From assembly GCA_021730635.1 (NCBI GenBank), contig JAJNNC010000003.1:1-64000 (forward strand): a stretch of DNA of 64,000 bases. The letters run 5' to 3'. The position numbers were made by a program, and so were the translations under genes. The stretch's first letter is position 1. The number at the start of each line of letters is the position of its first letter. This document shows positions 1-64,000 of this stretch, in pieces. The notes beneath the pieces were generated by a model. That model searched no databases, was not told the DNA's origin, and saw nothing but the letters and a program-made list of their open reading frames with translations. The stretch is from Catalimonadaceae bacterium JC749 (GTDB lineage: Bacteria; Bacteroidota; Bacteroidia; Cytophagales; Cyclobacteriaceae).

Positions 1-256
1 GACCTGTTTTCTTGTTGTGCCTGCTGTACCATCCATCAGGCAGCAGGGCTCAAAGTTACAGCAAAAAGGCAAGATTGCTAACACTGTCAGCCCGCAACAG
101 TAAAAATGAAAATGTGCCGCCCGGTTCTATACCTTTCCTGATGATAGATAAAGCAGCCCTGTCCATAAATGTTTCAAGCACCCTCACTAACAACTACCGT
201 CAAAACTAAATACGTTACACACAAAGCACTTAAAACCTTGTGAAATTTATGGGTAA

Positions 257-284
257 TTGACAGACAATAAATTCACTACTTTTG
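257..284 (+). promoter_or_regulatory. Bacteroidota-type promoter for the 632 gene
   Basis: TTG at 257-259 and TACTTTTG at 277-284 are separated by 17 bases, a full match to the Bacteroidota sigma-A pattern (TTG, 17-23 bases, TAnnTTTG). Transcription would start near 290, leaving a leader of about 340 bases before the 632 start. The -7 box overlaps the first bases of the conserved element at 282-359. Confidence 0.6.
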
Positions 285-359
285 CTTACCTGTTCTGTAC
301 TCAACGGTAGCAAACGGTCTTCAGCGGAAAAGGGAGGGTGGCAAGCTAAGCTGCCCGGC
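282..359 (+). promoter_or_regulatory. conserved leader element, copy 1
   Basis: This 78-base noncoding block recurs at 3565-3639. Identical in both and in the same order are TTGCTTACC, a TTCT-TAC loop, GGTAGCAA, AGGGTG and GCTGCCCGGC. TTGCTTACC and GGTAGCAA can pair as a stem with one bulged T, and a second stem can form between GGGTGGC (336-342) and GCTGCCC (350-356) with two wobble pairs. It looks like a structured leader RNA or a large operator. I do not recognise a known riboswitch class. The promoter at 257-284 overlaps its 5' arm, so if that promoter is used the first stem would be incomplete in RNA. Confidence 0.5.
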
Positions 360-631
360 AAAGAGCTCAATTCCTAACCAAAATATTCTTCTTTACCTTT
401 TCTGGCAGGTTACCCAAAATCAGCGGATTTAGATCACGCTCTGCTATTAACTCTTTTTTATTGCTACTTCTGTGAAGAACACTAAGCAACCATCAAAGTG
501 AAGAAAGTGTTCTGCTTTCCTTATCGTTTTATACCAGTGCTTCAAAGGGGCGACAGTAAATTCAATCCTAGAAATTTTGTGACCTGGTGCAGGATATTTA
601 ACTTAACAGGAATCTCTAACACCCCTTCCAT
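360..631. other. long leader without a gene
   Basis: The stretch between the conserved element and the acyltransferase gene holds short chance reading frames only. I see no further clear hairpin or repeat. Bases 1-256 likewise hold only one short, compositionally odd frame that I do not accept as a gene. Confidence 0.5.
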
Positions 632-1861
632 ATGCCTAAGTTACAATTTTCTACCTTGGCCTCCTGGGCTGCTTTCATGAAGCAGGTGGCTGGTCCTGCA
701 AGCGCTCCGCATGAAATTCTCAATAGCCCTGCCACTCAAAAAACCATCCCCTCTATCGCCCACGAAAAGCCGAAAAGATTGCTTTCCATCGATGCGCTGC
801 GGGGTTTTGATATGTTGCTCATCTCGGGCGGTGGCACCTTTCTGGCCCTGATGGAAAACAAAACGGGCTGGCCCTGGGTAGACTGGCTAGCCAGGCAGAT
901 GGAACACCCGGCCTGGCATGGCTTCACTTTTTATGATTTTATTTTCCCTCTTTTCCTCTTTATTGCCGGCGTGTCTCTTGCCTTTTCTTTGCCCAATGCA
1001 CGGAACCTTGGCTTGCGTAAAGCGGAAATATATCGTAAGGCTTTTTGGCGCATGTTGATTCTCATCACCCTGGGGATCTTCTATAAAAACGCACCGGTGC
1101 CGTTTTTTGAGCCTTCCCAGATACGGGTAGTCAGTGTGCTGGGGCGGATCGGTCTGGCAGGTTTTCTCACAACCCTGCTCTACCTGAATTTCTCAGGGTA
1201 TGGCCGGATGGCGTGGGTAGCTGTGATTCTACTCTTCTATTATGCGGCGCTCTTTCTAATTCCTGTACCCGGCTATGGAGCAGGTGATTTGTCCATAGAA
1301 GGCAACCTGGTAGGCTGGATCGATAGGAATTTTTTGCCGGGACGACTCTTGCAGGGCAATTATGATGAACTGGGTTTGTTGACACAATTACCAGCCCTGT
1401 GTCTGACCATTTTAGGCTCCATGGCCGGAGATATGTTGCGATCCAACCGCAGAGACCACAGTAAACTTCTGTTCCTGGGGCTGGCAGGCATTATGGGAGT
1501 AGGGCTGGGTCTTTTGTGGAGCCTGCATTTTCCCATCAACAAACATCTTTGGACCAGCTCCTTTATACTGTTGACCGGCGGAATGGCCTTTCTTTTTCTG
1601 GCCTTATTTTATGGGCTCATCGATGTGATGAAGTATCGAAAGTGGGCTTTCTTTTTTCAGGTTATTGGCCTGAATTCTCTCACCATCTACCTGGCTTATC
1701 GCTTTATAGATTTCTCTCATAGTGCGCATCTGCTTTTTTCAGGCTTATATGCCCCTGCTCCTGAACCCTGGCATGAGGTGTTTCAAGCGCTGGGCGCTTT
1801 GGGACTGGTATGGCTGTTTTTGTATTTTCTGTATCGTCAAAAAATATTTATCAAGGTTTAA
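632..1861 (+). CDS. DUF5009 / heparan-alpha-glucosaminide N-acetyltransferase-like membrane protein
   Basis: A 409-residue multispanning membrane protein of the COG4299 family, relatives of the lysosomal enzyme that moves an acetyl group from acetyl-CoA across a membrane to a terminal glucosamine. The family signature KRLLSIDALRGFDMLLI lies near residues 48-64, followed by about ten hydrophobic segments and the FTFYDFIFPLFLFIAGVSL segment. The natural substrate in bacteria is unknown; periplasmic sugar or peptidoglycan acetylation is an inference. The first 45 residues are longer than usual for the family, so the start may instead be the ATG at 677. It converges with the amidohydrolase gene. 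A long leader with the conserved element precedes it. Confidence 0.85.
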   Translation: MPKLQFSTLASWAAFMKQVAGPASAPHEILNSPATQKTIPSIAHEKPKRLLSIDALRGFDMLLISGGGTFLALMENKTGWPWVDWLARQMEHPAWHGFTFYDFIFPLFLFIAGVSLAFSLPNARNLGLRKAEIYRKAFWRMLILITLGIFYKNAPVPFFEPSQIRVVSVLGRIGLAGFLTTLLYLNFSGYGRMAWVAVILLFYYAALFLIPVPGYGAGDLSIEGNLVGWIDRNFLPGRLLQGNYDELGLLTQLPALCLTILGSMAGDMLRSNRRDHSKLLFLGLAGIMGVGLGLLWSLHFPINKHLWTSSFILLTGGMAFLFLALFYGLIDVMKYRKWAFFFQVIGLNSLTIYLAYRFIDFSHSAHLLFSGLYAPAPEPWHEVFQALGALGLVWLFLYFLYRQKIFIKV

Positions 1862-1974
1862 TAAAAATAAGCTCAGCGCCTTTAAACAGGCTGTGACTTT
1901 TTAGACCATGTATTGGAGTGAGAGGCAAACTTTAAGCCCTGTTTTGTAAGTGTGCTTTTGTACCCTTTCAATGG

Positions 1975-3315
1975 TTATGGCTCCATGGCGATTGTGTCGG
2001 AAACCCACACCCCATTCAGCATCACGCTATGGATCTGACGCATGGCGGACATATCGTTCAGGGGGTTCGCCTTGAGTAAAATCAGATCTGCTTGTTTACC
2101 TTTTTCTATACTACCCAGGCGATCAGCTATTCTAAAAAAACGTGCATTCTCCATAGTAGCTGCCACGATGACTTCCGCAGGACTCATGCCACTCTCCACT
2201 AATAATTCCATTTCATGGTGAAACGACCATCCCCAGGGAGCATAAGGCACAATGGAATGGGAGCCCACCACAACAGATACGCCTGCTTCTTGGGCTTTAC
2301 CGACAAAGCTCATCATGTTTTTGAAACCATTTACTTTCACACTATCTTCTTTGCCTTTTTCCATACGGTACTCAAAGGCGCCTAAAGTAGGACAGAGAAA
2401 TGTCTGCTGATCCACCAGGAAGTTTATCAGGGAATCTGTTTCCGCTGCGTTCACATCGATCGTATTCCAGACGGCATAGCGCCCTTCCCTTCTGGCATTG
2501 TTGTCTGCCAGCACAGCTTGTCTGTACTTTTCAGCTTCCGGTTCGGGAATCAAATCCGTGCCAAAAGAAGTGACATGCTCTATGCCATCGACGCCGGCCA
2601 ATATGGCATCTTTTGCCTTGACAATTTCCAAATGAGCCGTTACCGGCAAGCCACGCTGGTGGGCTACAGCACAAATCTCTCGGATGAGTTGAAGGGAAAC
2701 CCTGAAATAGATTTTGATGGCAGAAGCTCCCTGATCAGCCATACGGTTTACCTGTAACCGTGCCTCCTCCACATCCCTGACAAGCAAGGCATTCAGCGGA
2801 TAGGCCGGAGGTGGCATATCCAAATGAGGGCCCGTTAAAAATAAACGGGGCAAAGCATAACCCGAAGCTCTCTCGCCGGCATAAGCTTCTATCCAGGCCC
2901 CAGGGTCTCTGAGGGATGTGACACCGTGTTGCAGAAAATGGTAAGGCAACTCTTTTGACCCATCCAGATGAAAGTGGGCATCGATAAGGCCAGGAAGCAG
3001 GTATAATCCTTTTACGTCCACTATGTCAGCCTCAGGAGGTATCGGAATATCTCCATTTTTTCCAACATCCGATATGGTGTTCCCATCGATGAGTACACAA
3101 GCATCTGAAATAGGTTCTCCACCCTTGCCATCAATGAGCATGGCTCCTACCAGGGCCCTTATTTTTTTTCCTGCCGGTATTTCCTTTTCATTGACTGCTG
3201 CAAGGGCAGGTGAAGTGTTTGGATTGGTTTCTTTTTCACGCGTTACAGGTTCTTCATTCTTATGACAAGAAAACAAAACGGTCCATGTGAATAGGTATAT
3301 TACTATCTTTTTCAT
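1975..3315 (-). CDS. exported amidohydrolase lipoprotein (imidazolonepropionase-like)
   Basis: This amidohydrolase-superfamily protein is anchored as a lipoprotein: the chosen start gives MKKIVIYLFTWTVLFSCHKN, with a lipobox ending at the Cys. An upstream ATG at 3339 would put polar residues before the signal and is less likely. The HxH metal pair is in GLIDAHFHLDGS, the other His residues are in VTAHLEI and DGIEHVTSF, and the C-terminal GSIEKGKQADLILLKANPL block is typical. The position that is normally Asp in the GTD motif reads GSH here, so the metal or catalytic site differs from standard members. The substrate is unknown. It probably acts in the periplasm or at the outer membrane. Confidence 0.85.
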   Translation of the reverse strand: MKKIVIYLFTWTVLFSCHKNEEPVTREKETNPNTSPALAAVNEKEIPAGKKIRALVGAMLIDGKGGEPISDACVLIDGNTISDVGKNGDIPIPPEADIVDVKGLYLLPGLIDAHFHLDGSKELPYHFLQHGVTSLRDPGAWIEAYAGERASGYALPRLFLTGPHLDMPPPAYPLNALLVRDVEEARLQVNRMADQGASAIKIYFRVSLQLIREICAVAHQRGLPVTAHLEIVKAKDAILAGVDGIEHVTSFGTDLIPEPEAEKYRQAVLADNNARREGRYAVWNTIDVNAAETDSLINFLVDQQTFLCPTLGAFEYRMEKGKEDSVKVNGFKNMMSFVGKAQEAGVSVVVGSHSIVPYAPWGWSFHHEMELLVESGMSPAEVIVAATMENARFFRIADRLGSIEKGKQADLILLKANPLNDMSAMRQIHSVMLNGVWVSDTIAMEP

Positions 3316-3712
3316 TGTACAATTTGATAAAAAGGCCAAGTCTGCCTATGCGTCGGCAGCCTAAAAGAAGGCATAACAGCGGCTGCCAGGCAGTTGATCT
3401 GATCCTTCTTTAAGAAGAAAAATCAAGATAGCTTATTCGGAGGGCAGATTGATTTTTTTCTGTTATATTTTTTCAAGTTCAACCATGAAGCTTTAGGTTC
3501 AAAGTACCATACTGAAATCCTGGTAAAATTTTCTTACCACAGACCTACCATAAATTCATCAAGATTGCTTACCTTTTCTATACCAAGGGTAGCAAGCCCT
3601 CTTGCAGGAAAGGAAGGGTGAAAGGCTATGCTGCCCGGCCTATAACTTTTCCAGCCAGTTGCACAAGCCCCTGGAAAATCTGCCCTGAATGTCCACCTAA
3701 CTGACACTCCCC
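3316..3712. other. divergent intergenic region containing leader element copy 2
   Basis: The region separates the divergent amidohydrolase and T9SS-protein genes. Apart from the conserved element at 3565-3639 I see only AT-rich sequence and no further gene. Confidence 0.5.
3565..3639 (+). promoter_or_regulatory. conserved leader element, copy 2
   Basis: This is the second copy of the 282-359 element and lies 74 bases upstream of the T9SS protein gene. TTGCTTACC (3565-3573) pairs with GGTAGCAA (3588-3595), and AGGGTG (3615-3620) and GCTGCCCGGC (3630-3639) are conserved. Here the aligned -7 position reads CAAGATTG and fits the promoter pattern poorly, so the conservation is not explained by a shared promoter alone. 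The intervening bases differ between the copies, as expected for selected positions rather than a recent duplication. Confidence 0.5.
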
Positions 3713-6055
3713 ATGAAAAGACGATACATACTGATAGCTTGTCTGTCTGTTGCTTTAGGGATAGAGGATGTGACTGCTGCTGATTTTGCGCTGAACCATC
3801 GCACTGAGGGAGTGGCCAGTATAAGCCACGAACCAGTGAAAACGGATACTACCTCTGCCTATCATCCTGCTATCAACCACAGGAAAGCACTGACATCTTT
3901 ACCGGGCGACAGACAATCCTTAATAGCAGGAGTCCTTCACGATAAAAATGTAGGTCATGAAGATTCTCATTCAGTAGCACAGGCTGCTACCCAAATGGGA
4001 CTATTGAATGCGCCGGATATTGAAGCTACCCAGGAACTCATATTTAGTGGGGTAAAAGGAACAACCAGTACAGCCCAGAAAATAATAGTAAAAAATACGG
4101 GCGATAAGTCTTTAACCGTAAACTCCATGAGCTTCAAAGGCAGCCATCCGTCGGCTTTTAAGCTAGTGAACCCCCCGGCTACCCCTTTTTCTATTGCCCC
4201 CCAACAGAGCAAGGAGATCAAGGTGGCTTTTGCGCCGGGAAGTCTGACAGGTGCTTTGAGTGCTGCTTTACAAATAAACAATAATGATCCGCAGGAAGGA
4301 AAAACCCAGGTAGGCCTCTATGGTTTGAGTGCCAAGGGAGAGCAAGGGAACAATGAGCCCCCCTTAGACCAGATCGTGAAAACCCTGGGATACCCTATCA
4401 ATGTAGGTGGCACTCATTTGATCTTGGGGACCGGTTCTGCCCCTATTGGGGACGAAGTGTTAGTCCCCATGTTTCAAAAAGCAGCCGCAGGCCCGGTGAC
4501 TATCAAGCCGGTGGCCCGCTACTCCCCCGATGCTTTGTTGCCTTTTGGTTATTATACTTTGAGTAACACAAAGCCCGTGCACCATCAGGTAGCTGTCATT
4601 GACATCCATCAGGAGCAGCAATTGAATCCGGCCATTGTCTCAGGAGGCAAAGACAAATTTGATCCGGGGAATGCTGTCTTTGGTTTTTATGTGGGCGAAA
4701 CCAGTTATGCGCTCTATAACAACTACACCCAGAACCATTTGAATGTGGGTCCCACCAAACATGCTGCCCGCATTTACCCCCTCAAAGACCGGAAGCAGCA
4801 GCCCATTGCCCATAGTTATCTGGTAGCTTTTGAACCCGCCTCCAATGGAGATTATCAGGATTACGTATTTGTGGTAAATAATGTAAAACCGGCTGGCGAA
4901 CCTAACCCCGGCACCCTGATCTCGAAAGTGTCAGTGGCGAATGGGAATACTTATCAGATCACTACCCTGGCCGTCAATAAAACTTATTACACAGACCGGG
5001 CTTATACCATCACCTCGCTTCCGGAGTCTCTGAAAGGTGCCGCGGCCATCAAAACGGCCAATGCCGACAAAGCCAACACCCATCCATCACTCGTAAGCTT
5101 TACATTATCCAAAACGGCTACTGTCTTTGTGGCCTACGACCCGCGGAGTAGCAGTTTACCCGCCTGGTTAAAGGGCTGGACCAAGCGATCGGGCAAAGTG
5201 GGGGTCAGTGATACTGGTATCAACTCTTTGGCACTGTACAGTAAAGTCTTTCCCTCAGGTACCGTTACGCTAGGAGGCAACCTGGCAAGTCCCGCTGCTG
5301 GTGCCAAAACGAATTACATCATAGCTGCTACAGCAACACAAGCAGGCAATACTGCCTATGAAGCGGAAGATGCCTTTTTGCATGGAGCCATCAAAGCCTC
5401 TAACCAATCCGGTTTCAGTGGCTCCGGGTTTGTAGATTATGTACACCTTACGAATGATTACATACAGTGGAAAGTAAACTCCGCCACCGCAGGAGAGGCT
5501 ACCTTGACCATACGATACGCAAACGGAGCTACCGGTAACCGGCCCATGCTACTAGCGGTAAATGGAAAAACAGTAGATTCCAGTGTAGATTTTCCACCCA
5601 CAGGCAGCTGGTCTAAGTGGTCTGTAGTGAATATTGCCACCGCTCTTCTGGCAGGTGACAATACAGTTAAACTGTTGGCCAATGGAGCCAGCGGGCCTAA
5701 TGTAGATTATCTATCTGTGACCTATCCGAATAACCAGAGAACCGCAGAAGAAAAAGGAATACAAAGCACCACTGTAAGCAGTGAAACCAACCCTATAGCT
5801 GAGAAAACCGTAGACATTTATCCTAATCCGGTTTCCTCAGAATTGATTATTCAATATCAGTCTGCTACAGTGGAGAAGATACACATGATCCTGACAGATT
5901 CATACGCCAGACCCGTGAAAGACATAACCATTTGGGTACAGCAGGGACGAAACCAGATCAGGTTGCCTGTGAGCGACATGAAAAATGGTTTATATGTACT
6001 CAGCCTGGTATCGGAAGATCAAAGAATTCATAGAAAAATAATAATAACCAGGTAA
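3713..6055 (+). CDS. T9SS-secreted protein with choice-of-anchor-D and CBM6/35-like domains
   Basis: A 780-residue secreted protein with a signal peptide (residues 1-22, ending VTAA). Residues about 96-210 form an Ig-like choice-of-anchor-D domain (KIIVKNTGDKSLTVNSMSF ... FAPGSLTGALSA). A long middle region of about 330 residues is unassigned. Residues about 545-668 look like a CBM6/35 carbohydrate-binding module, starting YEAEDAFLHGAI and ending NVDYLSVTYP. Residues about 700-780 are a type A T9SS sorting domain (VDIYPNPVSSELIIQY), which is removed on export and leads to surface attachment or release. No catalytic domain is evident. It probably binds polysaccharide at the cell surface or in the medium. 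Confidence 0.85.
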   Translation: MKRRYILIACLSVALGIEDVTAADFALNHRTEGVASISHEPVKTDTTSAYHPAINHRKALTSLPGDRQSLIAGVLHDKNVGHEDSHSVAQAATQMGLLNAPDIEATQELIFSGVKGTTSTAQKIIVKNTGDKSLTVNSMSFKGSHPSAFKLVNPPATPFSIAPQQSKEIKVAFAPGSLTGALSAALQINNNDPQEGKTQVGLYGLSAKGEQGNNEPPLDQIVKTLGYPINVGGTHLILGTGSAPIGDEVLVPMFQKAAAGPVTIKPVARYSPDALLPFGYYTLSNTKPVHHQVAVIDIHQEQQLNPAIVSGGKDKFDPGNAVFGFYVGETSYALYNNYTQNHLNVGPTKHAARIYPLKDRKQQPIAHSYLVAFEPASNGDYQDYVFVVNNVKPAGEPNPGTLISKVSVANGNTYQITTLAVNKTYYTDRAYTITSLPESLKGAAAIKTANADKANTHPSLVSFTLSKTATVFVAYDPRSSSLPAWLKGWTKRSGKVGVSDTGINSLALYSKVFPSGTVTLGGNLASPAAGAKTNYIIAATATQAGNTAYEAEDAFLHGAIKASNQSGFSGSGFVDYVHLTNDYIQWKVNSATAGEATLTIRYANGATGNRPMLLAVNGKTVDSSVDFPPTGSWSKWSVVNIATALLAGDNTVKLLANGASGPNVDYLSVTYPNNQRTAEEKGIQSTTVSSETNPIAEKTVDIYPNPVSSELIIQYQSATVEKIHMILTDSYARPVKDITIWVQQGRNQIRLPVSDMKNGLYVLSLVSEDQRIHRKIIITR

Positions 6056-6099
6056 CATCAAAGGAGGAGCAGAAAAACAGCTTCCACTTGTAGAACAGA

Positions 6100-6141
6100 A
6101 CACCTGATGCCTCATCATACAGATGGTCGAAGATCAGGTGT
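6100..6141 (+). terminator. hairpin after the T9SS gene
   Basis: ACACCTGAT (6100-6108) and ATCAGGTGT (6133-6141) form a perfect 9-bp stem with a 24-base loop, 45 bases after the stop. There is no T tract, so it may be a terminator that does not follow the textbook form, or an operator for the cyclase gene 45 bases further on. Confidence 0.35.
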
Positions 6142-6185
6142 GCAGAATGCTATAAAAGCTTACTTTACCTTTACTCATTGTATGT

Positions 6186-8117
6186 ATGCGTCAACTTGCT
6201 GCCATAATGTTTTCCGATATGTTTGGCTATACTGCGCTGATGCAGCAAAACGAACAACTAGCCAGTGAAAAGCGTCGCAGACTGAAGGAGGTTTTGGAAA
6301 CTTCTGTTACGGGTTACCATGGCAAAATTCTTCAATACTATGGGGATGGCGCTTTAAGCATGTTCAACAGCGCTATTGATGGCGTTCATTGCGCTGTGGC
6401 CATACAACAACTATTACAGCAGGAACCCAAAGTAGAGTTGCGCATCGGTATTCATACAGGAGACATTTCTATTGAAGAGGAAACTATTTTTGGCGATGGG
6501 GTGAACCTCGCCTCCCGGATCGAATCCCTGGCGGTGCCGGGTTCCATTTTTATTTCAGAAAAGGTGTATGATGAAATAAAAAACCAGGAAAACCTGTCAG
6601 CCCGTGAAATGGGTTACTTTGAACTAAAGAATGTCATAAAACCCATTCGCCTGTTTGCCATTGATAACAAAGGCCTTGTGGTTCCTACCCGTGATGCCCT
6701 CAAAGGAAAAACCAAACAACCTACCAAACGTCTGGCGGTGCTGCCTTTTGTCAACATGAGTACAGATCCTGATAATGAATACTTCAGCGACGGGATTACA
6801 GAAGAATTACTCAATGCACTTACGAAAGTAGAGGGCCTTCAGGTAACCTCAAGAACCTCGGCCTTCGCCTTTAAAGGAAAGCATACGGATATCCGTGAAA
6901 TAGGCATACAACTCAACGTAGACAGAATATTGGAAGGAAGTGTCCGTAAAGCGGGAAACCGTGTACGCATTACGGCACAGTTAATCAATGCAACTGACGG
7001 GTATCATATCTGGAGTGAACATTATGACCGGAACCTGACAGATATATTTGAAGTGCAGGATGAGATTAGCAGTATCATAGCGAATAAGTGCCGTAAGAAT
7101 TTGACTGCGAGAGCGCATGAGGAAACCCTGGTAAAAGTACCCACGCAAAATCTAGAGGCTTATACCCTCTATTTGAAAGGCCTGCATTTTTATAATAAGA
7201 TAACGCCCAAGGATGCTAAAAAAGCGATAGAATGTTTTGAAAAAGCCATAACCCTTGCGCCTGATTATGCCCAGGCCTATGCTATGGCTGCAGCCAGTTA
7301 CACTTTTCTTGGAGCCACAGGACAGAGGCAGCCAAAAGAAGCTTTTGAAGTGGTGCATACCTACAGTGATAAGGCCTTGCAACTGGATCCTTCCCTGGCC
7401 GTTGGATATGCGGCTAAGGGTTCGGCCTATTTGTTTTACGACTGGCAATGGAAACAGGCCCATGATGCCTTGCAAAAAGCATTATCGCTCAATCCTGCTA
7501 CCACTGGTGCGCACCAGATGCTTTCTTATTATTATATGATCACAGGGCAAAAGAACGAGGCTGTTGAGATCATGGAAAAAGCCTTGCAGGTAGATCCTCT
7601 CTCTCTCATGGTTAACAAATCTCTGGCAGATGCTTACCTCAATGCGGGAAGAATGGACGATGCCTTACAACAGGCAGAATGGTTGTTAGACCTCCATCCG
7701 CAGTTGCCGGTGGCTATGGAGTTAAAAGGCTGGTGCCTCGGCGTAACAGGAGATTGGCAACAGGCAGCAGCACTATTTGAACAGGTCCACCGACTGACAA
7801 AGCATCCTTTCAAAGGGCTTACCCCCTTAGGATGTGCCTATGCACACTTAGGAGAAAGGGAGAAAGCCTTAGCCTGTATTGATAAGATAGCGCAGTGGCA
7901 AAAAGAAGAACCCGGCCTTGTATTGGATGCAGACCTGGCCATGATCTGGTCGTCTTTAGGAGAAAAAGACAAAGCTTTTCATCATTTACTTCAATGCGTA
8001 GAAAAAAAGATGGGGCCTGTCGCTATTATCATGGAGCACCCTATGTTCAAAGTAGCCGCTGAGGACCCCAGGTATCTGTTATTAAAAGAGAAGCTGAACC
8101 TGCTTGACTATCTATAG
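6186..8117 (+). CDS. class III adenylate/guanylate cyclase with TolB-like and TPR domains
   Basis: A 643-residue protein in three parts. Residues 1-165 form a class III nucleotidyl cyclase catalytic domain, with metal-binding Asp residues in MFSDMFGYT and YYGDGALSMF and the late motif IFGDGVNLASRIE. Residues about 178-305 match the FlgO/TolB-like domain (RLAVLPFVNMSTDPDNEYFSDG). Residues about 325-610 are TPR-like repeats (EAYTLYLKGLHFYNKITPKDA onward). There is no signal peptide or membrane segment, so it is likely cytosolic. The catalytic residues are present, so it should make cAMP or cGMP, but I cannot tell which. The TPR part may bind a regulator. It appears to be a single-gene unit. Confidence 0.85.
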   Translation: MRQLAAIMFSDMFGYTALMQQNEQLASEKRRRLKEVLETSVTGYHGKILQYYGDGALSMFNSAIDGVHCAVAIQQLLQQEPKVELRIGIHTGDISIEEETIFGDGVNLASRIESLAVPGSIFISEKVYDEIKNQENLSAREMGYFELKNVIKPIRLFAIDNKGLVVPTRDALKGKTKQPTKRLAVLPFVNMSTDPDNEYFSDGITEELLNALTKVEGLQVTSRTSAFAFKGKHTDIREIGIQLNVDRILEGSVRKAGNRVRITAQLINATDGYHIWSEHYDRNLTDIFEVQDEISSIIANKCRKNLTARAHEETLVKVPTQNLEAYTLYLKGLHFYNKITPKDAKKAIECFEKAITLAPDYAQAYAMAAASYTFLGATGQRQPKEAFEVVHTYSDKALQLDPSLAVGYAAKGSAYLFYDWQWKQAHDALQKALSLNPATTGAHQMLSYYYMITGQKNEAVEIMEKALQVDPLSLMVNKSLADAYLNAGRMDDALQQAEWLLDLHPQLPVAMELKGWCLGVTGDWQQAAALFEQVHRLTKHPFKGLTPLGCAYAHLGEREKALACIDKIAQWQKEEPGLVLDADLAMIWSSLGEKDKAFHHLLQCVEKKMGPVAIIMEHPMFKVAAEDPRYLLLKEKLNLLDYL

Positions 8118-8290
8118 GTGACTGATAGCTTTTCCTGACAGTGCTGAGAGTCCCATTTGCTTTTCATGCATGCCAGATCATTCTCAAAACCAACCCTACG
8201 GGTACTCTGCAAGCCGATATGGAAGAAAATGAAAAAATTGAACCATCATGGACATCTTTAATAGCATCGAAAATTAGTTTTCACTGATAA

Positions 8291-9172
8291 ATGAGCCATC
8301 AGGGTACTATGAAAGACATTCCCATAAGAAAAATTAATTCACGCCAACAAGAGCCGAATTTTTCTGAAAGCTTTGGCATAAGAGACCTGCGAGATATTCT
8401 TGCCGGAAAAGATATGGTGCAAGCACTGCACCGGCATGATTTCTTCTTCCTTTTAGCCCTGAAGAAAGGAATAGGTCGTCATGTGATAGATTTCACACCT
8501 TACCAGGTTAATGACTATTCCGTTTTCTTCATGCGCCCGGGGCAGGTACACGAGCTTACGCTTAAATCGGAATGTGTTGGATACCTGATGGAATTCAGGA
8601 TTGATTTCTATGCCCCTCATGACAAAGTATCAAATCAGCTACTACGAAAGGCAAGCAACAGGAATCTATGTCAGCTTGATGCCAAAAGATTCAAAAAGTT
8701 ATTTTCGCTGTTAGCTTATATTTTTCAAGAATATTCCGATAAAAAAGAAGGGTATCAAGAGGTCATCAAAGCGAATCTGGGGATTTTCTTCATCGAGCTG
8801 GTCAGGCAAAGAAAAGATCCCAAAGACCCTTCCGGTAAAGTCAACCTTTATTTGCAGGAACGCCTTGAAGCATTGTTAGAACTATTAGAGACCCATGTTG
8901 CCACCCATAAACAGGTGTCTGAGTATGCTGATATGTTGCATCTTTCTGCCTATCAGCTGAATGCCATCACCAAGGCAACACTGGGTAAAACGTGTTCAGA
9001 ACTTATTAATGAATACATTATCCTGGAGTCCAAAAGATATCTTCTTGCCACATCCAATCAGGTAAATCAGATAGCCTACCACCTGGGTTACGAAGATGTT
9101 TCCTACTTTATAAGATTCTTTAAAAAGCATACCCGATATACCCCTGAGGCCTTCAGAAACAATTTCAGATAA
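8291..9172 (+). CDS. AraC-family transcriptional regulator
   Basis: A 293-residue regulator with an N-terminal cupin-type sensing region (about residues 40-115, LHRHDFFFLLALKKG ... FFMRPGQVHEL) and a C-terminal pair of helix-turn-helix motifs (about 200-290). The second recognition region reads VNQIAYHLGYEDVSYFIRFFKKH, a classic AraC signature. The start at 8291 follows no clear ribosome site, and the ATG at 8309 is an alternative. It precedes the small redox operon 9253-11234 on the same strand and is the obvious candidate regulator for it (inference). The effector is unknown. Confidence 0.9.
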   Translation: MSHQGTMKDIPIRKINSRQQEPNFSESFGIRDLRDILAGKDMVQALHRHDFFFLLALKKGIGRHVIDFTPYQVNDYSVFFMRPGQVHELTLKSECVGYLMEFRIDFYAPHDKVSNQLLRKASNRNLCQLDAKRFKKLFSLLAYIFQEYSDKKEGYQEVIKANLGIFFIELVRQRKDPKDPSGKVNLYLQERLEALLELLETHVATHKQVSEYADMLHLSAYQLNAITKATLGKTCSELINEYIILESKRYLLATSNQVNQIAYHLGYEDVSYFIRFFKKHTRYTPEAFRNNFR

Positions 9173-9221
9173 GTTCTATTCAACTACATTTTTGTCCTAT
9201 CCTACAGATGTCTGAGCGCTC

Positions 9222-9229
9222 TACCTTTG
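9222..9229 (+). promoter_or_regulatory. -7 element before the 9253 gene
   Basis: TACCTTTG matches the Bacteroidota -7 consensus TAnnTTTG and lies 24 bases before the start codon. The nearest upstream TTG (9192-9194) is 27 bases away, longer than usual, which would fit an activator-dependent promoter. Confidence 0.4.
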
Positions 9230-9252
9230 TAAATAAATAAAAGTAAATCTGT

Positions 9253-9477
9253 ATGAACACGAAAATGAAATTGATGGCCTCTCTAAAAATATGGGTTGTC
9301 ATCTACCCTTCTATCACTTTGTTTCTTTATCTGTTTGGAGAAGCTTTAGCCGTGCTACCCTTATATCAAAGAACGCTGCTGCTGACACTCTCGCTGGTTC
9401 CCTGGATCGTATTTATTGGTTTGCCTTTCGTGAATTTAATGATTGGTAAGTTCTCTTCTAAACATAGTAGCCAATAA
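9253..9477 (+). CDS. small membrane protein, unknown function
   Basis: A 74-residue protein with two hydrophobic segments, around residues 12-32 (IWVVIYPSITLFLYLFG) and 40-64 (LLLTLSLVPWIVFIGLPFV), joined by a short loop, and a polar Ser/Lys/His tail. It lies between the AraC gene and the flavoprotein gene on the same strand and has its own -7 element. I do not recognise a family with confidence. Small two-helix proteins of this kind are common beside AraC-regulated stress operons. Confidence 0.7.
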   Translation: MNTKMKLMASLKIWVVIYPSITLFLYLFGEALAVLPLYQRTLLLTLSLVPWIVFIGLPFVNLMIGKFSSKHSSQ

Positions 9478-9491
9478 AAAAGGGGGAGTGT

Positions 9492-9516
9492 TGGTGAGAA
9501 AATCCTGATCTCACCA
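9492..9516 (+). terminator. intercistronic hairpin
   Basis: TGGTGAG (9492-9498) and CTCACCA (9510-9516) form a 7-bp stem with an 11-base loop, just after the small membrane gene and 80 bases before the flavoprotein gene. There is no T tract. It may lower read-through or stabilise the upstream transcript. Confidence 0.3.
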
Positions 9517-9595
9517 CCGAAGCGTGCCTAGAGCAGCAAGGCGATCCAGCCCTGTTCACACGCTCATTTTGTAAAAATTTTCCAAATATACTCAA

Positions 9596-10504
9596 ATGAA
9601 AAGCCTTAGACATTTTGACGTAATCATCATAGGCGGGAGTTATTCAGGACTTGCCGCAGGCATGGCATTGGGCAGGGCGTTGAGACAAGTTCTGATTGTT
9701 GATAGCGGTAAGCCTTGTAATGAACAAACGCCTCATTCACACAACTTCATCACGCAAGACGGAAAAACGCCTGAAGAAATTGCCACTCTTGCCAAGCAGC
9801 AAGTAGAAAAATATGATACGGTAAAGTTCTTCAACGGCTTGGCCATTCACGGAACCAAAACTGAAAACGGCTTTGCTATTCAGACAGCCACTGGTGAAAC
9901 ATTTCGCGCAAAGAAACTGATTTTCGCAACCGGACTCAGAGATATCATGTCCCATCTGGCCGGATATGCTGAGTGTTGGGGGATTTCTGTTCTTCATTGC
10001 CCCTATTGTCATGGATACGAAGTAAGCAATGAAAAGACTGGCATTTTGGGTAATGGAGAATATGGCTTTGAATTTTCTGCACTTATCTCAAATTGGACAA
10101 AAGATTTAACACTTTTTACCAATGGGATCGCCACCTTGACACCCCAACAGGTCCAGAAACTTGAAAGCCACGCTATAAAAATAGTAGAAACGGAGATTGA
10201 AAGACTTGAACATACCCAGGGGCATCTTCAAAAAATCATCTTCAAAGACGGTTCGAAGACTGCTATCAATGTCTTATACGCGCAAAGCCCCTTTGAGCAA
10301 CATTGCACCATCCCCGAAACTTTAGGGTGTGAACTGACAGAGGAGGGGTACATCAAAGTGGATAGTGCTCAAAAAACTACTGTTCCCGGCGTTTTTGCCT
10401 GTGGGGATAATACCACCCGTATGCGTACCGTAGCCAATGCAGTAGCCATGGGTACCGCAGCAGGCATGATGGTCAATAAAGAAATTGTTTTGCAGGAATT
10501 TTAA
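9596..10504 (+). CDS. thioredoxin-reductase-like NAD(P)/FAD-dependent oxidoreductase
   Basis: A 302-residue flavoprotein of the two-dinucleotide-domain family. The FAD-binding motif is VIIIGGSYSGLAAGMALG at residues 10-27, a redox CxxC is present in HCPYCHGYE near residue 138, and the C-terminal FAD contact is VFACGDNTT near residue 266. The NADPH motif reads GILGNGEYGFEF, with the last Gly kept. Length and layout fit the thioredoxin reductase-like group often found beside AraC or MarR regulators. The electron acceptor is unknown; reduction of a disulfide protein or small thiol is possible. The next gene starts 11 bases downstream. Confidence 0.85.
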   Translation: MKSLRHFDVIIIGGSYSGLAAGMALGRALRQVLIVDSGKPCNEQTPHSHNFITQDGKTPEEIATLAKQQVEKYDTVKFFNGLAIHGTKTENGFAIQTATGETFRAKKLIFATGLRDIMSHLAGYAECWGISVLHCPYCHGYEVSNEKTGILGNGEYGFEFSALISNWTKDLTLFTNGIATLTPQQVQKLESHAIKIVETEIERLEHTQGHLQKIIFKDGSKTAINVLYAQSPFEQHCTIPETLGCELTEEGYIKVDSAQKTTVPGVFACGDNTTRMRTVANAVAMGTAAGMMVNKEIVLQEF

Positions 10505-10514
10505 AGATACACAG

Positions 10515-11234
10515 ATGATAGTATTAACAACAGGCACAAAAACAGACAGGACAAACGCAGTCTTTACAGGGGTGTTTTTTATCGCTGCCACCGTGTCAGC
10601 GATCACGGGTCTTACCCTTTATGACCCCATTATAAACCATGCCGATTATCTTACGATGGGCGCAAAGAACGCTACTCAAATCATTTTCGGCGCTTTAATG
10701 GAATTAATTCTTGTCAGTACAGCTATAGGTACGGGGATCATGCTATATCCTTATGTCAGAAAATACAATGAAAGTTTGGGACTTGGATACGTATGCTTTC
10801 GTTTGCTGGAAGTGGTTTTTATACTGGTCGGTATAGTAAGTGTGCTGGCGTTATTATCCTTAAGCCATTCCTATACCAATACAACCCACCTTGATCTTAC
10901 AGCTTATCAAACCACGGGAACGGCTTTACGAGCTATCCATGATTGGACATTTATACTTGGTCCGCTTTTCATGCTTGGAATCAATACATTCCTATACAGT
11001 TATGTCTTCTATCAATCCAAACTTGTCCCCGGAAAACTAGCCATACTCGGCATAGGGGGAGCAGTTTTAGTATTTATTTCAGCCCCTTTGGTAATGTTCG
11101 GTATCATTTCTCTACTATCCGTATGGCAAGTATTATTGGCGTTACCAATCGCCAGCTATGAAATGATCTTAGCCCTATGGTTGATTACTAAAGGGTTTAA
11201 CCTTGAACATTTTACAAAACAAGCTCACGGATAG
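10515..11234 (+). CDS. DUF4386 membrane protein
   Basis: This membrane protein of about 239 residues has six or seven hydrophobic segments and the layout of the DUF4386 family (TGVFFIAATVSAITGLTLYDP at the N-terminus, GFVCFR-like YVCFRLLEVVF in the middle). The start at 10515 is chosen because it places MIVLTTGTKTDRTNAVFTG directly before the first membrane helix; an upstream ATG at 10485 would overlap the flavoprotein gene by 20 bases. The function of the family is not known. A second DUF4386 gene lies at 58981-59724, also beside an oxidoreductase and downstream of an AraC gene. Confidence 0.8.
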   Translation: MIVLTTGTKTDRTNAVFTGVFFIAATVSAITGLTLYDPIINHADYLTMGAKNATQIIFGALMELILVSTAIGTGIMLYPYVRKYNESLGLGYVCFRLLEVVFILVGIVSVLALLSLSHSYTNTTHLDLTAYQTTGTALRAIHDWTFILGPLFMLGINTFLYSYVFYQSKLVPGKLAILGIGGAVLVFISAPLVMFGIISLLSVWQVLLALPIASYEMILALWLITKGFNLEHFTKQAHG

Positions 11235-11293
11235 CCTGCAACAGCACCCGCCATCAATCTTTGAAAGAAACCAAATAGCTAAAACAAACTATC

Positions 11294-11560
11294 ATGACAC
11301 TATCCTCAACTTTACCGGCAGCATCCATCAAACTTTCATTTCATAAGGCAACGGATGGGTTTAATCGGTGGGATATGGGTATACAGGCAGGGGGCGGATA
11401 CGTGTTTCATCTTAAAAAAACCAACCTGGCGCTGGACTTACGGTATAGCTACGGGTTAAGCAGTATAGCACAAGATACGGAAAGATATAACAGGGCACTC
11501 AACCTCAGTGTATTGATCTTTAAACCGTGGAAGAAGAATCCGTTTGCAAAACATCAGTAA
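11294..11560 (+). pseudogene. C-terminal remnant of an outer-membrane beta-barrel protein
   Basis: The 88-residue frame reads like the last strands of a porin-like (PorT / OMP beta-barrel) protein: alternating hydrophobic strands in WDMGIQAGGGYVFHLKK, LALDLRYSYGLSSI and RALNLSVLIFKPW. There is no signal peptide, and a barrel of this family normally needs about 200 residues. I read it as a 5'-truncated gene left after a deletion. A short independent protein cannot be excluded. Confidence 0.55.
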
Positions 11561-11727
11561 TATTTTTTGCACCTACAGCTACCAGATAGCGACACTTTAC
11601 CTGCTCACTGCGAAACATTTAGTGGATGCCGATTTTCTTTCTTGCCTTATCGAAGTACCCGGCCTGGTCATATTGTCTCTCTGGAAACACCCTCATAGCT
11701 AGTGCCTTGTTGTGATACGCAACATCC

Positions 11728-12966
11728 TCATTCCACCGCAGCGGCCAATGCCTGTACCAGTCCAGCCCCCAGGGCCAACCAATCATCCACTGTTCTGTTT
11801 GCCCCTAATTTCTCTACTCTCTCCACCTTCATTTCCATCAGATAAGCGGGTACACCCTGCGCTGCCCATAAGGCCTGGTTCACGGTCATCCTTCCCGGCT
11901 TTCCCATCGTTGTGGTTTCAGGCATAGGCCTGAGACCTTCTGCTTCAAAAGAAGTATAGGCTGTCATATAGGCTAAGAGTTTGTGTCCCGCAGGCAGGTC
12001 CGGTCCCTGCACATAATCGGCCGACTCTGTGTTGTGCAAGGTGAGAAAGAGATCCATCGGATGGCCTTGAGAGAGCCAATCCAGCATGGCCTGTTTCTGC
12101 GCTTGTATCTCCGGCATCTCCGCCGGCCTGACCAGGTCCCAGTTTCGGTTGAGATCGTGCCCGAAGGTGTTGAAACGAACGCCACCGCGGGCTACCCCAT
12201 CCGGATCGCCCATAGGCATGACCTGAAAGACTATCTTGTCCAGCAGGGCGCGTCCTGCTGTAGTATCCATCAGATACCGGATGGCGGCTTCTACCACCCA
12301 GGAGGTAGTCGATTCCCAGGCATGTTGTCGTGCCATCAGCCAGACCACCTTCTTTTGTTCCAGGGGAATAGCTGTATTGGTCAGGGTAAGCAATACCAGG
12401 GACTCTCCTGCTGCACTTTCTCCCATACTTTGTATCTTCATGTAGGGTTCCTCCTGATACTGTGCCAGTAATTGCTTGAGTTGTGCAGTCGTATAGGGAG
12501 GCTGATGGGCTATCCAAAAGGTATCTTTCCTAGGTTTGAGATGTAGCCGTAAGATTACCTTTTCCTCATCCCAGGATACCTCCTGGTCACTGAGATGCCG
12601 CCAATTCCTGTTGTCGTAGCTGATCACAGGGCGGGTCTGGGCTGTGATGGCATGGGCACCAGGTTGGTAATTGTATTCCCCCACCAGATCAGTCAGATCA
12701 ATGGTGAGGGTTGAGTCTCTGGCTCCCTCCACCCGGAAGTAGTACCAGCTTGCCTGCCGGTTTCTGTGGTCAGCATCTGTCTCTCCGGCTACGGCACACT
12801 GCCAGTGATGGGCCGATAGTTGCTGTACGTCGCCCAGGCTCCCCGCTTCAAAGTCAGTATAGAAGGAAAGCACTGAGTTGTTTACAGCATTCTGGTCAGT
12901 GGCCGGCTGGCAGGAAGCGATAGCTGATAGTGCTAGTAGGTATAGGTAGCTTGAGGGGCTCATCAA
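11728..12966 (-). CDS. M14-family zinc carboxypeptidase lipoprotein
   Basis: A 412-residue exported peptidase, probably a lipoprotein (signal ending LALSAIASC). An N-terminal beta-sandwich of about 130 residues precedes the M14 domain, as in cytosolic-carboxypeptidase-like members. Zinc ligands are visible as RQHAWEST (His and Glu, near residues 214-217) and LTLHNTES (third His). The substrate-binding DLNRNW motif and the catalytic Glu in AYLMEMKVERV are present, so it should be active. It would trim C-terminal residues from peptides in the periplasm or at the surface. It stands alone on the minus strand, 217 bases before the FAD oxidase. Confidence 0.85.
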   Translation of the reverse strand: MMSPSSYLYLLALSAIASCQPATDQNAVNNSVLSFYTDFEAGSLGDVQQLSAHHWQCAVAGETDADHRNRQASWYYFRVEGARDSTLTIDLTDLVGEYNYQPGAHAITAQTRPVISYDNRNWRHLSDQEVSWDEEKVILRLHLKPRKDTFWIAHQPPYTTAQLKQLLAQYQEEPYMKIQSMGESAAGESLVLLTLTNTAIPLEQKKVVWLMARQHAWESTTSWVVEAAIRYLMDTTAGRALLDKIVFQVMPMGDPDGVARGGVRFNTFGHDLNRNWDLVRPAEMPEIQAQKQAMLDWLSQGHPMDLFLTLHNTESADYVQGPDLPAGHKLLAYMTAYTSFEAEGLRPMPETTTMGKPGRMTVNQALWAAQGVPAYLMEMKVERVEKLGANRTVDDWLALGAGLVQALAAAVE

Positions 12967-13182
12967 TACGTTTTTTCATCAAGGTCATACAATCCCCCAA
13001 TATAAGGATCCGCACGTGATAAATCAGCATGCAAGGCAGAAAGCGCATGCTCCTAACGGCAGTCCATACGTTCTGTTCTTTTTCACCAGACGCTTTTTCT
13101 TGGCCAGTATGTGCCATAACAGGGCGGATAACCTGCCGATCCTTTCACAGCGAGGCTACCGCCCGTTTGTATACAGCTACCC

Positions 13183-14616
13183 TCAGTGGACCAACTGCGG
13201 TTTGATGTTGCGATTGGTGCGGAATACGTTCTCCGGATCCCATTTTGCCTTAACTGCGGCGAGCCGCTGGAGGGACTTGCCCAGGGCCGCCTCAATGCGC
13301 TCAGATCCTTCATCCCGGGTCAGGAAGTTGATGTACGTACCCCCTGTTGAAAACACTTTCATATCCTCCCAGGCCTCACGTGCCCAGCCCATATTCACCG
13401 GGTCCTGGTCTGCCTGCTCCCATGATCCGGCAATGTTGAGCACATAACGAGCTTCTCTATTGCCCACAGGAGAGTGTTCTGCTTCAAGTTGGTTCAGGGC
13501 CCCGCCGATCTGGAAGAGGATCACGGCTGAGTGAGGAGAACGAATCTTTGCCGCATGTTCCATCACTTTCTGACACAATGCAGGCTCTATGCGTGAAAGA
13601 TACTCACTCTTCCAGTAGTACCTTCTACCCTTCGGCTGCGTCGCATCGAGCATCGACTGCATCTGTGCATAGGGCCGCCGTACGAGTACATCCCCAATGG
13701 GGTTGCCAAAAGCTTTGATGGGGGCAACTATTTTCTCCCCTTCCTCAGGCAATCCGCTGTAGCAGGCCAGGATCGCTACCATCAACTGGCCATGCATGTC
13801 TTTCGGAAGCCATGGTGCCGGTGGTGCCGGGCGCAGGAGTGCCACCAGTGTAAGTTCAGGGGGAGCATGCTCCGCCAGGGTGCGATACAGCTCCAGTACG
13901 CCTGCCGCTTCGCTGGCTGGCCAGGCGACCAGTCCTCCCACCACCTCCGGGCCAACCGGGTAAAGCTTGTAGTCGATGCCGGTGACAACGCCAAAGTTTC
14001 CCCCGCCACCCCTCAACCCCCAGAAGAGGTCTGGGTTCTCCTCACTGCTGGCGCGCACCAGTTTGGCATCCGCCGTGACAACATCCATGCCGATGACATT
14101 ATCCGAGGTCCACCCCCATCGCCGGGTCAGATAACCAAACCCACCTCCCAGGGTAAGCCCCGCGATGCCGGTCTGTGCGTTGAAGCCCAGGACGGTAGCC
14201 AGTCCGTGCACCTGCGTTTCACGATCTACATCGCCCAGCAGGCAACCGGCTTGCGCATGGGCAATCCTCGCCTGCGGCTCCACCCAAACGCTACGCATGA
14301 GCGACATGTCGAGCATCAGAGCCCCGTTGGCGGTGGCTAACCCTGCAATATTATGGCCTCCTCCCTTGATGCAGAGTAATAAATCGTGTTCCCGGGCAAA
14401 TTGTATACTGTTGATCACGTCGGAGACACCGATACAACGGACGATGGCAGCCGGTTTCCCATCAATCATAGCATTCCAGACGGTTCGGGCATCCTCATAA
14501 CCGCTATCACCCGGTAAGAGTACCGGTCCCTTCAGGCGTATTCTCAAACCCTCGAGCAACGCCTGCTTCAGCTCAATCTCTTGGTTATTAATAGTTTTTG
14601 CATTCATAATCAGCAT
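13183..14616 (-). CDS. FAD-linked oxidase with PCMH and berberine-bridge (BBE) domains
   Basis: A 477-residue oxidase. The PCMH-type FAD domain spans about residues 45-220: CIKGGGHNIAGLATANG carries the His that usually links covalently to FAD, and TGIAGLTLGGGFGYLTRRWG is the second FAD motif. The position that is Cys in bicovalent members is Thr here, so attachment through His alone is expected. The substrate domain follows, and the C-terminus (YWGEN-like KWDPENVFRTNRNIKP) is the BBE signature. It has no signal peptide. Such enzymes oxidise sugars, alcohols or aromatic compounds with oxygen; the substrate is not evident. The start may be the second Met (14607). Confidence 0.85.
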   Translation of the reverse strand: MLIMNAKTINNQEIELKQALLEGLRIRLKGPVLLPGDSGYEDARTVWNAMIDGKPAAIVRCIGVSDVINSIQFAREHDLLLCIKGGGHNIAGLATANGALMLDMSLMRSVWVEPQARIAHAQAGCLLGDVDRETQVHGLATVLGFNAQTGIAGLTLGGGFGYLTRRWGWTSDNVIGMDVVTADAKLVRASSEENPDLFWGLRGGGGNFGVVTGIDYKLYPVGPEVVGGLVAWPASEAAGVLELYRTLAEHAPPELTLVALLRPAPPAPWLPKDMHGQLMVAILACYSGLPEEGEKIVAPIKAFGNPIGDVLVRRPYAQMQSMLDATQPKGRRYYWKSEYLSRIEPALCQKVMEHAAKIRSPHSAVILFQIGGALNQLEAEHSPVGNREARYVLNIAGSWEQADQDPVNMGWAREAWEDMKVFSTGGTYINFLTRDEGSERIEAALGKSLQRLAAVKAKWDPENVFRTNRNIKPQLVH

Positions 14617-14637
14617 TTTATTCTGATGAGTATATGG

Positions 14638-15993
14638 TTATTTAAAATTTAATTGTGTTACTGCCTGCCCTACTTTTTTGCCCTGATCCAAACCAATATC
14701 GCAGGAAAAACGATAGTGGATACCGCCATAGATCCGTGAGATGGACGCTTCCTGCGCATAGGCGGCGAAGGACTTGTAGGTACGTGCCCCGAAGACACTT
14801 TTATAGGAGTTGTCAGTAAAGGTGTATTTATCTCCAAATAACGATCTCATTACTTCGGCAGAGGCTCCGGATAAGGTAGCATGTGCGGAAGGATATTCGG
14901 GATGCGGAGGCGTGTTGACCAACGGGCTCCAGTTTGTCTGGTTCATCACCATGGGAATGTAAGAAACCGGACGTATCAGATGATAACGATACTTCGCCTT
15001 AAAGCAGGAAATGCTGGCATCATTTAAAGCGATTCCATGCTGGGCATAAGCCAACGCGGCTCCAGCCAAATGTACTTTTCTCATTGACAGTATCTGTGTC
15101 AGGATGTGCGTGGCATGTCCGGGTACGTTGAAGGTGACCGGCGAATCATTCCAATATTTGGCAATGGTGGTCTGTTCATCCGTAAGACCTTGGGAAATAC
15201 TATATAATTCTTCGGCTGCTGCATAAAACGGAGAGGCAGCAACTTCTGAATAGGCCATAGGCGCTGCGGGTTGGGTCATAGCCACAATCCCTTCAATGAA
15301 GGGACGGTTATTGCCCCAGTGCGGTTGCAGGGGTTTGGCGAAAGCAGGGGGCGTTGACACCCACAGGCCCTTCCCGGTCGGTGGAATATAGCTATCGTCA
15401 GTGTTACGAAGGTAAGCCTCATGCCCTCCGTCTGTTTTTGACCAATCAAAAATAGCCGCAGCGACTTGCTTGCCGAAGGCTACCGACCGGTTAAATGTCT
15501 CTATATCCACTTCTTGCTGGTAGCGCTCATTATAGGCCATCTCCAGGGAATCAATCGTGGTATGATTAGCGGCAGTGGTGTGAGGAAACAGGCTCCTGCT
15601 GATGGATGCCAGGGCAGCATTGGCACTAGCAGGCCAGTGGTAATCCTTTTTTTTATCTACGCCAGGCATGTCGGGCATTTCCGTTAACTGTGAAGAAAGA
15701 GAATGATATCCGTTCATGCCCGGTACCACCGACTCATACAAGGCTAAGCCCGTATAGGCAAAAGAGCGGTTGCTGACGAGAGAATTATAACCGGGGGTGG
15801 TTCTGGTCAATTTGACCACATGGAGTGTCAGCCACTCCCTGGCCACATCGGCCGGATATTTTTTGGTGTCGTTATTTTTTGGACCCCGTTTAAAGAATTC
15901 TAAATCTTCTTTACAGGCGGTAGAAAATACTATATTCAGAAAAGTGAACAATAGAAGAGGCAATAGAAAATTGGGCCAATGATATGTTTTCAT
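14638..15993 (-). CDS. vanadium-dependent haloperoxidase-like PAP2 lipoprotein
   Basis: A 451-residue exported protein with a lipobox (FLNIVFSTAC). All three motifs of the vanadate-binding PAP2 fold are visible in order: KAKYRYHLIRP, then YPSAHATLSG, then SRIYGGIHYRF. This matches the vanadium haloperoxidase-related family common in Bacteroidota. Whether it oxidises halides or acts as a phosphatase cannot be read from sequence. It ends 22 bases before the FAD-oxidase start, so the two are probably co-transcribed with haloperoxidase first. Confidence 0.85.
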   Translation of the reverse strand: MKTYHWPNFLLPLLLFTFLNIVFSTACKEDLEFFKRGPKNNDTKKYPADVAREWLTLHVVKLTRTTPGYNSLVSNRSFAYTGLALYESVVPGMNGYHSLSSQLTEMPDMPGVDKKKDYHWPASANAALASISRSLFPHTTAANHTTIDSLEMAYNERYQQEVDIETFNRSVAFGKQVAAAIFDWSKTDGGHEAYLRNTDDSYIPPTGKGLWVSTPPAFAKPLQPHWGNNRPFIEGIVAMTQPAAPMAYSEVAASPFYAAAEELYSISQGLTDEQTTIAKYWNDSPVTFNVPGHATHILTQILSMRKVHLAGAALAYAQHGIALNDASISCFKAKYRYHLIRPVSYIPMVMNQTNWSPLVNTPPHPEYPSAHATLSGASAEVMRSLFGDKYTFTDNSYKSVFGARTYKSFAAYAQEASISRIYGGIHYRFSCDIGLDQGKKVGQAVTQLNFK

Positions 15994-16118
15994 AGGTATA
16001 AGGATTAAAAGGTGTAGTAAATTTTTTCCCTCAAAAGTAAGGGGAATAAAAAAGCTTGACTGTCACCTTTGGTTCAAAGGCTGGTAATCCTGGTTCAAGC
16101 AGAGGGATAGATAAAAAA

Positions 16119-17252
16119 TTACAGGAGTATAGGGTTCGCTATGAGAGAAGCGTAATCCGAAGGTATGATATGAAACCTTTTATGAAAACATTTGGAAAAG
16201 TAAGAAGGGCTGGTGAAGCCAGACAGGTAGGCAATTTCAGAAATATTTCCTTCCTGGTTTTGTATGAACTTCACCGCTTTATTTAATCTGAATTCCTTGA
16301 TAAAGTCATTGGGTGCATATCCTGTTAGAGATACTGTTTTTCTATAGAGTTGTGATTTACTAATGCCTATTTGTCTGGCAAGATCGTGTATGGTAAAGCC
16401 AGGGTCTTCCCAGGAGGTTTCCATGATATCCCATAGCTGACTCAGGAATTTCTCTTCCGGCAGACTTAACGCTCTGATCGTTTCTCCTTTATCAAGCACA
16501 GACAAACCTTGCTGATAAAGTTCTCTCACCATGGCTGAGGCAATGACCTGACTATCACTGGGAACATGGCATAATCGTTTTGCCAGTTGTACAGCCTGCC
16601 CAAATAATTCATTACTCTCTGTGACAGGCACACCGGCACTCAAACCGATTTGTATGTGCAACTTTTGGGCTGAGGCATAGCTGTTATACTTTCTGACCCT
16701 CTTCTGTATCCCGGTAGCACATAGAATAGCTTTCGAGGCAGAAGCAAAAGAAGCCAGGAAGCCGTACCCGCTATATTGTACTTCTCTGCCATCGTATTGA
16801 TTCAATGCCTCCCGGATGATTTCATTTTGTAGGCCAATGAGCTTACCGGTGACAGCCGTACCCAGTATTGAGTGCATCAAAGCCACATCCTTCAACTCCG
16901 TAACCATGATCGTTCTGAAAGCCGGATCATGGAAGACCAAAAGATCAGCATCGGTGGCATCGTCAGAAGCTTTGGGATCTTCAATTCTACCCAGAAAAGC
17001 TTCCACCACATGGCCGTCCACTTCTATGATCTGATAAGGCACCAGGCCATGGGCATGGTGATGCATGGCTTTGACAGCCTCCTGATGAGGGCCTTCAATC
17101 AAACAAAAGGCAGTTTGCCTTTCTTCATCAAACCAATAGGTCAGGGCGCGGCAACCATAGATGGCTTGTATTTTCAGGTCTTCCTGATGCGCTTCTGCCA
17201 CATCTTTTGCAGTAATGCCGGGCAGGTCATGACGATCCATATAAATGGGCAT
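16119..17252 (-). CDS. DUF4242 / degenerate nucleotidyl-cyclase / AraC fusion regulator
   Basis: A 377-residue three-part protein. Residues 1-90 match DUF4242, the SCO4226-type nickel-binding fold (MPIYMDRHDL, then MHHHAHGLVPYQ). Residues about 112-250 align with a class III cyclase: FRTIMVTELKD, DGREVQYSGYGFLASF and LFGQAVQLAKRLC stand where active enzymes have a metal Asp, GDGF and FGQAVNLAARL. The first Asp is Glu119 and the second is Tyr163, so catalysis is unlikely and a nucleotide or metal sensing role is more probable. Residues about 280-372 are an AraC helix-turn-helix pair (ISEIAYLSGFTSPSYFSKCF). The targets are unknown; the upstream haloperoxidase and oxidase genes on the same strand are candidates. 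Confidence 0.8.
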   Translation of the reverse strand: MPIYMDRHDLPGITAKDVAEAHQEDLKIQAIYGCRALTYWFDEERQTAFCLIEGPHQEAVKAMHHHAHGLVPYQIIEVDGHVVEAFLGRIEDPKASDDATDADLLVFHDPAFRTIMVTELKDVALMHSILGTAVTGKLIGLQNEIIREALNQYDGREVQYSGYGFLASFASASKAILCATGIQKRVRKYNSYASAQKLHIQIGLSAGVPVTESNELFGQAVQLAKRLCHVPSDSQVIASAMVRELYQQGLSVLDKGETIRALSLPEEKFLSQLWDIMETSWEDPGFTIHDLARQIGISKSQLYRKTVSLTGYAPNDFIKEFRLNKAVKFIQNQEGNISEIAYLSGFTSPSYFSKCFHKRFHIIPSDYASLIANPILL

Positions 17253-17914
17253 GCTCGTTTTAGTATTTTAACTATGAGTGTCTGTGATAAAGCTTTCAAA
17301 TCCAACCGATAGTGAGCCTTCTCTGTCAACCATAGGATCGCTGTATGCTCAGGATACCACACAGGCACGATCTACGCTTACCGTGAGGCATATCATGGTC
17401 TTCTTTGCCCTTCACCACCCAGCGTACCTGAGATGCACTGCAACCAAGCGGGATACCCGCCAGAACGCAGTTTAAACAGCGCTGCCTCGCCTGCTAAGTG
17501 AGGTCTGTAAAATTCCTCTCTACCAGGAAAAGAATAACAGATGAGCAGACTTTCCACGGTTGTTCTTCCATTTAATGAAAGTTTCACTAATGAGTGATTT
17601 TGGTCAATCAGCAGCTGTGTTTATTCATAAAACTCATTGAAAAGCAAGCTATTACGAATATAGCTACATTCATGTATAATGTTATCATTTTCTCCTATAT
17701 TTTATAGGATGACCCGGCGATTTTATGCAGCACACCTTTGTGTTCTTCACGACCTCTTGTCAGAATGAGCTTATCCATTACCAAGGGGAAACAATGACGC
17801 AAAAACCCCTTTACAATGTCGTTTTTACACACGCTTACTATGAAAAATCGACAGTATTTTTGCTTATGAAACAATGAGTAAGTCAGTCAAAACGGTGACT
17901 AAAACAGAAAACAC
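17253..17914. other. intergenic region with a likely promoter for the VOC operon
   Basis: This 660-base stretch between divergent genes holds no convincing gene. TATTTTTG at 17855-17862 matches the Bacteroidota -7 consensus 53 bases before the VOC start; no good TTG is seen at the right distance. A 27-codon frame at 17793 and a 64-codon minus frame at 17393-17587 are not supported by family resemblance. Confidence 0.45.
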
Positions 17915-18412
17915 ATGAAAAAGACCTTAAAAAAAATCGCACCACATCTATGGTATAACAAAGAAGCCAGGCAAGCTGCGGAGTATTATGTGACTATCTT
18001 TCCGGGTTCAAAAATCACTCACGTGGCCACTTTGGAGAACACCCCTTCAGGGAGTATGGAAATCGTCCACTTTGAACTCTCAGAGCAATCCTTTTGTGCC
18101 ATCAGTGCTGGCCCGCTATTCAAATTTAATGAGGCCGTTTCCTTTATGGTGTACTGCGACACACAGGAAGAAATTGATTACTATTGGGAGAAACTCACTG
18201 AGGGCGGAGAGGAAGGTCCCTGCGGCTGGCTCAAAGATAAATTTGGCCTTTCCTGGCAAATTGTTCCAACAGAAATGGATACGATGATACAAAATGGCAA
18301 CAAAGCACAAGTAGCCAGCGTGACGGAAGCTTTCCTGAAAATGAAAAAGTTTGATCTGGCAGCCTTACGACAGGCCTATCAGGCATCCTCTAAACACAAC
18401 AGAACAATATAA
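17915..18412 (+). CDS. VOC-superfamily protein (PhnB / 3-demethylubiquinone methyltransferase-like)
   Basis: A 165-residue cytosolic protein of the vicinal-oxygen-chelate superfamily, PhnB subgroup (IAPHLWYNKEARQAAEYYV, then HFELSEQSFCAISAGPLF, then CGWLKDKFGLSWQIVPTEM). The fold pairs beta-alpha-beta-beta-beta units into a small-molecule site. Members of this subgroup have no proven reaction despite the methyltransferase-like name. Its closest relative in the window is the C-terminal half of the protein at 29208-30125. It begins an operon: the DoxX gene starts 12 bases after its stop. Confidence 0.85.
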   Translation: MKKTLKKIAPHLWYNKEARQAAEYYVTIFPGSKITHVATLENTPSGSMEIVHFELSEQSFCAISAGPLFKFNEAVSFMVYCDTQEEIDYYWEKLTEGGEEGPCGWLKDKFGLSWQIVPTEMDTMIQNGNKAQVASVTEAFLKMKKFDLAALRQAYQASSKHNRTI

Positions 18413-18424
18413 AAAAAATAAGCG

Positions 18425-18805
18425 ATGAAAAAGAAAATTCAAGGTATAGCCAGCCTGCTGTTTGGTCTTATGTTTATCAATGCAGGACTCAATAAATTTT
18501 TCAACTACATGCCGACACCGCAAGATATACCGGAAGACACGATGAACATGTTTATAGCCATGATGGAGATCGGATGGCTCCTACCCCTGGTGGCGGTTGC
18601 GGAGATCATAGGTGGCGTTCTTTTTCTTACCAACCGGTACCGGGCGCTGGGTGCCCTCATCCTCTGTCCAATCATGACAGGGATACTGATCATCAATTTG
18701 GCCATAGCCCCTGAAGGACTTCCCATCGTGCTTGTATTGTTGGCTGTATTGGTATGGGTCATGATAGAAAACCGGAATAGATACCTGCCCCTGATCCAAA
18801 GTTAA
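18425..18805 (+). CDS. DoxX-like membrane protein
   Basis: A 126-residue protein with four predicted membrane helices and a DoxX-type layout (SLLFGLMFINAGLNKFFNYM, then VAEIIGGVLFLTNRYRALGALIL). DoxX proteins act with quinone or thiol oxidoreductases in redox stress in some bacteria; a role here is inferred only. It follows the VOC gene closely, and the DUF6152 gene follows after about 100 bases. Confidence 0.8.
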   Translation: MKKKIQGIASLLFGLMFINAGLNKFFNYMPTPQDIPEDTMNMFIAMMEIGWLLPLVAVAEIIGGVLFLTNRYRALGALILCPIMTGILIINLAIAPEGLPIVLVLLAVLVWVMIENRNRYLPLIQS

Positions 18806-18906
18806 AAAATGGTTAGTCATGAGCGACAATGCGAGATAGGCAACAGCCTGCAACGTTACATCACTTTTTTGAGTTAATACTTTTATATCACTAAAACTAT
18901 TCAGTT

Positions 18907-19254
18907 ATGAAAACCTTATCTGGAGTATGCTGCGTGCTGATATGCATGGCCTTTTCCCTATATCATCACGGCTGGAGCAATTATGATCAGGATAATCCCA
19001 TCCAATTTACCGGAGAAATTACCAAATCCACCTACGAGAATCCTCATGGCTATGCCACTGTGCAAACCCAAGAAGGCAAAGTTTGGACAGTAGTGTTAGC
19101 CCCTGCCAGCCGGATGCAGAGTCGCGGTTTGCAAGCCGACATGATCAAAGCAGGTACTACGGCTTATGTGGAGGGTTATCCGCATCGTGAGAAAGAAGAA
19201 GAAATGAGGGCGGAACGCATCAGGATCAATGATAAAACCTTTGAACTACGCTGA
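18907..19254 (+). CDS. DUF6152-type exported protein
   Basis: A 115-residue protein with an N-terminal signal sequence (TLSGVCCVLICMAFSLYHHG). The mature part FTGEITKSTYENPHGYATVQ ... KVWTVVLAPASRMQSRGL is the DUF6152 pattern, a small beta-fold domain found in exported proteins whose genes often sit beside DUF6644-type membrane proteins, as here. The function is unknown. The next gene starts two bases after its stop, which suggests translational coupling. Confidence 0.75.
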   Translation: MKTLSGVCCVLICMAFSLYHHGWSNYDQDNPIQFTGEITKSTYENPHGYATVQTQEGKVWTVVLAPASRMQSRGLQADMIKAGTTAYVEGYPHREKEEEMRAERIRINDKTFELR

Positions 19255-19256
19255 AC

Positions 19257-19742
19257 TTGCCTGAGGTACATGGCTGGGCTGCATGGCTGGAGCACACAGA
19301 ACTGGCCGTATGGATTCGTCAGGATTTGTGGCTCTACCCCATCCTGGAGATTGTCCATATCGTTGGCATTGTACTCCTGGTAGGCCCGGCATGGATGTTT
19401 GACCTGCGGATTCTTGGGTTTGCTGAAAATATCTCAGTGGTAAAACTGGCAGACCATTTTCTCCGCTGGTCGCGCCGTGGGCTTTTTTTGATCCTTCCTT
19501 CCGGCTTGTTGTTGTTTATCACCCAAGCCGCTACCCTGGTAGCGAATCCTGTATTCTGGCTTAAGTTGAGCCTGATAGGGCTGGCCGGCCTCAATGCGTG
19601 GCTGTTTCATCGCCTGGTATTTACCTCGGTGTCAAGCTGGGATTCCCACAAGGCGACCCCTGTAGCAGCCAAAATGATCGCACTTGCCTCTTTGATGCTC
19701 TGGGTAATGGTTATTAGTTGTGGCAGACTCCTGGCTTACTAG
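19257..19742 (+). CDS. DUF6644-like multispanning membrane protein with TTG start
   Basis: A 161-residue protein with four membrane helices (LYPILEIVHIVGIVLLVGPA, GLFLILPSGLLLFITQAA, FWLKLSLIGLAGLNAWLF, MIALASLMLWVMVISC). The His in the first helix and conserved Trp and Arg residues recall small cytochrome b561-like membrane proteins of the DUF6644 group, but haem binding is not proven. No ATG precedes the conserved part; TTG at 19257, two bases after the DUF6152 stop, gives a sensible N-terminus and fits coupled translation. Confidence 0.7.
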   Translation: MPEVHGWAAWLEHTELAVWIRQDLWLYPILEIVHIVGIVLLVGPAWMFDLRILGFAENISVVKLADHFLRWSRRGLFLILPSGLLLFITQAATLVANPVFWLKLSLIGLAGLNAWLFHRLVFTSVSSWDSHKATPVAAKMIALASLMLWVMVISCGRLLAY

Positions 19743-20262
19743 GCTGTGTCTGACAACAAGCAAACTGGCCAGCTACAGGCTGCCAGGTTTTCCCCTCCAC
19801 ATAATCATTTACTTTTTCATTTGGGTCGTTGCTCCAACCGTCTAAAGGATCATTCCAATCCGGCTTTGCAAACTATCTCTGATCACTAATCTATTCATCG
19901 CTCTGGGCACCTTCCTCCCTACTGTTTTGGCCACAAGCAACAACCCTCCTGCTATATTCAGTATCCTTTTCCTTTACACACGGGTTATAGCGATCCTAGA
20001 ATAAAAATACCCTATCTGGCATCAGAAAACCACACGGATACGGACACGACTGCCGAGACCCCCAGGCCACTATTATTTAAAGTAGATATTATACCCTCTC
20101 CTGCTCACCCTGTTCCATAGATATTGGATAGTAGAGGTTGGATGTTGAACACCTATTTACAGCTATGCAACATCCAACATCATTCCCTACGGAACACAGT
20201 GCACAGGAAGGGGTATTATATGACTTGTTTCGCCATGCGCCATTCAAACTTAAATTTTGAGA
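19743..20262. other. intergenic region between convergent genes, with hairpin
   Basis: The 520-base region contains a perfect 11-bp inverted repeat, GTTGGATGTTG (20137-20147) and CAACATCCAAC (20168-20178), with a 20-base loop. It is probably the terminator of the SusCD operon arriving from the minus strand. No gene is convincing. A short minus-strand open frame of about 50 codons ending at 19714 (through PDWNDPLDGWSNDPNEK) looks protein-like but has no start and overlaps the membrane gene. Confidence 0.5.
20137..20178. terminator. bidirectional hairpin terminator candidate
   Basis: A perfect 11-bp stem with a 20-base loop lies between the ends of two convergent operons, 85 bases past the SusD stop. 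There is no long T run on either side. Confidence 0.45.
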
Positions 20263-21930
20263 TTATTGGCCCTGTCCAAACTCAGGAGCCTGCTTGTCAT
20301 ACCATACTCTTTCACTGCTCAGATCCTGTACGTCCTGTGACCGGGGAGTGAAAGCCTGTTCTACCATGGCGTTCTCCCAGTTGGTCCTGTTTACCTCTCC
20401 CGGATCATCCAGCCAGAAACGGCGTGGGATGATCTGGTTCATGGTTTCGCGGGGGTAATAATCTGATCCGAAGCGGGGATAGCCTGTTCTGCGACAGAAA
20501 ACAAAGGCTTCATTCGGCTGACGGTAGAAGTTCAGGTATTCCTGAATATAAATACGCTCCAGATCATTGGTGCCATCCAGTTGTATGGCTGGCTGCTGCA
20601 GGTAGGCTTCAATCTCCGCCGTACCTTCATCGCCAAAGGCGGTGGTAGATCCTGCATCATCGGCGATCATGTTCATGGTACGTATGGAAGCTGCTATGCC
20701 TTTCTGGTACCATTCCTGAATATCCCCGCTTCCATACCCTTTGGCCAGCAACTCCGCCATGTAAAAACAAGTTTCCGCATAAGAGACCAGTACATCGGTA
20801 AAAATGCCGGTAGCACTGTTGAGTTTAGGGGAAAAGAATTTTCGGTTGATGGTAGACATCAGAAAATAACGGCTGGTGCCTACAGGCAATGCATTGCTGT
20901 AATAGGCTGCCTTTTCTGGCTCTACCGACCAGTCGGCAGGTCCACCCTGGTACTGTATGAGCGGATCGGCCGGATCTATAAACGCCGGCAGAGAAACGCC
21001 ATAGGCATCCAGGGAATCCTGGTAACTTCCCTGAAGATCGTTGGGATCAAAGTAGATAGTCAGGCGTGGGTCTCTGGTATCTTTCAGGAAAGAGATGATA
21101 GTCTGGGTGGCATATCTTCTGCTTCTGTAGTCAATTTCTCCGCCTATGCCAAAAGGGGAAAAATTATCATTGGAATACACCATCTGCGCCTCTTCACTAT
21201 CGATAGGACCAATGGGGTCCTGCAACACGCTTTGCAGGATCTGCGCAGTCTGGGAAGGATCCTGGTTTTCCCAACGCACCGCCAGCCTGAGTTTCAGGGT
21301 ATTGGCCAGCTTTACCCATTTGGTCCAGTCGCTCTGATAGAAAAGGTCGGCATTGCCGTAGGATTCCTGATCGGTATCCAGGTTGGCAGAAAGCACTTCT
21401 ATGGCTTCGTTGAGCTGCTGCAGCCAAGTAGTAAATAGCGCCTGCTGACTGTCATAAACAGGGTCATACTTGTCTTCATACCTGGCCAGCGACGCTTCAC
21501 TGTAGGGAATGGAGCCATTCATGTCCGATACTTTCATGGCCTGCAGTACCTGCACAATGTAGGTCAGCATTTTCATGTTCTGGTAACGGGCTGCATCCTC
21601 CCTTTCATCGATCTGCCTTCTGATCTCCTCCAGGTTGGGTAATATGTTCCTGTAAAAAGCCGAATAGCGTGTATTGACATTGATGGAAAGTTCGTAAGGA
21701 TCGGAAGACAGGTGCTGTGTATAGCGCAGCAGATGCTCCATGTATTCCCATACCCATTCTGTGCCTGTATAACTCACCAGGCTGTTTTCAGCATAGGTAA
21801 ACAGAAAGCGCACGTTGGGCTCTGTCACAACGCTGGGATTGGTATTGATTTCATCAAAATCCTGGGTACAGCCCAGACAAAGCGCTATAATAGTTACAGC
21901 AGATTTGATACGTAAGATTATATTTTTCAT
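20263..21930 (-). CDS. SusD/RagB-family outer-membrane lipoprotein (SusD-like 2 type), locus 1
   Basis: A protein of about 555 residues with a lipobox (IIALCLGC) and the N-terminal INTNPSVV pattern of the second SusD-like family. It has the tetratricopeptide-like layout: ENSLVSYTGTEWVWEYMEHL near the start and YIQEYLNFYRQPNEAFVFCR with a following RRTGYPR block near the end. It would bind an oligosaccharide or other ligand on the cell surface as the lid of the SusC pore encoded just upstream (20 bases apart). The start at 21930 is preferred over 21939. No enzyme gene follows in this operon, so the substrate cannot be inferred. Confidence 0.9.
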   Translation of the reverse strand: MKNIILRIKSAVTIIALCLGCTQDFDEINTNPSVVTEPNVRFLFTYAENSLVSYTGTEWVWEYMEHLLRYTQHLSSDPYELSINVNTRYSAFYRNILPNLEEIRRQIDEREDAARYQNMKMLTYIVQVLQAMKVSDMNGSIPYSEASLARYEDKYDPVYDSQQALFTTWLQQLNEAIEVLSANLDTDQESYGNADLFYQSDWTKWVKLANTLKLRLAVRWENQDPSQTAQILQSVLQDPIGPIDSEEAQMVYSNDNFSPFGIGGEIDYRSRRYATQTIISFLKDTRDPRLTIYFDPNDLQGSYQDSLDAYGVSLPAFIDPADPLIQYQGGPADWSVEPEKAAYYSNALPVGTSRYFLMSTINRKFFSPKLNSATGIFTDVLVSYAETCFYMAELLAKGYGSGDIQEWYQKGIAASIRTMNMIADDAGSTTAFGDEGTAEIEAYLQQPAIQLDGTNDLERIYIQEYLNFYRQPNEAFVFCRRTGYPRFGSDYYPRETMNQIIPRRFWLDDPGEVNRTNWENAMVEQAFTPRSQDVQDLSSERVWYDKQAPEFGQGQ

Positions 21931-21949
21931 GGTGTTCACAGGTCAGGGG

Positions 21950-24900
21950 TTAAAACTGGAATCTCAGGGTGGCACCCAGGGTACGTGTCATAGGCAGAAA
22001 TCCTTCCTCACCGGAAAAGGCCGTACTGTTGGAATTGTTGGAAGCCGGATTGAAGTTATACGGCAGTGAATTATACAGATAGAAAAGGTCTCTTCCTATC
22101 AGCAATACACTCATATTACTCAGTCCGATGCGCTCTACAACCGACTGCGGTATCTGATACCCCAGCGAAATTTCTCGCATAGACACCCAGGTAGAGTTGA
22201 AGATCCAGTAATCGGAAACGCCGGTAGAGTAAGAGCCATAGCGGTAGTAAAACTGTGGAGCATGGGTAGGCTCTACCAGCCCCTGCTCGTAGGCCTCCCG
22301 GTAGGTCATACCACCCACTTCTGCCTGACTGCCATCAGGAAGGGTAATGGTTTGTCCCTGGGCAAATACGCCTTCGGGAATTACACCATCGTCGTAGGTC
22401 TGATTGTCATAGGCACTGGTCCAGGTAATACCTCCGTATTCCGCATCCCGGCCTGCCAGGGTATTGGGCCAGACACCGGAGTGCGTTCCGTAACGGTACG
22501 AGAGCAGTACAAAATCACCACCCACCTTGGCATCCAGCAAAAATCCCAGAGAGAAATTTTTATAGCGGAAGGTGTTGTTCCACCCTGCCCTGAAGTCGGC
22601 ATTGATATCTCCTACATCACGCAATTCGTTGCTCCTGGCAGGGAAGCCGGCACGGGCATCGGAGCGCCAGATCAGCTCCGGCAGACCGTTGTTGGGATGG
22701 TCAACAGGATTACCGTCGGTATCTGTTGCCTGAAAAATTTTGGCGTGAATGGGAGAGCGAAGGGTCCCATAAGACTTACCCACTACTGCCCAGGTGCTGA
22801 TTTCTCCGATGGTAGCTCCCAGATTGTATTCCTCTCTGCCCTCATACAGATCTACAATCAGGTTTCTGTTGCGCGAGAAGGTAAGTATGGAGTTCCACTC
22901 AAAGCTGCTGTTTTTCACGGGCAATGCGTCCAGACTCAGCTCTATCCCTTTGTTCTGTATATTTCCTGCATTGATAAGCGTGGCATCCACTCCGGATTCA
23001 AAGGGGGCAGGAATATCCAGGATCTGGTTTCTGGTGTTGTCCTGATACAGGCTCAGGTCAAAGCCAAAACGATTATCCATCAGGCGGGCTTCAATCCCGA
23101 TTTCTTTGGCAATCTTTCTCTCCGGCTTGATGTTTCCGAGCAAAGCTACTTTGCGACCGCCCCTGCCGCTGAAGGTAGAAAGAGGCAGGTTGTTGCCTCG
23201 AATGTTGGCAAAGCCATTGAACTCAAAACCCTGGTTGAGAAGAAAGGCGTCTGTGTCTCTACCCAGTGCTGCCACGTTGGTACGCAGCTTGGCATAGGTA
23301 ACCCAGCGGGGCAGGTTCAGGGCTTCCGTAAAAACCCAGGAAAGGCTTACTGCCGGGTAGTTGAAGAAATTGTTTCCCGAACCATCGGAATACGTGAGGG
23401 CCGATGACCAGTCACCTCTCCAGGTAGCCAGCAGAAACAGCTGGTCTTTGAAGGAAATATCCGCACTGGTATAGAGAGAATTGATCGTTTTACGCTCGCT
23501 GACGCCTCCCTGGCTGATGGGAGGGTTCATGGAATTTTCTATAAAAAAGTTGCCAGGGTAATTCAGCCCCCCATCTGTCCTGCTGTAGTTGAATGTCCTT
23601 TCAAAGTGCTGGGTCTCCCCACCAATATAGCCATTAACCTCCCAGGTTTCATTGAACATTTTGTTGAGCATGACCATCCCTTTCAGAAATGAGCTTTTTC
23701 TGGCCGCATGTCCCAACCCGTACATACCTCCCGTGAAGTCTCTTCCCTGCCCCAGCTCCTTGTCCTCATTTCTGGTGTAGTTGTTGAAAAAATTTCCTTC
23801 CAGACGAGCCTGCATCCAGTCGGTGAGCGTAGCGGTCAGGGCCAGTCTTCCTCTCAGCGACTGTTCACTCTGCAGGTAATTGTTTTCGAAGAGGGAAAAC
23901 CAGAAACGGGACTCCGGCGAACGGTTGGGCTCTTCCGGATCGGAAGGATTGGGAGCTCCGCCATAGATACTGGTATATTTATCTTTCTGCATCCAGTATT
24001 TGGTGTCGTAGTTCCGGGGCAGCACCCAGGTATACAGTTTGCCAAAGTTATAGGAAGCAAAGGCATCCAGGCCACCCAGCCGCGGAGGGTTTTTTCCCTC
24101 AAAGGTAGTGTAGTCTACACTGGCATCTGCCTGCAGAAAATCGGTCAGCTCATGGGTGGCTCTCAGGTTAAAACCATTTTTTGAAAGTTTGTTGTTGTAA
24201 ACCACTCCCTGGCTTTCGTTACGGGAATAGGACAAACGGAAGGTGGAGCGTTCCGTACCTCCATCCAGGGCAATATTGGTATTGGAACCCCATCCGGTGC
24301 GGAATGCATCCAGAAAATTGTTTGGCTGCGGCAGATACTGCGTGGGCGTGCCATCGTAGTTGAGAACCTCCTGCCCTTCCATGCGCGGCCCCCAGTTCTC
24401 CAGCTCCCGGTAAATCTGCGGATCTATGTAGGACTGACCCGTCACAGGGTCTCTGGGAAACACCTTGGTACGCCAGGCTTCATCGGGCTGGTAATTGGGA
24501 TCACGCCGGTCTGTAAAAAACGCACCCACCGTACCTCCGCCAAATACATTCTGGAATTCCGGGCCTGCATAAGGCTGGTAGGCCACTGTATTCTGTGTTA
24601 CTGACACACCTATCCCCTGGTTTTTTCTTCCTTTTTTGGTGGTGATCAGGATTACTCCATTGATAGCCCTTGAACCATACAAAGCAGCGGCAGCCGACCC
24701 TTTCAAGACGGACACACTCTCGAAGTCTTCCATGTTGAGGTTCTTCAGGTTGTTTCCAAAATCCCTGCCTGTGCCTCCGAAGACATCATTGTCTATAAAA
24801 ACCCCATCAATGACGAAAATAGGCTGGTTGTTGTTGCTCAGGGTGGAGTTACCGCGTATCAGTATTTTGGAGGTTCCGAACAGGCCACCCGCTCCCTGAT

Positions 24901-25777
24901 CGATCTGCACTCCTGCCACCCGGCCCTGCAGGGCATTGACGGGGTTGATTTCGTTGGTACGGGATAGCTCCTGCCCCTGCAGTTCTGTCACAGTATAGCC
25001 CAGCTTTCTTTTCTCCTGCTCTATGCCCAGGGCTGTGACCACCACCTGGTTGAGCAGTACCCCCTGCCTGAGAATCACATCGAGGGTGGTATTCCCATTC
25101 ACCGGAACTCTCTGGTTTTCATAGCCCACAAAGGAAAAAATCAAAACAGCATCCTGATCCGGTACGGTGATACGGTATCCTCCTTCAATATCAGTGATAG
25201 TGCCATTCGTAGTACCTTCTTCTAAAATATTGACACCCGGCAGAGGATTTCCTCCCTCATCTTTCACAGTGCCTGTCACAATGAGCGCCTGCTGACGGGC
25301 ATGATCAACGGGCATGACTGACAAAGAGGGAAGCCCACCCGGCAGACTATTCAGTCCCTGCGGCTCTTTTTCATGGATTCTTTCCTGTGAAAGTTTTTGC
25401 AAAACAGGCTGGCTCTTCAATATAATCTGATGACCAGAAACCTGATAATCCAGGTGAATAGGTTTGAGTATACTTTCCAAAACCAGATCAAGAGGCTGGT
25501 TCTTTACATTGACGGAGATCAGTTTATCGGGATCTACACTGCTATGACTGTAAATGAAGACATAACCGGACTGATTTTCTATTGTTCTCAATACATCAGC
25601 CATCCTGACCCCTTCGGCCTGAAGGATGATGTTAGCAGAATTTTGATTAGGATATAATCCTGCCTGAAGCTCCTGCGCTTTTAATACACAAACACTGCAT
25701 AGGAAGCACAGGCCCATGAGCAGCAAAGCACTCATTTTTTTTGGTTGCAGCACAAACGCTGAATGAATATTCTTCAT
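21950..25777 (-). CDS. SusC/RagA TonB-dependent transporter with STN domain, locus 1
   Basis: An outer-membrane transporter of about 1275 residues. After a signal peptide (ending SVCVLKAQ) come the STN signalling domain (YVFIYSHSSVDPDKLISVNV), a carboxypeptidase-like domain (TGTVKDEGGNPLPGVNI), the TonB-box region (VVVTALGIEQEKRKLGY), the plug (GRVAGVQIDQGAG ... VLKGSAAAALYGSRAINGVI) and a long barrel ending MTRTLGATLRFQF. STN-carrying SusC proteins signal occupancy to FecR. The upstream ATG at 25813 is possible, but the later one gives a better signal peptide. It is the third gene of the sigma-FecR-SusC-SusD unit. Confidence 0.92.
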   Translation of the reverse strand: MKNIHSAFVLQPKKMSALLLMGLCFLCSVCVLKAQELQAGLYPNQNSANIILQAEGVRMADVLRTIENQSGYVFIYSHSSVDPDKLISVNVKNQPLDLVLESILKPIHLDYQVSGHQIILKSQPVLQKLSQERIHEKEPQGLNSLPGGLPSLSVMPVDHARQQALIVTGTVKDEGGNPLPGVNILEEGTTNGTITDIEGGYRITVPDQDAVLIFSFVGYENQRVPVNGNTTLDVILRQGVLLNQVVVTALGIEQEKRKLGYTVTELQGQELSRTNEINPVNALQGRVAGVQIDQGAGGLFGTSKILIRGNSTLSNNNQPIFVIDGVFIDNDVFGGTGRDFGNNLKNLNMEDFESVSVLKGSAAAALYGSRAINGVILITTKKGRKNQGIGVSVTQNTVAYQPYAGPEFQNVFGGGTVGAFFTDRRDPNYQPDEAWRTKVFPRDPVTGQSYIDPQIYRELENWGPRMEGQEVLNYDGTPTQYLPQPNNFLDAFRTGWGSNTNIALDGGTERSTFRLSYSRNESQGVVYNNKLSKNGFNLRATHELTDFLQADASVDYTTFEGKNPPRLGGLDAFASYNFGKLYTWVLPRNYDTKYWMQKDKYTSIYGGAPNPSDPEEPNRSPESRFWFSLFENNYLQSEQSLRGRLALTATLTDWMQARLEGNFFNNYTRNEDKELGQGRDFTGGMYGLGHAARKSSFLKGMVMLNKMFNETWEVNGYIGGETQHFERTFNYSRTDGGLNYPGNFFIENSMNPPISQGGVSERKTINSLYTSADISFKDQLFLLATWRGDWSSALTYSDGSGNNFFNYPAVSLSWVFTEALNLPRWVTYAKLRTNVAALGRDTDAFLLNQGFEFNGFANIRGNNLPLSTFSGRGGRKVALLGNIKPERKIAKEIGIEARLMDNRFGFDLSLYQDNTRNQILDIPAPFESGVDATLINAGNIQNKGIELSLDALPVKNSSFEWNSILTFSRNRNLIVDLYEGREEYNLGATIGEISTWAVVGKSYGTLRSPIHAKIFQATDTDGNPVDHPNNGLPELIWRSDARAGFPARSNELRDVGDINADFRAGWNNTFRYKNFSLGFLLDAKVGGDFVLLSYRYGTHSGVWPNTLAGRDAEYGGITWTSAYDNQTYDDGVIPEGVFAQGQTITLPDGSQAEVGGMTYREAYEQGLVEPTHAPQFYYRYGSYSTGVSDYWIFNSTWVSMREISLGYQIPQSVVERIGLSNMSVLLIGRDLFYLYNSLPYNFNPASNNSNSTAFSGEEGFLPMTRTLGATLRFQF

Positions 25778-25934
25778 GTTAGGAATAGTAAAGTTGTTAA
25801 TATTAGTAGACATACCTGGGGCAAATCCAGACAGGATTCTCTATCGTTTATGCCTTCCGTCACAAACTACCCATATTGAGGGGAAAGTAGACTTTTTTCA
25901 TATGTATGATGTTTATGGTTAATAAAAATTTTTT

Positions 25935-26972
25935 CTAATGATTCGCCTGATTGGAAATACATCCCTGACCTTTTATCAAAACCTGGCGCTGTATCTCATA
26001 GCTAAAGTCTCCTGTCATAGCGATGAGCTGCAACACCTCTTCTATATTTTCTTCCTGGAAGGTGGCTGTCAGACGGCAATTCTTTATCGAAGGGTCTTCA
26101 AAACCAATGGTCACATTGTAGGTTCTTTCCAATGTTTTGGCGATCTGGCTCCACGGCTCATTTTTGAAAACCAGTTTTCCCTCAATCCAGGCCCTGTCTT
26201 CCCGGCTATCTACCGCAACCTTTTCAACCTGGCCTGAATCTTTGAAAAATGCCAGCTTATGATTAGGAGTTATAAAATAAACAGAGTCGTCTTTTTCTGA
26301 ATGGGCTCCATGTTTGATAAACTTCACTTTCCCTGTCACCACTGAAGTTTCCACAATCTTGTCATCAGCATAGGATTTTACATTAAAAGAGGTTCCCAGC
26401 ACTTGAATTTGATGCGCTCCCAGATCAATGATAAAAGGAATAGCCGGATTTTTTACCACCTCAAAAAAAGCCTCTCCTGTTAAATAGACGGTTCTGCTTG
26501 TTTCTCCAAAATTCTGATGATAAGTCAGCTTACTATCGGCATTCAACCAGACTTGGCTGCCATCAGGGAGCATGAGTTCAGACCGGATTCCCCTGGCATT
26601 TTCTTCTATGGTAGCCGTGAGGTTCAGCAGCCTTTGCGCTCCATATTGAAAAAGCAACCAGGCAGCCAACAGACACAGCGCAACCGCTGCCGCTATTCTG
26701 TAAAACCGATAGAAACTATATTTCTTAGCGCTATTGACTTTTTCTTCTGCTGGCGCTACCTGATGGATCTTTCGTGAAAGGGCATACCAGGCACGGCTGG
26801 CATCACTCTCCGGTATCTTTTTATTATTTTGCCAGTATGCACCAATTGATTGATATAGCCAGGCATGATCAGGATGGGAACGTAACCAAACATCAATTTC
26901 ATCCAATTCTTCAGGAGTCGCTTCACCCGCCAGCTGCCTGCCAATTAGATTCCAGATACGTTTGTCCTTCAT
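25935..26972 (-). CDS. FecR-family anti-sigma factor, locus 1
   Basis: A 345-residue inner-membrane protein. Residues 1-80 form the cytosolic anti-sigma region, followed by one membrane helix near residues 90-110 (YRIAAAVALCLLAAWLLFQYG). The periplasmic FecR domain carries LPDGSQVWLNADSKLTYHQ and GEAFFEVVKNPAIPFIID. The C-terminal DUF4974 domain (SQIAKTLERTYNVTIGFED) is the part that meets the STN domain of SusC. It holds the ECF sigma factor encoded 70 bases upstream until its partner SusC senses substrate. Confidence 0.92.
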   Translation of the reverse strand: MKDKRIWNLIGRQLAGEATPEELDEIDVWLRSHPDHAWLYQSIGAYWQNNKKIPESDASRAWYALSRKIHQVAPAEEKVNSAKKYSFYRFYRIAAAVALCLLAAWLLFQYGAQRLLNLTATIEENARGIRSELMLPDGSQVWLNADSKLTYHQNFGETSRTVYLTGEAFFEVVKNPAIPFIIDLGAHQIQVLGTSFNVKSYADDKIVETSVVTGKVKFIKHGAHSEKDDSVYFITPNHKLAFFKDSGQVEKVAVDSREDRAWIEGKLVFKNEPWSQIAKTLERTYNVTIGFEDPSIKNCRLTATFQEENIEEVLQLIAMTGDFSYEIQRQVLIKGQGCISNQANH

Positions 26973-27041
26973 GGTTTAGAATAGTTATATTTGAAGGACA
27001 GGATTTTGGAGAAAATCCCCCAAAGAGAATTTGTTATTTTT

Positions 27042-27650
27042 TCAAAAAAACAAAAAAATGAGACTGGTAATCGTCAAAGTTCCTGATCGCCACTTTATTA
27101 AACGGCGCCGGGTTTGCCCCTGAAGATGCAGCGCTAATCTCGCTCCTATTTTTTGAACGGCGATACCTACCTGGTTTTCTACCGTTTTGACCGATATTTT
27201 TAACATTTCTGCTACTTCCTTATATCTGAGGCCATCCATGCGGACAAGCTGAAAGACTTCCTTACAGCGTGGGGGAAGTTCTTCCATGGCTTCATCAATT
27301 TCCGTGATCAATTCTTTTGTCAAAACCTGCGCTTCCGGAGATTCATCCTGATCCATCGTATCGAAAGGAAGGTCATATATAGAGAAGAATGAAGCTTTTT
27401 TATGTTTTTTGATATAATTAATAGCCTGGTTTCTGACTGATACATAGAGATACACCTTAAGATTGTGGATGTCAGGCAGGGACTCCCTTTTCCGCCATAT
27501 TGTTAAGAAGACATCGGACACTAATTCTTCTGCCTCTTCTTTATTCTTCAGGTAGCTGTAGGCGAATCCGTACAAATAATCATAATATTCAAAAAAAAGC
27601 TGCTCAAAAGCTTTTTTATCTCTCTTGTCAATAATGTTCTTATCTAACAT
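27042..27650 (-). CDS. ECF RNA polymerase sigma factor, locus 1
   Basis: A 202-residue sigma-70 family ECF factor. Region 2 is near residues 12-80 (FEQLFFEYYDYLYGFAYSYL ... AEELVSDVFLTIWRKRE) and region 4 is near 125-175 (LPPRCKEVFQLVRMDGLRYK, then EVAEMLKISVKTVENQVG). After region 4 there is a basic then hydrophobic tail, RRRLIKWRSGTLTITSLIFLFF, like the tail of the second sigma factor in the window. It should activate its own SusCD operon and is controlled by the FecR protein encoded next. Confidence 0.92.
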   Translation of the reverse strand: MLDKNIIDKRDKKAFEQLFFEYYDYLYGFAYSYLKNKEEAEELVSDVFLTIWRKRESLPDIHNLKVYLYVSVRNQAINYIKKHKKASFFSIYDLPFDTMDQDESPEAQVLTKELITEIDEAMEELPPRCKEVFQLVRMDGLRYKEVAEMLKISVKTVENQVGIAVQKIGARLALHLQGQTRRRLIKWRSGTLTITSLIFLFF

Positions 27651-28127
27651 TGTCTGCCACGGATTTCATCTACAGGTAATATAGACCATTTTGAAATTAC
27701 ATGAAAACATTCGCGACAAATCCTTTACTAAATACGCTGGAGGGGGTTCCCTACTACATTATATTATTTATAAGCCCTTCTTTTTCAGTATATTATAAAA
27801 CAAATACTAATATCTGCTGGGCTCAACGTTAAAACATATCCTGATACAAAAGCCATGAAGATTTCCTCATTTTCAGAATCCTTTAGATACGCTCATACAA
27901 GCCGCACCAACGGAAGGATTCCGGACGCCTGGCCGTTGTAGAACCAGGGTTGCAGGAGGAATTTCAGTCATATATGTTTTCTCTTCAGGGTTCAACGATA
28001 TGAGGGCTGTCCTATCAAACAATAGAGGAGTACTGAAGACCTGTGTAGCAGCGTATAAAAAAAGAGCTGTCAGACAACCATTTACTGGGTGGATGTGTCA
28101 TAGGCTGAAACCACTACTTACCAAAAC
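27651..28127. other. intergenic region, no gene seen
   Basis: This 477-base stretch lies between divergent genes and must hold promoters for the sigma factor (minus) and the lipoprotein (plus). I see no clear TTG/TAnnTTTG pair, no long repeat and no plausible coding frame. Confidence 0.4.
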
Positions 28128-28859
28128 ATGAAAAACACATGTTCCAAAGCAATGATTGTCTGTTGTCTGCTGGTCTTTGCAGGCTGTGAACAAGACGGTG
28201 AACATGAACCCATCCAGGAAGAAGAGGGATATGTTCAAGGGACCGTCAAAGATACACAAGGAAAACCCATAGCGGGGGCTCAAATTGTGATTGATAATAC
28301 CCTGATCTATGATTCCAATCTGACAACCACCACCGATGAGCAGGGAGTTTATAAAATCAAACTACCGGGAAGCTTTACCTGGATGGCCTATGCTCAGCTC
28401 CGACAGTCTTATCATGGAGAAACTTTTGTGCTGGATCTGCATCCTGACAAGGCAGAAGGATTTACCTCAGAGGGCGCCATCCGTAACTTTGAATGGAAGC
28501 TAAGCGGGAAAAGACCTGGAGGATCTTCTACCGGTTATTATGGAGGGCTGCTTACCTTTGATGCTTACCCGGGTATATGGGATGTGGATAACAAAGCAAT
28601 TGAATTTACCCTTACCCCTATAGGGCCTCTCATAGACGGCACCTCAGGACAGGTATTGAAGATACGTGCTGAAGATGGATATCAACTGCTGGATATTCCG
28701 ATAGGCAGATACACTATTTCAGCCGCTTATCAGGGAGTTGCTTTATCACTACGGCAGTGGAATACCGATGATGCCTTTGCGGCTGCTTTGGAAATCAACT
28801 TTCAGCCAACCATTGAGCCTCACTGCTACAATTGTGTAAAGTTAGAATATAATAAGTAA
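28128..28859 (+). CDS. lipoprotein with carboxypeptidase-regulatory-like domain
   Basis: A 243-residue lipoprotein (signal IVCCLLVFAGC). Residues about 36-115 form a transthyretin-like carboxypeptidase-regulatory fold (GYVQGTVKDTQGKPIAGAQI, then TDEQGVYKIKLPGSF). The second half (SSTGYYGGLLTFDAYPGIWD onward) is a beta-rich domain I do not recognise; its two C-terminal Cys (HCYNCVK) may form a disulfide. It sits between two SusCD loci pointing away from each other and may be a surface accessory of one of them, but it shares a transcription unit with neither. Confidence 0.7.
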   Translation: MKNTCSKAMIVCCLLVFAGCEQDGEHEPIQEEEGYVQGTVKDTQGKPIAGAQIVIDNTLIYDSNLTTTTDEQGVYKIKLPGSFTWMAYAQLRQSYHGETFVLDLHPDKAEGFTSEGAIRNFEWKLSGKRPGGSSTGYYGGLLTFDAYPGIWDVDNKAIEFTLTPIGPLIDGTSGQVLKIRAEDGYQLLDIPIGRYTISAAYQGVALSLRQWNTDDAFAAALEINFQPTIEPHCYNCVKLEYNK

Positions 28860-29207
28860 GAGGCTTGTTCATCAGGGATTTGGTCTGGCATTCTTTTGAT
28901 GATGAATAGCCTGAACAAATCTTGGAAAAGTAGCAGGAAACCTTGTTTCCTATTCAGCGCCTGTTGCCGTGCGTTTACGCTTTCATGCCTCTATCAATGA
29001 AAGAGAATCAGCTTACCGCTATGCAAAGACCTATAGCGTATGGCAGGGCAATGACCAGGATAAATTAAGGCTGATGCATTGGCTAGTATTTATTCAAATT
29101 AATATCTTTATACAGGGTGAGTTTTCAGTAAATGGAGATAAAATCTGACACTCATGGACTCCCCTTTTACAGTCTGACTGATGGTTAACCTTATAAGCTC
29201 AAATACG
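28860..29207. other. intergenic region with imperfect hairpin
   Basis: An imperfect hairpin follows the lipoprotein stop: TTCATCA (28868-28874) with TGATGAA (28900-28906), extended by TTGTTCA / TGAACAA arms, which may end transcription. A start-less open frame of about 75 codons between 28916 and 29150 (containing VAVRLRFHASINERESAYRY) reads like protein but belongs to no family I know. Confidence 0.35.
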
Positions 29208-30125
29208 ATGGCAGTACATACACAAAAGATTGTTCCTCACCTGTGGTTCGACAGGGAAGCCAAAGAAGCAGCCCACTTCTATTGCTCTATCTTTCCCCAT
29301 TCAAGCATCAAGCACATCACGACGCTACACAACACCCCTTCGGGCGACACTGATATTGTATCCTTTGAACTCTGGCAGTACGAGTTTCAGGCTATTAATG
29401 CCGGACCGCTTTTTACCTTCAACCCCTCGGTTTCCTTTATGGTCAATTTTGATCCCTCACAGGACAAAGAAGCCAGATCGCGTATAGAGCAAGTCTGGGG
29501 TAAACTCATAGAAGGTGGTCAAGCACTCATGCCGCTTGACAGCTATCCGTTCAGTGAACGCTATGGGTGGGTGCAGGACCGGTACGGACTTTCCTGGCAG
29601 CTGATCTATACCGATGCCGAGGGAGAGGAGCGCCCCTGTATCATCCCTTCGCTTTTGTTTGCGGGAGACGTCTACGGCAAAGCCGAAGAGGCCTCTGATT
29701 TTTATCTCTCCGTATTTAAAGATACCCGGCGTGGCGCAATCGCCCGCTACCCTGCTGGCATGGAACCTGACAAAGAGGGAAAGATCATGTTTACTGATTT
29801 TCAACTCGAAGGCCAATGGTTTGCGGCTATGGATAGCGCCCGTTCGCATGGCTTTGCTTTTAATGAAGCCATTTCCCTGATGGTTTACTGTGAAGACCAG
29901 GCAGCATTGGATTACTATTGGGAAAAGCTTTCTGCCGTTCCTCAGGCCGAACAGTGTGGCTGGCTCAAAGACCCCTATGGCCTCTCCTGGCAGATCGTAC
30001 CCACTGTGCTGGACAACATGATGCAGGATCAGGATGCGGAGAGATTGGCCCGGGTTACCCAGGCCTTTCTCAAGATGAAGAAATTTGATCTGGCTGTCCT
30101 GCAAAGGGCCTATCAGGGAAAGTAA
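29208..30125 (+). CDS. two-domain VOC protein (tandem PhnB-like)
   Basis: A protein of about 305 residues made of two PhnB-type VOC units. The first starts QKIVPHLWFDREAKEAAHFY and closes near GWVQDRYGLSWQLIYTD (about residue 135). The second runs from LFAGDVYGKAEEASDFYLSV to CGWLKDPYGLSWQIVPTVL. Both carry the family motifs. The C-terminal 85 residues are very close to the single-domain protein at 17915-18412 (MVYC ... DYYWEKL, AFLKMKKFDLA), so the two genes are paralogs. The start at 29208 aligns with that paralog; an earlier ATG at 29181 is possible. The reaction is unknown. Confidence 0.85.
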   Translation: MAVHTQKIVPHLWFDREAKEAAHFYCSIFPHSSIKHITTLHNTPSGDTDIVSFELWQYEFQAINAGPLFTFNPSVSFMVNFDPSQDKEARSRIEQVWGKLIEGGQALMPLDSYPFSERYGWVQDRYGLSWQLIYTDAEGEERPCIIPSLLFAGDVYGKAEEASDFYLSVFKDTRRGAIARYPAGMEPDKEGKIMFTDFQLEGQWFAAMDSARSHGFAFNEAISLMVYCEDQAALDYYWEKLSAVPQAEQCGWLKDPYGLSWQIVPTVLDNMMQDQDAERLARVTQAFLKMKKFDLAVLQRAYQGK

Positions 30126-30436
30126 GCCGGAACAACAAAATTAATGCTACCCAGCCAAATTTCCCTCGGTCAAAGTAATCCTGCTCAATGATCATGGACT
30201 ATGCACATATATTCTGTACTATATCTCCTTGATAACTAAGCCTTTAAACCTTTGTACATTATATGGCTGACTATGCAGCGTACACCAACTCCTCACACTT
30301 AGCCATAATTTATTAGCTGAAAACTAAAAATTCATTAAATTTAGGCTTCAATTTTTGTTGTTGTTATAAAATAGCTATGTTATAAAGATTTTTATACGAA
30401 AAATACAATCCAGCTCAATTATTTAGTATTCTAGTT
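30126..30436. other. AT-rich intergenic region before the second sigma gene
   Basis: The last 130 bases are strongly AT-rich (around 30340-30430), as expected for a promoter region. I find no perfect TAnnTTTG element and no gene. Confidence 0.4.
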
Positions 30437-31033
30437 TTGATAAAAAGTAGCAAAAATATTGAAAGGGAAATTGTTGAGAAAGTAGCTAACGGTGACCATC
30501 AAGCATTCAGGATTATTTTTGACCAGTACAAAGATGTGCTCTATGGGTATAGCTATAAGCTGACCAAATCTACAGTGCTAGCCGAAGAAGCCATTCAGGA
30601 GGTTTTTTTAAAATTTTGGCAAAACAGAAAAGACCTAAACGCTGACCTTTCCATCAAAGCTTATCTCTACAAAATCACAAGAAATCACCTCTTTAACCTG
30701 CTGAGGAATGCAGCCTATGACCATCAGCTGAAGCAACAGCTTTTTTATAACCGCCAGGATTCGCATTACAGTACCGAAGACCAGTTAGTCTATCGTGACC
30801 TGGAAACTTTTAAGAACCAGGCGATTGCCAACTTACCACCCAAAATGCAAGAGATCTTTCAGATGAGCCGGGCAGAAGGCATGAGCCATCAAGAGATTGC
30901 CCATCAGCTTGGTATCTCTCAACATACCGTGAAAGATCAGATTGTAAAAGCCCTTAAATCCATCAAAGAATACTTGCGTATCCATACCGATATTGCGGTT
31001 AACATCATTTTGTTCATGCAGATTTTCTGTTAA
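30437..31033 (+). CDS. ECF RNA polymerase sigma factor, locus 2, TTG start
   Basis: A 198-residue ECF sigma factor: region 2 near residues 15-85 (FRIIFDQYKDVLYGYSYKLT ... AEEAIQEVFLKFWQNRK) and region 4 near 130-180 (LPPKMQEIFQMSRAEGMSHQ, then EIAHQLGISQHTVKDQIV). No in-frame ATG precedes region 2. TTG at 30437 gives the expected N-terminus; the neighbouring ATA and ATT codons are less likely starts. The C-terminus ends in a hydrophobic stretch, HTDIAVNIILFMQIFC, like the first sigma factor. It heads the second polysaccharide-utilisation unit. Confidence 0.88.
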   Translation: MIKSSKNIEREIVEKVANGDHQAFRIIFDQYKDVLYGYSYKLTKSTVLAEEAIQEVFLKFWQNRKDLNADLSIKAYLYKITRNHLFNLLRNAAYDHQLKQQLFYNRQDSHYSTEDQLVYRDLETFKNQAIANLPPKMQEIFQMSRAEGMSHQEIAHQLGISQHTVKDQIVKALKSIKEYLRIHTDIAVNIILFMQIFC

Positions 31034-31116
31034 AAGAAAAAAATTTCCTTCCCGCATCGTCCTATCTGCCGGCTCATGTGTAATAGGTTTATAAGTATCC
31101 ACAAAACCAACACACA

Positions 31117-32100
31117 TTGGCTGACCATCATTATATCAGATCCTTGTTCCTTAAGTTTCTTTCGGATGAATGTACGTCCGAGGAGATAGAAGAGATTGTT
31201 AATTACCTGAAGACGTCAACGAATGTTGATGGCTTGCCCGGGGTAGAAGAAGTGAAAGCCAAACTCGGTCCGCTTCCCAAATTAGACGATAACCATGCTA
31301 ACCTTATTTTCAATAAAATCATTAACACCGATCGGGTGGTAAAGACTTTGAACACCCCCAAGCCTACGTTCCATTGGTGGCGGGTGGCCGCTGCCATAGC
31401 GGGCATACTATTCATAGCAGGGATATTCTTCCTGAAGCAGTACCAGCCTTCATCCTATGCTACTTCCTATGGAGAAACGAAAACGTTCCGGCTTCCTGAT
31501 GGTACCAAGGTCACCCTGAATGCTAATTCTGAACTCAGTCTTACGGAGGAGTGGGGAGAAGGAATTGTCCGGGAAGTATGGCTGGAGGGAGAAGCCTTCT
31601 TCTCGGTAGTGCACACCCAGGATGAGCGGGAATTTCTGGTGCATACCTACAATGAACTCAGTGTGGAAGTACTAGGCACACAGTTTAATGTAAACAGCCG
31701 TAATAATAAGGCTACTGTCGTACTCAACTCCGGTAAAGTGAAAGTGCAGACACAGCAGCAAGGCGCGGAAGCACAATGGATCATGCAGCCCGGAGACCTG
31801 ATAGCGTATGAACACGAAACGCAGCAAGTCAAACAGAAGACGGTAGATACCACCTTGTACACTTCCTGGAGAAATAACCTGCTTCTTTTCAAAGATACTC
31901 CCTTGCATGAAATAGCGCTCACGATAAAGGAGAATTATGGTTATCAGGTCAGCTTTGAGCATGACAGCCTGGCACAATTGCGTTTTACCGGCTCTAACCC
32001 GGCAGACCAGCTGGACCTGCTACTCAGGACGTTGGAACTTTCTTTCGATATTCAAATAACAAAAGAAAGGAAGCGAATCCTGATGAAAAGTACTGAATAA
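31117..32100 (+). CDS. FecR-family anti-sigma factor, locus 2, TTG start
   Basis: A 327-residue FecR protein: cytosolic N-terminus of about 85 residues (LFLKFLSDECTSEEIEEIVN), one membrane helix near 90-108 (RVAAAIAGILFIAGIFFL), FecR domain (FRLPDGTKVTLNANSELSLT, then LEGEAFFSVVHTQDEREFLV) and DUF4974 (LHEIALTIKENYGYQVSFEH). It should control the sigma factor encoded 83 bases upstream and be switched by the STN domain of the SusC that follows. TTG at 31117 is the only start that gives the full anti-sigma region. Confidence 0.88.
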   Translation: MADHHYIRSLFLKFLSDECTSEEIEEIVNYLKTSTNVDGLPGVEEVKAKLGPLPKLDDNHANLIFNKIINTDRVVKTLNTPKPTFHWWRVAAAIAGILFIAGIFFLKQYQPSSYATSYGETKTFRLPDGTKVTLNANSELSLTEEWGEGIVREVWLEGEAFFSVVHTQDEREFLVHTYNELSVEVLGTQFNVNSRNNKATVVLNSGKVKVQTQQQGAEAQWIMQPGDLIAYEHETQQVKQKTVDTTLYTSWRNNLLLFKDTPLHEIALTIKENYGYQVSFEHDSLAQLRFTGSNPADQLDLLLRTLELSFDIQITKERKRILMKSTE

Positions 32101-32164
32101 TTTACCTGTCAGCGCGGTACTGATAGATAGCGATTGATTAATTAAACCTAAAACAACTTAGACT

Positions 32165-35100
32165 ATGAAACACTTTCACCGATGTATTTCATGCATCATA
32201 GTGCTAATCCTGGTAGCGTTTAGTCTGCATGCGCAGCAGCTGGCTGTGAAGGTCAACCGGGGAAATGATCCCTCTCAAAAGGACCAGAAAGCACTTTTAG
32301 AGGTTATTTTGTCCCTGGAATCCCGTTACAAGGTACGCTTTAACTTTAACAGCCAGTTGGTTAAAGATAAATTTGTGGACGCTGATGTGATCAATGCCCT
32401 CTCTTATGATACACTGAATACGGTATTGGATAAGTTACTCCCTCCCTTATCGCTTGATTATAAGAAAATAAGCCAGGAGCACTATGTGATTTTCTCAGCA
32501 CTCAAAGATGAGAGTAAACTGCTGCCCCTGAAAAACCAACAAATGCGATTGATGACAGACGAAAAAAAATGGCAGGGGCAACACCTGGTCAAGCCATTGG
32601 ATCGTCAACTTTACAAAAATCATGCGCCAGCTTTTGCCAAATCCATCAGTGGCAGGGTAACCGATGCCGAATCCGGCGATGGACTTCCCGGCGTCAATGT
32701 ACTGGTCAAAGCGTCAACCTCAGGTACAGTGACCGATGTAGATGGCAATTACCGGCTCTCGGTCCCTGATGAGGCGGATACGCTGGTGTTTTCTTCCGTA
32801 GGCTACACTTCCAGAGAAGTCGCCATAGGTGGACAGACAGTGATTGATGTGCAGTTATCTACGGATATTCAATCCCTTTCGGAAGTGGTGGTGATCGGCT
32901 ACGGTACGCAGGACAAAGCGACCCTTACTGGTTCAGTGGCAGCGATTAAAAGCCGTGACATTGTGACGACCAAAAACGAAAATGTACAGAACATGCTGAC
33001 AGGGAAGATCTCCGGTGTGCGTGTATCGCAAAGAACAGCAGAGCCAGGAGCCTTTAACAATAGTTTTGACATCCGTGGTATGGGAACACCCCTGATCATC
33101 ATCGACGGTATTCCTCGCACAAACGCTGATTTTCAACGATTAGACCCCAATAATATAGATAATATTTCAGTGCTGAAAGATGCCTCGGCCGCGATTTATG
33201 GCGTGCGTGCTGCCAATGGCGTTGTGCTGGTCACGACCAAAAAGGGAACCAACAAAAAGATAGAGCTGAACTACTCCGGCTCGTTTACCTGGCAGGTGCC
33301 CTCCGGTTTGCCGGCCACAGTCGATGCGATAGAATATATGACCCTGCGCAACGAAAGAGCGATGCACAACATAAACGGAGGCTCCCCCATCTTTAATGAA
33401 CAGCAATTTGAAGACTACCGGAACGGAACGCTGCAGAGCACCGACTGGTATCCCTTGGTTTTCAGCGATTATGCGCCACAAACCATGCATAATTTAAGCG
33501 CCACAGGTGGCAATGAAAAAACCACCTATTATATAGGGTTAGGTTACTTATACCAGGAGGGTTTTTTCAAATCCAGGGATTTACATTATAACAAATACAA
33601 TGTCCGGTCCAACATAAGCACCCAGATCACCGATCAACTGACCCTAAACCTGAACTTAGGGTTGATCATGGACGAACAGGATAGACCCTACCAGGATTCC
33701 TGGTGGATCATCCGGGGGTTCTGGCGGCAAGGGGCTCATATACCCGCTTACGCCAATAACGATCCTACCAAGCCTTATCATGGACTGATAGAGGGTGACA
33801 ATCCGCTCTCATTCATGAACAGAGACATTGTGGGTTACCGGGAATTCAATAAAAAAATAATTCAAACTTCCGCCAGCCTGCAATACGATATCCCCGGCGT
33901 AGAAGGCTTGTATCTGGAGGGCTTGTTCAGCTACGACTATAACGTGGAGAACAACAACATTTTTCAGCGGGAATACAAACAATACCAATACGATGAGGCA
34001 TCGGATACCTATACAACATTCACCCGTCAATCTCCCAACCGGATCAGAAGAGAAGCCTACTTCAGGCATCAGACACTGGCCCGGGCTTCGGTCAATTACG
34101 GCGCTGATTTCAACAAACATCAGGTAAATGCGATTGTGTTGGGAGAGGCACAAAAAAGACAGAGCGATAACTTTTACACCCAAAGGGATTTGTTGCTTCA
34201 GCTCCCCTATCTGTTTGCCGGCATTCCTGAAGGGCAACTCGCCAGCATGAATGCAGACCCCAATATCGGTTTATATGAGAACGCAAATTTGGCACTGGCC
34301 GGCAGGGTCAACTATTCTTACGATAGTAGGTACCTGGCGGAAGTACTTTTCCGCTATGACGGATCATCCAAGTTTGGAGAAGGTTCTCAATGGGGCTTCT
34401 TCCCCGCGGCTTCAGTAGGATGGCGTATTTCTGAAGAAAATTTTATGAAAAACGCAGCAGGCCTTTCCTTCATAGAGCAGTTGAAGTTTCGTGCCTCCTA
34501 TGGTAAAACAGGAGATGATGGCGCCTCAAGCTACCAATTCATTTCAGGATATAATTACCCTACCGCTACCGACAGAAGAAACTTTACCGGTGGCTATGTG
34601 TTTGATGGAAATTTCAATGCAAGCGCGGACAACAAAGGCATTCCCAATCCATTCATTACCTGGTATACGTCTAAAACACTGGATTTTGGGGTCGACTTCA
34701 TTGGATGGAATGGCCTTTTCGGAATAACGGCAGACTACTTTAGCAGAAACCGCGAAGGACTCCTCGCCACCCGAAGCGGAGGAATACCCACGGTGGTAGG
34801 TGCCGGACTTCCTCAGGAAAACCTGAACTCGGATCTTACCTATGGCTTCGATCTGGAACTATCGCACCAAAATAATATCGGAAAGTTTTTCTATAGCGCT
34901 CGGGGGCTGTACTCCTTGGCACGGGTCAAACGCCTGTATGTGGAACGTGGCCCCATAGGAAGTTCCTGGAGCAACTGGAAAAATAACCAGAACGATCGTT
35001 TACAAGGGGTGCATTCCGGACTTCAGGGGGTAGGACAATTTCAGTCGTGGGAAGAGATATGGTCCAGCCCGACGTATGTTGGCCGTGGCACGATCATCGG

Positions 35101-35683
35101 TGACTATATATACGAGGACTGGAATGGGGATGGCGAAATCAATGGGAATGACGTACACCCCATCCGCTATAACCAGGACCCGTGGATGAACTTCAGCTTG
35201 ATTCTCGATGCTTCCTACAAAGGATTTGATTTGAATTTACTGTTGCAAGGCTCGGCCATGAGTTCCCTCATCTATGGTGAGCAGCTTCGTGAGCCCATGT
35301 GGGGAAGTGGCAACTCAGGCGCCATGGAACAGTTTATGGACCGATGGCACCCTGTAGACCCCAATGCTGATCCTTATGATCCGGCAACCGAATGGGTGTC
35401 TGGCCATTATGCTTACACCGGAACCCTGCCTGATGTCAACTCCACCTTCAATACCGAAGACGGGGCTTATATAAGACTGAAAAGTGTAGAACTCGGCTAC
35501 ACGCTTCCTTCAGAAATCCTTCAGCGCATTGGTATTACTAGTTTGCGTGTTTATGCCAATACCTACAACCTGTTCACGCTTACCAAGGTCAATTATGTGG
35601 ATCCAGAGCATCCGAATGATACCTATGGATATTTGTATCCATTGAACAAGAGTGTTACTGCCGGAGTCAATATTAATTTCTAA
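32165..35683 (+). CDS. SusC/RagA TonB-dependent transporter with STN domain, locus 2
   Basis: A 1172-residue outer-membrane transporter. A signal peptide ending SLHAQQ is followed by the STN domain (SRYKVRFNFNSQLVKDKFVD), a carboxypeptidase-like domain (ISGRVTDAESGDGLPGVNVL), the TonB-box region (VVVIGYGTQDKATLTGSV), the plug (VLKDASAAIYGVRAANGVVL) and the beta barrel ending NKSVTAGVNINF. The layout is complete. With the SusD that follows 13 bases later it forms a pedal-bin type importer for a glycan. It is the third gene of the sigma-FecR-SusC-SusD unit. Confidence 0.93.
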   Translation: MKHFHRCISCIIVLILVAFSLHAQQLAVKVNRGNDPSQKDQKALLEVILSLESRYKVRFNFNSQLVKDKFVDADVINALSYDTLNTVLDKLLPPLSLDYKKISQEHYVIFSALKDESKLLPLKNQQMRLMTDEKKWQGQHLVKPLDRQLYKNHAPAFAKSISGRVTDAESGDGLPGVNVLVKASTSGTVTDVDGNYRLSVPDEADTLVFSSVGYTSREVAIGGQTVIDVQLSTDIQSLSEVVVIGYGTQDKATLTGSVAAIKSRDIVTTKNENVQNMLTGKISGVRVSQRTAEPGAFNNSFDIRGMGTPLIIIDGIPRTNADFQRLDPNNIDNISVLKDASAAIYGVRAANGVVLVTTKKGTNKKIELNYSGSFTWQVPSGLPATVDAIEYMTLRNERAMHNINGGSPIFNEQQFEDYRNGTLQSTDWYPLVFSDYAPQTMHNLSATGGNEKTTYYIGLGYLYQEGFFKSRDLHYNKYNVRSNISTQITDQLTLNLNLGLIMDEQDRPYQDSWWIIRGFWRQGAHIPAYANNDPTKPYHGLIEGDNPLSFMNRDIVGYREFNKKIIQTSASLQYDIPGVEGLYLEGLFSYDYNVENNNIFQREYKQYQYDEASDTYTTFTRQSPNRIRREAYFRHQTLARASVNYGADFNKHQVNAIVLGEAQKRQSDNFYTQRDLLLQLPYLFAGIPEGQLASMNADPNIGLYENANLALAGRVNYSYDSRYLAEVLFRYDGSSKFGEGSQWGFFPAASVGWRISEENFMKNAAGLSFIEQLKFRASYGKTGDDGASSYQFISGYNYPTATDRRNFTGGYVFDGNFNASADNKGIPNPFITWYTSKTLDFGVDFIGWNGLFGITADYFSRNREGLLATRSGGIPTVVGAGLPQENLNSDLTYGFDLELSHQNNIGKFFYSARGLYSLARVKRLYVERGPIGSSWSNWKNNQNDRLQGVHSGLQGVGQFQSWEEIWSSPTYVGRGTIIGDYIYEDWNGDGEINGNDVHPIRYNQDPWMNFSLILDASYKGFDLNLLLQGSAMSSLIYGEQLREPMWGSGNSGAMEQFMDRWHPVDPNADPYDPATEWVSGHYAYTGTLPDVNSTFNTEDGAYIRLKSVELGYTLPSEILQRIGITSLRVYANTYNLFTLTKVNYVDPEHPNDTYGYLYPLNKSVTAGVNINF

Positions 35684-35695
35684 TACAAGACAACT

Positions 35696-37747
35696 ATGAA
35701 ATCAAAATATATACTAGTCGTGATATGGATGTTGAGTAGCCTGGTCATTTCCTGCTCTGACTATCTGGATATACCGCCTACCAACGTCGTACGAGACGAG
35801 GATCTTTTTACCGATGCATCTACGATGTCGGTATATATGGCACGCATATACAGCCAAATGCCTTTTGAGGATTTTAAGTATTCCCCGGCCCGACAATTCT
35901 TCGATGACTGGCTCGTCACACCCGGCGCCAACTCCGGTGAATCTTTAGGCCGTGATGCCGGCACAGCCATGACCTCCGAAGGTTGGGCTCGCAATGGCCC
36001 TTATTGGGAACGCGCCTACAACTTACTTCGGGATGCCAACCGACTGCTCGAGACCTTGCCACAATATCAGTCCAATTTTAGCGAAGAGGAATATAACCAT
36101 TTTGTAGGGGAAGGCTACTTTGCCCGTGCGATGGTTTTCTATGCTTTAGCCAAGCGTTACGGAGGGGTTCCCCTGGTGACATCCGTACTGAATTACCCTG
36201 AAACACCGGTCGATGAACTCGAAATCCCCAGGTCAACGGAAGAAGAAACCTGGGATCAGACACTGGCTGATTTTGATATGGCTATTGCAAACCTATCGGA
36301 AGCCAGCCCCATGCGCGGCTATGCCAATAAGTATGTGGCTTTAAGTTTTAAGTCTGAAGCCATGTTGTATGCCGGATCAGTTGCAAAATACAATAGACTT
36401 ACCGGGTTTGGCGAAAAAACCGGCGTGCGGGTAATCGGCTTCGAAGCGGGAGCCACCGCTTCGGTAAAGTATTTCAAGGAAGCCTACAATGCTGCCCGTG
36501 AAGTAATGATGTCAGGGAAATATTCACTTTATATGGCAAAATGGGCACCCAATGATAAGGAAGCCCAATATCAGAACATGGTGGATATGTTCTTCGATCT
36601 CTCAAGTCCCGAAAATATTTATATCAAAGAATATACGTTCCCGGATCTGACCCATGGCTACGATGCGTACAACATCCCTCGACAGCTGATGGGTGGAAAC
36701 GGTTATTCTGCCGGCAATGCTCCTACCCTTGACTTTGTGGAGCTGTTCGACGGTTTCGAAAAGAATCCTGACGGCACCATTAAAGTACTGGATGATAATG
36801 GCAAGTATTTATTGTTCGACAATGTGACAGACATTTTTGCCAATGCCGAACCCCGCCTGCGTGCCAATGTAATTTTACCAGGCGATGTTTTTAAGGGAGA
36901 AGTCATGGAAATCCGCCGGGGTATCTATACAGGAGATGCTTCCACCGGTATTGATCCGCTGAGAGTGGTCAATGGCAGCGCTCCCAATTATTCAATTTCC
37001 GGCCCTTCGAAATACAACCAGGTGGATGCTTACAATGCGGAAGGTGAATTCGATGAGAAAGAACTTTTCTTATCGCAGAATGGCACAACCCACGAAACGG
37101 TGGAACTCCCCGATGGCACCACCATGAATGCAGGTGGCAAAAATGGCCCTTTCACAGCCGATGGTACAGCAGCCATGACTGGCTTTATCGTTCGCAAATG
37201 GTTGAACCCCAGTATGCCGCAAAGCCTGGTATTGGAAGCCCGCTCCGAGCAGCATTTCATATTGATGCGATACGCCGAAATCCTATTGAATGCCGCCGAA
37301 GCTGCGGCTGAGTTGACACTGGCCGGAGCGAGCGTGGAAAGTGGTGATAACCTTCAACAAGTGGCCTTTGATGCGATACAGGCGATTCGCGAAAGAGCCG
37401 GAGCAGACCTTCTGACTAACATCACTGAAATTTCAGGAGAAAGTGGATTGCAGGTCATTCGCAAAGAGCGTAAGAAAGAGCTGGGGTTTGAGCATAAAAC
37501 GCTCTGGGACATCAGGCGATGGCGCATTCAGCACTCCGAAAGGCTGAATGGCTCTACCCAAGCGGATGGTGCCTATTACCGGGGCCTGTATCCCTTCTAT
37601 TCATCAGAAACCGGCAAATATTTCTTTGATGCGGGTCTGGATGAAGACAGGCGCCTTTTCCGGTTTACGGAGCAAGATTATTACCTGGCCATACCAGCCA
37701 ATGAGGTATCTAAGAGTCCTGTCATTGACCAGCAGCCTGGCCGTTAA
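35696..37747 (+). CDS. SusD/RagB-family outer-membrane lipoprotein, locus 2
   Basis: A 683-residue SusD-type surface lipoprotein with lipobox MLSSLVISC followed by SDYLDIPPTNVV. The typical early block SVYMARIYSQMPF and the later blocks FHLMRYAEILL-like HFILMRYAEILLNAAEAAAE, then ELGFEHKTLWDIRRWRI, are present. It is about 100 residues longer than many SusD proteins, with the extra length in the middle. It binds the glycan imported by the adjacent SusC. The DUF3823 gene follows after 21 bases. Confidence 0.92.
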   Translation: MKSKYILVVIWMLSSLVISCSDYLDIPPTNVVRDEDLFTDASTMSVYMARIYSQMPFEDFKYSPARQFFDDWLVTPGANSGESLGRDAGTAMTSEGWARNGPYWERAYNLLRDANRLLETLPQYQSNFSEEEYNHFVGEGYFARAMVFYALAKRYGGVPLVTSVLNYPETPVDELEIPRSTEEETWDQTLADFDMAIANLSEASPMRGYANKYVALSFKSEAMLYAGSVAKYNRLTGFGEKTGVRVIGFEAGATASVKYFKEAYNAAREVMMSGKYSLYMAKWAPNDKEAQYQNMVDMFFDLSSPENIYIKEYTFPDLTHGYDAYNIPRQLMGGNGYSAGNAPTLDFVELFDGFEKNPDGTIKVLDDNGKYLLFDNVTDIFANAEPRLRANVILPGDVFKGEVMEIRRGIYTGDASTGIDPLRVVNGSAPNYSISGPSKYNQVDAYNAEGEFDEKELFLSQNGTTHETVELPDGTTMNAGGKNGPFTADGTAAMTGFIVRKWLNPSMPQSLVLEARSEQHFILMRYAEILLNAAEAAAELTLAGASVESGDNLQQVAFDAIQAIRERAGADLLTNITEISGESGLQVIRKERKKELGFEHKTLWDIRRWRIQHSERLNGSTQADGAYYRGLYPFYSSETGKYFFDAGLDEDRRLFRFTEQDYYLAIPANEVSKSPVIDQQPGR

Positions 37748-37768
37748 CCTAATCCAAAATTAACAAAA

Positions 37769-38578
37769 ATGAAAAACATAACTTATATCCTTTTAAGCTG
37801 CCTAGCCATCGTTTCTTTCAGTGCTTGCGAAATTGATAACTATGACTTGCCTAAGGAAACACTCAGAGGGAGAGTGGTGGACGCTGAAACCGGCGAACTC
37901 GTTTTGACTGACCAGGGATCTGAAGGAACACGCGTAAGAATGCGTGAACTTAGCTGGACCGAAACGGAAGTCCCGGATAACTTTGATTTCTACTGTATGA
38001 AAGAAGGGGTGTTTCAGAATACAAAAGTTTTCAAAGGATTTTACAACATTCAGATCGACGGCGCTTTTATTCCGCTGATACGGCTCAACAGTGAAGGGGA
38101 TACCCTTGTCGACGAATCCATTTATACTACTATTGAAGGGGTTACCGAAGTAGAGTTCCGGGTACAGCCTTTTCTGAAAGTGGAATGGGTAGGCGAACCG
38201 ACGGTCAGCAATGGTCAGGTGACCGCGACCATACGGGTAACCCGAGCTGTCAGTCCTGCTGATTTTAAGGCCAAAATCGAACCTATGGGCAATTACAGCG
38301 ATGACATGCTGAATGTAACCGATGTGCGCTTGTTTGTAAGCCAGGTGCCTTTTGTAGGTTACCGCGAATGGGACAACCGCTACACTACTGAGATCAATTA
38401 CGAAGGGAACTCTTTTGAAGCCCTTTTGGGTCAGCCGGTAACGATTACCACGAATGGTCAGATTCCGGCTGGCAGAACTGTTTTTATACGGGCTGCCGCC
38501 CGCATCAACTATGCTACGGAGAATATCAGACGCCACAATTACAATGAGGCGGTGAGAGTGGATATTTCTCCCTACTAA
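37769..38578 (+). CDS. DUF3823 surface lipoprotein
   Basis: A 269-residue lipoprotein (lipobox IVSFSAC) of the DUF3823 family, beginning EIDNYDLPKETLRGRVVDAE and made of two beta-sandwich parts (about residues 25-125 and 125-269). Genes of this family usually lie directly after SusD, as here, and are thought to be surface glycan-binding proteins of polysaccharide-utilisation loci. Its ligand is unknown. A strong hairpin follows before the next gene. Confidence 0.88.
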   Translation: MKNITYILLSCLAIVSFSACEIDNYDLPKETLRGRVVDAETGELVLTDQGSEGTRVRMRELSWTETEVPDNFDFYCMKEGVFQNTKVFKGFYNIQIDGAFIPLIRLNSEGDTLVDESIYTTIEGVTEVEFRVQPFLKVEWVGEPTVSNGQVTATIRVTRAVSPADFKAKIEPMGNYSDDMLNVTDVRLFVSQVPFVGYREWDNRYTTEINYEGNSFEALLGQPVTITTNGQIPAGRTVFIRAAARINYATENIRRHNYNEAVRVDISPY

Positions 38579-38603
38579 ATCATTTGATTGTGTATAAAGG
38601 GCA

Positions 38604-38631
38604 GTCATCTCCTCTGAAGGGGTGAGATGAC
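38604..38631 (+). promoter_or_regulatory. intercistronic hairpin in the second utilisation operon
   Basis: GTCATCTC (38604-38611) and GAGATGAC (38624-38631) form a perfect 8-bp stem with a 12-base loop that can pair further (CTC with GGG). It lies between the DUF3823 stop and the glycosidase-like start and could protect the upstream mRNA or act as a partial terminator that sets lower enzyme expression. Confidence 0.5.
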
Positions 38632-38656
38632 TTCCTTCTAAATAAAAAAACAAACC

Positions 38657-40867
38657 ATGTATAGAAAAAAACGCATCTATCTTACCCTAACGATCATGCT
38701 GGGGGTCATCACCGCCATGCACACCCAGGCCCAGCGGTCAGATCAGACACAAAGAGAGAAAACCGCTTTTCAGACTTCCAATCCCTGGAAACCCGTTACT
38801 GATATCAGGGCTGACGTTGCCATCGTGTACAGTGTGAAAGACCATCATGCCCGTGGAGGCTCAACCTTTGAAAAACGTGTACAGTCGTGGCGCGACCGAG
38901 GGTATACTACCCATTTCATGACCGGCATCGCCTGGGGTGAATACCAGGATTATTTCACCGGAAAGTGGGATGGCAAACCTCACCTGGATGAAGGCCAGGT
39001 AACGCAAAAAGGAGATACCATATGGCATGGACGCATGGTACCTTATATTGTTCCATCCGAAAACTTTCTCAAGTATATGAAGGAAACCCAGATAAAGCGG
39101 GTCATCGATGCCGGGATCGATGCTATTTATCTGGAAGAACCGGAATTCTGGGCCCGGGCCGGATACAGCGAAGCGTTCAAACGGGAATGGAAAGAATACT
39201 ACGGATTCGATTGGCGGCCCCAGCATGAATCCCCTGAAAACACCTACCTGTCTAATAAATTAAAGTACCATCTATATTATCGTGCCCTGGAAGAATGCTT
39301 CAGGTATGCCAAAGAATACGGGAAAAGCAAGGGAATGAATATACGGTGCTATGTTCCCACCCATTCTTTGGTCAACTATTCTCAGTGGCAAATTGTGAGT
39401 CCTGAAGCAAGCCTGGCCTCTCTTCCTACGATGGATGGCTATATTGCCCAGGTATGGACAGGCACCTCTCGCGAACCGAACTATTTCAATGGAAAAGCGA
39501 AAGAGCGGGTATTTGAAACGGCTTATCTGGAGTATGGTTCCATGGAATCCATGACGGCCCCGACGGGCAGGAAAATGTATTTTCTTACCGATCCGATAGA
39601 AGACCGCGCCAAAGATTGGGCAGATTATAAAAAGAATTACCAGGCCACTTTTACTGCCAAGCTGTTGTACCCCAATATTGGCAATTATGAGGTGATGCCC
39701 TGGCCCGACCGTATCTACGAAGGCCTGTATAAGGTGAGCGCCAATAGTGAGGAAAAAGCAACCATTCCCCGTTTCTACTCCACCCAAATGCAGGTCATGA
39801 TCAACACGCTCAATTTTATGCCGGTGTCGGAGAGTAAGTTGACCGGCTCAGCCGGTATCAGTGTATTGATGTCGAATTCGCTGATGTTCCAGCGTTTTCC
39901 GACCCATCAGGGATACGAAGACCCACAACTTTCCAATTTTTACGGACAGGCTCTACCATTTCTCAAGCGTGGCATCCCTATCAAAACCATGCATCTGGAG
40001 AATACTTCCTATTCCGAAACATGGCAAGACACCAAGGTGCTGATCATGTCGTATTCCAACATGAAACCTTTATCGCCCGATGGTCATCAATACATTGCAG
40101 AGTGGGTGAAAAACGGGGGCGTCCTGGTTTATTGCGGCAGAGATATAGACCCCTTCCAAAGTGTGCAGGAATGGTGGAATACCGGGGGCAATCATTATCA
40201 GGCGGCTTCAGAGCACCTGTTTGAAAAGATGGATATCCAACCTTCAGCGGATGAGCATGGAGCATACTCATACGGAAAGGGTACGGTTTATATCATCCGG
40301 CAAGACCCGAAAGAGTTTGTGCTGGAGGCCAATGCTGACAAGGAATTTATCAATATCGTAAAGCAGTTATATGAGCAAAAAGCCAAGGCTGGCACTTTAC
40401 AATTCAAGAACAATTTCTACCTGGCACGCGGACCTTACGATCTGGTTTCCGTACTGGACGAAAGTGTGAGCGATGAGCCTTACGTGCTGAAAGGGCGGTT
40501 GGTTGATCTGTTTGATCCCAAGCTGCCTATGCTGAAAGAGAAAACCGTACAACCCGGCGAACAAGCCTTTTTATTTAATGTGGACCGTGTGACAGACCAA
40601 CAGAAACCCCAGGTGCTGGCTTCGGCATCCCGGGTGTATGAGGAGAAAGTTGCCAATGGCAGTTATTCCTTTGTTGCCAAAAGCCCCTTGAACACAACCA
40701 ATGTGATGCGGATACTTTTGCCCAAAAACCCAACGAGATATAAGGTTTACGATCATACAGGAGCCCCAATAAAAGAGGCTTCCTGGGAATGGGACAATGA
40801 AAGCAAGACAGGGTTGATGACTTTCGAAAATAATCCGGAGGGAGTAAAAGTAGTTTTGAATTGGTAA
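38657..40867 (+). CDS. exported glycosidase-like protein of the second utilisation locus
   Basis: A 736-residue exported protein (signal peptide ending MHTQAQ). Residues about 50-380 look like a TIM-barrel glycoside hydrolase: AGIDAIYLEEPEFWARAGYS places a Glu pair at a strand end where retaining enzymes keep an acid/base, and YGFDWRPQHESPEN and GYIAQVWTGTSR follow. Residues about 390-560 resemble a beta-galactosidase trimerisation (flavodoxin-like) domain (ISVLMSNSLMFQ ... VLIMSYSNMKPLSPDGHQYI, then VLVYCGRD), and a beta-rich C-terminus ends the protein. I cannot name a GH family. It is the only enzyme of the locus in view and probably acts in the periplasm on the imported oligosaccharide. 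Confidence 0.65.
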   Translation: MYRKKRIYLTLTIMLGVITAMHTQAQRSDQTQREKTAFQTSNPWKPVTDIRADVAIVYSVKDHHARGGSTFEKRVQSWRDRGYTTHFMTGIAWGEYQDYFTGKWDGKPHLDEGQVTQKGDTIWHGRMVPYIVPSENFLKYMKETQIKRVIDAGIDAIYLEEPEFWARAGYSEAFKREWKEYYGFDWRPQHESPENTYLSNKLKYHLYYRALEECFRYAKEYGKSKGMNIRCYVPTHSLVNYSQWQIVSPEASLASLPTMDGYIAQVWTGTSREPNYFNGKAKERVFETAYLEYGSMESMTAPTGRKMYFLTDPIEDRAKDWADYKKNYQATFTAKLLYPNIGNYEVMPWPDRIYEGLYKVSANSEEKATIPRFYSTQMQVMINTLNFMPVSESKLTGSAGISVLMSNSLMFQRFPTHQGYEDPQLSNFYGQALPFLKRGIPIKTMHLENTSYSETWQDTKVLIMSYSNMKPLSPDGHQYIAEWVKNGGVLVYCGRDIDPFQSVQEWWNTGGNHYQAASEHLFEKMDIQPSADEHGAYSYGKGTVYIIRQDPKEFVLEANADKEFINIVKQLYEQKAKAGTLQFKNNFYLARGPYDLVSVLDESVSDEPYVLKGRLVDLFDPKLPMLKEKTVQPGEQAFLFNVDRVTDQQKPQVLASASRVYEEKVANGSYSFVAKSPLNTTNVMRILLPKNPTRYKVYDHTGAPIKEASWEWDNESKTGLMTFENNPEGVKVVLNW

Positions 40868-40924
40868 GCAACCTGAGAAAGGAATCTCAATAGCGGCTTA
40901 TCAGGTAGCCTGGAAACGCTTCAT

Positions 40925-40984
40925 GGCCAGGGTAGAAAGCAGTAAAGGTACATATCTGCCTCTGTGTCACTACCCTGGCCTTTT
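40925..40984 (+). terminator. rho-independent terminator of the second utilisation operon
   Basis: GGCCAGGGTAG (40925-40935) and CTACCCTGGCC (40970-40980) form a perfect 11-bp stem followed by TTTT. A small nested stem, GCAG (40939-40942) with CTGC (40956-40959), closes the loop. It is the strongest terminator in the window and marks the operon end. Confidence 0.8.
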
Positions 40985-41020
40985 CAAAGTAATTAAACAG
41001 TGGCTTATCATTTTTTTAGA

Positions 41021-41938
41021 CTATATTTTAGCAACGGGCGATCCCAATTCATCCATCCACGCTTCAATGTATGAAAGTAGCGCTTGCAGGTCTGGACTAC
41101 TGCCGTTTTCAACATAGGCGCCTAAGATCGCAAGACCAAGGGCCATACAATGGGTGATTTCAAGGTTGAGATGTAGACCAAGACTATACCCTACATTGAA
41201 ATAATCTGTAAAATTTCTGATTTTTTTGCTTGAAATAGCGCTCCTGGCCCTCCATGTAAAGTTTTGATCTTTGTAGAAAGCCCGGGCCTGATAAATTGAA
41301 AGAATCAATATTCGATCGATTTTTACGGTCTCTAAAAGGTATTGCGCTATTTCATGAACGGTAGGTGACTTACCCGAAAGCTGTCCATACCATAACGTCC
41401 ACAATTTAGCTGCTGCCTGCTCATTGATTACCAAAGAAACCCGTCCATGCAACGAGAAATCACTGATAATGTCCAGTATCTCATCTACCTCATATCCCAT
41501 TTTTTTGGTAGGATCTCCCAAATAAAAAATAAAGTCAAAATCATTTCTCTGAAGCGGCTTGATGACATCAAAACGCAGGCGATCCCACAAATCAGAAGCA
41601 TGTTGAAAATTTGACCAATCTGAAAAAGCAATGATCTGGCAATCATGAAGAAGATTTTTCATGCCTTCACTTCCAAGATTCCTGTCAAGAAGCTGTTGTG
41701 GGTTATGACTAGCATTTTCCAGCGTAAGATTGATAGCTGACAGTGCTTCATGCTGCGGGGAGTGTTTGAAGGTCAGGCTTCTAATGCCTATTTCTGCTAA
41801 AATTGCTGGCTGATAAGATTCATACAGCATGCTGAGGGGTGCTTGATCCTTACCTTTCCCCGCTGCTATGATTGAGCTATCTGTTTTTTGTATAGTTTCA
41901 AAAAGCTCTGAAAGTATGTTTTGTGTAGTAGCCATCAT
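41021..41938 (-). CDS. degenerate PfkB/ribokinase-like protein
   Basis: A 305-residue protein with no signal peptide. The C-terminal part, NFTDYFNVGYSLGLHLNLEI followed by ALGLAILGAYVENGSSPDL, aligns by eye with the ribokinase/PfkB end (GAGDAFNAGF ... AN.AGA), keeping the Asp but losing the Gly-rich anion hole. The middle part, DFDFIFYLGDPTKK and a later RVSLVINEQAAAKLW, fits the fold, while the usual N-terminal sugar-binding GGN block is missing. A binding protein or altered kinase is likely. A direct-repeat operator of the local family lies 225 bases upstream (42163-42200). The family call is tentative. Confidence 0.5.
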   Translation of the reverse strand: MMATTQNILSELFETIQKTDSSIIAAGKGKDQAPLSMLYESYQPAILAEIGIRSLTFKHSPQHEALSAINLTLENASHNPQQLLDRNLGSEGMKNLLHDCQIIAFSDWSNFQHASDLWDRLRFDVIKPLQRNDFDFIFYLGDPTKKMGYEVDEILDIISDFSLHGRVSLVINEQAAAKLWTLWYGQLSGKSPTVHEIAQYLLETVKIDRILILSIYQARAFYKDQNFTWRARSAISSKKIRNFTDYFNVGYSLGLHLNLEITHCMALGLAILGAYVENGSSPDLQALLSYIEAWMDELGSPVAKI

Positions 41939-42338
41939 CTTTTTGGTTTTATTTATTTTTGGAACTGACCTATTGCCTTTGATCGCTTTCGCGCTGTTAG
42001 CAGAAAATCTTTGATTTATCGTGTTGCCACCCTAAAGGCCTTATTTTAATAGCTGACTATTTGCATGCCATTCCTTTCGTTTTATTGAAAACTTTAGAAA
42101 GCCACGTTTAACACGATATGTACCCCTTTCAACCATGTAAAAAGAATGTAGCTGAACACCTCTGCACCCCATTTTCTGAGGTAAACCCAACATTTCTGGG
42201 TTGCCACCATTTATCCGCTTTCTCTTGCCCAAGTAATTTTTCAGGATTATGATAAAAGGGTAGCGGCAGACTGCTAGCGATACACTCAGCGCCCAGTGCC
42301 ATAATCAGATCACGACTGACGGATCAAACTTTAATAGG
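41939..42338. other. intergenic region with operator C
   Basis: The 400-base region upstream of the PfkB-like gene holds the tandem repeat site at 42163-42200 and no convincing gene. A 63-codon minus frame at 42041-42232 overlaps the site and is not accepted. Confidence 0.45.
42163..42200 (-). promoter_or_regulatory. tandem direct-repeat operator, site C
   Basis: Read on the minus strand, the first 19-mer is CCCAGAAATGTTGGGTTTA (42200-42182), which also contains the inverted pair ACCCA/TGGGT. The second, weaker unit is CCTCAGAAAATGGGGTGCA (42181-42163). The first unit matches sites A (45453) and B (47825) closely and has the same orientation toward its downstream gene as they do. Confidence 0.5.
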
Positions 42339-44369
42339 CTAAGTAGTGATTATTTTGCGAATACCCAGTTTTTCTATGCGGTACTCGAGTGTAGAGGGTT
42401 TCAGGTTCAATAACTCAGCAGCACCTCCACTCCCCCTGATGCGTCCGTTGGTTTGCCTGAGAATGGATAGGATGTATTCTCTTTCTGTCTCTTGTTGCAT
42501 CTGTTTTACTTCTTTCAAATTTTTGGGCTGCGCATCAGCGCCCTGTTTCTGGTCTGGCATGTTGTGATCAGCCTGTGCAGAGGGTGATTCCATTGAAAAC
42601 AGGTTATGGCTCAAAGAACGACCCAATGCCAAAGGCTCCTGACTGTTGTGGAGAATAACGGCCTGTTCCATCACGTTTTCCAATTCACGAATATTTCCGG
42701 GCCAGGAATAATTGACCAGTTGTTGAAGAGAACTATGGCTGATACCCCGGAAAGGTCTGCCCATTTTTCTCGCCGATCGCTGCGCAAAAAAGGCAGCTAG
42801 TTGTGGTATATCACTCTTACGGTCGCGCAAAGGAGGCAAGGTAATGGGGAAAGTTGACAGCCGGAAATACAAATCCATCCGGAAGCGTCCTTCATGCACT
42901 TCCTTTTCCAGATTACGGTTGGTAGCCGTAATGACGCGCACATCCGTTTTAATGAGTTGATTGCTTCCCACCCGTTCAATTTCTTTTTCCTGTAAGACCC
43001 TCAATAGCTTTACCTGAAGCTCTAAGGGCATCTCCCCAATTTCATCTAAAAAAATAGTACCTCCCTTTGCCAGTTCAAACTTACCCACTCGTTTATCAGT
43101 GGCCCCGGTAAAGGCGCCTTTCTCATGACCGAAAAGTTCGGATTCAATAAGGGAAGCGGGCAAAGCTGCGCAGTTAATTTTCACCAGGATTTTGTCCTTA
43201 CGGGAAGATAAGTTATGGATAGCCCGGGCAAAAAGTTCTTTACCTGTACCACTCTCACCCAAAATCAACACATTGGCATCGGTAGGGGCTACCTGCGAAA
43301 CCTGATCAAAAACCTTCAACAGGGTTTGGCTCGTGCCAATGATTTCTTCAAAGTTGGCGGTTGTTTTTACTTCCTCCTGCAGATAGGTCTTTTCCAGCTG
43401 AAGTTGCTCGCTGAGCTTTGCAATCTGCTCGTGAGCGAACACCCGATCCAGGGTGAGTATCATGGGTTGTTCCAATCGTTCTAATAAATTCAGATGGCCA
43501 GACAGGTATGCCTCAGGCTTACGACTATACAATGATAGAAGAATCTGTTCTCCTTGCACCAGTTGCATGGGGAAAACCAGCACTGATGCTAACCGGTATG
43601 TATTGGCAAGCAGTTGTACGAATTGATTTTTTCTGGCTAAAGATTCAAAATCACTTTGGTTAAATCGTTTTGGATTTTTAGTTACCTTTTCAGATAGCAT
43701 TTCCTGGAGCCGCTCAACCGGGACCTTTGTCAACTGTGACAGATCATGCAACGCAATGGATTGATACTCCTCAAATCCAGTCCGATAAAAGACATAGCTT
43801 AGTGTTGAGGAATCCTTTTGATAATGCAATGTTAAAAAATCAAAGGGTATATGAAGCTGGAGCAGCATAGCCACTTTTAACAGCTTCTCATCCCAATCTT
43901 CTTTACCAGATAAAGTATTCGTAAGGGCAATCTGCAGGGCTTTTTCTTCCCCTAGCTTCCTTTCAACACTATGCTCATATTTGTAACGCGCAATTTCAAG
44001 GGTAGTGAGGAGGTCTTGATCCCGAAAAGGTTTCACAATGTAACCACTGGGTTTGGTAGCTTTTACTTCTTCCAATACGCCTTGGTTATCGTTGGCAGAA
44101 ATATAAATGAAAGGTATATTGACTTCTTCTAATTGCTTGGCAAGGTCGATACCGGTTTTTTCTCCTTTCAGATATATGTCCAGTAACACTATATCTGGTT
44201 TCTGTTTCTCCATTAAAACTTCGGCCTTGTCTACTGCATTGGCTATCCCTATGACTGAATATCCTGCCTCGGATAATGTCAGTTTCAAATCATTCGCAAC
44301 AACAAACTCATCCTCTACTATTAAAATCTGGTAGGGATTGACAGGGGGAGTAGCTTTATTTAATGACAT
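42339..44369 (-). CDS. sigma-54 activator with receiver and GAF-like domains (FhlA-like end)
   Basis: A 676-residue response regulator. Residues 10-130 form a receiver domain (phospho-acceptor Asp64 in IVLLDIYLKG, acidic pair E19/D20). Residues about 150-320 resemble a GAF domain. Residues about 345-575 are the AAA+ sigma-54 domain with Walker A GESGTGKELFARAIH near 370, the sigma-54 contact loop GAFTGA near 420 and Walker B GGTIFLDEIGE. The C-terminal Fis-type helix-turn-helix (GRIRGSGGAAELLNLKPSTL) is like FhlA. No partner kinase is adjacent; the TPR kinase at 52639 is the only one in view. It should drive sigma-54 promoters; I saw no perfect GG-N10-GC site nearby. Confidence 0.9.
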   Translation of the reverse strand: MSLNKATPPVNPYQILIVEDEFVVANDLKLTLSEAGYSVIGIANAVDKAEVLMEKQKPDIVLLDIYLKGEKTGIDLAKQLEEVNIPFIYISANDNQGVLEEVKATKPSGYIVKPFRDQDLLTTLEIARYKYEHSVERKLGEEKALQIALTNTLSGKEDWDEKLLKVAMLLQLHIPFDFLTLHYQKDSSTLSYVFYRTGFEEYQSIALHDLSQLTKVPVERLQEMLSEKVTKNPKRFNQSDFESLARKNQFVQLLANTYRLASVLVFPMQLVQGEQILLSLYSRKPEAYLSGHLNLLERLEQPMILTLDRVFAHEQIAKLSEQLQLEKTYLQEEVKTTANFEEIIGTSQTLLKVFDQVSQVAPTDANVLILGESGTGKELFARAIHNLSSRKDKILVKINCAALPASLIESELFGHEKGAFTGATDKRVGKFELAKGGTIFLDEIGEMPLELQVKLLRVLQEKEIERVGSNQLIKTDVRVITATNRNLEKEVHEGRFRMDLYFRLSTFPITLPPLRDRKSDIPQLAAFFAQRSARKMGRPFRGISHSSLQQLVNYSWPGNIRELENVMEQAVILHNSQEPLALGRSLSHNLFSMESPSAQADHNMPDQKQGADAQPKNLKEVKQMQQETEREYILSILRQTNGRIRGSGGAAELLNLKPSTLEYRIEKLGIRKIITT

Positions 44370-44747
44370 GGCTTCAAATGTTTAATGATGCATTCCTGAA
44401 ATTATTTTGAGCTAGCCAATAGAATTATCATAAAGACAGATAATTAAATTGGCTTACTGGCTATGATGTAATCATCTCCCTCATGTATTAGCCACTGAAA
44501 CATCTTCTGAAGGTAGTGAAAATCCTTCAAAAAACGAACCTGGCCTTTGCCATTACATGAAACAATATTCGGTCATTTAAACCATATAGAAAAGTATCTA
44601 TCTTTTCATGCTTTCTTCCATTCATGCATGATGATGCAATTGAATATTCAACATCTCTGATTTGTATTATTATATGATTGTCCATTCGGATAATTTTTCT
44701 TGGCCCCTGATTATTCTGTGGCACTGAGCATAATTCAGACACACTCC

Positions 44748-44785
44748 CCCAAAAAATTTGGATATGCCTGAATTATTTGGATTTA
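44748..44785 (+). promoter_or_regulatory. tandem direct-repeat operator, site D
   Basis: CCCAAAAAATTTGGATATG (44748-44766) matches the second unit of site B at 17 of 19 positions when R is allowed where the units differ. It is followed directly by CCTGAATTATTTGGATTTA (44767-44785), a weaker second unit. It lies 175 bases before the SnoaL-like start and could also serve the divergent sigma-54 activator. Confidence 0.45.
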
Positions 44786-44913
44786 TTCAAAAAAAATTTC
44801 ACGATCCATAGCAACTACCCTGAATACATGAGCTTAATGATTCATATTTACGCTATAAAATATACCCAATCAAACCTTTTTATTCCTCAACTCCTTTTAA
44901 GGAGGCTGGCATA

Positions 44914-44936
44914 TACCTTGAGTTATCCTCAAGGTA
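44914..44936 (+). promoter_or_regulatory. perfect inverted repeat just before the SnoaL-like gene
   Basis: TACCTTGAG (44914-44922) and CTCAAGGTA (44928-44936) flank a 5-base spacer and end 23 bases before the start. It is either a repressor operator or an RNA hairpin that could block translation. Confidence 0.45.
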
Positions 44937-44959
44937 GTATTCACACTTCTACCACGAGT

Positions 44960-45400
44960 ATGATGAATAACAAACAAATTATTGAAGGGCTTTATCAAAA
45001 TATGTTTGAGCGTAATATCAGTAAAGTTCTGCCTGTATTAGATGAACATATAAAGATTTGGGTGCCAAAATCCTTGCCTTTCGGAGGGGAGTTCCTTGGC
45101 AGAGAGGGTTTTATCGCTATGGTATCTAAGCTCAATCAGATCTGGGAAGACCTCAAGGTCCTCTATCTGCATTATTATCTGCCGGAAACAACCGGTACTG
45201 ATCATGTATTGGTTCATGGCAAATTGGAGGGGAAAGTCTTTCAGGCTGAAGAGTCCTACACCTTTCATTTTATCAGCCAATGGCTTTTAAAAGAGAATAG
45301 AATCATAGAACATAGCGTTTTTTTTGAAGATACATCTGAATTACTTCAATACATAAATAACCACACAAACAGTTCTAATCATTTGCTTAATGGATTGTAA
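44960..45400 (+). CDS. SnoaL-like / NTF2-fold protein
   Basis: A protein of about 146 residues with the SnoaL-like NTF2 fold: MMNNKQIIEGLYQNMFERNI, LDEHIKIWVPKSLPFGGEFL and a later LVHGKLEGKVFQAEESYTFH, ending in IIEHSVFFEDTSELLQYIN. Members bind or isomerise small hydrophobic compounds, and many have no known reaction. The open frame extends to 44777, but the homologous part starts at the double Met at 44960, which I take as the start. It is preceded by site D and an inverted repeat and followed, after 236 bases, by the NmrA gene on the same strand. Confidence 0.75.
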   Translation: MMNNKQIIEGLYQNMFERNISKVLPVLDEHIKIWVPKSLPFGGEFLGREGFIAMVSKLNQIWEDLKVLYLHYYLPETTGTDHVLVHGKLEGKVFQAEESYTFHFISQWLLKENRIIEHSVFFEDTSELLQYINNHTNSSNHLLNGL

Positions 45401-45452
45401 GCGTCAATGGAAAAAGACTGTTCCAAGAATGCCCGGAAATTACTATGAATTA

Positions 45453-45490
45453 CCCAGGTATTTTGGGTTTGTATAAATAGTCTGGATACC
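45453..45490 (+). promoter_or_regulatory. tandem direct-repeat operator, site A
   Basis: The first unit is CCCAGGTATTTTGGGTTTG (45453-45471), containing ACCCA/TGGGT as an inverted pair. The second, weaker unit is TATAAATAGTCTGGATACC (45472-45490). A TTTG at 45510-45513 lies 20 bases past the repeats, as expected for a -7 box behind an activator site. The homologous block with site B reaches to about 45595, 147 bases past the repeats to the NmrA start. Confidence 0.55.
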
Positions 45491-45636
45491 CATTCCTGTA
45501 AGCTACCAGTTTGTTAATGGGCAAAAAAGGCCTTCCATCGATTTAAATTAACATTATCAGGATTTTTTTTCTCCCTCCCTTCCGTGGCATACCAATAGCC
45601 TGAAAAATCCAAAGTAGAACCATAAAAAAACAAATC

Positions 45637-46398
45637 ATGAAAATTGTAGTAATTGGCGGTAGCGGGCTTATTGGATCTAAGCTCGTCAGCAAGCTTCGTC
45701 AGCACGGCCAAGAGGTCATCGCAGCATCCCCTGACTCCGGAGTGAACACCATTACCGGGGAAGGACTGGCTGAAGTGCTCACAGACACCCAGGTAGTCGT
45801 AGATGTAGCTAATTCTCCTTCCTTTGAAGACAGTGCTGTCATGGAATTCTTTGAAACATCGGGTCGCCATTTATTGGCTGCGGAAGCTGTTGCCGGGGTC
45901 AAACATCATGTGGCCTTATCAGTAGTAGGTACAGACCGGCTCCAGGAAAGTGGTTACTTTCGTGCCAAACAGGCCCAGGAAAACCTGATCAAAAAATCGG
46001 GTATCTCTTATTCCATCGTTCATTCTACGCAGTTTTTTGAGTTTTTGCGTAGCATTGCTGCCGCTGGCGCAGTAGGTGAAGAAATTCATATATCACCGGC
46101 TCCCTTTCAACCCATTGCCTCTGAGGATGTGGCAGCAGCCATGGCAGAGGTTACCATGGGAAAACCCATCAATGGTATCATAGAGATTGCAGGCCCAGAG
46201 CGAATCAGTCTGGCTGAACTCGTACAGCGCTATCTGAACAAGATGGGAGATACACGAAAGGTAGTGGCAGATAGGCATGCCCGTTACTATGGTGCCGAGT
46301 TGAACGAACACACCCTGGTTCCTGAAAACGGTGCCAGGATCGGCTCGATTGATTTTGAGACCTGGTTTAGTAACCAGAAAATTGTAATTAACCATTAA
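45637..46398 (+). CDS. NmrA-like NAD(P)-binding protein
   Basis: A 253-residue atypical short-chain dehydrogenase. The dinucleotide motif is IVVIGGSGLIGSKLVSKL at residues 3-20, and the NmrA-like block VKHHVALSVVGTDRLQESGY with FRAKQAQENLIKKSG is in the middle. The YxxxK pair is replaced by FRAKQ, so a redox sensor or non-classical reductase is more likely than a typical dehydrogenase. It is preceded by site A and followed 11 bases later by an alpha/beta-hydrolase gene, with which it is surely co-transcribed. A fragment of a paralog lies at 57020-57166. Confidence 0.85.
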   Translation: MKIVVIGGSGLIGSKLVSKLRQHGQEVIAASPDSGVNTITGEGLAEVLTDTQVVVDVANSPSFEDSAVMEFFETSGRHLLAAEAVAGVKHHVALSVVGTDRLQESGYFRAKQAQENLIKKSGISYSIVHSTQFFEFLRSIAAAGAVGEEIHISPAPFQPIASEDVAAAMAEVTMGKPINGIIEIAGPERISLAELVQRYLNKMGDTRKVVADRHARYYGAELNEHTLVPENGARIGSIDFETWFSNQKIVINH

Positions 46399-46409
46399 AT
46401 CACAAATCA

Positions 46410-47126
46410 ATGACAAACACAAATGTAAAAAACGTGATGCTGGTACATGGCGCCTTTGCAGACGGTTCGGGATTCAAAGCACTTTATAAAGTACTGACTA
46501 AAAAGGGCTTTAATGTCACTGTCGTTCAAAATCCTTTGACCTCACTGGAAGATGATGTAAAGGCAACTCATGTTGCTTTGGATAAACAGGACGGGCCGGC
46601 AATTTTGGCAGGTCATTCATGGGGTGGGGCTGTGATCACTGAAGCAGGGAATCACCCAAATGTGACGGCACTGATATATATTGCTGCTTTTCAACCTGAC
46701 AATGGCGAATCAGCGCTTCAATGGTTGCAAACCGTACCTCCTGCTCCTGAAAATGGGGTTCTTCCTCCCGATGAAAAAGGGATTGTATATTATGACAAGG
46801 ACAAATATCACGCAGGTTTCTGTGCAGATATTGAGGCTGAGGAAGCAGCATTTATGTATGCCTCACAAGGCGCCTTTTATGCCAAAGGTTTTGCCACTCC
46901 GATCACCAAGGCTGCCTGGAGAAATAAGCCAGCATACGGTCTGGTAGCTACTGAGGATAAAAGCATAGATCCGGAAATACAACGCAATATGTATAACCGT
47001 TCAAATACCCAGGTCAAAGAAGTCAAGGGCAGTCATGTCATCTATATGTCACAACCGGAAATTGTGGCTGATGTCATTAACCAGGCAGCTCAAAATGTGC
47101 CCAAGATGCTTCAAACCCAGGAATAG
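46410..47126 (+). CDS. alpha/beta hydrolase, cytosolic
   Basis: A 238-residue alpha/beta hydrolase: oxyanion loop VMLVHGAFADGSG, nucleophile Ser in GHSWGGAVITEAG, acidic member probably in VATEDKSIDPE and catalytic His in SHVIYMSQP near the end. This is the EstC-like group that includes small ester and lactone hydrolases. It has no signal peptide, unlike the very similar protein at 50401-51213. It forms an operon with the NmrA-like gene. The substrate is unknown. Confidence 0.88.
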   Translation: MTNTNVKNVMLVHGAFADGSGFKALYKVLTKKGFNVTVVQNPLTSLEDDVKATHVALDKQDGPAILAGHSWGGAVITEAGNHPNVTALIYIAAFQPDNGESALQWLQTVPPAPENGVLPPDEKGIVYYDKDKYHAGFCADIEAEEAAFMYASQGAFYAKGFATPITKAAWRNKPAYGLVATEDKSIDPEIQRNMYNRSNTQVKEVKGSHVIYMSQPEIVADVINQAAQNVPKMLQTQE

Positions 47127-48088
47127 TCTGATCTAAAGGTGCATTATGTATAATGTAAGCTTCTCGCCCGCCGTAACAAAGATGACGGGTGTCAGTTCGT
47201 TGAGGCTGTTGTAAGGGGTTGTGCACTTTCCACCCGTTCGTGCACGGGACCACCCACGTCGGCGCGATGTCCCCGCGGAAAACCGATCAACAACACAGCG
47301 AAACAGGGGGCGGGAACTTTCCTTCTATCCTGCTGAAATATTGCGTGCATGATACAAGCCATATGAGCTGGTTTATATCATAAAGTCAGGCGCTATTTTT
47401 TGCCGAATACCAGGTAGCAGCCTATCATGCCTGAACCTGCATTTAACCCATTCTCTTTCGCTTTAGAATACCCATAAAAGCTATCTTCGTGCTGCTCCTT
47501 TACAGCCCTTACCTACCATGCCAGAGTAGCTTACCTCCGACCGGATCTCCCTATCAAATATGTGTTCGCATACCATGAATTCCTGTCTGATTTGTTAGCG
47601 TTTTGGCTTCAACTTCGGCTACCAAAAAATAAAGTAGTGCTTCTCTTACTCCTTTCTGATGTATTTATAATGACTGATGATTACCTATGCATCCTGGCAT
47701 CTTTGCCAATCTACTACAACCCTTATAAGAAATGCATAAGCAGTAGTGTTCTGAATGGATGATAACATAAGAACGCAAGGGTCAATCTATCAAAAAATGA
47801 GGTCTGATAAAATGACCTGAATCACCCAGGAATTTCGGGTTTGCCCAAGAGTTTCGGATATGTAGAAGTCAAAACTGGTATGGTTTGTTTGAGCAAAACG
47901 GCCTTACATTGATTAAAATGGACATTAGACAAGTTTTTAACGACCCCTTCCTGCCTGGCATGTAATTCGTCTTCGTTGAATCACACCACACAATCATTCT
48001 TATTCAACTCAATAGGTGTCAATCTATTTTGTGGGTGAAGTATCCGAAACAGTGGTGTCTATTTAACTTTTTCATCAAAACTACATAA
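47127..48088. other. long intergenic region with GC-rich patch and operator B
   Basis: There is no convincing gene in 960 bases. The part from about 47165 to 47330 is markedly GC-rich compared with its surroundings and includes the short hairpin CCCGT/ACGGG. The 3' part, from 47819 on, is the promoter block shared with site A. Confidence 0.5.
47825..47862 (+). promoter_or_regulatory. tandem direct-repeat operator, site B
   Basis: This is the clearest site: CCCAGGAATTTCGGGTTTG (47825-47843) is followed without a gap by CCCAAGAGTTTCGGATATG (47844-47862), identical at 15 of 19 positions. TTTG at 47884-47887 is a likely -7 box. Direct repeats about two helical turns apart are the usual AraC-family binding pattern. 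It lies 227 bases before the hydrolase start at 48089. Confidence 0.6.
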
Positions 48089-49096
48089 ATGTCAAAAGTC
48101 ATGAATGACACAATCACTTTAGAAATCAACTCCTTACCGGTAGACAGTGATCCTGCTCTTTCCAGAAAAACAAAAGCGTTTTTAAACAAAATCAATGCTT
48201 CCGATGGCCCACCCCTGGAAACATTACCGCCAGTAGAAGCCAGACTAGGGTTGGTAAACTTACAAAACGCTTTTGAAGTAGATTTGTCGGGTATCGATGT
48301 TTCTGAAAAAACTATCAACAGCAACGGCTTCCGGATAAGGCTCCACATTGTTCGGCCGGAAGGTGTCAAAGAAAAACTACCAGTTTTCATTTTCATCCAT
48401 GGTGGGGGTTGGGTGTTAGGAGATTTCCCTACCCATCAAAGAATGGTAAGAGACCTGGTCGTCCTGTCAGGCTACTGTGCCGTTTTTGTAAACTATACAC
48501 CTTCTCCGGACGCGCACTATCCGCAGGCAATACAGGAGATTTATGCTGCCACCCAATGGGTAGCAGAAAACGGAGATGAGATCAACGTAGACGGTAAAAA
48601 TCTTGCTGTGGTAGGCAATAGTGTCGGTGGCAATATGACAGCCGTGACCACCCTCATGGCGAAGGAAAAGGGAGGCCCTGACATCAAACTACAAATCATG
48701 ATGTGGCCCATTGTAGAGGCTGACTTCAATACAGCTTCTTACCAGCAATATGGTGAAAAGCGGTTCCTGACTACCCCCTTAATGAAATGGATGTATGACC
48801 AATATACCTCAGATTTAGAACAGCGGAAAGAAATTTATGCCTCTCCATTACAGGCATCCATCGATCAGCTGAAAGGCTTACCCCCAGCCTTAATTCAGGT
48901 AGCCGAGGCGGATATTTTACGGGATGAAGGAGAAGCCTATGGCCGTAAGTTAGACGAAGCCGGGGTAAAAGTAACGACCGTGCGTTATAACGGTATGATC
49001 CATGATTTCGGATTGTTAAACGGTCTGGCAGAATTACCGCAAACCCAATCTCTCTTTTTACATGCGGCAGCCGAACTGAAAAAGTATCTGGGGTGA
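48089..49096 (+). CDS. alpha/beta hydrolase of the HSL (hormone-sensitive lipase) family
   Basis: A 335-residue esterase/lipase. The family motif HGGGWVLGDF near residue 101 forms the oxyanion hole, the nucleophile Ser lies in VVGNSVGGNM, the catalytic Asp is in VAEADILRDEGEAY and the His is in GMIHDFGLLNG. There is no signal peptide. An N-terminal cap of about 85 residues precedes the core. It should hydrolyse short- or medium-chain esters. It is preceded by operator B and appears to be a single-gene unit, followed by a MITE-like element. Confidence 0.9.
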   Translation: MSKVMNDTITLEINSLPVDSDPALSRKTKAFLNKINASDGPPLETLPPVEARLGLVNLQNAFEVDLSGIDVSEKTINSNGFRIRLHIVRPEGVKEKLPVFIFIHGGGWVLGDFPTHQRMVRDLVVLSGYCAVFVNYTPSPDAHYPQAIQEIYAATQWVAENGDEINVDGKNLAVVGNSVGGNMTAVTTLMAKEKGGPDIKLQIMMWPIVEADFNTASYQQYGEKRFLTTPLMKWMYDQYTSDLEQRKEIYASPLQASIDQLKGLPPALIQVAEADILRDEGEAYGRKLDEAGVKVTTVRYNGMIHDFGLLNGLAELPQTQSLFLHAAAELKKYLG

Positions 49097-49144
49097 ACCT
49101 TCCGGTTGGCCGGTTTCATCTGAAAAGAAACGAATATCACATAA

Positions 49145-49273
49145 AGAGCGTGTTTTAAAATTTTATTCTGATATCATGACAAAAAAGCGGCATATGTTCT
49201 TTTTAGCACCCCATGCTTCTCCGCATTTTTAATTTGTCGGTTTACAGAAACTTATAAAATTTAAACACGCTCT
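49145..49273. mobile_element. MITE-like element with 20-22 bp terminal inverted repeats
   Basis: AGAGCGTGTTTTAAAATTTTAT (in 49145-49166) mirrors the reverse complement of the right end (49254-49273) except for two extra bases. The 129-base interior has no coding frame. The GAGCGTGTTT ends resemble those of IS elements of the IS4/IS5 type. It ends 20 bases before the next start codon and may supply or displace that gene's promoter. I see no clean target duplication. Confidence 0.6.
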
Positions 49274-49293
49274 AACTTGAAAACTATACACTA

Positions 49294-50115
49294 ATGGAAA
49301 AATCAAAAACTATCGTACTGATTCACGGAAATTTTGTGAATGATGCCACTTGGGCTGAATGGAAGCCATATTACGAACAAAAAGGGTACAAAGTTTATAC
49401 ACCCACCAATCCGGGACACCAAGGAAACCCATCGGAATTAAGAAAGCATGTGCATCCTGATTTAACTAAAACAGGATTCATAGATGTGGTGAACAACATT
49501 GCCAACTTAATTGACACCTTGCCTGAAAAACCGTTGGTTATTGGACATTCTATGGGGGGAATGGCAACGTTGAAACTCGTTGAATTGGGTAAAGCCGTAG
49601 CAGGCGTTAGTATAGACGGAGCACCGCCGAAAAATGTGTTCCCTCCCTTACAGACACTTAAAACTGTACTACCAGCCTTTGGCTTTTTCTCCTTCAAAAG
49701 ATATTTTATGGGAAGCCGTCAATGGTATGACTATGCATTTTTCAATACTATAGCTGATACAGAAAAAGAAAAAGCATTTGAAAAATATGCCGTACCCGAA
49801 AGCTATAAGGTGAGTCGTCAGTTGGTTTTGAACACCTATTCAAACATAGATTTCAAAAAACCTCACGTACCAATTTTATTCATAGGCGGCGGTAGCGATC
49901 ATATATTCCCTCCTACTCTTACCAAAGATATCGCAGGGCGGTATAAGGACACAAATAGCAGGATTGACATCAAGATATTTGAAAACAAAAGCCATTTTAT
50001 TTGCGGAGAAAAGGGTTGGGAAAGTGTAGCTGATTATATTCTGGATTGGTACGAAAACTATCACGCTGCACACAACAAGGTATTGCCAAAAGCGGGGCGG
50101 CCGCAATACTATTAG
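49294..50115 (+). CDS. alpha/beta hydrolase
   Basis: A 273-residue alpha/beta hydrolase: TIVLIHGNFVNDATWAEW at residues 6-23, then the nucleophile in IGHSMGGMATLKLVELG, the likely acid in IGGGSDHIFPP and the His in KSHFICGEKG. It is a different subgroup from the EstC-like pair in this cluster (extra GAPPKNVFPPLQTL loop and cap). No signal peptide is seen. It is separated from its neighbours by a MITE-like element upstream and a related noncoding block downstream. Confidence 0.88.
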   Translation: MEKSKTIVLIHGNFVNDATWAEWKPYYEQKGYKVYTPTNPGHQGNPSELRKHVHPDLTKTGFIDVVNNIANLIDTLPEKPLVIGHSMGGMATLKLVELGKAVAGVSIDGAPPKNVFPPLQTLKTVLPAFGFFSFKRYFMGSRQWYDYAFFNTIADTEKEKAFEKYAVPESYKVSRQLVLNTYSNIDFKKPHVPILFIGGGSDHIFPPTLTKDIAGRYKDTNSRIDIKIFENKSHFICGEKGWESVADYILDWYENYHAAHNKVLPKAGRPQYY

Positions 50116-50204
50116 GCTGACATAAGTAATTCAATCGCTGTGGCGGACTGCCTTGGTATTTCTGTTGAGCGGTCATGCTGAAATGCCCTGCCAGGAAAAT
50201 TCGA

Positions 50205-50290
50205 TCTGGAACATATCATGCTTCTGTGCTCAAGCCATTACAGTTTTATTTTTTTGGCTTACAGCAACTTATAAAATTTCAACAAGCGCT
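50205..50290 (+). repeat. noncoding block related to the 49190-49273 sequence
   Basis: ATGCTTCT, then TTTTATTTTTTTGGCTTACAG, then AACTTATAAAATTT and AACAAGCGCT follow the order of the right half of the MITE-like element at 49145-49273. The left end is missing. It lies 111 bases before the next hydrolase start and is probably a decayed copy. Confidence 0.45.
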
Positions 50291-50400
50291 ACACAGGAAG
50301 ATTCAGGCGAAATTTTTCTCATGCTATATCAAATAAATTCCTTCAGCTTTTCGCCTGGGTTTTCATTACATCCATTTATTCACCTTTACCTTTAATAAAA

Positions 50401-51213
50401 ATGAACAAATATTTTATTTTCAACAATAGGAAGGCAGGTTTGACATTCACTCCTATGCTAACCGCCGGATTTACCCAGTTTGCCACCTCAGTGCAGGCTC
50501 AGACTAATCCCGAAATCAAAAATATTATCCTGGTGCATGGCGCCTTTGTGGACGGATCAGGATGGCAGGGAGTGTACCAGATTCTGGCTGACAAAGGCTA
50601 TCATGTGACTATTACTCAAAATCCACTTTCTTCTTTGGAAGCTGATGTAGAGTCCTTAGACAGAGCCATTGAAAAGCAGGATGGGCCGGTCATTCTGGTA
50701 GGCCATTCCTACAGCGGATGTGTGATTACCCAGGGTGGAAATTCGGATAAAGTGGCTGGGTTGGTATACATATCATCTCTTCAGCCGGAAGTGGGAGAAT
50801 CAGGTCTGGACCTGGTACAATCGGCTCCTGACTTATCGGGTGGCGGTATTTTACCTCCTGATGAACATGGTATCTTTTATTATGACAAAGAAAAGTTTCA
50901 TGCAGGTTTCTGTGCCGATCTGAGCCAAAAGCAAGCGGATTTTATGTGGGCCTCACAAGGCACCTTTTATGTCAATGCCCTTGCCACTCCCATGACCATG
51001 GCTGCCTGGAAAACGAAACCTACCTGGGCTATTATTGCTACCGAAGACAAAACCATCAATCCTGCACTTCAGCGGCGCTTGTGTGAACGGTCAGGAGCGA
51101 TCGTTACCGAAATCAAGGCAAGCCATGTGGTTTTCATGTCTCAGCCGAAGGCGATAGCGAAAGTGATTGAAACTGCGGCCAGAGGTGCCTTGGTTGACAA
51201 TGTGTCAGAATGA
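50401..51213 (+). CDS. alpha/beta hydrolase with signal peptide
   Basis: A 270-residue hydrolase closely similar to the product of 46410-47126 (IILVHGAFVDGSGWQGVYQI, then VGHSYSGCVITQGG, SHVVFMSQP). It has an N-terminal extension of about 35 residues that looks like a signal peptide ending SVQAQ. The two paralogs therefore seem to act in different compartments. The Ser of GHSYSG and the C-terminal His are kept. The AhpD-like gene follows after 56 bases. Confidence 0.87.
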   Translation: MNKYFIFNNRKAGLTFTPMLTAGFTQFATSVQAQTNPEIKNIILVHGAFVDGSGWQGVYQILADKGYHVTITQNPLSSLEADVESLDRAIEKQDGPVILVGHSYSGCVITQGGNSDKVAGLVYISSLQPEVGESGLDLVQSAPDLSGGGILPPDEHGIFYYDKEKFHAGFCADLSQKQADFMWASQGTFYVNALATPMTMAAWKTKPTWAIIATEDKTINPALQRRLCERSGAIVTEIKASHVVFMSQPKAIAKVIETAARGALVDNVSE

Positions 51214-51269
51214 TACCTCTCTTTCTATGACTTTATTTTAGATGATCAACCTTATAAATTTTCAACAAA

Positions 51270-51722
51270 ATGAAAAACAGAATCAATATCTTTGAACAAG
51301 GGCAGAAAGGACTAAAATCAATATTTCTGCTGGGCGGCTACCTGAAACACGCCTCTATTGAAAAGAAGCTGAGGGAATTGATTGAATTTCGGGTATCGCA
51401 AATAAACAAGTGTGCCTACTGCCTGGACATGCATTCCAAAGAGGCCCGGGCTGCAGGCGAAACAGAGCAGCGTCTGTATGGCCTGGATGCCTGGCAGGAA
51501 TCACCTTTTTACACCGATCGGGAAAGAGCAGCCCTGGCCTGGGCAGAAGCCGTTACCTACTGCGATGTGCCGGATGAGGTGTATGAAATCGCTAAAAAAC
51601 AGTTCACGGATGAAGAATTAATTGATCTGACGCTGGGTGTGATCAGTATCAACACCTGGAATCGACTTAACCTGGCATTTCCCAATGAAGTCGGCAGCTA
51701 TAAAGTCGGACAGTTTGGCTAA
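51270..51722 (+). CDS. carboxymuconolactone decarboxylase / AhpD-like protein
   Basis: A 150-residue all-helical protein of the CMD family. The redox pair is in INKCAYCLDMHSKEARAAGE near residue 47, with the following His typical of AhpD-like alkylhydroperoxidase relatives. The frame covers the whole family length. Such proteins reduce peroxides using a thiol or lipoyl donor, or have no proven activity. It shares strand and close spacing with the hydrolase upstream and probably belongs to a protective or catabolic module. Confidence 0.88.
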   Translation: MKNRINIFEQGQKGLKSIFLLGGYLKHASIEKKLRELIEFRVSQINKCAYCLDMHSKEARAAGETEQRLYGLDAWQESPFYTDRERAALAWAEAVTYCDVPDEVYEIAKKQFTDEELIDLTLGVISINTWNRLNLAFPNEVGSYKVGQFG

Positions 51723-51819
51723 CAAATGCAATACTAGCGGATCACAAGACTGAAAAAGGTGTTGAAAATTTTTCAGCACCCTTTTCCTGAAGCAGTTGCA
51801 CACTTTAATTTTAACAAAC

Positions 51820-52161
51820 ATGAAAAAGCAACTATTGATGATAGGAGGTAGCTTTGCCGGTTTTTGGAGCGTAGTAAGCACTATCCGCCAAAGCCTTAAC
51901 ATGTTAGCAATAAAGTTAACAACAGAGCAAAATAGCAAAACAGCTAGCTTCTTGATACCGATTCACGATGATCTGGCTCGTAAAAGGACAGACTCATTTC
52001 CAGATCGAATCAAGAATAATCTGACACGCCAAGACAGCATCCCATTTTCAGAAGAGACCCATGCGCCCTTAACACCTCACATGTCTTGGATGGATGAAGA
52101 TGAAAGTCAGGGCGGAGAATTTTTGGACGATACACTCAGGGTAACAGATCAACCGCTGTAA
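51820..52161 (+). pseudogene. truncated FAD-dependent NADH dehydrogenase-like gene
   Basis: The first 35 residues (MKKQLLMIGGSFAGFWSVVS, then TIRQSLNMLAIKL) match the FAD-binding start of NDH-2-like flavoproteins, including a GGSFAG motif. The remaining 78 residues are polar, match nothing I know, and stop far short of a 400-residue enzyme. I read it as an N-terminal remnant fused to unrelated sequence. Confidence 0.6.
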
Positions 52162-52192
52162 GCTAGTCTTTCAGGATAAAGGGAAGTGATCA

Positions 52193-52306
52193 ATGATTAA
52201 AATGGTATTGATGGCGGGTGCTGCTTCCGGTACAAGCGGATTCCTCAAAAAACAGGGACTGACAAGCCGTTTGACAGATAAAGGTTGCGCTAAAAATAAG
52301 CAGTGA
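52193..52306 (+). pseudogene. short open frame, probable N-terminal remnant
   Basis: A 37-codon frame starting MIKMVLMAGAASGTSGFLKK resembles the beginning of a dinucleotide-binding protein but ends at once. It lies between the flavoprotein remnant and the MITE-like element, which starts 4 bases after its stop. It may have been cut by that insertion. Confidence 0.3.
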
Positions 52307-52310
52307 GTAA

Positions 52311-52606
52311 TACCAAATTAGTTCAACAGTAGTGCACAAGTAAATTTTACAAAAAGTCTATTTATAGCCAAACCAAAAACCCTAAAAGAGCCTGTTTTAT
52401 GATTGTTTTGATACTTTTCCACGGGGTCGCCCGGCGATCGATGAAAAGTATCGCAGTGGCGGGGCCACCCTGGCGAACCACCCAAAACTCTTTGGCAAAA
52501 TATCATTCCACACACATACCCTTCACACCCTCAACTCCGTTGCGGCCACGATTTTGCCCATCCTTACACTCCTTGATTTATGCACTACTGTTTAACCTAT
52601 CTGGTA
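52311..52606. mobile_element. 296-bp MITE-like element with 3-bp target duplication
   Basis: The left end TACCAAATTAGTTCAACAGT and the reverse complement of the right end, TACCAGATAGGTTAAACAGT, match over about 35 bases with few differences. TAA directly flanks both ends (52308-52310 and 52607-52609), as expected for a 3-bp target duplication. The interior codes for no transposase but holds GC-rich hairpins (GTGGC/GCCAC near 52455-52470). Confidence 0.65.
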
Positions 52607-52638
52607 TAATTCCTTATTCATAAGATGATTTTATGTAT

Positions 52639-55278
52639 TCAGGAATTTTTCCGGGAAATGTCTGTGCTATGCGTCATGGTTGTTGCTTGTTTATAAACAA
52701 AGGTGACGATAATGGCTGTGCCTTCACCATTTTCTATCGTAAAACTACCGCCGATGTCGGTACTCAGACCTTCCATCAGGCTCATTCCTAAAGATTTACG
52801 TTTCTGATTTTCGAAATTGGGAACCAGCCCTATTCCATTGTCCCGAATGGTCATCACATATTGTTCATCTCCCATGTGTTTCAAAGAAACTTTAATCTCG
52901 CCTTCTCTATTTTCCGGAAAAGCAAACTTGATCCCATTGGTAATCGCTTCATTGAGGATTAAGCCCAGCGGGACGGCATGGGATACATTCAGCTTCACCG
53001 GATCATTTTGGCATTCAAAGCGAATGCGCCTTCCTGTGTTGAATAAATCACGTAAATATTTTACCAGTTCATTGATGTAAGCGGGCATATCAATCGCAGC
53101 AACGCTTTCCGATTGATAGAGTTTTTTATGGATCAAGGAGATAGCCTGTACCCGGTGCTGACTATCCCGGATAGCCTGTCTGGCAGCCTCATTATTCAGG
53201 TATACCGCCTGTGAATTCAACAGACTCATAACGATCTGTAAATTATTTTTTACGCGGTGATGAATTTCTTTCAGGAGCCACTCTTTTTCTGTCAGTAATT
53301 GGTCTTTCTCCACGATTAAGGTATCCTTCTGGATAAGGAGGAGGTCTTTTTCAGCAAGCAACTGGGAAAGGTGGCCATTCTTATAGTTTATTTCTTCTTT
53401 TTGGGTTTGCAGTTCCTGCTGTTGCGCTTTTAAATGCCGGTTGCTGTGCTGCTTCAGGCGATAACGGTTGTATACAACGCCTAAAAGAGCGATCAACAAG
53501 GCTGTGCCTCCAATGAGGGTATTCCGTTGTGCTTTTTGCGTTTCACTTAGCTGGGTAAGCAGTTCAATGTCTTTTTCTTTGAGCTTAAGTTTCTGTTCTT
53601 TTTTTTCTGTCTCATACTGAATACTCAACTGTTCAATCTGATGACTTTTCTTTTCGTTGAACACTGAGTCGCTAAGGGCTTTGTAGCGCTGATACTGTTG
53701 AATGGCTGCCTGGTAATCGCCCTGTGCCGAATCCACTTTGAAACGCATCAGATGCACCTCAATGCGATGACTGGGTATGATATTCTCGGCAGAGGCCTTC
53801 AGCAATCGATTTAAATAAGGGTCAGCCTTGGCATATTGACCTTTGGAAACGAAAAACTGGCTGATAGTTTTCCAGACAAAATGTTGAAACTGCAAAGGGG
53901 TCTGTTTGCTCCAGGCAACCCCTTCCAGGTAATACTGCTCAGCCAGACTGTATTGTGCCAAAGCATCATAACAGGCACCGAAGCTTTGGGCGACATAGAC
54001 TTTATCTTCATAAGTGAGTTGCCAAATGTTAGGCGTAGCCTCCTGTAATAAATGCAGGGCTTCCTTCGGTTTTCCCTGCTGTAGTAACGCTACGACCATA
54101 CGCCTGATAAGCCCTATCCGGATAAAGGCCTCCCCCTTCTTTTGACTCATCGCCAGCGACTGTTGGTAATATAACATACTTTTGTCGTACTGCCCCAACT
54201 CCCAATACGCATTACCCAGCCGATAATAGGTGTAGTCTAAATCCCCGGGCCTTCCGCTACTCTCCGCCTCTTTGACCACTTCCAGTACATACAATAATTT
54301 CTGATTCAGATCCCCATTCAGTTGGCCCAAGTCTGAAAGCAGATAATAGGCATTGGATAGGTATCCATAGTCGCTGGGCATATGATATACACTTTCATCA
54401 GCCAGTGCCTGATAAGCATCGCTCACAGCGCGAAAGCCAATTTTTTTTTGAATCTCCACTGCCTGAAGCGCATAATTTTGTGCCTGTGTGATAACGCCAC
54501 GGTCTTCCAGCAAATACTTATATCCCATCTCCAACAGAATCAGTGCCTCATGCGCCCTGTCTCCTACCTGTTGGGCAAGGGTTAACGCCCTGGATAGCGC
54601 CATGATATTTTCACGGCAGTCATCACAAAACCTGACTGTTGCCATCCTCAGCCATGCTTTCATTTCTCCATGTTTGTCACCTGCCTTCTGGCGGGCTTCT
54701 ATGACCTGTAAAAAATACGCTTTCCCTTTATCCCAATCCCCTTTCAGCAGGTAGGTGGCTCCCAAAAGGCATTGGCTCTCTTCTTTCCATACGGAGTGTC
54801 CAATACGATCACTAAGTGTTTCTGCACGGTGGAAAAACACCAACGCGCTATCCCAATGGGCATTGACCGTATAGGATGGCCGAAGATGGGATTTTCCCAG
54901 GGCTATCAACAGTTTGATATGAGTGGTATCGCTCAGGCTCGAAAGCATACGGAGCAAAACATCAGCCTTATCCTGTCTGATATAAATTTTACCCCTTAGC
55001 GAAACAGCTTCTTCCTGTGCTTTGGCATCATTGAGTTGGTGGCTCAACACTTCAGCCTGTTTTACAAGCACCAAAGCACTATCCATTTCCCTGGGAGAAG
55101 CAAAGGTTTTATACAGATAAAAAGCGCTCAGGTCAAGGAGTGCACGTACCCGGTTGGTATTGGGCTTACTACGCTGGATGACCTTGTACAGACTGTCAGC
55201 TTCATCAATGGTAATTATTTGAGCATTGACTTGGTTCATTGAAAAAAGTACCGTGCAAATAACAATCAGTAATTTCAT
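52639..55278 (-). CDS. TPR sensor histidine kinase (HisKA_2 type)
   Basis: An 879-residue sensor kinase with a signal peptide and about 530 periplasmic residues of TPR-like repeats (DLDYTYYRLGNAYWELGQYD, QSFGACYDALAQYSLAEQYY). One membrane helix lies at about residues 584-607. A tight coiled coil follows with five consecutive heptads of the LLAEKDL / LLIQKDT / LIVEKDQ type. The phospho-acceptor His is in EIHHRVKNNLQIVMSLLN near residue 671, and the ATPase domain has NEAITNGIKFAFPE and DNGIGLVPN. The partner is unknown; the sigma-54 response regulator at 42339 is the only complete response regulator in view. Confidence 0.9.
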   Translation of the reverse strand: MKLLIVICTVLFSMNQVNAQIITIDEADSLYKVIQRSKPNTNRVRALLDLSAFYLYKTFASPREMDSALVLVKQAEVLSHQLNDAKAQEEAVSLRGKIYIRQDKADVLLRMLSSLSDTTHIKLLIALGKSHLRPSYTVNAHWDSALVFFHRAETLSDRIGHSVWKEESQCLLGATYLLKGDWDKGKAYFLQVIEARQKAGDKHGEMKAWLRMATVRFCDDCRENIMALSRALTLAQQVGDRAHEALILLEMGYKYLLEDRGVITQAQNYALQAVEIQKKIGFRAVSDAYQALADESVYHMPSDYGYLSNAYYLLSDLGQLNGDLNQKLLYVLEVVKEAESSGRPGDLDYTYYRLGNAYWELGQYDKSMLYYQQSLAMSQKKGEAFIRIGLIRRMVVALLQQGKPKEALHLLQEATPNIWQLTYEDKVYVAQSFGACYDALAQYSLAEQYYLEGVAWSKQTPLQFQHFVWKTISQFFVSKGQYAKADPYLNRLLKASAENIIPSHRIEVHLMRFKVDSAQGDYQAAIQQYQRYKALSDSVFNEKKSHQIEQLSIQYETEKKEQKLKLKEKDIELLTQLSETQKAQRNTLIGGTALLIALLGVVYNRYRLKQHSNRHLKAQQQELQTQKEEINYKNGHLSQLLAEKDLLLIQKDTLIVEKDQLLTEKEWLLKEIHHRVKNNLQIVMSLLNSQAVYLNNEAARQAIRDSQHRVQAISLIHKKLYQSESVAAIDMPAYINELVKYLRDLFNTGRRIRFECQNDPVKLNVSHAVPLGLILNEAITNGIKFAFPENREGEIKVSLKHMGDEQYVMTIRDNGIGLVPNFENQKRKSLGMSLMEGLSTDIGGSFTIENGEGTAIIVTFVYKQATTMTHSTDISRKNS

Positions 55279-55352
55279 CTTTTTTCTTATTTCGCAGGAT
55301 TTGTTTCAATAAGTAGTCCAGTCTAATTATCTAAAGATACATCTTTATTTCT

Positions 55353-55787
55353 CTATTTAGTCTTTCGGGGTAAAATCAAGTTATCCAATTCCAAATATTT
55401 TTCCGATAACAAACTCAATGCAAAAGCCCCGGCAGAAGCTGTAAAAACCGAATAGTCAAACGCTCCTTTTATTCCGGTCGAGAAAGTCATTGACAAAGCA
55501 AATATGAGCAATAGAAATCCACTCAATTTTGCAAATAGCGCTGTTTTAAACCCAATAAGTAAACATATGGCAAAAAAGATTTCAGCGGTTGTTGCTATGA
55601 TCCCAATCGCCGGGATTAAAAAATTTGGAAACCAAGGATTTATTAATTGGGTATACTCTAAAAAACTATTCCAATTTCCCCAAACAGAAACATCCTTGTT
55701 CCACAATCCGAATCTGTCAGCTACAGCAGAAAGAAATGACGTTGCAATGGCAAGTCGCAGGAAAATCTTTATTATTTTTTTACTCAT
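55353..55787 (-). CDS. DoxX-family membrane protein
   Basis: A protein of about 144 residues with four membrane helices and DoxX features (LRLAIATSFLSAVADRFGLW, then IATTAEIFFAICLLIGFKTA). The start at 55787 puts the first helix near the N-terminus; the ATG at 55829 adds 14 polar residues. It follows the bestrophin gene on the same strand after about 100 bases. The role is probably redox related but unproven. Confidence 0.8.
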   Translation of the reverse strand: MSKKIIKIFLRLAIATSFLSAVADRFGLWNKDVSVWGNWNSFLEYTQLINPWFPNFLIPAIGIIATTAEIFFAICLLIGFKTALFAKLSGFLLLIFALSMTFSTGIKGAFDYSVFTASAGAFALSLLSEKYLELDNLILPRKTK

Positions 55788-55889
55788 TTGTTGTGTGTAG
55801 TTTTTTCTTATGCCCTTCATAGTGTCCATCTCTGTTTTATCCAGCTGACAGGTGTAGAGTCCCTACTGGATTTCTTGAATATAATAAGG

Positions 55890-56894
55890 TTATAGAACAA
55901 TATTATTTTTAGGGGGAGCTACTGATGGTAAATCTGTTTCGCCAAGCATTTCCCGCATATCTATTTCCACGATAAGGCTCATTTGCGAGATGGGTACATC
56001 ATTGGCACTACCCTCAAATGGGTTTGACGTGCTTTCTCCTACCTGTTCCAATGAAGTGTAAATCCATGAAATTAAAACACTGAACGGGATCACCATCCAG
56101 ATCATATTTCCATGCATAAAACCTGTTACGCCATTATTAAGTTTGTCAAACTCCTCAAGCAGACCGAATGGAAGAAGAAAAGAAAAAAGTTTTACAAAAA
56201 AAGCGTTGACACTAGCATACTGTCTTGGGTACGGAAAATTTTTGATTCTTTCGCTCTTACCCTGATGCTCAATAAGCTCCCTCACAGTTCCATGCATATC
56301 TAAAAATTTAAACAAGTCAATTTCCCCATTTTCATGCAGCGCTTTAAGCTGCTTGCTTTGCAGACTTAATAATTGTCCGGCTCTGTTATTCGTAGCAAGA
56401 ATATAATTTAATTCGTCTTTCGTGATGTATTTTTTCAGCGCTTCCTCCAGAGGTATTTCTTTCTCAGGAACTGTATAAAACTTCTTATACTCTTCATTAT
56501 AAGATCTGTTCGTATTTTCCCAACCTCGTTCGGATCTCAATTGATAGCGCAGTGCGGTAAGCCATGCAAAATGACGATAAATGAGTTCTTTAGAATGATC
56601 TTTATCCGTGATAAAATCCCTGCACATGATTCCCCACCCCCGGCTTTTACTCACTACTGCTCCCCAGATTTGTCTTGCTTCCCAGGTGCGGCTATAGGTC
56701 TGCTGGTTTTTAAACCCAATGATAAATGCTGCTGCTGTCCCGAGTAAGGCAACAATGGTCCATGGAATGGCCACCCACTTCATTCCTGATTGGTAGAGAA
56801 CAGTAGAAATAATTCCCATGATTAAAGGCAAAATCATGGTCCTTCTTGTCCAGAATAGAAATTCCGGAAGCTTGTATAATTTTCCGATATGCAT
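55890..56894 (-). CDS. bestrophin-family anion channel-like protein
   Basis: A 334-residue member of the bacterial bestrophin (DUF/RFP-TM) family. It has four membrane segments, the family block FKNQQTYSRTWEARQIWGAVV, the long cytosolic RGWGIMCRDFITDKDHS part and the second membrane pair LLPFGLLEEFDKLNNG / MIWMVIPFSVLISWIYTSLE. The late SNPFEGSANDVP motif is conserved. Bacterial relatives form pentameric channels for chloride or cations. It starts a probable two-gene unit with DoxX. Confidence 0.88.
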   Translation of the reverse strand: MHIGKLYKLPEFLFWTRRTMILPLIMGIISTVLYQSGMKWVAIPWTIVALLGTAAAFIIGFKNQQTYSRTWEARQIWGAVVSKSRGWGIMCRDFITDKDHSKELIYRHFAWLTALRYQLRSERGWENTNRSYNEEYKKFYTVPEKEIPLEEALKKYITKDELNYILATNNRAGQLLSLQSKQLKALHENGEIDLFKFLDMHGTVRELIEHQGKSERIKNFPYPRQYASVNAFFVKLFSFLLPFGLLEEFDKLNNGVTGFMHGNMIWMVIPFSVLISWIYTSLEQVGESTSNPFEGSANDVPISQMSLIVEIDMREMLGETDLPSVAPPKNNIVL

Positions 56895-57019
56895 ACTTCA
56901 TCGTTGGTTTTGAGTATTTATGATCTATGCATCATACCAGATTTTACCCAGCTTTGCTGAAGAGCCCGATAGCAGCGTTTTGTCATTTGATTTTGCTCCA
57001 AAATATGTTGCATTCTCAT

Positions 57020-57166
57020 CGGAAATTGCGGAGAGTGTACAATGCTATAAGGAATTTTGGATTCCTGTATGAGATTTTCCTGAGCCTGTTTTACCCTGAA
57101 ATAACCGCTTTGCTGGAGTCGGTCTGTACCGACAGCGGATAAGGCTACATGATGCTTGACCCCTGC
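57020..57166 (-). pseudogene. internal fragment of an NmrA-like gene
   Basis: Minus-strand residues AGVKHHVALSAVGTDRLQQS and GYFRVKQAQENLIQESKIPY match the centre of the NmrA-like protein at 45637-46398 with only a few differences. Neither the NAD-binding N-terminus nor the C-terminus is present, and unrelated residues flank the fragment. It is a remnant of a second paralog copy. Confidence 0.75.
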
Positions 57167-57403
57167 CTTTTTCTCTTTCCCCTTTTTCACGATATACTTC
57201 CGAATAGCCCAAGTAAGATTTTCCTACACCTTTTGGGGACAGGATCTGCTCGCTAAGTTGCGAAAACAACAACGCGGGTGTTGGTTATACTTTCCGGAGG
57301 AAATTTGGACCAGGCAACACATTTAAAAGCATGGCAGACTAATTTTCTGAAGGAAAGGCCTAATCTTTAAACAATTACCCCGAAGCCTATTTCTTGTCAA
57401 TTC

Positions 57404-57694
57404 CTATCCAAAAGAAGCCACTGATACTCGCCAAAGATCTAATTTTTCCATATCTGGACTGTATCCGCTCTGATATTCCTGAACAAGTACTTCCAACACT
57501 GACAAATACTGGCAGGCACACATTTCCTTTTTCCGGCAGATTTCAATATCATATTCAAATTGCGGACTCTGGTCTAAGATTTTATAAAGATCCGGGTACC
57601 GATTCTCTATATTAACCAAATATGCTACCACCTCATGATATTGTTTGTTATGAGATGTGTAGTCTCTTTCTCCTTGATAGTTTTTAATCCACAT
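57404..57694 (-). CDS. small hypothetical protein
   Basis: A frame of about 96 residues (MWIKNYQGERDYTSHNKQYH ...) rich in Tyr, Glu and Lys with an internal CxCxxL (MCACQYLSVLEVLVQEYQSG). I recognise no family. The start at 57694 is chosen over 57733 because the extra residues are hydrophobic and unlike the rest. It could be a real orphan or a remnant; there is no operon partner. Confidence 0.4.
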   Translation of the reverse strand: MWIKNYQGERDYTSHNKQYHEVVAYLVNIENRYPDLYKILDQSPQFEYDIEICRKKEMCACQYLSVLEVLVQEYQSGYSPDMEKLDLWRVSVASFG

Positions 57695-58027
57695 GATATT
57701 AAAATTAAAGTTGATGTAACCTGCATGTATCAAACCATTCCTGTGAAAAAGTCCACCTGATGATCCTTGCTGGTGGACTCAGTGGCCAATGCTTGTGCTG
57801 AGCACTTAAAGTAAGACTATTAAGGTGCCAAGATCAATACGCATAAACACCATTCGACATTTACCTGAAAATGAGTAAGTTATAAAGTAAATCTGCCTGA
57901 CTGTAGTGGAGGAGCAGTGTTAAACTCCAAAAAAACTGGGGATCAGAGACGAGATCTCCAGAATTTTTGTGGAACCCATACATTGCGTGATATTTTCATT
58001 GTTTAAGATAAACAGAGGGTTCTTATT
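57695..58027. other. intergenic region with a 7-bp hairpin
   Basis: GTCCACC (57751-57757) and GGTGGAC (57772-57778) form a perfect 7-bp stem with a 14-base loop upstream of the small gene and past the end of the MDR operon. Nothing else is evident. Confidence 0.35.
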
Positions 58028-58984
58028 TTACAGGGTTACCACCAACTTTCCGGCCACTCGTCCCTGCCCTATTATCTGCAAGGCTTCCGGCACGTCATCC
58101 AGAGTGAAGGTTTTATCCACGACCGGCTTGAGTTTTCCTTCTTCTGCCAGCTTACTGATAAACTGCAGGTCGGCAGGGGTAGCACTTGCCAGTAAGTTCA
58201 TCATTTTCTTCCTTTCTATCATGGATTTCCAGGGCCCTGAGACCATGACACCTATTGAAAAGCTACAGGAAACGTAGGCACCTTTTCTTCTGAGCACCCG
58301 GCTGATAGCCGTAAGGGAATGGTTTCCCACCACATCGAAAATCAGATCGTATTGCTTGTTGTCTCTTGTAAAATCCTGAACCCTGTAATCAATGACCGCA
58401 TCGGCTCCCTGTTTCAGAGCGTTTTCTATCTTGCCCGTGCTGCAGACTGCCGTAACATTTGCTCCAAAGGATTTAGCGATCTGAATGGCATAGCTGCCTA
58501 CCCCACCCGAGGCTCCATTGATCAAAACCTGTTGTCCGGCATTGATCTTTCCCTTGTTGCGCAAGCCCTGCAACGCCGTGATGGCCGCCACCGGCAGCGC
58601 TGCCGTTTCTTCGTAGGTCAGATTGGATGGTTTTTTCGCTAATCGTTTTTCATCGGCAGCAACATACTCGGCAAACCCACCAAATCCGCTACCGGAAAGG
58701 TCGCCAAAGACTTCCGCTCCCCTTCCAAACTGGGTAACCTTTCTACCTACCCTTTCCACCACTCCGGCAATATCAGCCCCCAATATTTGATATTTAGGCT
58801 TGCGTAGGCCTGCCATCAAACGAACAGGGAATGGCTCTCCTTGGAGCAAGTGCCAGTCGGCTTTATTGACAGAGGTGGCCAGCACCTTGACCAATACTTC
58901 ATGGGGTCTGGGTTCCGGACGATCCACTTCTCTCAGTTCCAGCATATCCGGTGACCCATATTTCTCATGGATGATCGCTTTCAT
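58028..58984 (-). CDS. MDR-family NAD(P)-dependent quinone oxidoreductase-like protein
   Basis: A 318-residue medium-chain reductase. The N-terminal GroES-like part holds EVLVKVLATSVNKADWHLLQ, and the dinucleotide motif is NGASGGVGSYAIQIAKSFGA near residues 152-171. There are no structural or catalytic zinc Cys residues, so it belongs to the zeta-crystallin / quinone oxidoreductase type rather than alcohol dehydrogenase. Its start overlaps the DUF4386 stop by 4 bases, so the two are translated together. It is the last gene of the 60107-58028 operon. Confidence 0.88.
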   Translation of the reverse strand: MKAIIHEKYGSPDMLELREVDRPEPRPHEVLVKVLATSVNKADWHLLQGEPFPVRLMAGLRKPKYQILGADIAGVVERVGRKVTQFGRGAEVFGDLSGSGFGGFAEYVAADEKRLAKKPSNLTYEETAALPVAAITALQGLRNKGKINAGQQVLINGASGGVGSYAIQIAKSFGANVTAVCSTGKIENALKQGADAVIDYRVQDFTRDNKQYDLIFDVVGNHSLTAISRVLRRKGAYVSCSFSIGVMVSGPWKSMIERKKMMNLLASATPADLQFISKLAEEGKLKPVVDKTFTLDDVPEALQIIGQGRVAGKLVVTL

Positions 58985-59724
58985 GCCGGTTGGTTTTCAA
59001 GTTCAAGGTGACAAGTCTTCTTAACCCCTTTGATAAGCATATAAAGAGTCAGTTCAACTTCTCCCAGGGCAGCGGAAAGCCCGACGACCCATGCGAGCCA
59101 TACTTCATTGCCAGGATAGAGAAAATTACCGAAAGTTTCCATTTCATAACCTATGGCAGCTACGATCATCAACCAGCTGAAGAACTTCGGAATCATATTG
59201 GATTTATACAGCAGCAAACCCAATAGAAAGCAATGCACACCGAAGAATCCACCTGCAATCAGGTAGCCATACCGATGCGCATCCATCAATAGCAGGCTAA
59301 GTGATTCCAGTTGTGCCGCATCGAAAGAAGTGAGAAAATCCGCTCCGCTCAGCACATGAAAGGCCATGTAATGGTTGAGCAGATTCAACGAACCAATGGC
59401 CGGATGTGCCAATAACCGTAGTGCGGAGGAAACCATCGCCAGTGTTTTGCCAAAGGGTTTCAGCATCTGATAAAACAGGACAGCAATGACCGCATCCAGT
59501 ATGAAAGCGATCAGATCGGTCACCAGGCCCATTCGGAACAACCCTTCATTTTCCAGGATATTGGTAGCGGTAGCCATCGCATCTCCAGGGACAAGCAGAT
59601 TTGCCCGAACATAACCCTGGCTAAATCCGGCACCTATGATGACCAGCAGATACAGCAGGCCGATAAGTCTTACGGAACGCCTGTGCATCAGGCTAAATCC
59701 TTGCTTTTTCAGAGTGGGGTACAT
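58981..59724 (-). CDS. DUF4386 membrane protein, second copy
   Basis: A 247-residue protein with six or seven membrane helices (RLIGLLYLLVIIGAGFSQGY, LIAFILDAVIAVLFYQML, GYLIAGGFFGVHCFLLGLLL) of the DUF4386 family. It is a distant paralog of the protein at 10515-11234. Function unknown. It lies between a small lipoprotein gene (11 bases upstream) and the MDR oxidoreductase gene (4-base overlap), in an operon under a divergent-free AraC gene upstream on the same strand. Confidence 0.82.
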   Translation of the reverse strand: MYPTLKKQGFSLMHRRSVRLIGLLYLLVIIGAGFSQGYVRANLLVPGDAMATATNILENEGLFRMGLVTDLIAFILDAVIAVLFYQMLKPFGKTLAMVSSALRLLAHPAIGSLNLLNHYMAFHVLSGADFLTSFDAAQLESLSLLLMDAHRYGYLIAGGFFGVHCFLLGLLLYKSNMIPKFFSWLMIVAAIGYEMETFGNFLYPGNEVWLAWVVGLSAALGEVELTLYMLIKGVKKTCHLELENQPA

Positions 59725-59735
59725 GGGAGAAATAG

Positions 59736-60107
59736 TTAGTTGGTGAACTCAACAATATGGGCGCTTACCGACACCGTTCTCGTATAGTAGAAGGGTGGCA
59801 CCCCTCCGACATGCTCTTCTGTCAGTACGTTGGTCAGTGTTCTCGATCCGGTGGTCAGGTCTGTTTGTTGGAGCATATCCGCATAAGCCGCTTCGTATAG
59901 CTGTTTCTTTTTTGCTCCACCGAAAATCAGCACATAACTGACCTCCGCTGTCCCTTTTACCTGACCAACTACCTTGAAATTGTTGCTCCCAAGATGTACC
60001 TGTGTAGCGTTTTGGTTTTGATTGAATACCCATGCCTTGTTCACACCGCATGCATTAAGCCCGACTATCAGTGCCAGACCCATGATGACCTTTGTTGTCT
60101 TTTTCAT
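59736..60107 (-). CDS. small lipoprotein, DUF6567-like
   Basis: A 123-residue lipoprotein (signal MGLALIVGLNAC). The mature part, VHLGSNNFKVVGQVKGTAEV followed by YVLIFGGAKKKQLYEAAYAD and RTLTNVLTEEHVGGVPPFYY, resembles a small Bacteroidota family of uncharacterised periplasmic proteins (DUF6567 in my memory, not checked). It is the first gene of a probable three-gene operon with DUF4386 and the MDR reductase. Confidence 0.7.
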   Translation of the reverse strand: MKKTTKVIMGLALIVGLNACGVNKAWVFNQNQNATQVHLGSNNFKVVGQVKGTAEVSYVLIFGGAKKKQLYEAAYADMLQQTDLTTGSRTLTNVLTEEHVGGVPPFYYTRTVSVSAHIVEFTN

Positions 60108-60204
60108 TTTACTTTTGTTTTTAGTTCAGCAGTAAAATTACTGGAGCGGGCAGCCGGATGCTTGACACTCTGGGCCAATGGTTTGACATATGGGGCCAGG
60201 AAGG

Positions 60205-61197
60205 TTATTTCCAGGTGTTTTTTCGGTAATCGGCGGGAGATTGCCCCATCCACCGCCTGAAAGCGCGGTTGAAAGCACTCTGCTCGGAGAAACCGGTTTG
60301 GAAGGCTATTTCACCCATGGATTGGGAGGAATTTCTCAACAGGTCTAGGGAAACGTCTCGCTGAATGTTTTGAACTAAATCTCTAAACGTCAGGTCCTTC
60401 TCCGACAGCCTTCTTTTCAATGTTCTGGCGCTCATTCCCAGGTACTCTGCCACTTGAATGATACTAGGAATACCACTTGGAAGGGATTCTTCTATCAGCT
60501 TGTGAATTTCATCCAATAGCCGATCAGCATTGGTATGCACTCCTTTTTTCTCCTCGTCCATCCGCTCCACCAGAAACTGATGAATACTTTTATCTGCTTT
60601 TACCGTAGGGATGTCAATATCCGAGGTTTTAAAGTGAAGGGAATTTTCAACCTGACCAAAGCTTACCGGGCATTGGAAGAAATCGATGAAAGGAGCTTTT
60701 TCCTCAGCATGATGTTTGAAGAGGACTTTTACCGGATGTATTTCCTGATGGGTCACTTCTTTCATGATGCCTGCCAGCATGACAAATGTAGCCTCATTGG
60801 CCGTCTCCAAGCCCTTCCGCTTCGCGTCTCTTACGAGCTTGATTTTAGTAATGCCGCCGCTTTCTTCTATCCTGGCCTGGCCATGATCGGTCACCAGGAT
60901 CATGTACCTCTCAATCCGGTCCAGCACATCCTTAGCCCGCCAACAGGTTTTCCAGGAAAGGCCCAAAGTGCCATAATCATCGGCAGTCAGTTGCTTACCC
61001 TGCCTTACACCAAAGCCTGCTGGCAGATACTGATCAGCCAATTCATAGACTTCAAGAAGCAGCTCCATGGGAATATATTTGGATCCTTCCTTAATTTCTT
61101 TTCTTTCATGGTGGTGACCCAGCAGATCCAGGGATAGACCTTCCCTCAGGGTCAGTCTCTTTGCTTTTTGATAGATGCTAGAAGAAACGTAAGACAT
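60205..61197 (-). CDS. AraC-family regulator with arabinose-binding-like N-terminal domain
   Basis: A regulator of about 330 residues. Residues 15-200 fit the Arabinose_bd-type N-terminal domain (RLTLREGLSLDLLGHHHERK, then VYELADQYLPAGFGVRQGKQ), as in OruR/ArgR-like activators. The C-terminal helix-turn-helix pair reads VAEYLGMSARTLKRRLSEKD and MGEIAFQTGFSEQSAFNRAF. The start at 61197 is chosen because the residues before it are atypical. It lies 97 bases upstream of the lipoprotein-DUF4386-MDR operon on the same strand and is its likely regulator. Confidence 0.88.
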   Translation of the reverse strand: MSYVSSSIYQKAKRLTLREGLSLDLLGHHHERKEIKEGSKYIPMELLLEVYELADQYLPAGFGVRQGKQLTADDYGTLGLSWKTCWRAKDVLDRIERYMILVTDHGQARIEESGGITKIKLVRDAKRKGLETANEATFVMLAGIMKEVTHQEIHPVKVLFKHHAEEKAPFIDFFQCPVSFGQVENSLHFKTSDIDIPTVKADKSIHQFLVERMDEEKKGVHTNADRLLDEIHKLIEESLPSGIPSIIQVAEYLGMSARTLKRRLSEKDLTFRDLVQNIQRDVSLDLLRNSSQSMGEIAFQTGFSEQSAFNRAFRRWMGQSPADYRKNTWK

Positions 61198-61443
61198 AGT
61201 TTTGGTAGAGTGCTCAATTAATTTACACAATAATATTTACAATTGGCAGCCATCAAGAAAAGCGCTGAAAGGGTGTCATAAGAAAATGGCTGGCCAATAA
61301 TGTCGTACAGGCCCTTGTGAGGTTATTTGAAAATGCTGTACAAATCAGATATTTTAGTGGATATCAAAAGGCTTCAGAAGCACATACCCTTTCTGAAAAT
61401 TCAGGCTATTGGATAAACCTTTTTATAACAATCAATCAAAACT

Positions 61444-62157
61444 ATGGCAACATTAGTGGTTGGAGCCAGCGGTGCCACTGGAAGGCAACTGGTAGAACAA
61501 CTCTTAAAAATGGGACAAAAGGTAAAAGTGATTGTACGTTCTACTGAGAAACTGCCTCAATCATGGCATACCAAGGAGCAAGTGTTTATCATCAAGGCCA
61601 GTGTATTGGACATTAGTGAACATGAGATGGCAGGTTATCTCAAAGATTGTCAGGCGGTTGCCTCTTGTCTTGGTCACAACAGCCTCTATGGAAAACCCAG
61701 AAAATTAGTGACAGAAGCTGTTGCTTTTCTCTGTCGTACCATTGTTACAAATGCGCCGGAAGAACCCGTAAAATTGGTCTTGATGAATACGGCGGGCAAC
61801 AGAAACAGAGACTTACATGAGCCTGTTTCATGGACAGAAAGGTTGATCATTGGATTACTTCGTTTACTGCTCCCACCCCATCCAGACAACGAAAAAGCAG
61901 CTGACTATTTAAGGGTCAGTATCGGTCAAAAAAATCCATGGATCGAATGGGTAGTGGTTCGTCCCGACAATCTGACTGACCAGGATATGGTAAGCGAATA
62001 TGAATTATACGCTTCCCCCACAAGAAGCGCCATTTTTGATCCGGGGAAAAGCAGTCGTAGTAATGTCGGACATTTTATGGCGAAGCTCATCACTGAAAAT
62101 GATATATGGCATCAATGGAAGGGGCAAATGCCTGTAATCTATAATAAGGAAACATAA
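61444..62157 (+). CDS. NAD(P)H-binding atypical SDR
   Basis: A 237-residue protein with a clear N-terminal dinucleotide motif, TLVVGASGATGRQLVEQLLK (residues 3-22), and the NAD(P)H-binding-like layout of DUF2867/YwnB type proteins (KLVLMNTAGNRNRDLHEPVS, then WVVVRPDNLTD). There is no YxxxK catalytic pair. It has one-gene unit spacing and lies divergent to the AraC gene across 246 bases. The substrate is unknown. Confidence 0.82.
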   Translation: MATLVVGASGATGRQLVEQLLKMGQKVKVIVRSTEKLPQSWHTKEQVFIIKASVLDISEHEMAGYLKDCQAVASCLGHNSLYGKPRKLVTEAVAFLCRTIVTNAPEEPVKLVLMNTAGNRNRDLHEPVSWTERLIIGLLRLLLPPHPDNEKAADYLRVSIGQKNPWIEWVVVRPDNLTDQDMVSEYELYASPTRSAIFDPGKSSRSNVGHFMAKLITENDIWHQWKGQMPVIYNKET

Positions 62158-62583
62158 TCTCTATACCTGCAACTTTTTTTAGTACAGAATAATCAAAACC
62201 TATGCTAGCAAGGTAAATGAATTGTAGATAATCCAGTTGACTTAGCGCTTATAGGGCTTCAATTTTATCCATGATGATTTTCATTTTCTCTTCATTAAGT
62301 GGTTTTTCAAAATAGGCTGTTATACCGTAGGCAAAAGCTCTGTCTTTGTCTCGCTGAAGGGTAGTTATGTTAATCCTAATCGAAAAAACCACACCCTGCT
62401 GGCCAACTACGGGATTATCATCAGCATACTAAGAAAAAATGCAGGTACTGTTACCGATAAATATCATAATATTTGCTCAAGCAATTTTATCATAGATTTG
62501 ATAGAGAAACATGAAAAGATGGCGGGATTACTGAACAATTATTTAACACCGCATAGTTCAAATAACGAAAGCTGAAAGCCCTA
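62158..62583. other. intergenic region holding a response-regulator remnant
   Basis: Apart from the minus-strand receiver remnant at 62249-62428, an open plus frame reaching to 62576 (ending NNYLTPHSSNNES) could be chance. No intact gene is seen. Confidence 0.4.
62249..62428 (-). pseudogene. receiver-domain remnant
   Basis: Minus-strand residues YADDNPVVGQQ and then ITTLQRDKDRAFAYGITAYF followed by EKPLNEEKM look like the first and last strands of a response-regulator receiver, including the acidic pair and the KP motif. The central part with the phospho-acceptor is missing and a TAG stop precedes the DD motif. It is a deleted, decaying gene. Confidence 0.5.
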
Positions 62584-62988
62584 ATGCACTTTGTTGCCTT
62601 TTCTATAAAACTAAGAACAGTACTTCCGTATTGCGAAGAGTTGGCGACTACTATTACTTTAGATGCCTGGATTGATATTGCTGAAAATGTACACCTTGAA
62701 CCTGATTTTTATAGAAATCTACAGCCTGAATTAAGTGAGAAGGAAAAAAACAAACTTAATCTGGCCATTAGCATCAGTAGCCATACAGTGAGTAAGATCA
62801 AATCTTTCTGGCATTCCATTTATGATTTTAACGCGCTGAAAGAAGAACTTAAGAACCTTTTCGTCACTGAAGGAGATAGCCTGCTGAATCAGGTACACAA
62901 TGGTATCTTTGAAATGATAAACGTGGAAGATGCAGGCCTCTTTTTCATATTTAATATAGATCCTGCCCTATGGAAAACTATTTCGTAA
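62584..62988 (+). CDS. hypothetical protein
   Basis: A 134-residue acidic, mostly helical frame without signal peptide (LNLAISISSHTVSKIKSFWH, EELKNLFVTEGDSLLNQVHN). It belongs to no family I recognise. It converges with the NYN gene and ends 7 bases before it. The composition looks coding, but the neighbouring receiver remnant means the area is decaying and this could be partial. Confidence 0.45.
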   Translation: MHFVAFSIKLRTVLPYCEELATTITLDAWIDIAENVHLEPDFYRNLQPELSEKEKNKLNLAISISSHTVSKIKSFWHSIYDFNALKEELKNLFVTEGDSLLNQVHNGIFEMINVEDAGLFFIFNIDPALWKTIS

Positions 62989-62995
62989 CCAGCTT

Positions 62996-63739
62996 TTATT
63001 TATTTTTCACGTAGATAAGCTTAAATCTACCTTTTTGATTTTCTCTTTGTTCAATATCAAACTTTCCGGTTGCGCTAATGAGTGGTGTTAATTTTTGATA
63101 GCCATAGTTTCTTGAATCAAAGTTGGGTTGTTTCTTTTGCAGTAAGCTTCCAACATCACCTAAAAAAGCCCACCCATCTTCATCTGCTAAATCCGATATA
63201 GTAGAAGCAATGAGATGAATGACTTTGGGTGTTATCTTTTCAATACTATCTTTTTTAGTAGCTTCTCCTGTTTTTTTCTTGGAGACTGTCTCTTTAGGAG
63301 TTCGTTGTAAAATTTCTATGTAAATAAATTTATCACAAGCTACTATAAATGGTTCCGGTGTTTTCTTTTCTCCTATCCCGATCACATACATACCGGCCTC
63401 TCGTAATCTGGTAGCTAATCGGGTGAAGTCACTATCACTGGAAACCAGACAAAAGCCATCGACTTTGAGTGAGTATAAAATATCCATGGCATCAATAATC
63501 ATGGCTGAATCGGTAGCATTCTTACCAGTCGTATAACCATATTGTTGAATGGGTGTGATGGCATTTTCCAAAAGCATGTTTTTCCATCTAGATAAGTTGG
63601 GTTTTGTCCAATCCCCGTATATTCTCTTGATCGTTGGATTGCCATACTTGGCAATCTCTTCCATCATTTCTTTTACATAGGCTGAAGGGATATTATCTCC
63701 GTCAATCAATACGGCAAGTTTTAATTCTGTTTTTATCAA
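62996..63739 (-). CDS. NYN-domain (LabA-like) protein with LOTUS/OST-HTH domain
   Basis: A 247-residue putative RNase. Residues about 8-145 form a NYN (LabA/DUF88) nuclease fold with the acidic residues expected: LAVLIDGDNIPSAYV at the start, KNATDSAMIIDAMDI and LVSSDSDFTRLATRLREAGM. Residues about 165-245 are a LOTUS/OST-HTH domain (HLIASTISDLADEDGWAFLG, then SRNYGYQKLTPLI). The acidic pocket is intact, so metal-dependent RNA cleavage is plausible. It has no mobile-element or restriction neighbour here. Only 261 bases follow before the window ends, and they hold no clear gene. Confidence 0.88.
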   Translation of the reverse strand: MIKTELKLAVLIDGDNIPSAYVKEMMEEIAKYGNPTIKRIYGDWTKPNLSRWKNMLLENAITPIQQYGYTTGKNATDSAMIIDAMDILYSLKVDGFCLVSSDSDFTRLATRLREAGMYVIGIGEKKTPEPFIVACDKFIYIEILQRTPKETVSKKKTGEATKKDSIEKITPKVIHLIASTISDLADEDGWAFLGDVGSLLQKKQPNFDSRNYGYQKLTPLISATGKFDIEQRENQKGRFKLIYVKNK

Positions 63740-64000
63740 TAGTTTAGCAGTTAATAAAATTGTATTTGATCAAATTGTTTTCTTCTTTCTGACCGCTGTT
63801 ATAGCAATTCCTGATTTTTATGGGGTTCAAGTACCAGTTTAGTCATCAGAACCATATTTTGACAAAACTACTTAAAATTAATGAATTACAGGGGAGAAGG
63901 TAAACCCTTGTCATTTATCCAAATTAGACTATCTTGTTGAAGGATACAGCATTGAAGCTATTTTGCAAAGAATGGATAATAATAGCTTAGCATTGTGTTA

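Follow-up and report, generated by a model that had tools for sequence, protein, structure and literature searches.

Within the 64,000-nucleotide stretch of DNA analysed here (the window), the four tandem repeat sites at 42–48 kb are very probably UAS enhancers of a two-component, sigma-54 bEBP regulon. This prediction is based on features that can be read from the sequence: the sites and their dyads, the -24/-12 elements and their spacing, the domains of an activator and a kinase, rpoN, and recurrence in relatives. The predicted regulon looks like one of the familiar sigma-54 type, with a compact, signal-controlled gene set.

Form and position of the repeat sites

The first-pass annotation had described four 38-bp sites as pairs of 19-bp direct repeats. 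We found their coordinates and strands to be correct, with each site lying 5' of its named gene and pointing to it. The four sites stand; the repeats are better described as paired 15-bp dyads with a 4-bp spacer; in the window the unit is an imperfect dyad, YCCR-N7-YGGR, followed by this spacer. Six of the eight claimed units are convincing, the exceptions being the second unit of S3 (TATAAATAGTCTGGATACC), a poor match, and that of S1, which does not score above background positions. A fifth, looser pair (S5) was identified beyond the four sites already named.

42163–42200, minus strand: site S1, dyad pair (predicted UAS) CCCAGAAATGTTGGG / CCTCAGAAAATGGGG, the second weak
44748–44785, plus strand: site S2, dyad pair CCCAAAAAATTTGGA / CCTGAATTATTTGGA, between the bEBP and SnoaL genes
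45453–45490, plus strand: site S3, single strong dyad CCCAGGTATTTTGGG with a poor second unit
47825–47862, plus strand: site S4, dyad pair CCCAGGAATTTCGGG / CCCAAGAGTTTCGGA
57926–57971, minus strand: candidate site S5, looser pair CACAAAAATTCTGGA / CCCAGTTTTTTTGGA, 31 bp apart

Perfect dyads are frequent in relatives, where the spacing is 18–21 or 29–32 bp. A tandem direct-repeat appearance can conceal paired dyads.

A 39-column model of the four sites, searched against the 8,001,652-bp genome, recovered the same four sites from which it was built (E 3.5e-6 to 2.9e-5), with no further match below E 1.76 among the 150 scored of 2727 first-look candidates. The single-unit pattern with up to two mismatches stayed at chance level genome-wide (28 matches versus 34 in the reversed control), and all three zero-mismatch matches, as well as five of the eight with at most one mismatch, fall in the cluster. 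Of the 23 matches outside the cluster, one is accompanied by a second dyad and by TGGCAT; this possible sixth site (L247) was rejected, as it lies antisense within a long open frame resembling a sulfatase gene. In the window, a shorter single-unit pattern at two mismatches was also near chance (129 observed, 118 expected), and neither pattern was used alone.

Sigma-54-type promoters and predicted target genes

The motif TGGCAY-N7-G is present 3' of all four sites in the correct orientation, at gaps of 92 bp (S1), 121 bp (S2), 94 bp (S3) and 93 bp (S4). The whole window contains 24 such motifs on both strands. The chance of finding one at all four random positions is about 9e-9 for a range of 80–130 bp and 3e-6 for 30–250 bp, the motif and ranges having been picked after the sites were known.

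42056–42070, minus strand: sigma-54-type -24/-12 element of S1, TGGCATGCAAATAGT
44907–44921, plus strand: sigma-54-type -24/-12 element of S2, TGGCATATACCTTGA
45585–45599, plus strand: sigma-54-type -24/-12 element of S3, TGGCATACCAATAGC, 0 mismatches
47956–47970, plus strand: sigma-54-type -24/-12 element of S4, TGGCATGTAATTCGT
57816–57830, minus strand: sigma-54-type -24/-12 element of S5, TGGCACCTTAATAGT, 95 bp to the nearer dyad

The -12 halves are imperfect at three of the four sites (S1, S2 and S4), and in matrix scoring most of the site-linked elements are not among the top matches of the window. The -24/-12 pattern was not used alone, being near chance both in the window at two mismatches (172 observed, 191 expected) and, as we counted it, genome-wide at one mismatch (389 versus 240 reversed). 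The genes predicted to be controlled from S1–S4 are as follows.

41021–41938, minus strand: S1 target, sugar-kinase-like gene (Pfam Khk)
44960–45400, plus strand: S2 target, SnoaL-like gene
45637–47126, plus strand: S3 target operon, NAD(P)-binding NmrA-like gene and alpha/beta hydrolase
48089–49096, plus strand: S4 target, HSL-type esterase (Abhydrolase_3)

Upstream of three further genes (49294, 50401 and 51270) we saw no dyad pair with a -24/-12 element. These three genes have a different element in common.

Activator, kinase and proposed mechanism

According to the first-pass annotation the regulator was not next to the sites, but a sigma-54 activator gene sits between S1 and S2.

42339–44369, minus strand: bEBP with Response_reg, a middle region, Sigma54_activat and a Fis-type HTH; proposed binder of S1–S5
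52639–55278, minus strand: TPR-HisKA_2-HATPase sensor kinase (HisKA_2 E 1.9e-26), proposed partner of the bEBP

The bEBP matches Sigma54_activat (PF00158, E 2.6e-74) and Response_reg (E 7.9e-17) and contains GAFTGA at 418, Walker A GESGTGKE at 371 and Walker B FLDEIGEM at 440. Its C-terminus matches HTH_8 (E 1.8e-4) with 21.6 bits, marginally below the Pfam cut-off of 22.0, and the NCBIfam NifA, FhlA and NtrC models align with the protein up to residues 667–672. The genome has one rpoN match (E 9.7e-56), in an open 481-aa frame. In 19 of 20 relatives' regions a TPR-HisKA_2 kinase lies at most 2 kb from the activator ortholog, whereas the window kinase is 8 kb away from the activator. From the receiver domain and the kinase we conclude that the two proteins would form a two-component system with presumed phosphotransfer.

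NtrC-type two-component bEBPs (NtrC, AtoC, ZraR) are enhancer-bound activators of sigma-54. The bEBP of the window has the same domain order of receiver, AAA+ and Fis-type HTH, but differs from them in having about 200 additional residues between the receiver and AAA+ domains. It scores under the cut-off of all 25 NCBIfam models among the matches listed. The best of these alignments is with the FhlA type (8.3e-120, residues 146–672), on the basis of which the middle region may be GAF-like; the score is 401.5 against a cut-off of 830, and we do not assign the protein to FhlA because it has a receiver domain.

We infer the phosphorylation, binding, activation and signal of the proposed regulon as follows. 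The two-component pair would sense a signal, the kinase phosphorylating the response-regulator activator, which once activated would occupy both adjoining 15-bp dyads as Fis-type HTH dimers. Dyad binding would lead to assembly of the AAA+ ring, and a DNA loop of about 95–125 bp would bring the bEBP to the -24/-12 element, where the GAFTGA loop together with ATP would enable sigma-54 RNA polymerase to open the promoter. The promoters opened would be those of the sugar-kinase-like, SnoaL, NmrA-hydrolase and HSL esterase genes, and probably also the 57.8-kb promoter (S5).

Recurrence near activator orthologs in relatives

A matrix scan of the window and 20 ortholog regions identified 23 arrangements of a dyad pair with a -24/-12 element, compared with 0 in the reversed sequences. 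Four of these are in the window, where S1 was missed because its second unit is weak, and 19 are in the regions of 13 relatives. Of the latter, seven gave training dyads and 12 did not, although five of these 12 share the letters of one dyad with a training dyad; Flavitalea and G071 were retained in the 20-region set after their arrangements had been seen. Six extra ortholog regions (45–57% identity; L051, L053, L056, L143, L144 and L145) contained no arrangement. Conservation of the sites in relatives is thus borne out in 13 of 26 ortholog regions, with none in the reversed sequences, and the scan finds no full arrangement in the other 13. The claim that the sites are activator sites marking one regulon is also supported, since they have their dyad, their spacing and the type of promoter in common and the arrangement recurs near the orthologs of one activator.

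The full arrangement is absent from seven of the 20 regions (G238, G108, G337, G103, G251, G119 and G383). G238, G108 and G337 nevertheless have a strong dyad 5' of the activator, and G119 has a TCCG pair with CGGCACACAAATGGCT (by eye) 106 bp below; G103, G251 and G383 have no convincing site. The SnoaL promoters of six relatives have -24/-12 counterparts of the S2 element, and in five of the six a strong dyad is located 127–129 bp above the -24 element of the divergent SnoaL gene, the exception being G404. At 12 of 14 loci (window counted) a dyad of at least 16.3 bits lies within 700 bp 5' of the activator gene, against a background frequency of 1–5% of 700-bp windows at the same loci.

Strict whole-genome patterns matched seven of 390 genomes, five of which have an activator ortholog with the match at most 8 kb from it. 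These patterns were taken from dyads already known in the five positive genomes, so the value of p = 2.5e-5 is circular and not independent. In read-backwards controls TCCA matched one genome versus five real and TCCG two versus two real, which places the TCCG pattern at control level.

Alternative explanations

AraC-family sites consist of non-palindromic direct-repeat units at a fixed spacing, two adjacent in the same orientation. The first-pass annotation had proposed that an AraC-family activator (candidate genes 8291, 16119 and 60205) binds the tandem repeats; in this rival reading it would act at a primary-sigma promoter. AraC genes are present in the window, and the neighbouring units do share one orientation and are spaced near two helical turns. 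However, the units are dyads, most clearly in relatives, their spacing varies from 18 to 32 bp, and -24/-12-type elements follow the sites at an almost constant distance, with a Fis-type-HTH sigma-54 activator encoded inside the cluster. The window AraC proteins are weakly matched in 8, 5 and 1 of the 20 relatives' regions (20–37% identity among the matches listed), no AraC gene is linked as a conserved partner across relatives, and the AraC-like genes of several relatives sit downstream of the sites, as targets. We rejected the AraC reading on AraC linkage in relatives and the dyad symmetry of the units, and consider it very unlikely; the search for the regulator moves away from the three AraC genes.

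It is also quite improbable that the sites are sigma-54 enhancers bound by another bEBP of the same genome. Fourteen of the 15 strong Sigma54_activat matches do sit elsewhere in the genome, but the arrangement recurs near orthologs of the local bEBP in other genomes and is absent from the regions of three own-genome paralogs (L147–L149). Across 11 further loci (L054, L055 and L146–L154, mostly at other bEBPs) we found one weak arrangement (L151). Among the 10 C-termini compared out of 15 (the local one counted, and one showing no HTH in the part extracted), the local bEBP alone has the TLEYR recognition helix, which accompanies TCCA-type dyads in relatives. Least credible is that local gene duplication spread copies of one ancestral promoter, which were then retained through descent with no common regulation. 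Several targets encode hydrolases or proteins that bind NAD(P), and 40 of 50 residues of an NmrA remnant below S5 are identical to the S3 NmrA gene, but the first genes after S1–S4 belong to different families and the dyad–promoter intervals are dissimilar by eye, whereas dyads, spacing and the -24 box are alike.

Known regulons and the recognition helix

In Clostridiales (PMC6615313), sigma-54/Fis-type bEBP regulons were reconstructed with UAS, often several per promoter and most 100–250 bp 5' of TTGGCATNNNNNTTGCT, and the majority of targets lie near the bEBP gene. The predicted regulon is similar in its Fis-type HTH bEBP, UAS motifs and targets near the bEBP gene, and differs in phylum, kinase input and targets. 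Its UAS are YCCR-N7-YGGR, unlike those of the 15 groups compared from this account, which have TGT...ACA with a 10–12-bp spacer (PMC6615313).

Our literature search did not find the regulon of activator 42339–44369 described, and accounts of sigma-54 activators and their binding sites in Bacteroidota seem to be few. A named activator, the kinase that is probably its partner, the UAS motif, the promoters and a list of targets are all open to testing within a single cluster.

A speculative reading, less likely than not, is a mobile Bacteroidota sigma-54 two-component regulon in which one recognition-helix residue shifts site specificity and into which an AraC gene could be inserted as a second tier. 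The most novel element is a possible Tyr/Ser code in the recognition helix, setting A.T against G.C at position 4 of the dyad, and the correlation offers a simple way to probe site choice by the Fis-type HTH domains of such activators. TLEYR (Tyr) accompanies TCCA...TGGA dyads and TLESR (Ser) accompanies TCCG...CGGA dyads, the two groups also tracking clades. The code is not strict, as the window bEBP is Tyr and the dyads there read CCA in the left half and either TGG or CGG in the right. With a pattern fixing TCC...GGA only, and chance pairs counted in, A/T at positions 4/12 was found in 16 of 32 paired dyads from 12 Tyr regions versus 1 of 27 from seven Ser regions; for G/C the counts were 1 of 32 and 13 of 27. 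No G/C dyad pair was found in the Ser regions G251, G383, L051 and L145. G/C dyads are present in five Ser regions (G071, G088, G143, Flavitalea and G119).

Paired dyads above sigma-54-type promoter elements

The four 38-bp sites proposed in the first-pass annotation were confirmed in the sequence. The features of the window considered here are as follows.

42163–42200 (−), site 1, upstream of a sugar-kinase-like gene
42339–44369 (−), activator (bEBP) gene
44748–44785 (+), site 2, upstream of a SnoaL-like gene
45453–45490 (+), site 3, upstream of an operon of NmrA-like and hydrolase genes
47825–47862 (+), site 4, upstream of an HSL-type esterase gene
52639–55278 (−), kinase gene
57926–57971 (−), candidate fifth site

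The annotation had read each site as two direct 19-mers; each 19-mer resolves into a 15-bp imperfect dyad (YCCR-N7-YGGR) and a 4-bp spacer. The dyad form is clearer in relatives than in the window, and the spacing between dyads is 18–21 or 29–32 bp, about two or three helical turns.

Dyad pairs in relatives' regions
Flavitalea (L052): TCCGATAATTTCGGA / TCCGAAATTTTCGGA
G071: TCCGATATTTTCGGA / TCCGAAAATATCGGA
G404: TCCAGATATAATGGA / TCCAATTTTTCTGGA

A sequence-only model of the four sites, searched against the 8.0-Mb genome, returned these four alone, with an E of 2.9e-5 or better by construction, the next-best match having an E of 1.76 (150 of 2,727 first-look candidates scored). With as many as two mismatches allowed, the single-unit pattern was no commoner than its reversed control (28 versus 34 matches); this cluster holds all three matches genome-wide without mismatch and five of the eight with at most one. 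One of the 23 matches outside the cluster is accompanied by a second dyad and a TGGCAT element; it was rejected as a further site, being intragenic and antisense to the gene. Because single units are at control level and sites 1 and 3 each have a weak second unit, the information lies in the pairs and the downstream sequence.

TGGCAT-N7-G, the core of a −24/−12 element, follows sites 1–4 after 92, 121, 94 and 93 bp, respectively. With 24 TGGCAY-N7-G motifs on both strands of the window, the chance of one below all four random positions is ~9e-9 (80–130 bp) or ~3e-6 (30–250 bp), both post hoc values, as motif and ranges were picked after the sites were seen and intergenic composition is uncorrected. 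A fifth pair of the same layout lies at 57.8–58.0 kb on the minus strand, with 31-bp spacing and 95 bp to TGGCACCTTAATAGT.

Below this candidate promoter lies an NmrA-like gene remnant (56918–57190, −) matching the site 3 NmrA gene at 40 of 50 compared residues, which looks like a decayed duplicate. A search of both strands of the window found CYTATAAAWTTT three times (49251, 50268 and 51251, +), just 5′ of two hydrolase genes (49294, 50401) and of CMD (51270), all in the same cluster; it is perhaps another promoter type common to these genes. A G+C-rich stretch at about 47170–47330, between the hydrolase gene and site 4, differs by eye from its surroundings and is possibly an insertion remnant.

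The activator and its orthologs

Contrary to the first-pass statement that the regulator is not next to the sites, a bEBP gene lies between sites 1 and 2. Its product has a receiver domain, a Sigma54_activat domain (2.6e-74), and GAFTGA and Walker motifs, with a Fis-type HTH scoring just below the Pfam cut-off. The best NCBIfam alignment, to FhlA from residue 146 onward, is under that model's cut-off, and the middle region may be GAF-like. The genome has one rpoN match, an open 481-aa frame. Its bEBP matches exceeding 200 bits number 15.

Among 390 genomes of the order, with the own genome included, 28 carry an ortholog at E <= 1e-140, the best being 68% identical. In this sample the own genome is the only one of its family with such an ortholog, and the activator match in G025 bears a stop; the patchy distribution possibly reflects horizontal spread.

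The main scans covered 20 ortholog regions, 19 from 18 genomes and one from Flavitalea sp. BT771; Flavitalea and G071, where sites had already been seen, were kept. Six other orthologous loci (L051, L053, L056, L143, L144 and L145; 45–57% identity), earlier without sites, were left out, and a later scan of them again found no arrangement. A matrix scan for a dyad pair followed by a −24/−12 element gave 23 arrangements, four in the window and 19 in 13 relatives' regions (13 of 26 regions with the six counted), and none in the reversed sequences. Seven of the 19 relatives' matches supplied training dyads and 12 supplied none; five of the latter (two from G088 and one each from G272, G307 and G071) contain a dyad that is letter-identical to one used in training. 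All three G143 matches have the same dyad pair. Site 1 fell below the per-dyad threshold and was not recovered.

Strict patterns requiring a perfect dyad pair of the TCCA or TCCG type followed by TGGCA matched seven of the 390 genomes (TCCA five, TCCG two) and, read backwards, one and two, which places the TCCG pattern at control level; the own genome has no match. Five of the seven carry the ortholog, with matches within 8 kb of it; the association (p 2.5e-5) is not independent, since the patterns were drawn from the dyads of these five genomes. These scans show mainly that such dyad pairs are rare elsewhere.

As in the window, the activator has a divergently oriented SnoaL gene beside it in six of the 20 regions. 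A strong dyad ends 127–129 bp above the −24 element in five of these six SnoaL promoters; the corresponding distances for the two dyads of the window are 144 and 125 bp. Upstream of the activator itself, the best dyad within 700 bp reaches at least 16.3 bits in 12 of 14 loci (G143, 12.3; G404, 8.3), the loci being the window and the 13 relatives whose kinase does not lie upstream of the activator, with some dyads from the training set.

In 19 of the 20 regions the activator has a TPR-HisKA_2 kinase no more than 2 kb away; the G143 activator is near a contig end. The window kinase shares 42% identity over 569 residues with the kinase directly before the G071 activator and 33% over 793 residues with its Flavitalea counterpart. 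Two or three such kinases near one activator were seen in the G336, G351b, G272, G366 and G119 regions, possibly giving multi-input control.

Targets and AraC-like genes

The first-pass annotation had named AraC genes as candidates for the regulator. In relatives, AraC-type regulators are among the first genes below the arrangement, in G404, G366, G351, G261, G307 and Flavitalea (by eye; Pfam-tested for Flavitalea only), and AraC genes thus look like downstream tiers rather than binders. The Flavitalea gene (L052, 11134–12015) is directly below a dyad pair and −24/−12 element, and AraC-like genes are placed in the same way in the other five regions and in G119, which suggests a bEBP-to-AraC relay. 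The G119 AraC-like gene is separated from the activator by a TCCG pair, and after it come homologs of HSL (67% identity with the one in the window), ABH3 and ABH2. Other first genes, judged by eye, encode SnoaL, SDR-like proteins, an alpha/beta hydrolase and a small membrane protein; below some arrangements the first gene is that of the activator or encodes a long protein of a different type.

Fis-type bEBPs described in Clostridiales have a UAS mostly 100–250 bp above TTGGCATNNNNNTTGCT and are themselves mostly encoded near their targets (PMC6615313). The putative regulon here is of that kind, and we found no mention of it in the parts consulted of a broad sigma-54 survey that includes Bacteroidota (PMC12316311). 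From the target families (esterases, alpha/beta hydrolases, NAD(P)-binding, SnoaL and sugar-kinase-like proteins), our guess is that it handles small reactive or esterified compounds. TLEYR activators occur mostly with TCCA-type dyads and TLESR activators mostly with TCCG-type, a correlation that tracks clades and is offered as a lead on specificity.
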